This document shows positions 1 to 34,329 of a DNA stretch of 34,329 bases, piece after piece. Below the pieces are notes generated by a model. The model did no database searches and had not been told where the DNA came from. It saw nothing but the letters and a program-made list of their open reading frames with translations. The stretch is from NCBI GenBank assembly GCA_022509005.1, contig JAFLUC010000022.1:1-34329 (forward strand). Direction: 5' to 3'. Each line of letters opens with the position of its first letter. Within the stretch, counting starts at the first letter, position 1. This stretch comes from Oscillospiraceae bacterium. GTDB lineage: Bacteria > Bacillota > Clostridia > UBA1381. The translations under genes and the position numbers were made by a program.

Positions 1-317
1 GCCTTATCTATGCTGCCCATCATTGGTGTATCAAGCTTACCGATTTTTTCTCTGAGTCTGCGTTTATCAAGAGTCCTTATCTGTTCGAGTAATACCACCG
101 AATCCTTGTTCAGTCCGTACATATCAGCGCAAAGCTCAATATGCGTCGGCATCTTTGCCTTGTTGATGCGGCTTGTTATCGCCGCGGCAATGACTGTAGG
201 ACTGTAGCGATTTCCTACATCATTCTGGATTATCAGCACCGGGCGTACTCCGCCCTGCTCGCTTCCGACAACCGGACTGAGATCGGCATAATAAATGTCT
301 CCTCTTTTAACTGTCAC
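1..317 (-). CDS. ndoA: EndoA/MazF-family mRNA interferase toxin, 3' end outside window
   Basis: Sequence-specific endoribonuclease of the MazF/PemK family, the toxin half of the chromosomal EndoA-EndoAI pair of Firmicutes. The protein begins [20 protein letters not shown] and continues [22 protein letters not shown] and [11 protein letters not shown], which follow B. subtilis EndoA almost residue for residue. The conserved Arg of GGVRPV and the Thr/Ser of AAAITS are active-site positions in the family. About 105 residues are visible; the family has about 116, so only the last dozen are missing. The start is GTG at 317, chosen because it gives the canonical N-terminus and sits 3 bases after the upstream small ORF's stop; a GGAG lies 11 bases upstream. 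It is the last visible gene of the proA-alr operon and is probably translated in step with the small ORF before it. Confidence 0.93.
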
Positions 318-320
318 TCT

Positions 321-479
321 TTATTCACACTCCGTCAGTTTTTCTTCATAAATCCGCAACGCCTCGTTCGCGGACTCTAGCCCATATTCTGCCTCTTCAA
401 GATTTATTTCAGCCATCTCCGCATAACCGCTTTTAAGCAGCTCGCGAAGCTCCTCCGTATTCCCTGAATTGTGTGACAA
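321..479 (-). CDS. EndoAI-like antitoxin remnant lacking the DNA-binding domain (52 aa)
   Basis: A 52-codon ORF directly upstream of the EndoA toxin and 29 bases after the alr stop. It contains LLKSGYAEMAEINL and ANEALRIYEEKLTECE. The first resembles the RRGYMEMAKINL stretch in the C-terminal, toxin-facing part of B. subtilis EndoAI, which is about 93 residues long. The N-terminal ribbon-helix-helix part is absent: an in-frame TGA lies six codons before the start, and complete alr occupies the DNA beyond it. The proposed start is TTG at 479, with AAGGGAG nine bases upstream; a CTG three codons earlier is an alternative. What is seen is a short acidic helical peptide in the antitoxin position. 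The inference is that it still neutralises EndoA but cannot bind its own promoter. Confidence 0.72.
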   Translation of the reverse strand: MSHNSGNTEELRELLKSGYAEMAEINLEEAEYGLESANEALRIYEEKLTECE

Positions 480-508
480 AGCCTCCAGCTCCCTTCATCA
501 GTCAGTTT

Positions 509-1669
509 TTACAGCAGATAATCAAGCACCTTTACTATTTCCCCGCCCTTTTTATACACGCGCGGGATCCTGCGGCTCAGCATACACGTGATCTCATAAT
601 TGATCGTGCCAAGCCACACTGCCACATCATCAACCGTAACGGCACCATTTCCGAAAATCAGGGCCTCGTCACCTCGTTTAATATTATTACCCGAAGTGAC
701 ATCTATCATACATTGATCCATGCATATTCTTCCCGCTATCGGAAAAACCTCGCCGTCTATTTCGATTTTAGCTTTTTTTGCAAGCAGTCTTGAATATCCA
801 TCTGCATAACCGATGGGGACCGTGGCAAGCTTAACCGCGCCATCGGCTATGTACTCTTTGCCGTAGCTCACACCTCTGCCCGGCTCAATTTCCTTTACAT
901 ATGTTATCGTTGATTTTAATGACATAACGTATCTTAACGCCAGTCGTGATTTATCTACCTCATCTGATGGGTACATGCCGTAGAGAATGATTCCCGGCCG
1001 CACCATGTCAAGATGATATTCGGGATACATCATGATCCCTGCACTATTGCATATGTGACGTATTGGGATATTGACGCCTTCTTCTCTAAGTCTGTCACAG
1101 ACTGACATAAATCGCTTAAACTGCAGCCTCGTATATGATGGATCCGTCTCATCAGAGGTCGAAAAATGTGAGAAAATACCTTCAATTTCAAGCATGGGTA
1201 ATTGTGATATACGCTTTATCTCATCTATAATATCGCTGTTATCGCCGTCTGTCACGACATAGCCTATGCGGCTCATTCCGGTGTCAAGTTTTATATGAAC
1301 TTTAACCGTTCTGTTAAGCGCTGCGGCTGCATCTGATAACTTCTTTGCAAGCTCATAGGTATAGACAACCGTAATAATATCATTTTTAACGAAGCTTTCT
1401 GCATTCTCCTCCATTACGGAGCCCAAAATCATAATCGGCACCCCTGGGAACATTTGTTTAAGCTCCACAGCCTCATCAAGCGTTGCGACAGCTAATCTGT
1501 CGGCACCGTTTTCAAGCATTGTTTTTGCGCACTCACCTACTCCATGTCCGTATGCGTCCGCTTTTGCAACCGCCATTATCATAGCATTTTTATTTGTGAT
1601 TTTGCGTATTCCGCGCATATTGAACGCAAGAGCGTCAAGATCTATCTCCGCCCATGTTCTTTTCTCCAT
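509..1669 (-). CDS. alr: Alanine racemase
   Basis: PLP enzyme that interconverts L- and D-alanine to supply D-Ala for peptidoglycan. It has 386 residues, normal for the family. The PLP lysine is K36 in AVAKADAYGHG, and the second catalytic residue is about Y269 in GVSYGKEY. Other family marks are RPGIILYGMYP, PIGYADGY and RICMDQCMIDV near the C-terminal beta domain. The N-terminus EKRTWAEIDLDAL is typical, and AAGGAG stands ten bases before the ATG. It follows nnr by 59 bases and precedes the endoAI-endoA pair, an order common in Firmicutes. A 16-base palindrome (1689-1704) lies in the gap upstream. Confidence 0.97.
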   Translation of the reverse strand: MEKRTWAEIDLDALAFNMRGIRKITNKNAMIMAVAKADAYGHGVGECAKTMLENGADRLAVATLDEAVELKQMFPGVPIMILGSVMEENAESFVKNDIITVVYTYELAKKLSDAAAALNRTVKVHIKLDTGMSRIGYVVTDGDNSDIIDEIKRISQLPMLEIEGIFSHFSTSDETDPSYTRLQFKRFMSVCDRLREEGVNIPIRHICNSAGIMMYPEYHLDMVRPGIILYGMYPSDEVDKSRLALRYVMSLKSTITYVKEIEPGRGVSYGKEYIADGAVKLATVPIGYADGYSRLLAKKAKIEIDGEVFPIAGRICMDQCMIDVTSGNNIKRGDEALIFGNGAVTVDDVAVWLGTINYEITCMLSRRIPRVYKKGGEIVKVLDYLL

Positions 1670-1688
1670 TTCAGTCCGGCTCCTTTTT

Positions 1689-1704
1689 ATTATGTTAACA
1701 TAAT
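1689..1704. repeat. 16-base perfect palindrome between nnr and alr
   Basis: ATTATGTTAACATAAT reads the same on both strands and sits 20 bases upstream of the alr start. It could be an operator or chance in AT-rich spacer DNA. No clear promoter is visible around it, so the role is open. Confidence 0.4.
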
Positions 1705-1728
1705 TCTATTTATTTGTCTATAGGTAAT

Positions 1729-3267
1729 TTATTCTACGGTAATCTGCCCTATGGCATCCGGCAGGCACCCGAGCACATCACATGCCGTCATAGACTCCAT
1801 ACCAAACCGCCGTGACGCTATATCGCCAGCAAGTCCGTGGATATACGCTGCCGCTGCCGCCGCTGCCGCAGAGTCTGCACCCTGCGCGGCAAAAGCCGCA
1901 ATAATCCCGGCGAGTACATCTCCGCTGCCGCCCGAGGCAAGCCCGGGATTACCTGTATTATTAATATATTGTGTAAGGTCCGGAGCCGTTACAATTGTAT
2001 GATGTCCTTTAAGCAAAACGGTTGCTCCGTATTCCTCTGAAAGCTCCTTTGAAACCTCTATCCGATTTTCTTCTATATACGCAATATCAAGCCCTGTGAG
2101 ATATGAAAGCTCCATAGCATGAGGCGTGAACACTATTTCACATGCGCAGTCCGCGAGTACGGATTTATTCTTTGCAACAGCCCATATAGCGTCTGCGTCA
2201 ACAATAACAGGAACACGGCTGTTCTTTAAAACAGCGCATACAATATCCTCGACATCTTTTGATCGTCCAAGTCCCGGACCTATAAGAACTGCATCAGACT
2301 TCTCTACTTGCGGTAAAATATCACTGATTGCCGGATATGCTATATGCCCTGCCGTGTCAGGCAGCGGAATCGTCATTACCTCTGTTGTTTTGGTTTCCAA
2401 AATATCATTTATCGAATTACAGCAAGCAATTGTTATTAGTCCCGCGCCCGTCTTTAGAGCCGCCTGCGCTGACATATACGCAGCGCCGCTCATCCCGCGC
2501 GAGCCGGCTATTATTAAGAGTTTGCCGTAATCGCCCTTATGCGAATTGTTTGTTCTTTGCTTTATTATGCTGCGCACAAACTCAGAATCAGTCACGTTAA
2601 TCTGTAGATTCTGCGAGTTCAGAACGTGCTGCGGAATCGAAATCGCATCCACTACAATCTCGCCTGTGAAGTCTGCGCCGGGATATAGGAACATTCCAAT
2701 CTTATACGCACCGAAGGTGACGGTCTTATTCGCGTTTATGCACACTCCACAGATCTCACCGCTGTCGCTGTTTATTCCGCTAGGCACATCAACAGAAAGT
2801 ACATATTTTGCGTTATCGTTTATTATGCCTATAACATCATATGCCATACCGCGCACCGTGCCGCTTATACCTGTGCCTAAAATTGCGTCTACAACAATAT
2901 CAAATGAGCGTACTATGTAAGAAAGCTCTTCCGTATCAGTTACAGCCTCCATAGGAACATCCATATTGTTTATAATGTCAAAATTGATTTTTGCATCTCC
3001 CTTAAACTCATTCCCGCTCACGAGGAAGACAGTAATATCCGCTCCTGCATTATATAAATGCCGTGCAATTGCAAGACCGTCTCCGCCGTTATTGCCTTTG
3101 CCGCAGAATACCGCTATAGAACTCTTTGTGCTGTCAAAATTCTTTTTAATCTCATTAACACAGGCAAGTGCAGCATTTTCCATAAGAATTATCCCCGGCA
3201 CAGCACCCAGCGCCTCCGCAGCGCGGTCCACTGCCCGCATCTCTTGTGAATAGCACGCCTTAAACAT
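1729..3267 (-). CDS. nnr: Bifunctional NAD(P)H-hydrate epimerase / ADP-dependent dehydratase
   Basis: Metabolite-repair enzyme for hydrated NADH and NADPH. The N-terminal YjeF-type epimerase domain (about residues 1-210) carries CGKGNNGGDGLAIARHL and VDAILGTGISG. The C-terminal ribokinase-like dehydratase domain (about 230-505) carries GDYGKLLIIAGSRGMSGAA, VLIGPGLGRS, VDADA and NPGLASGGSGDVLAG. With the start at 3267 the protein has 512 residues, typical of the fused form. That ATG is preferred over a longer reading from 3300 because AAGGAGG lies eight bases upstream and MFKACYSQEMRAVD aligns with the family N-terminus. It is third from last of the complete genes in the proA operon; the pairing with alr is frequent in Clostridia. 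Confidence 0.95.
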   Translation of the reverse strand: MFKACYSQEMRAVDRAAEALGAVPGIILMENAALACVNEIKKNFDSTKSSIAVFCGKGNNGGDGLAIARHLYNAGADITVFLVSGNEFKGDAKINFDIINNMDVPMEAVTDTEELSYIVRSFDIVVDAILGTGISGTVRGMAYDVIGIINDNAKYVLSVDVPSGINSDSGEICGVCINANKTVTFGAYKIGMFLYPGADFTGEIVVDAISIPQHVLNSQNLQINVTDSEFVRSIIKQRTNNSHKGDYGKLLIIAGSRGMSGAAYMSAQAALKTGAGLITIACCNSINDILETKTTEVMTIPLPDTAGHIAYPAISDILPQVEKSDAVLIGPGLGRSKDVEDIVCAVLKNSRVPVIVDADAIWAVAKNKSVLADCACEIVFTPHAMELSYLTGLDIAYIEENRIEVSKELSEEYGATVLLKGHHTIVTAPDLTQYINNTGNPGLASGGSGDVLAGIIAAFAAQGADSAAAAAAAAYIHGLAGDIASRRFGMESMTACDVLGCLPDAIGQITVE

Positions 3268-3298
3268 ACAAACCGCCTCCTTGCGTGATTTACATAAC

Positions 3299-3326
3299 AA
3301 CTCGCGGAGTTGATACCCCGCGAGTT
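3299..3326 (-). repeat. Intra-operon hairpin between the DUF6106-like gene and nnr
   Basis: AACTCGCGG and CCGCGAGTT form a 9-bp GC-rich stem with a ten-base loop, six bases past the DUF6106-like stop. No U-run follows in the direction of transcription, so it does not look like a full intrinsic terminator. It may be an RNA-processing or partial attenuation element that lowers expression of nnr and alr. Confidence 0.5.
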
Positions 3327-3332
3327 ATCTCA

Positions 3333-3917
3333 TTATTCTTCATTATACTTCTTAACAGCTCTCGGATTGTATTTCCAGAGTGCTTCAACCATTTTCTGTG
3401 TCGGCTGCCAAAGAATTATCTTTCTCTCATCCTCAACAGAGCAGTCGATAAAATACGTAAATCCACTGTTGCTCATGGCGCTGTAGTTTAAAATCTTAAC
3501 ACCTTCCGGCGGATTTTTGTATATTGAATTATTTTCTTCATCATCAATTCTCGCCATAAGCGTCGCATTTTTTATGTCAACTGATACAAGGTGTTTTCTG
3601 CCCTTTTTCGACATGACCTTATCTATATCCAGATCATTGTTTACTATAACGTATTCATACTCCACATTGAAGGTGTTGATCAGTAAATAAATTCCATACC
3701 ATGCAAACGCGATAAGCAAAAATCCAAATGGTACAACAAACTGACCTGAATTACGCATCTGCTCATTATCAAATGTTATAACTTTGTATGCGAACAGAAC
3801 CAAAAGCATAAAAATCGAGAATATAGTTCCGCCGAATATTATAAGACCTATCTTGACCTTATCACCTGTCGTTTTCTTTCTCGGTACGAGCTGCTCTAAA
3901 AAAATATCACTCATCAT
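3333..3917 (-). CDS. DUF6106-like two-helix membrane protein
   Basis: A 194-residue protein of unknown function, resembling the DUF6106 family of Clostridia (assignment from memory of the family pattern). It starts MSDIFLEQLVPRKKT after a double Met. Two hydrophobic segments follow, about residues 23-45 (IGLIIFGGTIFSIFMLLVLF) and 60-82 (FVVPFGFLLIAFAWYGIYLL), then a soluble C-terminal half beginning EYEYVIVNNDLDIDKVM and ending in a charged tail. The soluble part resembles small membrane-tethered beta domains. GGAGG lies nine bases before the first ATG. It sits 16 bases after the rdgB stop within the operon. No catalytic residues are evident. Confidence 0.8.
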   Translation of the reverse strand: MMSDIFLEQLVPRKKTTGDKVKIGLIIFGGTIFSIFMLLVLFAYKVITFDNEQMRNSGQFVVPFGFLLIAFAWYGIYLLINTFNVEYEYVIVNNDLDIDKVMSKKGRKHLVSVDIKNATLMARIDDEENNSIYKNPPEGVKILNYSAMSNSGFTYFIDCSVEDERKIILWQPTQKMVEALWKYNPRAVKKYNEE

Positions 3918-3933
3918 CTTCAGTTTCCTCCAT

Positions 3934-4509
3934 TTATTTTATCATGTCATACAGCGCTGCCAGTGCTCTGCCCCGATGGGAAACTCTGTTTTTCTCATCG
4001 GATGACGCTTCGGCAAAGGTTTTTTCAAGCTCATCTGAATAGAACACCGGATCATATCCAAATCCGTTTTCACCTCTTGGCTTATCCAGAATTCTTCCGT
4101 ATACCTCGCCCTGTGTTATAAGCTCTCTGCCATCAGGGAAAATAAACGCTATGTTTGCAACAAACTTCGCTTTGCGGTTCGTTTCACCCTCCAGCTCACC
4201 AAGAAGCTTGGCTATTTTTTCACTATCTGACGCGCCTTCTCCGGCATACCTTGCACTGCGCACACCTGGTCTGCCGTCTAAAGCGTCAACGCAAAGTCCG
4301 GAATCATCAGCAAGAACATATTCATCGGAGAGCATTGCGACCGCACGCGCTTTTATGAGCGCATTCTTTGCGAACGTGTCACCGATTTCCTCGACATCAA
4401 CATCAATTCCCGCTTCAGCCTGGGAAATAATTTCAAAGCCAAGACCAGAGAATATTTTCTCAAACTCTCTTATTTTGCCTGCATTTTTCGTAGCTGCAAT
4501 AATTCTCAT
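3934..4509 (-). CDS. rdgB: Non-canonical purine NTP pyrophosphatase (RdgB/HAM1)
   Basis: House-cleaning enzyme hydrolysing (d)ITP and XTP to the monophosphate and pyrophosphate. It has 191 residues, normal for the family. Motifs in order: TKNAGKIREFEKIF at the N-terminus (substrate grip), ADDSGLCVDALDGRPGVRSARY near the middle (metal-binding acidic patch), GENGFGYDPVF and SHRGRAL at the C-terminus (base recognition). Its ATG overlaps the proA stop by four bases (ATGA), so the two are translationally coupled. Confidence 0.97.
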   Translation of the reverse strand: MRIIAATKNAGKIREFEKIFSGLGFEIISQAEAGIDVDVEEIGDTFAKNALIKARAVAMLSDEYVLADDSGLCVDALDGRPGVRSARYAGEGASDSEKIAKLLGELEGETNRKAKFVANIAFIFPDGRELITQGEVYGRILDKPRGENGFGYDPVFYSDELEKTFAEASSDEKNRVSHRGRALAALYDMIK

Positions 4510-5756
4510 ACTCGCACCTGTCCGTTTCCATAGATAATATATTTCACCGAAGTCAGCGCTTCAAGACCCATAGGGCCTCTTGCGTGCATCTTCTGCGTAC
4601 TGATTCCTATTTCCGCTCCGAATCCAAATTCAAATCCGTCAGTAAACCGCGTTGAAGCGTTTACGTAAACAGCAGCCGCATCAACCTCATTTAAAAACTG
4701 CTGTGAACGCTCATAGCTGTCTGTCACTATCGCTTCGGAATGCTTTGTATTATATTTATTTATATGCGCAATCGCCTCGTCAATGCCATCCACGATTTTT
4801 ACCGCTAAAATATAATCATTATACTCTGTATAGTAATCCTCATCGGTTACCTTTTCTATTCCGTCGGAATAAATATCCCTTGAAGCTTCATCAGCACGAA
4901 TCTCCACATTTGCCCCTTTAAGTGCCTCAAATATCTGTGGTACAAAACTATCCGCAACCGCTTTGTCAATAAGCAGCGTTTCTGCCGCGTTACATACAGA
5001 CGGACGCTGAACCTTAGCATTCATAACTATTTCCCGTGCCATATCAAGATCAGCCATGCCATCAACATATATGTGACAGTTCCCGGCAGCTGTTTCCACC
5101 ACCGGTACAGTCGCATTTTCCACAACACTCTTTATAAGACCTTTTCCCCCGCGCGGGATCAACATATCCACATACCCATTCATGCGCATGAGCTCCGTTG
5201 CAGTCTCGCGTGATGTGTCCTCAATTATATTTAACGCCCCCTCGGGAATACCGACGGAGTATGCCGCATCCTGCATGATCTTCATTATAGCGGTGTTTGA
5301 GGCGATCGCCTCTTTGCCGCCGCGGAGTATGCTCGCGTTTGAGGTTTTAAGACACAGTGCCGCCGCGTCTGCCGTAACATTAGGCCGCGCCTCGTATATG
5401 ATCGCGATAACGCCCATTGGCACGCGCTTTTTGCCTATCTGAAGTCCGTTCGGACGCGTCCACATACCCGTTACCTCACCAATTGGGTCAGAAAGCGCCC
5501 TCACCTGCATAACACCTTCTGCAATTCCCTTTATTCGCGCCGATGTGAGCGTGAGTCGGTCTATCATCGCTTGGCGTATGCCAAGCGCTTCCGCGTTTTC
5601 AAGATCCTTCTTGTTCGCTTCGAGAATTTCATTTTCGCGGTCTACAAGCGCCTTTGCGATTGCAAGAAGAGCGTTATCCTTTGTTTCGGTTGAAACACTT
5701 ATAAGCTTCTGTGCCGCCGCCTTCGCCGCAGCGCATTTTTCGAGTAATTCGCTCAT
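4506..5756 (-). CDS. proA: Glutamate-5-semialdehyde dehydrogenase (gamma-glutamyl phosphate reductase)
   Basis: Second step of proline synthesis: NADPH-dependent reduction of gamma-glutamyl phosphate. The protein has 416 residues, as in the family. The catalytic cysteine is C255 in QRPSVCNAAETLL. Other family stretches are EARPNVTADAAALCLKT, NASILRGGKEA, DMLIPRGGKGLI and the C-terminal GFGAEIGISTQKMHARGP. It is the first gene behind the promoter at 5810-5838; AAAGGAG lies about 12 bases before the ATG, slightly far. The partner proB is not in the window. Being first in an operon with nucleotide repair, NAD(P)H repair and cell-wall genes is a genome-layout fact rather than a pathway link. Confidence 0.97.
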   Translation of the reverse strand: MSELLEKCAAAKAAAQKLISVSTETKDNALLAIAKALVDRENEILEANKKDLENAEALGIRQAMIDRLTLTSARIKGIAEGVMQVRALSDPIGEVTGMWTRPNGLQIGKKRVPMGVIAIIYEARPNVTADAAALCLKTSNASILRGGKEAIASNTAIMKIMQDAAYSVGIPEGALNIIEDTSRETATELMRMNGYVDMLIPRGGKGLIKSVVENATVPVVETAAGNCHIYVDGMADLDMAREIVMNAKVQRPSVCNAAETLLIDKAVADSFVPQIFEALKGANVEIRADEASRDIYSDGIEKVTDEDYYTEYNDYILAVKIVDGIDEAIAHINKYNTKHSEAIVTDSYERSQQFLNEVDAAAVYVNASTRFTDGFEFGFGAEIGISTQKMHARGPMGLEALTSVKYIIYGNGQVRV

Positions 5757-5809
5757 TATTTACATGAACTCCTTTAATTGGAATATTATTAATATATATT
5801 ATGAGATAT

Positions 5810-5838
5810 ATTATACATTAATCTGTCGAGAAAATCAA
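5810..5838 (-). promoter_or_regulatory. Sigma-A promoter of the proA-rdgB-nnr-alr-endoA operon
   Basis: On the minus strand TTGATT and TATAAT are separated by exactly 17 bases. The predicted start is about 50 bases before proA. No other strong promoter is visible down to the window edge, so the seven genes may share this one. Confidence 0.75.
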
Positions 5839-5858
5839 GTATTATTTTTCCGTATTGT

Positions 5859-5884
5859 AAAAGGGACTGCACACAGTCCCTTTT
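5859..5884 (-). terminator. Hairpin terminator after the MBG-repeat gene
   Basis: An 11-bp perfect stem, AAAAGGGACTG with CAGTCCCTTTT around a four-base loop, lies just past the stop of the MBG-repeat gene. The stem carries its own U-run on either strand. It separates that gene from the proA promoter. Confidence 0.75.
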
Positions 5885-5890
5885 GCCTGT

Positions 5891-8800
5891 TTATTCTGGT
5901 GTTATAAATTCCTGTACCGGTCTGTAAGTCTTGTACCATAAGAACGCCTTGATCGTTTCGCCCGGTGTTTCAAAGCTATCGGTTTCTATAGTCTTTGTCT
6001 CGCTGCTTATGATTGCCTCCGGAACATATTTTACACTGAGCATTTTACCCTCACTGTCGTATGTCGCGCTCACGAGTATTACATTTACAGTATCCACACC
6101 GTTATTATATATCGTAACGCTCGCTTTTCCGCTTCCGTCAACCTTGAAATCGCGCGTTTCGAGATCGGCTACAGTAACTTCAACCGTCTTTGTAACGGTG
6201 ATCTTCTCTGTCACATTTTCATCCGGATGCGTGAATACAGCAGTAATCATAAGCTGCGCTTTACCACCCTGCAGCGGTTCTATATTTACGTTTTTTCCAT
6301 CACTGTCCGGTGTGAGCCGAACAATCGTGTCATCATTTAAATCCCAGACTACGCTTTCGATTATATAGCTATCATCAGTCGGAGTTATCGACATTGACGC
6401 ATCCTTGTGCGTGGCATCAATATGAATTGCGTTCGCGTTAAAGCTCAGTTCGGGCTTATACGACACACTCTCAACCTTATTTGATGCGTCAAGCTTAGCA
6501 TATATCTCGCCGCCTGCCGCCGTTAATGCATCATCATCAAGCATTATCTTGAACTGCCCTTCACTCACACTGATTACGACTTTTTCACTTACAGGATCTG
6601 TGGCAGCGCTGTCGCTATAGAAGGCGATAGTGTCACCCTCAATAACATTTTCACCGTCTACTGTCACATATGCATAGTCACTGCCCGGCAGATTATAAAT
6701 TACAGTACCTTCGGGGATTCTGTCTTTAAAATCTATCTCTGTGCTGCCCTTTACGGTATCATAATTCCGGTTTTCGGGATTGAATACCCACTCATAAGAA
6801 ATTCCCGGCTGAACCACTACTGTACTCGGCGTATCGCTGCCAAGCCAGCTCCATGAGATCTGGCCTGTCACAAGTTCACCGTCAATACCTGTAAATTCCG
6901 CGGTAAGCTTCGAATCTGCCAGACGACCGCCGCGGTCGATCTCTCCCGCGCTCACGCTTCCCTCAGGAATCGCGCGCGCGATTATCATCGCAACAGTCAA
7001 GCTGTTTGCGGCATAATCATCATCCTCTTCTACAGAAGCGCGCACCTCATAGGTTCCTGCATTAACAGGCGCTTCCGCTGTCCATGTACCGTACTGCTGA
7101 TCATCTATGGTTCTCTCGAGATTTCCGCCTATCATTCTGTATTCAACAGTAACCTGTCTGCCAAGCTCTGACTCGACTGTCACAGCTTTCTTAGTCCCAT
7201 CATATACGAGATTGTCCGGCAAAATGAACTTCAGGTTACCCACCGGCTTCTCATAGCTTGTTACGGAAACCGTGCCTGTTACCGGACTGTTATAATGCTC
7301 CTCGTCAGCCGGTGTGAATATCCACGCATAATCACGCGTTCCTAATTCCAATTCAGCGGCAGGATCTGCCCATGTCAGAGTACCGTTTACGATCTCATGA
7401 TTGTTTTTATTCGCAAATGTACCCTCCAGCTGAACCGTGTGCTTCTGATCCCCATCCGGATCTACAAGCGTATTGCCCACAAGACCCGTGCCCGCGCTTA
7501 CGCTTAATGGCTGCACGGTTGCCTTTGTTACCTCCATGAATCCGATCGTGGTCTGGATTCCCATCTGATAATTACTATAGCTGTCGATGGTGGCTGTAAC
7601 AGGATATCTGCGGATCTCCGCATCCGCCGCCGTGCCGTCAGAGTATAACGTCGCATGGATATCATCCTTCGTTTCGCCTTCTACAAGCCCATATACTCCG
7701 AATCCGGTGCCCAGTTCAAAATCATTGTTTGTAAGGCTATATACAGCACCGTACTCCTTTGTAAGTCCTTCATTAAGCTTCAGATTTACTGTTCGTCTGT
7801 AGATATTTGCATTTGTATGGAAAACCATATCGGACGAACCGATCGTATAGTTATGCGCGGCATCGCCCACAAGCGCGCCATCGGCTTTTATCGTAACCGT
7901 AACGACCTTGTTTTCTCCTGCGCCTGCACTGTCAAAAACAGCATTTACATATTCATTGCTGATGCTTACATCGTCCGGTTCTATCTTGTTCGTTATTTCA
8001 ATTACGTTTTTATTAAAGGTCACCTGCGCCGAACCGTCATATGTTTTATAAAAATCGGTATTAGCATAGCTTATCGCAACCTGTCGCGGCAAAATCGTCA
8101 AAACCGCATACGCGCTTCCCGCCGCGAAATCATCTGTTTCAGGAAGCTCCGCCTTCACGTCATATGCTCCGGCATCTGTAGGGGCATCTGTTGTCCATGC
8201 ATCATCGCCGCTCCCCAATGCTCTGTAGTAAACTGTTTCCGTTTCGCTCTCGCTGCGGCTTGATACGAAATCAACCGACTTCGCCGTACCGTCATATTCT
8301 ACGGTCAGCGGTGTTCCGGATGAAACGCTCAGCTCGGTTGGTGTTTTTGGCGAAACGATGACCTCTGCCGTGTCTCTTACGATTTCATAATTATCCGTAT
8401 CATTCGGGGTGAAGATATATTGAACCGGATACACACCTTCGTCAAGCTCAATATCCATATCAGCCCATGCAAATGTACCATTGACATAGTCTCCGTTGTA
8501 TGGGTTTTTATACTGACCTGTGAGCTGAGACTCGCTTAACGTATCTCCGTCTGTGATACCCGTAGCGTTTACCGTTTCGCGAATCGGCTCCGTCTTTATA
8601 ACCTTTACGCCGTTTGCCTCGCTGTTATCAACTGATACTATATAATTAGTTCCGCTGTAATCTGCATGTATTGTGTACGGATACGGATCGTCACTTACAG
8701 GCGCGTATGTATCAAATCCAGCGCTCGTAATCGTTATACCGAGAGAGTCTGCAAGTTCCTCGCGCATCCGTCCGTGCTTGTCCGTTACCGTGTATTTTAT

Positions 8801-9868
8801 ATCCGCTGCCGATCTCGATTCACCATAATGCACCACGATAGATTCGGCAGGCGGCGCAACGGTTACCTCTAAAGGAACTACGTTAAACATCGCTCCCACA
8901 AAATATATTAAACGATATCCTACCTCACTGACATAGATAGTTGTCGTGTACTGACCCGCGTTAAGTCCCATGTTGGGCTTAACCCTGATTGCGATCTTCT
9001 TGCCCTGTTCAATAGCTCCATCGTTATCCATGGTTATTGTGCATCCGGCATGAACGCCCGGTTTTTCAAGCTGAACCGGTGAGTTACCCATATTCATGAC
9101 GTAAACAATATCCTCGGTAATTTCATTCTCACTATAGCCGTATTCCAGATCTTCAAACGAAATATTGTCCTTCTCGTATGTGATCGGAGTTCCTTCCTCT
9201 GAGGTAAACCGAAGCTTGTGCACAGTCGCCATTCCGGTAACAGCGGTAAGAACCACCTTATCCTCGCCGTCAGCAGGCGCCGGAATCTCATAGGTTATAG
9301 CTGTGCTGTTAGAAGGTGACCAACCGTTAAACTTATTCGTATCGTTAAGCACAACCTCCGGCGCACCTACCTCGTACAGATTATCACCTATTACCGCAAG
9401 CATATCAACCATATCTTCGCCGGTTTTGAACTCGTTAGCACCATTTCTGAATTCAACATTCACAAGAGTGATCGTTTTGCTGTCAATAAGCATACCGCCT
9501 TCTGTCATGAGGTCAATCGTGTAGTCACCCGGCTGCGGATCGTCTAATACCCATCCGTAAAGACGCGATTCGGTTTCCTCCAGCACGTTCGCCACAGACT
9601 CCGGACTGCCTCCCGGCGCCGTAACCTGAATAGTGTATTCATCCTTAAACGATTTATCGAGTATCACCCACATAGTGTTTTCCGCTCTTTCAAAATCAAA
9701 CGGCTCATCAAGAGGAAGCTCTTTACTATCCTTTGCCTTGTACAGAGCGTTCCTTATTACCCCGGCACCGGCACCACATTCACCTGCATCCTCCGCAAAA
9801 ACCTGCGGAATGTATGCCGATACCATAACAACAGCTGTTAATAAAGATAATATCCTTTTCAGCTTCAT
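5891..9868 (-). CDS. Large secreted MBG/Ig-like repeat protein (1325 aa)
   Basis: A secreted protein of unknown function. Residues 1-25 form a Sec signal peptide (MKLKRILSLLTAVVMV, cleavage after VFA). The middle contains tandem MBG/YDG-type beta modules: repeated YDGT-K-V and PTDAGAYDV or PVNAGTYEV motifs, each followed by DDFAAGS or DDYAANS, and a KTYDGSAQVTF module. Earlier lies a GLNAGQYTTTIYVS Ig-like module. The last 85 residues form a domain ending IKAFLWYKTYRPV, related in pattern to a domain in the secreted GH43 protein at 25637. No LPXTG motif, SLH domain or catalytic residues were found, so it may be a free or loosely held adhesin or scaffold. The ATG at 9868 (AGAGG ten bases upstream) is preferred to a GTG three codons earlier. 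It follows ilvD by 33 bases. Confidence 0.85.
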   Translation of the reverse strand: MKLKRILSLLTAVVMVSAYIPQVFAEDAGECGAGAGVIRNALYKAKDSKELPLDEPFDFERAENTMWVILDKSFKDEYTIQVTAPGGSPESVANVLEETESRLYGWVLDDPQPGDYTIDLMTEGGMLIDSKTITLVNVEFRNGANEFKTGEDMVDMLAVIGDNLYEVGAPEVVLNDTNKFNGWSPSNSTAITYEIPAPADGEDKVVLTAVTGMATVHKLRFTSEEGTPITYEKDNISFEDLEYGYSENEITEDIVYVMNMGNSPVQLEKPGVHAGCTITMDNDGAIEQGKKIAIRVKPNMGLNAGQYTTTIYVSEVGYRLIYFVGAMFNVVPLEVTVAPPAESIVVHYGESRSAADIKYTVTDKHGRMREELADSLGITITSAGFDTYAPVSDDPYPYTIHADYSGTNYIVSVDNSEANGVKVIKTEPIRETVNATGITDGDTLSESQLTGQYKNPYNGDYVNGTFAWADMDIELDEGVYPVQYIFTPNDTDNYEIVRDTAEVIVSPKTPTELSVSSGTPLTVEYDGTAKSVDFVSSRSESETETVYYRALGSGDDAWTTDAPTDAGAYDVKAELPETDDFAAGSAYAVLTILPRQVAISYANTDFYKTYDGSAQVTFNKNVIEITNKIEPDDVSISNEYVNAVFDSAGAGENKVVTVTIKADGALVGDAAHNYTIGSSDMVFHTNANIYRRTVNLKLNEGLTKEYGAVYSLTNNDFELGTGFGVYGLVEGETKDDIHATLYSDGTAADAEIRRYPVTATIDSYSNYQMGIQTTIGFMEVTKATVQPLSVSAGTGLVGNTLVDPDGDQKHTVQLEGTFANKNNHEIVNGTLTWADPAAELELGTRDYAWIFTPADEEHYNSPVTGTVSVTSYEKPVGNLKFILPDNLVYDGTKKAVTVESELGRQVTVEYRMIGGNLERTIDDQQYGTWTAEAPVNAGTYEVRASVEEDDDYAANSLTVAMIIARAIPEGSVSAGEIDRGGRLADSKLTAEFTGIDGELVTGQISWSWLGSDTPSTVVVQPGISYEWVFNPENRNYDTVKGSTEIDFKDRIPEGTVIYNLPGSDYAYVTVDGENVIEGDTIAFYSDSAATDPVSEKVVISVSEGQFKIMLDDDALTAAGGEIYAKLDASNKVESVSYKPELSFNANAIHIDATHKDASMSITPTDDSYIIESVVWDLNDDTIVRLTPDSDGKNVNIEPLQGGKAQLMITAVFTHPDENVTEKITVTKTVEVTVADLETRDFKVDGSGKASVTIYNNGVDTVNVILVSATYDSEGKMLSVKYVPEAIISSETKTIETDSFETPGETIKAFLWYKTYRPVQEFITPE

Positions 9869-9901
9869 CTGCTTCACACCTCTTTTGGAATAATAATTAA
9901 A

Positions 9902-11566
9902 TCAATAGTCAAGCATTACAGCGCCCTGGATGCCTGATGAAACAAGCTTAGAATATCTTCTTAAATAGCCTGTCTTGATCTTCGGCTCATTCGGCTTCCA
10001 GCCAATCTTTCTCGCGGCCATCTCCTCGTCCGAAACCTTCACGTTAAGTATGTTCTTATTTATATCAATCTCAATTATATCGCCGTCCTGTACAAACGCT
10101 ATAGGACCACCTTCAACAGCCTCCGGCGAAACGTGACCGATAGCCGCGCCTCTTGTCGCGCCCGAGAAGCGTCCGTCTGTAATAAGCGCAACATCCTTGT
10201 CAAGTCCCATTCCGCAGATCGCAGATGTCGGGGAAAGCATTTCTCTCATGCCAGGTCCGCCCTTAGGTCCCTCGTAACGGATAACTACAACATCTCCCGC
10301 AACTATTTTTCCTGCATATATAGCCTCAATAGCCTCATCCTCACTGTCAAATACCTTTGCCGGGCCGCTATGTACGAGCATTTCCGGCGCAACAGCCGAA
10401 CGCTTAACAACCGAGCCGTCTACGGCAAGATTGCCCTTTAATACAGCTATGCCGCCGGTTTCTGAATACGGATTATTAAGCGGTCTTATTACTGTATAGT
10501 CCTTTACCTCGTGTCCCTTTATATTCTCGCCCTGTGTCTTTCCTGTTACAGTAATCGTATCAAGCTTTAAAAGATCAGCCTTTGCAAGCTCGTTCATAAC
10601 CGCAGTAACTCCGCCTGCGGCATACAGATCCTGAACATGATGATCTCCTGCCGGTGCGAGATGGCAGAGATTAGGAGTAACTGCGCTTATCTCGTTCGCG
10701 TAATCAAGCGTTATCGGACAGCCTGCCTCGTACGCTATCGCCGGAAGGTGAAGCATTGAGTTGGTTGAGCATCCAAGTGCCATATCTACTCTTAACGCAT
10801 TGTAGATCGAATCCGGTGTTATAATATCACGCGGACGGATATTCTTTTCAAGAAGCTCCATGATCTTCATACCGGTCTGTTTTGCAAGTCTTATTCTCTC
10901 TGAATAAACAGCCGGGATCGTACCGTTGCCCGGTAATGCAATACCTAAAACCTCGGTTAAGCAGTTCATAGAGTTCGCGGTAAACATACCCGAGCATGAA
11001 CCACAGGTCGGACATGCCGCTTCTTCAAGATTTTTAAGCTCTGTTTCGTCTATTGTTCCTGCCTTGAACGCGCCTACCGCCTCAAAGTTCGTGTTGAGGT
11101 CACGGAATTTGCCTTTGTAGTTTATTGAAAGCATCGCTCCGCCCGATACGATGATTGCCGGAATGTTGAGTCTTGCAGCAGCAATGATCATACCCGGAAC
11201 TATCTTGTCACAGCTCGGTATAAGCACGAGTGCATCAAGACCGTGCGCAATAGCCATTGACTCAATCGAATCTGCGATAAGCTCACGTGACGCGAGTGAA
11301 TATTTCATTCCCTTGTGCCCCATCGCGATACCATCGCATACCGCAATAGCCGGAAACTCAAGCGGCGTACCGCCTGCAAGTCTTACTCCCGCCTTTACAG
11401 CCTCCGATATCTGGCCGAGATGAACATGTCCCGGAACTATTTCATTCTTTGAACTTACAACGCCGATTAACGGACGGCTAAGTTCCTCATCCGTAAGACC
11501 GCTTGCCTTAAAGAGCGAGCGATGCGGTGTCTTTTCAACTCCTGTTTTTACTATATCACTATACAT
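9902..11566 (-). CDS. ilvD: Dihydroxy-acid dehydratase
   Basis: Third common step of valine, leucine and isoleucine synthesis: dehydration of 2,3-dihydroxy acids to 2-oxo acids. It has 554 residues, typical. Iron-sulfur and active-site motifs are [10 protein letters not shown] (C119) and [19 protein letters not shown] (C185, C188, C191). Where [2Fe-2S] enzymes carry a third cluster cysteine near residue 46, this one has Gly (VPGHVHL) as in E. coli IlvD, suggesting the oxygen-sensitive [4Fe-4S] kind and fitting an anaerobe. The C-terminal region has [10 protein letters not shown]. It has its own promoter overlapping the end of the upstream gene. No other ilv genes are nearby. Confidence 0.97.
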
Positions 11567-11599
11567 AATAATCCTCCATAGTTTTATATTTATATATTT

Positions 11600-11628
11600 A
11601 TTCTATCATACCATATTTAATATGTCAA
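11600..11628 (-). promoter_or_regulatory. ilvD promoter
   Basis: TTGACA and TAGAAT on the minus strand with a 17-base spacer, starting three bases past the stop of the DUF5711-like gene. The leader to the ilvD ATG is only about 27 bases, too short for a T-box or leader-peptide attenuator. Confidence 0.8.
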
Positions 11629-11630
11629 CT

Positions 11631-13421
11631 TTATATCCTTATAATTTCAAGTCCGTCCTCATAGACAATCATATAAGATTTAGTGTCTATAATAATCAGC
11701 TTTTTTATTTCTCTCGGAGCGGTATATAATGTCTTTTTATTGTCAGATATATTGCCGCAGATAACATCGCGTCCATTGTTGTACAAAACTGTTGTCGTAT
11801 CTATCGCAACGAAATCCGGTGTTGCCTCAATGTCCCGCGAATCCACGTTTTTTCCTTTTTTATCGTACACATTCATAATAGGCACGTTATCTCTTGTATA
11901 GGTTATAACACGATAGCCATGATTGTCATTTGCCGAATGAGTAAGAGAGACATCGTCAAATCTGTTATCATACTTCACGTCACTGTCAGATGTAATCATA
12001 GCAACACAGTTATCTCCGTTTGCCATTACATTCTTTCCGTCTGTTTCAAGACCATATATCAGAGAATCCTGCAGCTCAACACCGGATGCCGGCTCTGTTG
12101 ATTTTATGTCGAACATCATAACATAGGATGTAACTCTCTTGTCTGTGCTTGCAAGCGAAACAGCAATCTTTCTGTTATTTAAGATTGATGCCGCCGTTAT
12201 ATAATTTGTGCCGGATGACCATGAGAAAACAAGCTCACCCTTTTTGTTTACAAGCGCTACCGAACCCTTATATGCGGTTTTTTCGGTTATGAGAACAGTA
12301 TCACCCTTTTCGGAAACTACAAGACTCCTGACCTTGTTGGGAACATCTACCGAATATATAAGCTTATTTTTTTTGTACAAACTAAGCTTGGTTCCTCCGT
12401 TTGATCCGATAGCTATATAGTTGCCGCGAGCACTGACAATCGGATTGGCAACCGAAATATCATGCGACCATTCTTTTTCTCCCTTTTTATTTATATAACA
12501 AATTTTATCGCCTGATGCGCAGACAACACCGTCCTTAAACGCAGCGAAATCGGAATTGTCTGCATCAGCAAAAGGGATTACAGATTTATTCTCCCCTATT
12601 ATTTTATATTCTGACGGAGCTGATTCTTTCACATTATCCTTCTCCGTATAGCCCGATGACATAATAATACCATTATCGCCATCTGCTAAAAGCCTCGGTC
12701 CCGGTTCAGCCTTTGTCACGGTTCCTATACTGTCCTCCGAATTCCATTCAACTCCGAACATATTAAATATATGCCGCATATTATTATTAAAATTGCGCTT
12801 ATAGGTACCTATAATTCCGGTATCTGTAATATAGAACTGGAACATTGACACAATAACAGCACATATAATAAGCGTAACCCAAAGCGGCTTTGCCGCATAC
12901 CATACACCGCTTCTTTTCTTTACATCTTTTAATTCATCCTGTTCCTCAACCCCAACATGGATTGTCGATTTCGCCGGATTCGTATTCCTTCTCTGCTGCG
13001 GTACAGTCTCAGTGTTATACCCTGACTTTATCGTTCTGGTTTCCGGTTCTGGTGACTTCGGATGATTGCGGTCTATAGGTTTACCGGTAATATCAAGATT
13101 ACCTAAAACCTCCTCAATAACAGGCTGCGGTCTAGTCTTTGGCATAGAAACATTCTGAGTTTCGCCAAGCACTGGGGTTTTCTCGGTAGCTTTATCTGAT
13201 GTTTTTCCAGTCTCCTCCGGAGCTTTGCTGACATTCACCGTAATAGTGTTTCCGAGTTTTTCCTCACGCAGCGGTACTGCAGGCTTTCTCATAATGACTC
13301 TGGTATCATCCATTCCCTGCTCTTTAGATTTCTCCTCTGCGGCAACTCCGCTCTGCGGTTCGGAATCGCCGTCATAGTATTTAATTAATTCATTTAAAAT
13401 ATCATCGCGGTTGTTTTCCAT
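11631..13421 (-). CDS. DUF5711-like membrane-anchored protein with extracellular beta-propeller-like domain
   Basis: A 596-residue protein of unknown function resembling the DUF5711 family (family named by pattern only). Residues 1-175 are polar, low-complexity and probably cytoplasmic and disordered. One membrane helix follows at about 178-197 (PLWVTLIICAVIVSMFQFYI), so the C-terminal 400 residues lie outside the cell. That part has repeated short beta blades such as GDKICYINKKGEKEWSHDI, GSVALVNKKGELVFSW and NVYDKKGKNVDSRDI, the look of a WD/PQQ-like propeller. Its ATG directly follows the truA stop, and its GAGGAGG site lies inside the last truA codons. The truA linkage is recurrent enough in my experience of Clostridia to note, but no role follows from it. 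Confidence 0.82.
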   Translation of the reverse strand: MENNRDDILNELIKYYDGDSEPQSGVAAEEKSKEQGMDDTRVIMRKPAVPLREEKLGNTITVNVSKAPEETGKTSDKATEKTPVLGETQNVSMPKTRPQPVIEEVLGNLDITGKPIDRNHPKSPEPETRTIKSGYNTETVPQQRRNTNPAKSTIHVGVEEQDELKDVKKRSGVWYAAKPLWVTLIICAVIVSMFQFYITDTGIIGTYKRNFNNNMRHIFNMFGVEWNSEDSIGTVTKAEPGPRLLADGDNGIIMSSGYTEKDNVKESAPSEYKIIGENKSVIPFADADNSDFAAFKDGVVCASGDKICYINKKGEKEWSHDISVANPIVSARGNYIAIGSNGGTKLSLYKKNKLIYSVDVPNKVRSLVVSEKGDTVLITEKTAYKGSVALVNKKGELVFSWSSGTNYITAASILNNRKIAVSLASTDKRVTSYVMMFDIKSTEPASGVELQDSLIYGLETDGKNVMANGDNCVAMITSDSDVKYDNRFDDVSLTHSANDNHGYRVITYTRDNVPIMNVYDKKGKNVDSRDIEATPDFVAIDTTTVLYNNGRDVICGNISDNKKTLYTAPREIKKLIIIDTKSYMIVYEDGLEIIRI

Positions 13422-14153
13422 TTAATAATATACCTCCTCAAGGCACAATCCTTTTGCCGGAGCAGTTATTCCGGCTCTTTCCCGACATTTAGAAGCAATG
13501 ATCGCCGGCATCTCCTCTGCCGGAATTCTCCCGCTGCCGGCATATACAAGTGTTCCGGCTATTATCCGTACCATATTGTATAGAAATCCGCTACCTGTAA
13601 CATCAATTGTAATTATGCTGTCATGCTTTTCTATTCTTATCGAATGAATCGTTCGCACGGTTGTTTTTACCGAAAATCCGCTTGCCGCAAAACCTATAAA
13701 ATCGTGCGTACCGCAAAATGCTTCCGCCGCCTTCCGCATAAGACCGATATCAATCGGAAATTTATAGTGCCATGCGTATCGGCGCATAAACATATCCGCA
13801 AACGCTCCGTTATCAATGGTATATCTGTAGGTTTTTCCTACCGCTGAACGGTTCGCTCTGAATGCAGCATCTGCATACTCTGCCCCGATACATATAATTC
13901 CGTCCGGAAGCTTTGAGTTCAATGCATACGGAAATCGCTCAATCGGTATATTCGATTCTGTCTTAAAGCTGCAAACATACCGTTTAGCATGAACTCCGGA
14001 ATCAGTTCTTCCGCAGCCCTCCGGCATTATTGTCTCGCCTGTGATACTCAGAAGAGCATCCTTAAGCTCTCCCTGGATTGTCGGCCTGCCGGACTGAATC
14101 TGCCATCCGCAGTAGTCAGTTCCGTCAAACTGCAAATATAATTTAATATTCAT
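13422..14153 (-). CDS. truA: tRNA pseudouridine synthase A
   Basis: Converts uridines 38-40 of the tRNA anticodon arm to pseudouridine. The catalytic aspartate is D51 in GCGRTDSGVHAKRY. N-terminal MNIKLYLQFDGTDYCGWQ, middle GKTYRYTI and C-terminal TGSGFLYNMVRIIAGTL are diagnostic. The start at 14153 gives 243 residues and matches the family N-terminus. Upstream in-frame ATGs at 14186 and 14165 would add 11 or 4 residues (PPHGGGMVKK), and none of the three has a good ribosome binding site. A GC-rich hairpin covers the DNA just before the chosen start. The gene has a clear promoter and is coupled to the downstream DUF5711-like gene. Confidence 0.94.
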   Translation of the reverse strand: MNIKLYLQFDGTDYCGWQIQSGRPTIQGELKDALLSITGETIMPEGCGRTDSGVHAKRYVCSFKTESNIPIERFPYALNSKLPDGIICIGAEYADAAFRANRSAVGKTYRYTIDNGAFADMFMRRYAWHYKFPIDIGLMRKAAEAFCGTHDFIGFAASGFSVKTTVRTIHSIRIEKHDSIITIDVTGSGFLYNMVRIIAGTLVYAGSGRIPAEEMPAIIASKCRERAGITAPAKGLCLEEVYY

Positions 14154-14166
14154 TTTTTTGACCATT

Positions 14167-14183
14167 CCGCCGCCATGCGGCGG
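14167..14183 (-). promoter_or_regulatory. GC hairpin in the truA leader
   Basis: CCGCCGC-ATG-GCGGCGG is a perfect 7-bp, all G/C stem with a three-base loop in a very AT-rich stretch, between the promoter and the likely truA start. If the start is 14153 the hairpin is in the leader; if 14186, it lies in the first codons. It may limit ribosome access. Confidence 0.5.
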
Positions 14184-14211
14184 CATAAATCTTTAACGTA
14201 CTATTCTATAT

Positions 14212-14240
14212 ATTATATCATCTTTTTCAGCAAAATTCAA
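14212..14240 (-). promoter_or_regulatory. truA promoter
   Basis: TTGAAT and TATAAT with a 17-base spacer on the minus strand, predicted to start near 14205, about 50 bases before the preferred truA ATG. Confidence 0.75.
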
Positions 14241-14318
14241 TGATAAAATTTAAGAAACACTAAAAAAATTCGGAGATCTTGGGAAAAACAATAAATTTCA
14301 GTAATTTTGTAAAAATAC

Positions 14319-14347
14319 TTGAATTCCACAAATTACAAGTGTATAAT
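14319..14347 (+). promoter_or_regulatory. Plus-strand promoter facing the 3' end of the SOS-controlled gene
   Basis: TTGAAT and TATAAT separated by exactly 17 bases on the plus strand, with a predicted start near 14354. The next plus-strand gene begins 420 bases further on, and the intervening RNA would be antisense to the small gene at 14472-14618. It is the only good promoter in the window without a protein gene behind it. Confidence 0.55.
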
Positions 14348-14353
14348 ATATTT

Positions 14354-14490
14354 GTTTTGGAGCAGAATGTACTGCGCCGTAACACTTTTGTGGGTATAGG
14401 GTGTATTCAGGGTGATTTATGAGATAAAGTGCGGCTGTGGCTGATGCACTTCGCACATCAGCCATCCTTAGTCAGCGCAGTACAAACTTT
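14354..14490 (+). ncRNA. Candidate antisense / structured RNA converging on the small SOS gene
   Basis: RNA inferred from the promoter just upstream; its end is a guess. The 5' part carries TGTACTGCGC (14368-14377) and the 3' part the exact complement GCGCAGTACA (14475-14484), giving a closing stem around about 97 bases. Inside lies the hairpin GGCTGATG...CATCAGCC (14439-14463). From 14472 on it overlaps the last codons of the small gene. No U-rich terminator is seen, so the 3' end might be set by processing. It has no ORF with a ribosome binding site. It could act like the antitoxin RNA of a type I toxin system; it could also be a promoter-like sequence with no transcript. Confidence 0.35.
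14439..14463. repeat. Hairpin in the 3' region of the SOS small gene
   Basis: GGCTGATG and CATCAGCC form an 8-bp stem with a short, partly pairing loop, nine bases past the small gene's stop. The minus strand also offers a competing AAGTGC/GCACTT stem overlapping it. Neither is followed by a strong U-run, so this is a weak terminator at best and possibly an RNA stability or pairing element. Confidence 0.55.
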
Positions 14491-14618
14491 GTGAACAGAC
14501 CGCCTACAAATAAAATGCATGCAGCGGCAAGAGAAGATGCGGCAGCAATAGGCGCTGTTGCTCCGAACGATATAATAAATAAGATAACTGCTATAATGAA
14601 ATATGTACAAGGTTCCAT
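14472..14618 (-). CDS. SOS-controlled small hydrophobic membrane protein (48 aa)
   Basis: A 48-codon gene not recognised as any named family. The product begins MEPCTYFIIAVILFIISF, continues through GATAPIAAASSLAAAC and ends ILFVGGLFTKFVLR. That is one long or two short membrane segments with a Gly/Pro turn near residues 19-23 and a Lys/Arg-containing C-terminus. AAAGGA stands about ten bases before the ATG. Upstream is a perfect consensus promoter with two LexA boxes, so expression should be tightly repressed and DNA-damage induced. Size, hydrophobicity and control recall the LexA-regulated type I toxins TisB and DinQ of E. coli, and membrane-acting SOS division inhibitors of Firmicutes such as YneA and SosA (which are longer). 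Toxicity is inference. Confidence 0.75.
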   Translation of the reverse strand: MEPCTYFIIAVILFIISFGATAPIAAASSLAAACILFVGGLFTKFVLR

Positions 14619-14652
14619 GATATTTATTTCCTTTCAACATTGATCAGTGTCT

Positions 14653-14666
14653 CGAACATCTGTTCG
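14653..14666. promoter_or_regulatory. LexA (SOS) box 2, at the transcription start
   Basis: CGAACATCTGTTCG has the CGAAC-N4-GTTCG form of the Firmicute SOS box, with both half-sites perfect. It covers roughly +2 to +16 of the small gene's transcript, a position that blocks initiation. Confidence 0.85.
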
Positions 14667-14674
14667 TTAAGTTC

Positions 14675-14703
14675 ATTATAGCATACATTTGTTCGCTTGT
14701 CAA
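14675..14703 (-). promoter_or_regulatory. Perfect consensus promoter of the SOS small gene
   Basis: TTGACA, a 17-base spacer and TATAAT on the minus strand: a full sigma-A consensus, the strongest promoter in the window. One LexA box fills the spacer and a second covers the start site, the usual arrangement for a strong but tightly shut damage-response gene. Confidence 0.9.
14682..14695. promoter_or_regulatory. LexA (SOS) box 1, in the promoter spacer
   Basis: Reads CGAACAAATGTATG on the minus strand, one base off CGAAC-N4-GTTYG. It lies between -35 and -10, centred 29 bases from box 2. It also lies just upstream of the plus-strand EamA gene and could touch its promoter. Confidence 0.75.
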
Positions 14704-14774
14704 CAGGTGAATTTATTAGTGTACCATAAATGTACGCATTTTTAAATATTTTCTCAGGAAAAGAGGTTTTAACT

Positions 14775-15635
14775 ATGTGGATCGCGCTTGCCGCATCATA
14801 CGGACTGCTTAAAGGCATTCGTGATGTAATGAAAAAGATAGCATTAAAAAAGAGCAGCACCGTTGAGGTTCTGTTCTTCTATACGCTGCTCAGCTTCTTG
14901 TTCGTTCTCCCCTGGACTGGCGAGGCATTAGCGATGTTTGGAGGAAATGAGCACTACCTTGCACTTATAGCCGTCAAGTCACTTGTTATATATATTGCAT
15001 GGATATGCTCTTTTAAAGCAATCGAAAATCTGCCGATCGGCTTTTACGGGCTTATGGATATGTCAAGAGTTGTTATAACCTCTGTTATGAGCGTTGTACT
15101 TCTTGGCGAGCTGATGAGTATGGAAAAAGCTATAGGTATGATACTTGTGCTTGACGGACTCATTATACTCAACCTTTCGAAAAGCAGCCCATCGGGCAGC
15201 GAGAATATTTCACGGAAATATATCGTGCTCGTTCTCATATCCTGCTGCATGAACTCATGCTCAGAAATTTTAGATAAATGGTTCATGCGTCCCGAAACAG
15301 GTGTGACCTCAGGTCAGCTGCAATTCTGGTATCTGTTCTTCCTCTGCATCTTCTATATTATACATATAGTAATAAAACGAATACATATTGATTTTAGAAA
15401 TATATACAAAAACTACTGGGTAATTCTCCTGGCAATACTGTTCGTAATAGGTGATAAGTGCCTGTTTATCGCAAACCAGACCGGCTCCGTAATCCCGATG
15501 ACGCTTCTGAAGCAATGCGCTGTGATTATAACAATTCTCGGCGGAAAGGTTGTGTTTAAAGAGAAAAATATAGTCTTCAAGCTGCTTTGCGCTGTTGTTG
15601 TAATATGCGGTATAATGGTCGGAATAGGTGTTTAA
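14775..15635 (+). CDS. EamA/DMT-superfamily transporter
   Basis: Integral membrane transporter of the drug/metabolite (EamA) type; the substrate cannot be told from sequence. It has 286 residues with about ten hydrophobic segments in two halves, beginning MWIALAASYGLLKGI and including NLPIGFYGLMDMSRVVITSV and LLGELMSMEKAIGMILVLDGL at the end of half one, and a parallel VIPMTLLKQCAVIITILGG-K-VF in half two. The start at 14775 is chosen because GAGG lies eight bases upstream; a start at 14730 lacks one. It is transcribed away from the SOS gene, sharing a 156-base gap that contains both LexA boxes. Confidence 0.88.
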   Translation: MWIALAASYGLLKGIRDVMKKIALKKSSTVEVLFFYTLLSFLFVLPWTGEALAMFGGNEHYLALIAVKSLVIYIAWICSFKAIENLPIGFYGLMDMSRVVITSVMSVVLLGELMSMEKAIGMILVLDGLIILNLSKSSPSGSENISRKYIVLVLISCCMNSCSEILDKWFMRPETGVTSGQLQFWYLFFLCIFYIIHIVIKRIHIDFRNIYKNYWVILLAILFVIGDKCLFIANQTGSVIPMTLLKQCAVIITILGGKVVFKEKNIVFKLLCAVVVICGIMVGIGV

Positions 15636-15648
15636 AGGCATCAGCACA

Positions 15649-15680
15649 TAAAAAACACAAGCTTTCGCTTGTGTTTTTTT
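15649..15680. terminator. Bidirectional terminator between the EamA gene and the DUF2264 gene
   Basis: AACACAAGC-TTTC-GCTTGTGTT with A-run before and T-run after, so it works in both directions for the two converging genes that end on either side. Confidence 0.92.
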
Positions 15681-17358
15681 ACTCTGCTTCGATAATCGTA
15701 GTAAAATTATTTACACCCTTCTTGATTCTGAATACCGCAGTAGGTATAACAGTTTTATTGTATATTATATTTGAATTCACGGCGCTCCCGAATACAATTG
15801 CCTTTGCGCCACAAGCCTTAACGGTACACTTTGAGAAGTTGTTTTCTGCCCACGCAGTATCTCCATCCGCTCCTATTCTGCATCTGTCTCTGTCACGGTT
15901 CGCAACTGCAAAGCCGCCGTCGTACGCGATACAGTCAAATTCGGATGTCACTGTATGCTTTCGGATATGTGATGACCCGCGCGGTATAATCTCTGTTCTG
16001 ACACGTATTCCCTTGATCGGTGACCAGTTGATAACTATATTATCGCGCGACAGCTCAAAGCTGAAATTAAATCTTCGCTCACAGAACACACCGCCTACGT
16101 TAAACACAAGCATGTTATCGCCGTTTATCTCGCCCAATGATAAATCACTGTACTTGATATTAAATCCGAATTTTGTTGAATAAACAAATTTCAGATACTT
16201 TGACGTAAGCTGCCCACAGCCGAGATTATCATGCGTACCGGCAGTATATGCGTAAACCTCTCCATCTTTGCGGCATACAAGCATATCCGCCTCACGCTGT
16301 AGCTTTATCTCATCAAGCTCCGGCATAGGCTCGGCATTTGCGTTCCAAAACTCATCACTATCAGCAAGTGCAAGCATAGCGAAAAATTTAAGTCCCCAAT
16401 ACGGCGAGCCGGGCGAATTATAATGCTCTGACATCAAAAGATTCGGATAGCTATAGCCTACTGTGAGAACGCCTCCGTTATCAAATATAGGCCTGCTCAT
16501 CCAATCATCAAGATGACGTGATATGATCCCCTTCATAACGCCGTCCGAAAACGGCTTTACTCCTGCCAAAAGACACGCGCTCCAGAATGCACCCTGTGCG
16601 AAACGATATGTCAAAGAACGTCCGTACGGCAGCGCAGCGCCGCTGTCAGCAAACCAGTATATGAAATCCTGTGCGAAAAGCATTGCGCGCTCACGGAATT
16701 TAACCGAAAATTCATCCTCCTCAAAGCATGAATATATAAGACTGTAAAAATGGATTGCCATCGAAATATAGTAATCTTTCTGATGCTGCGGTCCGTCCAT
16801 GTACCAACCGTTACCGAGATAGAAATCATCAAATCGCGATAAATCCTCTATTATTTTTTCTTTATCGTATTCCTCGCCGTTATGCTTCAACGCGAGATTG
16901 ACAAGCACTCTGAAAAAACGCCAATTGCTGTCGCATACATTGTGCGTATTTATCTGCCAAAGCCAGCTTTTAAGATTTTCTTTCTGTCCTGCAGTAAGCG
17001 GTGTCCAGATAACCTCAGGAGTAAGCAGCATTGCGTACGCGATTGAAGCCATTTCAACATAGCGCTGATCGCACTGCCCTGTTTTTCCCCAATATTTATC
17101 TGATGACGGGTCTGTACCGTTGATAATTCCTACACGGTATATCTCCTTCATTTCCTCATCACCATATCCGCCCTTCCACAGCGGAACAAGTCCCCAAAGC
17201 GGTCTTGCAAAGGTTTCAACAGTTGTTGCAATATCATCATACCACGCCGCTGCTCCGCCGAATGACGGAGCACCTGCGCTGCTTTTCAGTTCTGCCCTTA
17301 TCGGCTCTATTAATCTGTCCAAAGCCGATATATAATCCTGTTTTGTTATATATTCCAT
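15679..17358 (-). CDS. DUF2264-family protein, probable (alpha/alpha)-barrel glycan enzyme
   Basis: A 559-residue cytoplasmic protein (no signal peptide) of the DUF2264 family. Diagnostic stretches are ETFARPLWGLVPLW, DQRYVEMASIAYAMLL, NWRFFRVLVNLAL, GNGWYMDGPQHQKDYYISMA and ALPYGRSLTYRFAQGAFWSA. The family adopts a helical toroid fold and, as far as I recall, some members were shown to be beta-glucuronidases (CAZy GH154); the substrate here is unknown. The ATG at 17358 is one base past the stop of the aminotransferase and has no clear ribosome binding site, so translation is probably coupled. A TTG five codons earlier is an alternative. It ends at a shared terminator. Confidence 0.88.
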   Translation of the reverse strand: MEYITKQDYISALDRLIEPIRAELKSSAGAPSFGGAAAWYDDIATTVETFARPLWGLVPLWKGGYGDEEMKEIYRVGIINGTDPSSDKYWGKTGQCDQRYVEMASIAYAMLLTPEVIWTPLTAGQKENLKSWLWQINTHNVCDSNWRFFRVLVNLALKHNGEEYDKEKIIEDLSRFDDFYLGNGWYMDGPQHQKDYYISMAIHFYSLIYSCFEEDEFSVKFRERAMLFAQDFIYWFADSGAALPYGRSLTYRFAQGAFWSACLLAGVKPFSDGVMKGIISRHLDDWMSRPIFDNGGVLTVGYSYPNLLMSEHYNSPGSPYWGLKFFAMLALADSDEFWNANAEPMPELDEIKLQREADMLVCRKDGEVYAYTAGTHDNLGCGQLTSKYLKFVYSTKFGFNIKYSDLSLGEINGDNMLVFNVGGVFCERRFNFSFELSRDNIVINWSPIKGIRVRTEIIPRGSSHIRKHTVTSEFDCIAYDGGFAVANRDRDRCRIGADGDTAWAENNFSKCTVKACGAKAIVFGSAVNSNIIYNKTVIPTAVFRIKKGVNNFTTIIEAE

Positions 17359-17359
17359 T

Positions 17360-18643
17360 TTATTTCGTTTCAAGAATTTTATCTATACATGCAATCTTAA
17401 CACATATGATAAATACGTGACATGCCTCAACAAGCTCGTCAATCGGTGGGAATGACGGAGCTATACGTATATTTGAATCCTTCGGATCCTCTCCATACGG
17501 ATATGTAGCGCCTGCGCCGGTCATAACGATTCCGGCATCCTTACACATTGAAACTATCTTCTTAGCTGTTCCCTCCATGCCGTCAAAGCTCATGAAGTAG
17601 CCGCCAAGCGGTTTTGTCCATGAGGCAATACCTGTATCTCCCAACTCCGACTCAAACATTTCAAGAACCTTTTCAAACTTCGGACGCATAATGTCCGCAT
17701 GCTTCATCATATGAGCATTTAAAGCGTCCATATTCGGGAAGAAAAGAACGTGACGGAGCTGATTCAGCTTATCATGACTGATTATCTGGGCATCCATAAA
17801 TTTTACAATTTCTGCCACATTAGCCTCTGAGGTCGCAATTGCCGAAACGCCTGCGCCCGGGAACGTAATCTTTGAGGTTGAGCAGAACTCGTAAACCATA
17901 TCTGGATTTCCCGCTTTTTCGCATTCTGTTACGATGTTAAGGATCTCCGGCTGATTATCAGCATAAAGATGATGTATGCAATACGCGTTATCCCAGTAAA
18001 TCCTGAAATCTGCCGCCTTCGGCCTGAGGTTTGCAAAACGCTTAACCACCTCATCGCTGTACACAAATCCGCTCGGATTCGAATACTTAGGCACACACCA
18101 TATACCCTTTATTGAATCATCCTCTGCTACGAGCTTTTCGATCATATCCATATCAGGACCGTTATCATCCATCGGAACATTAATCATTTCAATGCCGAAG
18201 AATTCACAGATCGTAAAATGTCTGTCATATCCCGGTACAGGGCAAAGGAACTTTACCTTGTCAAGCTTCGACCATGGAGTTGAACCTAAAATACCTTTGA
18301 TATACGCTCTTGAAATTGTATCATACATAAGTGAAAGCGATGCACTTCCATAAATAACGATATTTGAAGGCTTAACATCAAGAATATCGGCAAAAAGCTT
18401 CTTTGCCTCCTTTATACCGGATATAATACCATAGTTCCTTGTATCCAATCCGTCCTCACCGACAAATTGTGTATTTTCATCCAGTATATTAAGCATTCCC
18501 ATTGAAAGCTCAATCTGGCTGTCCGCCGGCTTACCGCGAGCCATGCTCAGATTAAGCCCCAAAGCCTTTTTCTCTTCATACTCTGCTAAAAGCTTCTCAC
18601 GAAGCTTTATAAGTTCCTCTTTAGACATATCTATGTATGACAT
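17360..18643 (-). CDS. Class I aminotransferase, aspartate aminotransferase-like (type Ic)
   Basis: PLP-dependent aminotransferase of fold type I, 427 residues. The PLP lysine is about K258 in CSTSKITFPGAG. Other marks are ARGKPADSQIELS near the N-terminus, VPGYDRHFTICEFFG, PKYSNPSGFVYS (the Asn-Pro-x-Gly stretch) and IYWDNAYCIHHL (the PLP-ring aspartate). The pattern fits the Asp_aminotransf group related to Corynebacterium AspT, so aspartate with 2-oxoglutarate is the likely reaction, but close relatives vary. GGAGG lies seven bases before the ATG. It has its own promoter and is followed after one base by the DUF2264 gene. Confidence 0.9.
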   Translation of the reverse strand: MSYIDMSKEELIKLREKLLAEYEEKKALGLNLSMARGKPADSQIELSMGMLNILDENTQFVGEDGLDTRNYGIISGIKEAKKLFADILDVKPSNIVIYGSASLSLMYDTISRAYIKGILGSTPWSKLDKVKFLCPVPGYDRHFTICEFFGIEMINVPMDDNGPDMDMIEKLVAEDDSIKGIWCVPKYSNPSGFVYSDEVVKRFANLRPKAADFRIYWDNAYCIHHLYADNQPEILNIVTECEKAGNPDMVYEFCSTSKITFPGAGVSAIATSEANVAEIVKFMDAQIISHDKLNQLRHVLFFPNMDALNAHMMKHADIMRPKFEKVLEMFESELGDTGIASWTKPLGGYFMSFDGMEGTAKKIVSMCKDAGIVMTGAGATYPYGEDPKDSNIRIAPSFPPIDELVEACHVFIICVKIACIDKILETK

Positions 18644-18701
18644 AATTTATCCTCCTTACTTTCATGCACTTAATGAATCAGCGCATAACATTCCATTTAT
18701 T

Positions 18702-18730
18702 ATTATACAACACTACCAATTGTTTCGCAA
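18702..18730 (-). promoter_or_regulatory. Promoter of the aminotransferase-DUF2264 pair
   Basis: TTGCGA and TATAAT with a 17-base spacer on the minus strand, about 60 bases upstream of the aminotransferase ATG. Confidence 0.75.
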
Positions 18731-18742
18731 GACTGAATTTAT

Positions 18743-18790
18743 ACAAAAAAAATGGTGCACTCATACTCCGTAACTGTGCACCATTGCTTT
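18743..18790 (-). terminator. galM terminator
   Basis: AATGGTGCAC and GTGCACCATT form a 10-bp stem; on the minus strand it is followed by a run of eight T. It lies just past the galM stop and upstream of the aminotransferase promoter. Confidence 0.9.
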
Positions 18791-18796
18791 TTTGTA

Positions 18797-19834
18797 TTAT
18801 ATGAATCTGTATTCGGTAGTATGCATGTATGTATCACCCGATTTTAATACCACTGACGGAAAATGCGGATTTGCCATAGAATTCGGGAACACCTGCGTTT
18901 CAAGACAGAATGCGTCATGAATCTTATATTCAACCTCACCCTTATGAACACCTTTACCGAGAGCATTTGCAGTGTAAAGCTGCATACCCGGTTGGTCTGT
19001 ATATACCTGCATTGTAATTCCTGTTTCAAGACTCTTTGCAACCGCCGCAATTCTGAAACCGCTGCCTGAGAGTACAAAGTTATGATCAAAACCGCCTACT
19101 GCCTGAATCTGCGGATAATCCGCGTCTATATCCTGCCCTATAGGCTTGGGAGCTCTGAAATCGAACGGCGTGCCGAGTACAGAAAGGATCTCACCCGTAG
19201 GCATGCATTCATCATCATTGGGTGTATAGAAGGACGCGTTGATCTGCAATATCTGATCATTTATATTACCGCTCTCATGACCGGAAAGATTGAAATAGCT
19301 GTGGTTTGTGAGATTACATACGGTGTCCTTTGTGGTCGTTGCACGGTATTCGATTCTGAGTCCATTATCATCCGTTATCGAATACTTCATCCAAACGCTC
19401 ATCGTACCCGGGAATCCTTCCTCACCGTCAACAGATATACAGCTCATAATAACAGCTGTCTCGCCCGGAACCTCCGTAACACTCCATACCTTCTGATCAA
19501 AGCCGACCAAGCCTCCGTGAAGGCTGTTTCTGCCCTCGTTTACCCCTACCTTGTATGTAATTCCGTTAAGCTCGAACTCAGAGCCTGCAATTCTGTTTGC
19601 GTGTCTGCCGATAGCCGCTCCTACGTATCCGTCATTTTTAAGATACTCACTAAGCGAGGCTCTGCCGAGAACAACGTCCTGCATAGCTCCATTTTTATCC
19701 TTAACAAGAAGCTTTGTAATAATACCGCCGTAGTTTATAATCTCAGCAATAACGCCTCTTCCGTTATTGAGAGTATATGCATAAATATCTCTGCCGTCCG
19801 GCATTTTACCATAAAGCGCTTTTGTAACTGACAT
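18797..19834 (-). CDS. galM: Aldose 1-epimerase (mutarotase)
   Basis: Interconverts alpha and beta anomers of galactose or glucose so that GalK can use the alpha form. It has 345 residues. Catalytic candidates are H106 (SLHGG), H178 in NLTNHSYFNLSG and E312 in DAFCLETQVFPNS, with the family stretch GRHANRIAGSEFELNG near residue 75. GGAGG lies before the ATG. It has no signal peptide, so it acts in the cytoplasm. It sits downstream of the SpoIVFB-like gene but has its own promoter. galK lies close by on the same strand, a partial galactose set; galT and galE are not in the window. Confidence 0.96.
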   Translation of the reverse strand: MSVTKALYGKMPDGRDIYAYTLNNGRGVIAEIINYGGIITKLLVKDKNGAMQDVVLGRASLSEYLKNDGYVGAAIGRHANRIAGSEFELNGITYKVGVNEGRNSLHGGLVGFDQKVWSVTEVPGETAVIMSCISVDGEEGFPGTMSVWMKYSITDDNGLRIEYRATTTKDTVCNLTNHSYFNLSGHESGNINDQILQINASFYTPNDDECMPTGEILSVLGTPFDFRAPKPIGQDIDADYPQIQAVGGFDHNFVLSGSGFRIAAVAKSLETGITMQVYTDQPGMQLYTANALGKGVHKGEVEYKIHDAFCLETQVFPNSMANPHFPSVVLKSGDTYMHTTEYRFI

Positions 19835-19863
19835 GATAATTCCTCCATTTATTTAATATGTTT

Positions 19864-19892
19864 ATAGTATCATATTATTCATTATTCGTCAA
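19864..19892 (-). promoter_or_regulatory. galM promoter within the end of the SpoIVFB-like gene
   Basis: TTGACG and TACTAT with a 17-base spacer on the minus strand. The -35 box lies in the last codons of the protease gene, giving galM independent expression. Confidence 0.6.
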
Positions 19893-20633
19893 CTGTTTTT
19901 CAGATAAAAATCTGTACTCACCATTATTATCTGTTACCGCTATTATTGTATATGCCGGTGAAACAGCTTTCACCGCATCAAGTACTGTGTGGTCCTCATC
20001 TATGAGCACAAGACGGACTTTATTTGTGCGCTTTTTTCCTGACAATCCTGTTATAAACTCAATATCATACAACTCCCTCCCTGTTACAACATTTCCTAAG
20101 AGAAATACGGACATTATAAACATTGATATGTTGATTTGATGTATGTATAGTCCATACAATGCAGCAGCGAGAAACAAAACGGAGAGTACAGCAGAAACAG
20201 CCATCAGAATACGTTCTGCTGCTATTTTCCCTATTTTGTTTGATAGAATCCGTTTAAGTATAATTCCGCCGTCAAGCGGAATTATCGGAAGTAAATTCAT
20301 AATCATAAGCGCTGTGTTCATGCGATGCAGCCATGCCAAACCGAAATATCCGCATATAATTGCCAGAAGTCCGTTCATAAGCGGACCTGCTGCGTATAGG
20401 ATAATCTCATCAGAGAGTGAGCGGACAATTTTGTTTTTTAACGTGAGCCGTGCTCCGAATGGCGATAACTCAAACGTATCCGGTTTCAGGCCGATACACA
20501 TGGCAGCCATGAGATGTGCGCATTCATGCAGCGTCATAACAGCATATGCCAATGTAAACTGTTGTATGTTGCCAAGCAGAGCAGTAGCCGCAGCAAGAGG
20601 TACAATGAGCGGACTTATCCTCAGTTTTATCAT
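19875..20633 (-). CDS. SpoIVFB-like intramembrane metalloprotease (site-2 protease, M50)
   Basis: Membrane zinc protease of the S2P family, 252 residues. The HExxH zinc motif is HECAH (about residues 36-40) in a membrane segment. The third ligand is the Asp of NLLPIIPLDGG (about D121). Four or more hydrophobic segments are visible, followed by a C-terminal CBS-like region (NKVRLVLIDEDHTVLDAVKA). This membrane core plus CBS layout is that of B. subtilis SpoIVFB, which processes pro-sigma-K in the mother cell. No SpoIVFA partner is adjacent, so the role may be sporulation or another cleavage task. The start at 20633 has AGGGGG six bases upstream; the ATG two codons earlier is too close to that site. 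Confidence 0.85.
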   Translation of the reverse strand: MIKLRISPLIVPLAAATALLGNIQQFTLAYAVMTLHECAHLMAAMCIGLKPDTFELSPFGARLTLKNKIVRSLSDEIILYAAGPLMNGLLAIICGYFGLAWLHRMNTALMIMNLLPIIPLDGGIILKRILSNKIGKIAAERILMAVSAVLSVLFLAAALYGLYIHQINISMFIMSVFLLGNVVTGRELYDIEFITGLSGKKRTNKVRLVLIDEDHTVLDAVKAVSPAYTIIAVTDNNGEYRFLSEKQLTNNE

Positions 20634-20673
20634 ATTCATCCCCCTATCAGATAATTAATCTTATTCAGTGCAT

Positions 20674-20706
20674 AAAAAAATCAGACCACAAAGGTCTGAT
20701 TTTTTT
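20674..20706. terminator. Bidirectional-type terminator after galK
   Basis: AAAAAAATCAGACC-ACAAA-GGTCTGATTTTTTT: a perfect 14-bp stem including its A and T runs. It ends the pgi-thrC-galK transcript. Confidence 0.92.
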
Positions 20707-20728
20707 ATGTAATTATATAACTATGTAA

Positions 20729-22015
20729 TCATGCAAGTCTGTAGCCGCCAACAGGTCTGATCTGGAGAACATGGCACATTCCATCGCCCAGAACGGCCTC
20801 AATACGTGACTTGAATTCATCAAGCATATCGTTGGGAACAAATGCCTGGACTGTACCGGCAAAGCCGCCTCCGTGTACACGGTATGCGCCTCTGTCACCC
20901 AGTATCTCACCGCAAAGCGCAATCGTGAGAGATACTGCCTGTTGATACGGTAAGCTTGAAGCATATACATTCTGAAGATACATATATGACGATCTTCCCG
21001 ATTCCCTGCTCAGCTTGCAGAAGGTTTCAAAATCTCCTGCTTCAAGCGCAGCAGCCTCGTCAACAGCCCGCTGCGAATCTTTAAAATAATGATATGCGCG
21101 CAAAACTGCTCTGTCATTCTTTACAGTTTCACGTACATTCTTCATTTCGCGCATGAAATCGTCATAGTCAACATCTCTTAAAAATTCCTTGCCGAAATAT
21201 GCAGCAACAGTCTTCATCTCAGCCGGAACCGCTGCATATTCATGTGTCAGTTCAGCATGATCCGCGCCGCTGTCAATTACGCAGAGCGAATGATTGTACT
21301 TAGAAAGATCAAAATCAACCTTTCTCACAATCGGTTTGTCATTATCCTTGAAATCAACCGCGACAACCGCGCCGACCGATGATGCCATCTGATCCAAAAG
21401 ACCGCTCGGCTTATCATAATATACATTCTCTGCGAACTGACCTATCTTTGCAATCTCAACCGGACTTACCTCTGCGTTTGCAAACAGATGGTTTACTATT
21501 GTTCCAATCAGTACCTCGAACGCAGCTGATGACGAAAGACCCGAACCCTTCATTACATTTGATTCCGTATACGCATTGAAGCCTTTGAGCTTATATCCCA
21601 TATCCGAGAACTTACGAAGTACACCTCTGATAAGCGCGATTGCCTTATCAAACTGTTCAGGATGAATTTCAAGATCATCAAGCGGAATTTCATCCATTTT
21701 ATAGCCCTTGGACTTTATGCGTACAACATTATCGTCATTATACGATACTGCGGCAATAACATCAAGATTTACACTTCCTGCAAGCACACATCCATGCTGA
21801 TGATCAGTATGGTTGCCGCCTATTTCAGTTCTGCCCGGAGCTGAAAACAGCGCAAGTTCCTCTGCCTCACCGAATATCTCCTTATATCCGTCTATTACGC
21901 TGATATATCGGTCTCTATACTTTTCAACATCACCCGAGCATGAATATATATATGCGAGTTTGTCGTTAAGTGCGCCCGATATGAGCTGTTCTTTTAATTC
22001 TGATACATTAATCAT
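20729..22015 (-). CDS. galK: Galactokinase
   Basis: GHMP-family kinase making galactose-1-phosphate from ATP and galactose, 428 residues. Motif I is SAPGRTEIGGNHTDHQHG (58-75), where the GGNHTDH stretch is the galactokinase signature. Motif II is GSGLSSSAAFEVL (158-170), the phosphate loop. Motif III is the C-terminal RVHGGGFAGTVQAFVP. It starts two bases after the thrC stop, so the two are probably coupled. The Leloir partners galT and galE are not in view. The protein is slightly longer than E. coli GalK (382) because of extra N-terminal residues. Confidence 0.95.
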   Translation of the reverse strand: MINVSELKEQLISGALNDKLAYIYSCSGDVEKYRDRYISVIDGYKEIFGEAEELALFSAPGRTEIGGNHTDHQHGCVLAGSVNLDVIAAVSYNDDNVVRIKSKGYKMDEIPLDDLEIHPEQFDKAIALIRGVLRKFSDMGYKLKGFNAYTESNVMKGSGLSSSAAFEVLIGTIVNHLFANAEVSPVEIAKIGQFAENVYYDKPSGLLDQMASSVGAVVAVDFKDNDKPIVRKVDFDLSKYNHSLCVIDSGADHAELTHEYAAVPAEMKTVAAYFGKEFLRDVDYDDFMREMKNVRETVKNDRAVLRAYHYFKDSQRAVDEAAALEAGDFETFCKLSRESGRSSYMYLQNVYASSLPYQQAVSLTIALCGEILGDRGAYRVHGGGFAGTVQAFVPNDMLDEFKSRIEAVLGDGMCHVLQIRPVGGYRLA

Positions 22016-22017
22016 AT

Positions 22018-23520
22018 TTATTCAACCTTTAAGAAATCACTTACCGTATTCTTCATCTGTTCCTTTTCAACAACTGTATCAAAGATCGGTGTACGCTCCT
22101 TAAGCTCTGCCAACGAGACCGGAACTCTCATACCGCTCTTTTCCTCAAGCATCGCAAGAAGCTCAAATTCGTTCTTTCCCGCAACAGCATTGTAATCCTC
22201 AAGTGCAATAAGAACACTCTGATTAAACTTGAACGGGCTTGCAGTTGATGCGATAACAGTTTTTGTCATATCGCCTGTTCTTTCAACATACTTATCATAA
22301 ACGCACTTTGCAACAGCGGTATGTGTATCCATAAGATAACCGTCAGCATTGAAGGTTTTTTTGATTGTCGCCATGGTCTCCTTATCATCACAGCAGCCTG
22401 CATCAAACAATTCTTCAATCTTTGCTTTTATATCATCCGGAACCGTATAGATTCCATCTGATGCAAGCTTTGTCATAAGGTCTGTTACAATCTCATCATT
22501 ACAGCCAGAAATATCATAGATGAATCTTTCAAGGTTGGACGAGATAAGAATATCCATTGACGGCGAAATTGTCGTATGGAAACGGCGGTTTTTATCATAA
22601 ACACCTGTCTTTATGAAATCAGTAAGAACATTGTTTTCATTTGACGCACAAATAAATTTTTTGATCGGCAGACCCATTTTCTTTGCATAGTATGATGCGA
22701 GAATGTTACCGAAGTTACCTGTTGGAACAACAACATTTATCTCATCGCCCAGCTCTATTTCTTTAGCCGCAAGAAGATCTGCATATGCCGAGAAGTAATA
22801 AACAATCTGTGGAACAAGACGTCCCCAGTTGATTGAGTTTGCCGAGGAAAGCTTAAAGCCGTTTCTGTCAAGCAGCTTTTTATAATCATTATCGGTAAAA
22901 ATCTTCTTAACACCATTCTGGGCATCGTCAAAATTACCCTTTACAGCCGCAACAGAAACATTGTCTCCGCGCTGCGTAACCATTTGAAGCTTCTGAATTT
23001 CGCTTACTCCGTTATCGGGATAGAACACGATAATTCTTGTGCCGTTTACGTCTCTGAATCCTTCAAGGGCCGCTTTTCCCGTGTCACCTGAGGTAGCAAC
23101 GAGAATGATTATTTCTTCATTTTCGTTCGTCATTCTCATTGATGTCGTAAGGAAATGCGGAAGAATCTGAAGCGCCATATCTTTGAAGGCGCAGGTTGGA
23201 CCATGCCACAGCTCAAGAAAATACGTCGAATCATTGATTTTATAAACAGGCGCGATTGCTTCTGTTCCGAATTTCTCCTTTGTATATGCCGCTGATATAC
23301 AATTCCTCAGGTCCTCGTTAGAAAAATCAGTAAGAAAGCGCTTCAGAACAAAATCAGCCCTGTCCTGATATGACTTCGCCGCAAGACTGCCTATTTCATC
23401 AAGTGAAACCTCCGGGAAGCTTTCCGGGACAAAAAGACCACCCTCGGTGGAAAGCCCTTGTTTTATCGCCTGCGCCGAGCTTACGCTTATACTGTTATCC
23501 CTTGTACTATGATACTGCAT
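22018..23520 (-). CDS. thrC: Threonine synthase
   Basis: PLP enzyme converting O-phosphohomoserine to threonine. It has 500 residues, the longer form with an N-terminal domain. The PLP lysine is K113 in WHGPTCAFKDMALQ; the phosphate-binding stretch is ATSGDTGKAALEGF and a further family stretch is VPTGNFGNILASYYAKKMG. The N-terminus MQYHSTRDNSISVSSAQAI is typical. A GGAGG lies six bases before the ATG. It lies between a small P-loop gene and galK in a transcript probably starting at pgi. A long hairpin separates it from the P-loop gene. Confidence 0.97.
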   Translation of the reverse strand: MQYHSTRDNSISVSSAQAIKQGLSTEGGLFVPESFPEVSLDEIGSLAAKSYQDRADFVLKRFLTDFSNEDLRNCISAAYTKEKFGTEAIAPVYKINDSTYFLELWHGPTCAFKDMALQILPHFLTTSMRMTNENEEIIILVATSGDTGKAALEGFRDVNGTRIIVFYPDNGVSEIQKLQMVTQRGDNVSVAAVKGNFDDAQNGVKKIFTDNDYKKLLDRNGFKLSSANSINWGRLVPQIVYYFSAYADLLAAKEIELGDEINVVVPTGNFGNILASYYAKKMGLPIKKFICASNENNVLTDFIKTGVYDKNRRFHTTISPSMDILISSNLERFIYDISGCNDEIVTDLMTKLASDGIYTVPDDIKAKIEELFDAGCCDDKETMATIKKTFNADGYLMDTHTAVAKCVYDKYVERTGDMTKTVIASTASPFKFNQSVLIALEDYNAVAGKNEFELLAMLEEKSGMRVPVSLAELKERTPIFDTVVEKEQMKNTVSDFLKVE

Positions 23521-23534
23521 TTTAACCTCCGTCT

Positions 23535-23576
23535 AACATAGGTGAAACCATACACTAATGTATGGTTTCATATGTT
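23535..23576. repeat. Long hairpin between the P-loop gene and thrC
   Basis: TGAAACCATACA-CTAA-TGTATGGTTTCA is a perfect 12-bp stem (23543-23570). It is extended by AACATA and TATGTT outside a two-base bulge, 18 pairs in all. No U-run follows, so it is not a standard terminator. It lies in the thrC leader, just upstream of its ribosome binding site. Confidence 0.65.
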
Positions 23577-23593
23577 AACTAAATTCTTTATAC

Positions 23594-24007
23594 TTATGCT
23601 AAAGCCTTAACATACTCCGGTGCTTCATCTGCGCCAATGCTGAGTGAAAGCACAAAGTCGATGCTGAACCGCTTACTTATTGTCTCAAGTCTTGCGAGGA
23701 AACTCTCAAGACCATCGAGATCATCACTTCTTACGATTTTGAAAAGACCGTCAACAAAAATGTTGGTTATGTCGTAGTTTCCGCTGATAATACCGCAGAT
23801 GAAGCCTTCAAACTCGCTATAGTTTACTATGTCAAAGTCACCTGTTGCTGTAAGTCTTACAGCTCTTGAAATATCAAACATTGCGTTAGCTGTGTTGTTT
23901 GAAATGAACACAACGTTGCCCTTTGCAACCTGTGCAGCCGCATTAACCTGTTCAATGAGCAGCTTTGTTTTACCTGTTCCCTTTTTGCCAATGAGTAATT
24001 TAATCAT
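23594..24007 (-). CDS. Small P-loop NTPase of unknown function (137 aa)
   Basis: A 137-residue cytoplasmic protein. The Walker A motif is GKKGTGKT (residues 7-14), immediately at the N-terminus (MIKLLIGKKGTGKT). A Walker B-like strand is ITNIFVDGLFKI near residue 82. The C-terminal third is alpha/beta (RFSIDFVLSLSIGADEAPEYV). Such proteins in Clostridia are often labelled PilT-like, but nothing supports a link to twitching motility. It is 38 bases after pgi and probably in the same transcript. Size and layout resemble a minimal ATPase or a nucleotide-binding switch; no function is claimed. Confidence 0.78.
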   Translation of the reverse strand: MIKLLIGKKGTGKTKLLIEQVNAAAQVAKGNVVFISNNTANAMFDISRAVRLTATGDFDIVNYSEFEGFICGIISGNYDITNIFVDGLFKIVRSDDLDGLESFLARLETISKRFSIDFVLSLSIGADEAPEYVKALA

Positions 24008-24045
24008 AACTATTACCTCTTTCTTTATTTTTATTTATGAAATTC

Positions 24046-25398
24046 TTACTTAGCCAGTCTTGCTTCGAGTTCAGCCTGCATATCAGCATAACCCGGCTTA
24101 CCCAAGAGCGCAAACATATTCTTCTTGTATGATTCAACGCCAGGCTGATTGAACGGATTAACGCCTAAAACGTAACCTGAAATTCCGCATGCCTTCTCGA
24201 AGAAGTAAACGAGCTTACCGAAGTTATATGCGTCAAGCTTAGGTACTCGTACAGCGAGATTCGGAACTCCGCCGTCAACGTGCGCAAGCGCTGTACCCTG
24301 CGATGCCTTCAAATTTACATAATCAAGAGTCTTGTCCGCTAAGAAGTTAAGACCGTCAAGATTGTCATCATTAGCCTTTATTGTGACATTCTTTTTCGGC
24401 TCATCAACAAGAACAGCTGTTTCAAACAGAATTCTCTGTCCGTCCTGAATATACTGTCCCATTGAGTGGAGATCAGTTGAGAAGTCTGCCGCTGCCGGGA
24501 ATATACCCTTCTGATCCTTACCCTCGCTCTCACCGTAGAGCTGCTTCCACCATTCAGCGAAATAGTGAAGTGCCGGCTCGAAGTTAATAAGCATCTCAAC
24601 CGTCTTACCCTTTCTTGCAAGGCAGTTTCTTACCGCTGCATACTGATATGCCGGGTTTTCTGAAAGCTCAGCTTTGCCGTAAAGCTCTCGGCCGTCTGCC
24701 GCACCCTTCATCATTGCATCAATATCAATACCCGCCGCAGCGATCGGGAGAAGTCCTACAGCTGTGAGCACGCTGAAACGTCCGCCTACATCATCCGGAA
24801 CAACAAACGTCTCGTAGCCCTCAGCGTCAGAAAGCGTCTTAAGTGCACCACGCGCCTTATCGGTAGTAGCATAAATTCTTTCCTTTGCACCTTCCTTGCC
24901 GTACTTATTTTCAAGTATTTCCTTAAATACGCGGAAAGCGATCGCCGGCTCAGTTGTCGTACCTGACTTTGAAATAACATTAACCGAAAAATCCTTACCC
25001 TCTACAGCCTCTATAAGCTCTGCTAAATATGTCGCGCTTATGCTGTTGCCTGCATAGAAAATCTGCGGACCATTTCTGAGCTCCTTTGAAACTGCGTTTG
25101 CAAATGTATGTGAAAGCATTTCAATTGCCGCTCTTGCACCGAGGTATGAACCGCCGATACCAATAACGATAAGAATATCTGAATTCGTGCGAATCTTTTC
25201 AGCTGCCGCCTTAATTCTTGCAAATTCATCCTTATCGTAATCTACCGGAAGATCAACCCAGCCGAGATAGTCATTGCCCGCGCCGGACTTATCAGCGATT
25301 GTGTCATGCGCAACCTTGATATAAGGTGCCATTGCATCAATCTCTTCCTGAGAAACAAAATCCAATGCTTTTGAGTAATCAAAAACTAATTCACTCAT
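24046..25398 (-). CDS. pgi: Glucose-6-phosphate isomerase
   Basis: Glycolytic interconversion of glucose-6-phosphate and fructose-6-phosphate. It has 450 residues, the short Firmicute form. Substrate phosphate is held by [10 protein letters not shown] (143-152). [11 protein letters not shown] (80-90) and [21 protein letters not shown], a standard PGI signature, are present. C-terminal [20 protein letters not shown] carries the conserved Gln-Pro-Gly-Val-Glu and the catalytic lysine. AGGAGG lies just before the ATG, behind a near-consensus promoter. It is the first gene of the run pgi, P-loop, thrC, galK. Confidence 0.97.
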
Positions 25399-25461
25399 TG
25401 TAAACCTCCTGATTTTTATTTAAAACCACACTATACAGTATGATACATTATATTTAACATC

Positions 25462-25490
25462 ATTTTACACTATTTTTCCATGATTGTCAA
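25462..25490 (-). promoter_or_regulatory. pgi promoter
   Basis: TTGACA and TAAAAT with a 17-base spacer on the minus strand, about 60 bases before the ATG. It probably serves pgi, the P-loop gene, thrC and galK. Confidence 0.85.
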
Positions 25491-25569
25491 TAGTTTATCC
25501 GCAATTTCGGGCATATGCATGATAAAAATATATTACTGCTATTTCTACAAAAATATCAATAAAATACTA

Positions 25570-25598
25570 TTTACTTTCATTTACTTTTATGGTATAAT
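25570..25598 (+). promoter_or_regulatory. Promoter of the secreted GH43 gene
   Basis: TTTACT, a 17-base spacer and TATAAT on the plus strand, preceded by TGG immediately before the -10. The predicted start is about 33 bases before the ATG. No obvious operator is seen. Confidence 0.65.
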
Positions 25599-25636
25599 TA
25601 ATGTAATCATATTTTATTATGAAAGGAAGATAGAAA

Positions 25637-28600
25637 ATGAAACTCAAAAGAATCATTTGCGCCGCTTCGGCCGCGGCAATGCTTATATCAGTAATGCCTA
25701 CGTCGATCTCCGCAGCGGAAAATGACGCGGGCGGTTTCTCGCCGGTTATAAGTGTTACCTTTGATGATGGCAGCGCTGCATATAATCTGCATGACGGCGC
25801 GGCGCTCACTGACGGCAGAGACGGAAAGGCTCTGTCTCTTAACGGCAATGGTCAGTACGCCGATATCAACGGAATAGCCGAAACTCTCGCGAAGATAGAC
25901 GGCGACTTCACCATCAGCGTATGGACGAACCCGTCAAGTATTACCACGTGGTCACGTATTTACGACTTCGGAAACGGCAGCAGCGGAAAGTATATGTTCC
26001 TCACTCCGTCAAACGGCTCTAAGCCGCGTTTTGCAGTGACGGACGGCACAGGTGAACAGACAATCGATTCTGATCCGCAGCTTACTATCGGCGAATGGCA
26101 TAATCTCGTGATAAAACGCGAGGGCGGTGTTTCAACCTTCTACATCGATGGATATGAAACAGGCTCATCAACCGCGCTTGCGTATAATTTCAGCGACCTC
26201 GGGGTTATGGAAAACTATTATCTTGGCAAATCACAGTTTGCCGCAGATCCATACTACTCAGGTCTGATCGATGATTTTCTCGTATACGACAGCGCTCTTA
26301 GCCTTGACCAGATCCGTACAATTGCAGCGGAGGCCTATGAGTCAAAGAGAAATAAGGAGCTTGCCGAATACAACTGCTACATAGTTGACACGCATTTTTA
26401 TATGCAGGGCGAGGAGCTGTTATCGCTTGATGCACTCCCGATCCCGATGCTCCCGTCACCCGGTGTGATATACATATCAAATAAAACGTATGAAAATGGT
26501 GAAGCATCATTCTTCCTTGCAAATGCCAACAGAAACGACGCGTCAAAGCTTGCTGCATATGTCGCAGAGTATGACGACGGCGGAAAGCTTGTAAAGGTTG
26601 TAAAGGTTGATCTTGCAGATAATGTGGAAACCAATTCGGAAAATATAAAGATACCGTTTGAGGCGGAGAATGAGGCAGACGAGGTTAAAATATTCGTATG
26701 GAACGATATGAAGCCCGTAATGGATGTGACACTGCCGGATCTTACGGTAACTTCAACCGTTCAGAACTACACATCACATGACGGCAATGTTAAAACAGAG
26801 CTTTACTCAGTTGACAAGAACGGTAATGAGCAGCTTCTCGCAGCAAGCGATGAGGTGAACATTGCTTCGACCTCCTCAGGCGAGCTGACAATAACCGCTC
26901 CCTACAGAGCAATCGCAAATGCTTCGATGCAATCATCAAAGCTTTTAGTAAAGGCGATTGTTCCGAACCAGAATGGCGAGAACAATACATACGATTCCGC
27001 AGCGCTTTACTGCGGAATACAAGCGCCTGTCGCAGCCCCGGCAGATTCGGACAACACGACAAACGGCGCGCATGACCCATCAATTGTGAAATTCCCCGGC
27101 GATGATACATACTACGTATACTCCTCTCACCATTTGATTTTCACATCTGAGGATCTGATAAACTGGAAAAAGTACGACTTTACAAATATCAACGCGAAGG
27201 ACATAACACCCAAAACGTATAGTTTCATAAGTAAGAACTATTCAAATACGACTATGAACGGCACCTACTGGGCACCGGATGTAATCTATCGCGAAGGTGA
27301 TGATCATCCGTACTGGATGTACATTTCCGTATCCTGCGGCCTTGGCGGCAGAAACTCGGCGATCTCACTCATGAAATCAGATTCACCTCTGTTCTGGGCT
27401 GACAAAAATGCAGATATAGTTGACGCGGGTATTGTATTCGCAACTAAGGAAACCAGCAGCTACAAGACAAATGCGATCGACGCGAATATCTATGTTGACA
27501 GCAATAACGGCAAGGAATACTTTATCTGGGGTTCGTTCTGGGGCGGTATTCAGGCTGCTCCGCTCACAGAGGACGGATTTGTTGAAGGTATTAACTATAC
27601 AAGTGACGCAACAATTTTAAGCTCATGCCAGAACTTCGGAACATCTATATTCACGCAAAAAGACGGCGTTGCCGGTCCTGAGGGCGCATGGATGGTAGAG
27701 CACGGCGATTACCGCTATCTGTTCACCTCCTACGGCTGGCTCGGCTCGAACTATAACACCAGACTTGCGAGAGCACCGTTATCAACGCCGTTCTCGACAA
27801 ATATGGGTACGCAGCTTGTTGACGCAAATAATGTTGTAATGGGCACACAGCAATCTGCCGGCAGCATCACCAGCGCACCGACAGGCTATAAGGTTATCGG
27901 CTCATACCGTTTAGGCGACGGCTCAATGAACGTTGTAAACGATACTCATAACTATTACGTACCGTACAGCAGCGGAGATGCTATTACATACTACGGTCCG
28001 GGTCACAACAGCGCTATTAACGTTGGAAATAACAGCTTCTATGTATCACATACAAGAATTAATCACCCGGAGGGTGCGGCTACGTTGCAGATCAGAAAGA
28101 TGCTCTACACCTCTGACGGCTGGCCGGTTGTCTCCCCTGTTACATATGCGGGCGAGGTTGCGCAGGCACTTCCGATTGAAATGCTTTATGGCACATATGA
28201 CTTGGCATCCGTAGGACGCACAAAGATGATCGGCTCAAAGGTTGGCGAAACCGGTAACGGTCTTGTAGATGTTAACCGTAACTACGACCTGCCTGTGCTT
28301 TCTTCTAAGGTAACGCTTAACGCTGACGGATCTATGACCGACGCTGAGGGCGGTGCACTTGGTACGTGGACATTTGACGGCGATTATACAATAACGCTTA
28401 AATTCACCGTTAACGGTGACGAATCACTTGATGAATTCTATAAGTCGGGTGATACTATGACAATGTACGCGCTTTACGGCTACGATAAAGATATATCAAG
28501 CCCGGTTATCGCGCTCACAGGTGTTGACCAGAAGCATGTTACACAGTTTGCTAAAAAAGCTCTTTCAAATGTGTTCCGCACGCCTGCTGAAACAGTATCA

Positions 28601-31315
28601 GAACCTGATGCTATAGTAATTGAAAAGAGTACCGGTGGAAACCCGGAGCTTGGCTTTGACTCAGACGGTAATATTTTATATGCCGGCGATCCTGCGGCAA
28701 CAGTTATAGGCGACACTGTTTACCTTATCGCAGGTCATGATACCGCGACTGATGAATCATATGTAATGCCTGAATGGGTGCTCTATACATCGAAGAACAT
28801 GACCGACTGGGAATATAAAGGTACTGTAATGAAGGCAACAGACATATCATGGCGCAGCAATGATACATCAGCATGGGCAAGCCAGATGTGTGAATATAAC
28901 GGTAAATATTACCTCTACTACTGTACATGGGATAAGACCTCATCAGGCAAGCATTCAATAGGTGTTGCAGTTGCTGATAAGCCGGAAGGTCCATATAAGG
29001 ATATCGGAGCGCCCCTTGTAAAGGGTACATTCACCGAACCCGAAACCAGCGGCTGGAACGACATTGACCCGACTGTACTGATTGACACAGATGAAAATGG
29101 TGTTGAGCACCGCTATCTCGCATGGGGCAACGGTAAGTATTACATCTGCGAGCTTAACGAGGATATGATATCAGTTAAGGATATTGACGGCGACGGCGAG
29201 ATCAAAATGCACTTAGACGTTAAGGAGCGCACCATAAAGTCAATGAACGGCGGCGTGTTCACAGAAGCACCCTGGCTTTACAAGCGTGACGGAAAGTATT
29301 ATCTGTTCTACGCTATGAACTGGCGCGAAGAAATGGCATATGCTATGATGGACGACCCGATGGGCAGATATGACTACAAGCAGACGCTTATGCCGCCGAC
29401 GGCTACATCTAACACAAACCATCCGTCAGTAATCGACTTCAACGGTAAAACATACTTCATTTACCATAACGGCTCGCTGCCGCACGGCTCAGGCTTCCGC
29501 CGCTCAGTATGTATACAGGAGCTTGAATTTGACGAGAACGGATATGTATATCCGCTTACGGAAACCTCAATAGGTCTTACAGGAAAAGCGAGCACAATTA
29601 TAACCGCTGACGGTAAATACGCTGCACACAGCCCGTTCAGAAATTCACTTGCAGACGCGGCATACCCGATCTCAGCACAGCTTACAGTAGCTGACACGCA
29701 GACTGATTACTCATCTGCATGGGAAATCATGCCGGGTAAGGCTGATGCATCAAATGAGAATTATGTTTCATTACAATCGGTTGACAAACCTGGATTGTAT
29801 ATTGCATCAACAGGTAGCGGCGTTACGCTCACACAGGATGCGAACGGAACTGATGCCGAAGCACAGAAAATGACGTTTAAGACTGTAAAGGCATTAAACG
29901 GCAGCAACGGTGTGTCATTTGTAAGCGTATCTGATCCTGACAGATATCTTACCGCAGTAGGAAGCTCGCTTACTCTCTCCTACGGAGCAGATGCCGACGC
30001 GGCAAGCTTTACTATCGGCGAGGCCGGTCCGGAGCCGAAGCAGGCTATCAAAGTTGCGGATCCCGAGCCGGAACCCGAAGCTGAGGCGGATATTAAACAG
30101 GACTTCAACGTTGATGCAGGCACGCTTATAAGCCTTACAAACGATGCAACACCGTATACCAAGCTTGCCGGAGTTACATTATATATGGGTACAAGAGCCA
30201 ATGACTTCCAGCCGGGACAGAATTTCGCAATCCAGAGCGACGGTGTAACAGGAAACGCTCTCGTAATGAACGCCGGAAAGTATAACAGCGCAAGCCGCGG
30301 ACCGCGTATGCAGATTTATACTCCGGCTATACCGAACGGATACACGGTAACCGCAAGCATCATGGTAAAACAAGGCACAGCAAGCTCTGTTCTCCGGTAT
30401 AATGATTCAACATCATCTGATGCAGGAACACAAATAAATGGTCTTACAACCGAGTATCAAGAGCTTAAGGTTACTATAACGAATGATAATGATACTTATA
30501 CGAGAACAATAACTCTTGGTGGAAATGAAATCGCCAAGGATTATGTAAATGTATTCCCTGTACTCTGGGGTACAACGGATAACAATTCAGGGCAGTCGAT
30601 ATACTTTGACGATTTATCTATCACAACTACTGACGACTCGGGCAATACTCCCGAGCCGCCTGTTGTGACATTACCCGACCCGACTTCTAAGTTTGAATTC
30701 GAGGGCGATTTGAATGACAGTATTTCATCGACTTCAGGAACACTTGCAGCAGAAAAAATCACGTCAGGGGCAGCAGCTCCGGCATCAGCAGAGTATGACA
30801 CCGGTTATACCGGAAAGGCTGTTAAATTCACAGGTGACGGCGGTTATGGCGTAAATCTCGGTAATATTATAACAAAAAGCAATTACACTGTATCCTTCCG
30901 CATGAAAGCAAATGCAATTACCGTACATACAGCCGGTATCTTTATCGATTCAGGTGACGCGGAAACTCAGAGATGGATAAGCGCGCCTATAGGTTGGAAG
31001 ACTGATAATACTCTTATGGTATGGTCAAATGACGGTAGTTGGGTTGACATGGAATCAAGCTTTACAGCACAAACAAATACATGGTATCAAATAACAATTG
31101 CCGCAAGCGGTGGTACTGCAAAGATGTATGTTGACGGAAACCTGATTGCAGAAGGACGCATTGCGAATGTTATAACATCTGATACAACCATTTATCTCGG
31201 TGTAAACTACTGGGATACACCATTTAACGGACTTATAGATGATTTGTATGTGTATAACGGCACAACGCTTTCAGCAGCACAGGCAAAAATGCTCTATGAA
31301 AATACAAGTAAATAA
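25637..31315 (+). CDS. Secreted multidomain arabinan-degrading enzyme with two GH43 domains (1892 aa)
   Basis: Signal peptide at residues 1-26 (MKLKRIICAASAAAMLISVM). Domains follow in order. LamG-like lectin at 36-220. An F-x-W domain at about 245-366, ending KIFVWNDMKPV. A first GH43 propeller at 475-850 with D480 (GAHDPS), D615 (AIDANIY) and E682 (GPEGAW) as catalytic triad and H790 in GPGHNS, the endo-arabinanase pattern, followed by a lipocalin-like domain (about 880-965). A second GH43 at 1005-1310 with D1018 (AGDPA), D1144 (NDIDPT) and E1210 (FTEAPW), probably an arabinofuranosidase. A trefoil domain like AbfB/CBM42 at 1335-1461. A PEPEPEAEAD linker, a beta domain of unknown type at 1487-1665, and a second LamG-like domain at 1684-1888. 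GAAAGGAAG precedes the ATG. Expected substrate: the arabinan side chains of pectin. No anchoring motif was found. Confidence 0.9.
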   Translation: MKLKRIICAASAAAMLISVMPTSISAAENDAGGFSPVISVTFDDGSAAYNLHDGAALTDGRDGKALSLNGNGQYADINGIAETLAKIDGDFTISVWTNPSSITTWSRIYDFGNGSSGKYMFLTPSNGSKPRFAVTDGTGEQTIDSDPQLTIGEWHNLVIKREGGVSTFYIDGYETGSSTALAYNFSDLGVMENYYLGKSQFAADPYYSGLIDDFLVYDSALSLDQIRTIAAEAYESKRNKELAEYNCYIVDTHFYMQGEELLSLDALPIPMLPSPGVIYISNKTYENGEASFFLANANRNDASKLAAYVAEYDDGGKLVKVVKVDLADNVETNSENIKIPFEAENEADEVKIFVWNDMKPVMDVTLPDLTVTSTVQNYTSHDGNVKTELYSVDKNGNEQLLAASDEVNIASTSSGELTITAPYRAIANASMQSSKLLVKAIVPNQNGENNTYDSAALYCGIQAPVAAPADSDNTTNGAHDPSIVKFPGDDTYYVYSSHHLIFTSEDLINWKKYDFTNINAKDITPKTYSFISKNYSNTTMNGTYWAPDVIYREGDDHPYWMYISVSCGLGGRNSAISLMKSDSPLFWADKNADIVDAGIVFATKETSSYKTNAIDANIYVDSNNGKEYFIWGSFWGGIQAAPLTEDGFVEGINYTSDATILSSCQNFGTSIFTQKDGVAGPEGAWMVEHGDYRYLFTSYGWLGSNYNTRLARAPLSTPFSTNMGTQLVDANNVVMGTQQSAGSITSAPTGYKVIGSYRLGDGSMNVVNDTHNYYVPYSSGDAITYYGPGHNSAINVGNNSFYVSHTRINHPEGAATLQIRKMLYTSDGWPVVSPVTYAGEVAQALPIEMLYGTYDLASVGRTKMIGSKVGETGNGLVDVNRNYDLPVLSSKVTLNADGSMTDAEGGALGTWTFDGDYTITLKFTVNGDESLDEFYKSGDTMTMYALYGYDKDISSPVIALTGVDQKHVTQFAKKALSNVFRTPAETVSEPDAIVIEKSTGGNPELGFDSDGNILYAGDPAATVIGDTVYLIAGHDTATDESYVMPEWVLYTSKNMTDWEYKGTVMKATDISWRSNDTSAWASQMCEYNGKYYLYYCTWDKTSSGKHSIGVAVADKPEGPYKDIGAPLVKGTFTEPETSGWNDIDPTVLIDTDENGVEHRYLAWGNGKYYICELNEDMISVKDIDGDGEIKMHLDVKERTIKSMNGGVFTEAPWLYKRDGKYYLFYAMNWREEMAYAMMDDPMGRYDYKQTLMPPTATSNTNHPSVIDFNGKTYFIYHNGSLPHGSGFRRSVCIQELEFDENGYVYPLTETSIGLTGKASTIITADGKYAAHSPFRNSLADAAYPISAQLTVADTQTDYSSAWEIMPGKADASNENYVSLQSVDKPGLYIASTGSGVTLTQDANGTDAEAQKMTFKTVKALNGSNGVSFVSVSDPDRYLTAVGSSLTLSYGADADAASFTIGEAGPEPKQAIKVADPEPEPEAEADIKQDFNVDAGTLISLTNDATPYTKLAGVTLYMGTRANDFQPGQNFAIQSDGVTGNALVMNAGKYNSASRGPRMQIYTPAIPNGYTVTASIMVKQGTASSVLRYNDSTSSDAGTQINGLTTEYQELKVTITNDNDTYTRTITLGGNEIAKDYVNVFPVLWGTTDNNSGQSIYFDDLSITTTDDSGNTPEPPVVTLPDPTSKFEFEGDLNDSISSTSGTLAAEKITSGAAAPASAEYDTGYTGKAVKFTGDGGYGVNLGNIITKSNYTVSFRMKANAITVHTAGIFIDSGDAETQRWISAPIGWKTDNTLMVWSNDGSWVDMESSFTAQTNTWYQITIAASGGTAKMYVDGNLIAEGRIANVITSDTTIYLGVNYWDTPFNGLIDDLYVYNGTTLSAAQAKMLYENTSK

Positions 31316-31333
31316 GTCATTATTAAAATAAAC

Positions 31334-31370
31334 AAAAGCCGAGGGCATCAAGCTCCTCGGCTTTCGTTTG
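31334..31370 (+). terminator. Terminator of the GH43 gene
   Basis: AAAGCCGAGG and CCTCGGCTTT form a 10-bp stem with an A-run before and a short T-rich tail after it, about 20 bases past the stop. Confidence 0.85.
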
Positions 31371-31445
31371 TCCAACATACTCTTCATAAAGGTCTGTATC
31401 GTGTCCGATTAACAGAAAATTTACAAAAAACATAGTATAAACCGC

Positions 31446-31474
31446 TTGCAATCAGTATAGAATTATGTTATACT
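31446..31474 (+). promoter_or_regulatory. ssrA promoter
   Basis: TTGCAA and TATACT with a 17-base spacer on the plus strand, 13 bases before the mature 5' end of tmRNA. Confidence 0.8.
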
Positions 31475-31487
31475 ATATGTATCCTAT

Positions 31488-31846
31488 GGGGCTGCAATGG
31501 CTTCGACGGGGACGAGGAAGCTTGATAAGCGGGTAGCGGATGGTTCAGCCGCTTTAACAAGGACTAAATTTAAATATAAACGCAAACGATTACGATTTTG
31601 CTATGGCTGCCTAATTGCAGCCTTTGTCTCCACCGATGAGTACCACGGCATCGGCATGAGGCATCATATTAAGTGGTGAACGTGAACCGGTGATTGACTC
31701 GTAGCCGGTCATGCATAACGAGCCTACCTATACATTTGCTCCGGTTATGAGGTGTTTGTATAGGGAATTCTTTTCATAACCTGCACCCGGAGAAAGTTGG
31801 GTGGATTTGTTTTCGGACACGAGTTCGATTCTCGTCAGCTCCACCA
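31488..31846 (+). ncRNA. ssrA: tmRNA (ssrA)
   Basis: Rescues stalled ribosomes, acting first as alanyl-tRNA and then as message. The 5' end GGGGCTGCAATGGCTTCGAC and the 3' end GTTCGATTCTCGTCAGCTCC-ACCA pair to form the tRNA-like acceptor and T arm; the CCA is encoded. The tag frame at 31582-31614 reads ANDYDFAMAA then TAA, a degradation tag ending in the usual -AA. The length of 359 bases is typical. A hairpin terminator follows at once. No integrase or att repeat is adjacent, although tmRNA 3' ends are common phage sites. Confidence 0.97.
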
Positions 31847-31848
31847 TT

Positions 31849-31890
31849 CACGTTATTAAGTCTGAACATGGCTTAATAACGTGATTTTTG
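31849..31890 (+). terminator. ssrA terminator
   Basis: CACGTTATTAAG and CTTAATAACGTG form a 12-bp stem followed by ATTTTTG, directly after the tmRNA 3' end. Confidence 0.92.
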
Positions 31891-31907
31891 TGTCTTATTG
31901 AACTATT

Positions 31908-33191
31908 TTATATCGCATTTAATGCCTGAGCGAGGTCTGCAATGAGATCTTCCTTATCTTCCAAACCGCATGATATACGAACAAGCCCAGCAGGTACTCC
32001 GGCTGCTTCAAGCTGCTCATCTGTCATCTGGCGATGAGTTGAGGTTGCAGGATTAAGGCAGCAGGTTCTCGCGTCCGCAACATGAGTTTCTATTGCGGCA
32101 AGCTTCAGATTCTTCATAAACTTCTCCGCCGCTTCGCGTCCGCCTTCAAGCTCAAATGATACAACACCGCATCCTCCGTTTGGCATATACTTCTTTGCTC
32201 TCTCATAGTATTTGTTGCTCGGGAGTCCCGGATAGCTTACAGATTTAACCTGCGGATGCGATTCAAGGAATTCCGCTACTGCCTGACCGTTTTCGACGTG
32301 TCTCGGTATTCTCACATGGAGCGATTCAAGACCGAGATTTAAAATAAACGCATGCTGAGGTGACTGGATACAACCGAAATCACGCATAAGCTGCGCTGTG
32401 CATTTCGTTATAAACGCGCCCTCTTTACCAAACTTCTCAGCGTATGTAATTCCGTGATATGATTCATCCGGTGTGCAGAGTCCCGGGAACTTATCAGCGT
32501 GTGCCATCCAGTCAAATTTACCTGAATCAACGATCGCTCCGCCTACAGCAGCACCGTGTCCGTCCATATACTTTGTCGTTGAATGAGTAACAATATCTGC
32601 TCCCCACTCTATCGGACGGCAGTTCACCGGTGTCGGGAATGTGTTATCAATGATGAGCGGAACACCATGCGCGTGAGCAGCATTTGCAAACTTTTCTATA
32701 TCAAGAACGGTAAGTGCCGGGTTCGCAATCGTTTCACCAAATACCGCGCGCGTATTTTCACGGAATGCCGCGTTAAGCTCTTCATCTGTACAATCAGGCG
32801 ATACAAAGGTTACATCTATTCCCATCTTCGCCATAGTAACCTGTATAAGATTAAATGTTCCGCCGTAGATTGTGGACGAAGCCACAATATGACTGCCGCA
32901 TTCGCAGATATTGAAAAGCGCAAAGAAATTCGCCGCCTGTCCTGATGATGTAAGCATAGCCGCCGTACCGCCTTCAAGCTCGGCAATCTTTGCCGCTACA
33001 TAGTCGTTTGTCGGGTTTTGCAGACGCGTATAGAAATATCCGCTTGCTTCAAGGTCAAAAAGCTTACCCATATCCTCGCTTGTGTCATACTTGAATGTTG
33101 TTGACTGCACAATCGGGATCTGGCGCGGTTCACCGTTCCCGGGCGTATAGCCTGCCTGTACACATTTTGTATTTATTTTGTAGTTGCTCAT
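31908..33191 (-). CDS. metY: O-acetylhomoserine sulfhydrylase (aminocarboxypropyltransferase)
   Basis: PLP enzyme of the Cys/Met metabolism family that makes homocysteine from O-acetylhomoserine and sulfide. It has 427 residues, the usual length for MetY (MetB and MetC are shorter). The PLP lysine is K207 in THSTTKYMDGHG. YFYTRLQNPTND near residue 52, LTSSGQAANFFAL and PLIIDNTFPTP are family motifs. The start at 33191 has AAAGGG about 12 bases upstream and gives the normal N-terminus MSNYKINTKCVQAGY; a longer reading to 33248 runs through the palindrome and promoter. The promoter overlaps a 36-base perfect palindrome, which suggests repression by a dimeric regulator. Confidence 0.94.
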   Translation of the reverse strand: MSNYKINTKCVQAGYTPGNGEPRQIPIVQSTTFKYDTSEDMGKLFDLEASGYFYTRLQNPTNDYVAAKIAELEGGTAAMLTSSGQAANFFALFNICECGSHIVASSTIYGGTFNLIQVTMAKMGIDVTFVSPDCTDEELNAAFRENTRAVFGETIANPALTVLDIEKFANAAHAHGVPLIIDNTFPTPVNCRPIEWGADIVTHSTTKYMDGHGAAVGGAIVDSGKFDWMAHADKFPGLCTPDESYHGITYAEKFGKEGAFITKCTAQLMRDFGCIQSPQHAFILNLGLESLHVRIPRHVENGQAVAEFLESHPQVKSVSYPGLPSNKYYERAKKYMPNGGCGVVSFELEGGREAAEKFMKNLKLAAIETHVADARTCCLNPATSTHRQMTDEQLEAAGVPAGLVRISCGLEDKEDLIADLAQALNAI

Positions 33192-33208
33192 GATATATCT
33201 TCCCTTTC

Positions 33209-33244
33209 TAAAATATTTCATATATGTATATATGAAATATTTTA
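33209..33244. promoter_or_regulatory. 36-base perfect palindrome over the metY -10 box and start site
   Basis: Arms TAAAATATTTCATATA and TATATGAAATATTTTA (16 bp each, no mismatch) around a four-base loop. The outer arm is the -10 box itself. It may be an operator, an RNA hairpin at the 5' end of the message, or both. Confidence 0.75.
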
Positions 33245-33267
33245 GCATACATCTTTATAAATTGCAA
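33239..33267 (-). promoter_or_regulatory. metY promoter
   Basis: TTGCAA and TAAAAT with a 17-base spacer on the minus strand. The -10 is the first six bases of the palindrome, and the predicted start lies inside it. Confidence 0.75.
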
Positions 33268-33275
33268 CACTTATC

Positions 33276-33317
33276 GAAAAAAACGTGCGCAGCTTAATAT
33301 TGCGCACGTTCTTCTTT
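33276..33317 (-). terminator. gltD terminator
   Basis: AACGTGCGCA and TGCGCACGTT form a 10-bp stem; on the minus strand a run of seven T follows. It lies directly after the gltD stop, and the other side carries a T-rich tail too. Confidence 0.93.
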
Positions 33318-33318
33318 T

Positions 33319-34329
33319 TTATCCCATAAGATATTCATTCACAGCCTCGGCTGCTTCGCGGCCTTCTCTTATTGCCCATACTACAAGGCTCTGACCGCGG
33401 CGGCAGTCGCCGGCGGCAAAGATACCACGCATTGATGTCTTGTGGTCTGCTTCGTCTGCATCTATATTTGAGCGCTGCGTTTTATCGAGCGTGAGCTGGT
33501 CGATAAGCTCCTGCTCAGGGCCTAAGAAGCCCATGGCAATAAGCACAAGATCACAGTCACGAACCTGTTCCGTGCCCTCAACCGGCACAGGCGCGCCCGA
33601 TGACCAATCAACACGCACGGTATGTACCTTTGAAACCTCGCCCTTTTCATTGCCCTCAATCTTTGTTATCGTGGTCTCATACTCGCGTGGGTCACTGCCT
33701 GTGAGATAAATTGCTTCCTCCTGACCGTAATCCGTCTTTCTGATTCTCGGCCACTCCGGCCATGGATTATTTGTGGCTCTTTCGACCGGAAGCTCACCCA
33801 TGATCTCAAGCTGCTTAACGCTCTTACAGCCGTGGCGGATCGATGTGCCGACGCAGTCTGTACCTGTGTCTCCGCCGCCTACGATAAGAACATTCTTCCC
33901 TTCCGGATTGATATAATTTCTATCTTTAAACTCGCTGTCCAATAGACTTTTTGTGTTCCTTGTAAGGAAATCAACGGCATAGTAAACGCCCTTTAAATCC
34001 GCACCTAGAACGGTTAACGGTCTCGGTTTTGTTGCGCCTGTGCACAGCACAACAGCGTCAAACTCGTCTACAAGCTTAACAGCCGGGTAGTTCTTCCCTA
34101 CCTCGGTATTTGTCTTAAATACTATTCCCTCTGCCTCCATAAGCTTGATTCTGCGCTCTACAATGCTCTTATCAAGCTTCATATTAGGAATGCCATACAT
34201 AAGAAGTCCGCCCGGGCGGTCGCTTCTTTCAAATACCGTTACATTGTGACCCATCTGATTAAGCATATCTGCACACGCAAGTCCTGACGGGCCCGAGCCT
34301 ACGACCGCTACTCTCTTTTCGGTTGAACG
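33319..34329 (-). CDS. gltD: Glutamate synthase small subunit (NADPH-dependent), 5' end outside window
   Basis: FAD- and NADPH-binding subunit that passes electrons to the large GltB subunit for glutamate formation from glutamine and 2-oxoglutarate. The visible 336 residues open in the FAD-binding motif VAVVGSGPSGLACADML, which reaches the window edge, so the N-terminal iron-sulfur domain (about 140 residues) is missing. FERSDRPGGLLMYGIPNMKL is the standard continuation. The NADPH site is VLIVGGGDTGTDCVG, and the C-terminal FAD motif is GIFAAGDCRRGQSLVVWAI. The ATG at 34266 lies within the domain and is not the start. Related proteins such as the NADPH-dependent ferredoxin:NADP oxidoreductase subunit NfnB share the fold, but the closing pattern fits GltD best. 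Confidence 0.92.
   Translation of the reverse strand, partial: RSTEKRVAVVGSGPSGLACADMLNQMGHNVTVFERSDRPGGLLMYGIPNMKLDKSIVERRIKLMEAEGIVFKTNTEVGKNYPAVKLVDEFDAVVLCTGATKPRPLTVLGADLKGVYYAVDFLTRNTKSLLDSEFKDRNYINPEGKNVLIVGGGDTGTDCVGTSIRHGCKSVKQLEIMGELPVERATNNPWPEWPRIRKTDYGQEEAIYLTGSDPREYETTITKIEGNEKGEVSKVHTVRVDWSSGAPVPVEGTEQVRDCDLVLIAMGFLGPEQELIDQLTLDKTQRSNIDADEADHKTSMRGIFAAGDCRRGQSLVVWAIREGREAAEAVNEYLMG

Follow-up and report, generated by a model that had tools for sequence, protein, structure and literature searches.

What does a bacterium gain from a 48-codon hydrophobic open reading frame (ORF) that lies behind a near-ideal promoter covered by LexA boxes? This question is raised by a locus in the DNA of an Oscillospiraceae bacterium (Table 1), where the whole stretch analyzed, 34,329 nucleotides in length, is referred to below as the window. 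The original prediction was that the ORF encodes a new SOS membrane effector that belongs to no recognized family and may slow growth or division after DNA damage. The DNA features on which that proposal was built are all present, including the perfect TTGACA-N17-TATAAT promoter, the exact LexA box over the predicted start site, the ribosome binding site, and the hydrophobic ORF itself. The second box, located in the promoter spacer, had been described as carrying one mismatch; this holds relative to the consensus of the genus, CRAACANNTGTTYG, but not relative to the strict pattern CGAAC-N4-GTTCG, from which it differs at two positions. The arrangement exceeds chance by a wide margin.

Table 1. 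Features of the locus, in window coordinates.
Feature	Position	Strand	Remark
Source DNA, Oscillospiraceae bacterium (Bacillota; Clostridia; UBA1381)	1 to 34,329		GCA_022509005.1, JAFLUC010000022.1
48-codon hydrophobic ORF, MEPCTYFIIAVILFIISFGATAPIAAASSLAAACILFVGGLFTKFVLR	14472..14618	minus	stop codon included
SOS promoter, TTGACA-N17-TATAAT	14675..14703	minus	12/12 consensus positions
-35 element, TTGACA	14698-14703	minus	followed by 17-nt spacer
-10 element, TATAAT	14675-14680	minus
LexA box 1, CGAACAGATGTTCG	14653..14666	minus	covers predicted transcription start; perfect palindrome
LexA box 2, CGAACAAATGTATG	14682..14695	minus	within promoter spacer
Ribosome binding site, GAAAGGA	14629..14635	minus
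Convergent promoter, TTGAAT-N17-TATAAT	14319..14347	plus	points at 3′ end of ORF
Predicted antisense RNA	14354..14618	plus	start inferred from promoter; end shown is nominal (ORF far end)
Inverted repeat, ORF-end arm, TGTACTGCGCTG	14473..14484	minus	12 bp
Inverted repeat, 3′-UTR arm, CGGCGCAGTACA	14368..14379	minus	inside predicted antisense RNA
TGTACCATAAA element	14720..14730	plus	5′ of SOS promoter

The conservation of the ORF has been probed across the genus and beyond. A genus-wide search identified homologues in 12 of the 16 species genomes, including all nine genomes that are at least 90% complete; the four genomes in which the ORF was not found are 71–88% complete. The homologues share 47–81% identity with the window copy and have a nearly constant length (45–49 aa), with the residues M1, T5, Y6, F7, L13, G19, G39, G40, T43, and K44 invariant. 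A purine-rich site is located closely 5′ of the ATG in 12 of 12 homologous loci. The dN/dS ratio is ~0.08–0.2 in comparisons with the window copy and has a median of 0.15 across 49 measurable pairs, and third codon positions are the most variable in the ORF (entropy 1.33 vs 0.72 and 0.33). This substitution pattern indicates that the 48-codon ORF is a real gene under purifying selection. Thus, two expectations of the original prediction, coding constraint and a homologous ORF preceded by LexA boxes in close relatives, were borne out.

The gene is chromosomal and vertically conserved, and its distribution is narrow. Searches of the 16 other genera of the family returned no copy, and a class-wide sample of 222 genera contains the ORF in one genus only. 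Of the weak HMM matches in other genera, the two that were inspected (G051, G055) are not this gene. No match was found in IMG/VR or in phage, viral, or plasmid records, and the flanks consist of housekeeping genes, leaving a prophage origin unsupported. The named relatives are metagenome-assembled Clostridia, several of them from animal guts. The neighboring genes vary by species, with truA, ECF transporter, or MATE-like genes on one side and an EamA or TatD-associated radical SAM gene (NCBIfam names) on the other, and the ORF and a promoter convergent on it remain paired while these flanking genes change. In three species the ORF shares a contig with lexA at a distance of ~3 kb (G001:C42, G008:C173, and G013:C51; L167, L161, and L173, respectively); in the window genome lexA sits on a different contig. 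A tmRNA gene is present elsewhere in the window (31488-31846, plus strand; Rfam RF00023, 169 bits).

The product of the ORF is predicted to be a membrane protein, as had been proposed. Members of the family have GRAVY values of 1.4–1.8 and a conserved Lys44, and an AlphaFold2 model built from nine sequences places helices at residues 3–19 and 23–45 (mean pLDDT 78, pTM 0.48). Together with the positive-inside rule, this model suggests a two-helix membrane hairpin with both ends in the cytoplasm. At 45–49 aa and with two predicted hydrophobic helices, the protein lies within the size (<60 aa) and hydrophobicity range of type I toxins. The window protein has no match above cut-off in Pfam or NCBIfam, including to the type I toxin families that these databases cover, such as Fst, Ibs, Ldr, Hok, TisB, and DinQ; one of the 12 members matches Ibs_toxin weakly (18.4 bits vs a cut-off of 27). 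The window protein is likewise unmatched in PHROGs, where other members give only weak matches (E 0.1 or worse), and an assignment as a holin or other phage protein was rejected on the basis of this result and of the absence from IMG/VR and phage records. No significant structural neighbor was found among solved folds (best E 0.66). LysM was not matched either, and 48 aa leaves no room for such a domain. Based on these searches, the product would be a previously unnamed membrane protein of one genus, in agreement with the claim that it belongs to no recognized family.

The regulation of the gene was examined using a box consensus, CRAACANNTGTTYG, derived from the sequence CAAACATATGTTTG in the lexA promoter of this same genome. 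The 2.56-Mb genome has three exact matches, located 5′ of lexA, recA, and the 48-codon ORF. Two other definitions of the genome-wide box were rejected: strict CGAAC-N4-GTTCG is too narrow, as it matches a single site in the genome, that at the ORF promoter, and GAAC-N4-GTTC matches 38 sites that are mostly noise. Across the 16 genomes of the genus there are 40 exact sites, 35 of which were assigned using NCBIfam families to recA (11), the ORF (10), lexA (5), uvrB (5), and dinB (4); of the remaining five, one belongs to a copy of the lexA promoter repeated at a contig end, and the other four lie elsewhere. A LexA box is located between the -10 element and the ATG in all 12 loci, with an exact match in 10 and one mismatch in L006 and L007. 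Most of the loci carry two or three boxes. Further boxes follow box 1 at a 13-nt step in L003–L007, L009, and L010, and L004 has a spacer box identical to box 2 of the window in the same place. Neighboring LexA dimers at the 13-nt spacing would occupy different faces of the helix. The boxes at the 13-nt step are arranged head to tail with a CG shared between them (e.g., CGAACAGATGTTCGGAACACTTGTTCGGAATATATGTTCG in L003). LexA control of the ORF, predicted from boxes common to lexA and recA and kept in 12 of 12 loci, is strongly supported, in line with the original prediction, and the ORF is the only conserved small membrane gene in the genus that carries a box.

Several further observations concern the SOS promoters of this genus and family. 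An TGTNCCATAAA element (often TGTNCCATAAAARGAAC) was noted by eye 5′ of the SOS promoter in ~11 of the 12 loci; it is doubled in L006 and L007, has a changed base in some loci, and is kept although the divergent neighboring gene differs. It does not mark a genome-wide regulon, as no genome-wide enrichment was found. In other genera of the family (L169, L170, L179, L188), the boxes of lexA are weaker (e.g., CGAATATTTGTTTG) and the LexA recognition helix carries STATVHARLKKLE in place of SPATVHARLNKLE. Two genera represented by many genomes each, g7 and g15, are mostly without a clear LexA, and the SOS promoters of genus g11 have no small hydrophobic ORF behind them. On contigs C3, C131, and C97 of the window genome, G000, four additional sequences (L015–L018) match the C-terminal half of LexA at scores below the curated cut-off and are likely phage-type repressors or UmuD-like proteins.

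The DNA on the far side of the ORF provides the second element of the locus. A TTGAA[A/T]-N17-TATAAT promoter that converges on the ORF is located 14–124 nt past the stop codon in nine of the 12 loci, compared with 0.2 loci expected from dinucleotide shuffles for a promoter within 160 nt of the stop. In the window, the -10 element of this promoter ends 124 nt 3′ of the stop. Its hexamers are 98–100% majority-conserved, compared with 56% for the spacer. The three remaining loci are L008, which has a candidate convergent promoter 304 nt away, and L010 and L012, where, in place of the promoter, the end of a convergent gene is found 0 or 66 nt from the ORF stop. The convergent promoter would be expected to give rise to a constitutive antisense RNA. 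In six of these nine loci, the intrinsic terminator of the ORF mRNA is located 80–82 nt beyond the convergent -10 element, such that the mRNA crosses the antisense promoter and an overlap between the two RNAs is expected. The criteria used did not identify an ORF-mRNA terminator in the window locus, L008, or L010–L013, and no antisense-strand terminator is conserved among the loci. On the opposite strand, no reading frame spans the ORF without a stop in every one of the 12 loci, ruling out an antitoxin protein encoded there; an antitoxin, if there is one, would consequently be an RNA. A search of Rfam with the opposite-strand RNA returned no match, and a strongly folded antisense RNA in the window was ruled out, as the sequence folds no better than shuffles (z -0.8). 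In the window, L003, and L005, a 12-nt pairing between the final codons of the ORF and the 3′ UTR is stronger than in shuffled sequences; this pairing is weaker in L004 and absent in more distant relatives.

The convergent promoter was missed in the original prediction, and it makes an antisense-controlled type I toxin, rather than a generic SOS effector, the likeliest reading, leaving LexA control and the membrane nature of the product in place. We consider it probable that this is a type I toxin-antitoxin locus that is controlled by LexA and represents a new sequence family, consisting of a predicted two-helix toxin and a constitutive antisense RNA; from these features we infer the antisense RNA, silencing, membrane damage, growth arrest, and toxicity. 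In the undamaged cell, LexA bound to one to three boxes would shut the near-consensus promoter, and the constitutive promoter just past the stop would supply an antisense RNA complementary to the 3′ region of whatever toxin mRNA arises by leaky transcription. Silencing by this RNA would probably proceed through cleavage by RNase III, as in txpA/RatA, or through refolding, as in bsrG/SR4. Upon DNA damage, RecA would trigger the cleavage of LexA, and the strong promoter would then out-produce the antisense RNA. The resulting 45–49-residue protein would enter the membrane as a two-helix hairpin and slow growth. Its likeliest effect would be to weaken the membrane potential; we favor such depolarization by analogy with the action of TisB and DinQ (PMC8309996).

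Due to its arrangement and predicted control, the proposed locus is best read, by analogy, as combining the logic of tisB/istR-1 with the geometry found in type I loci of Gram-positive bacteria. E. coli tisB likewise encodes a small hydrophobic membrane peptide under LexA control that is induced by DNA damage (as predicted here), and its antitoxin is a constitutive, non-SOS RNA, as proposed for this locus. In contrast to the product described here, TisB is a single amphipathic helix of 29 aa with no sequence similarity to it; IstR-1 is divergent and acts on a 5′ standby site, whereas the RNA here would be convergent and 3′-overlapping, and the LexA operator of tisB is of a different type. The proposed geometry matches that of txpA/RatA and bsrG/SR4 in B. 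subtilis and of CD2517.1/RCd8 and its kin in C. difficile, in which a small hydrophobic protein is paired with a convergent, 3′-overlapping antisense RNA. Overlap at the 3′ ends is described for the C. difficile loci (PMC6563280) and, in a review, for all Gram-positive type I loci described by then (PMC4147584). The sizes of these toxins are comparable (TxpA, 59 aa; C. difficile toxins, 50–53 aa; 45–49 aa here), but searches of Pfam, NCBIfam, and PHROGs revealed no similarity between them and the ORF product, many of the loci reside in prophages or skin elements, and none is reported to be LexA-controlled in the open-licence literature searched. In reviews of type I systems, tisB, dinQ, and symE of E. 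coli are the only loci listed as SOS-controlled (PMC8309996, PMC6563280, PMC4147584), and an in silico study of the C. difficile LexA regulon leaves toxin-antitoxin systems unmentioned (PMC4234289). In the available portion of a gut-metagenome SOS study, LexA binding was confirmed at a death-on-curing gene and no small hydrophobic peptide was seen (PMC3998124). The enterobacterial pairs dinQ/AgrB and symE/SymR are also LexA-controlled type I toxin genes with antisense RNAs, but their arrangement differs from that of this locus; DinQ is a 27-aa single helix, and SymE is ribonuclease-like and not a membrane peptide.

The main rival to the type I reading, which we regard as unlikely, is that the peptide inhibits cell division during the SOS response, standing in for YneA or SosA. 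The peptide released by LexA cleavage would pack its helices against a membrane protein of the divisome (e.g., FtsW) and thereby delay septation, and the convergent RNA would merely tune its level. Small LexA-controlled membrane proteins that block division are widespread (YneA, SosA, SidA), those of the Firmicutes share the box type found here, and the genus conserves no other boxed small membrane gene that could take this role. Moreover, in this genome lexA diverges from the ribosomal-protein side and not from a yneA-like gene, the ORF is ~3 kb from lexA in G001, G008, and G013, and the conserved Gly/Ala residues of helix 2 and the T5-Y6-F7 motif could provide packing surfaces. In contrast to the predicted hairpin, however, the known inhibitors are single-pass proteins with an extracytoplasmic part (LysM in YneA), and no sequence similarity to the ORF product was found. 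YneA requires both its transmembrane helix and its extracytoplasmic LysM domain (PMC13396833); an identity as a YneA-like protein was rejected, as the ORF product has no LysM match or other extracytoplasmic domain. The dedicated, conserved convergent promoter is also typical of type I toxins. We know of no such antisense promoter for a division inhibitor.

Less probable still is that the SOS membrane peptide is a non-toxic modulator, regulating, for example, a transporter, a protease, or a respiratory complex, with the antisense RNA serving for ordinary fine-tuning. There are many small membrane hairpins that act as regulators of larger proteins, and the strong sequence constraint and vertical conservation resemble those of a housekeeping peptide rather than an addiction toxin; no conserved partner gene adjoins the ORF, however, and its neighbors vary by species. 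It is very improbable that the convergent promoter mainly serves the far-side gene (EamA or radical SAM) through a leader crossing the SOS gene, an arrangement termed an "excludon". In the window, the EamA gene (from 14775) is the next plus-strand gene in the direction of the convergent promoter, and the two terminator candidates between them are weak and unconvincing; yet the promoter is kept where the far-side gene changes, and a ~420-nt leader through a whole gene would be unusual. The type I reading has evidence of its own to answer, as three loci are without a close convergent promoter, the toxin mRNA has no recognized terminator in the window, no antisense terminator is conserved, and the window antisense RNA does not fold above shuffles. 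Also counting against it are TisB and DinQ, which are single short helices and not hairpins, and the chromosomal, vertically conserved location of the gene, as compared with the many type I loci found on mobile elements.

In E. coli, dormancy and persister formation are tied to antibiotic-induced DNA damage through TisB and DinQ, both SOS-controlled membrane toxins. Within the searchable open-licence literature, SOS-controlled membrane toxins are described solely in enterobacteria, an absence elsewhere that is not proof. If the type I reading is true, gut Clostridia would have evolved the same logic independently, using another protein and another antisense geometry, and membrane-mediated growth arrest during the SOS response would be a convergent strategy rather than an enterobacterial oddity. 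The conserved SOS regulon of this genus is very small (recA, lexA, dinB, uvrB, and the ORF), and the peptide would therefore represent a large share of the damage response. Such a system may shape the survival of uncultured gut Clostridia under quinolones or bile-induced DNA damage.
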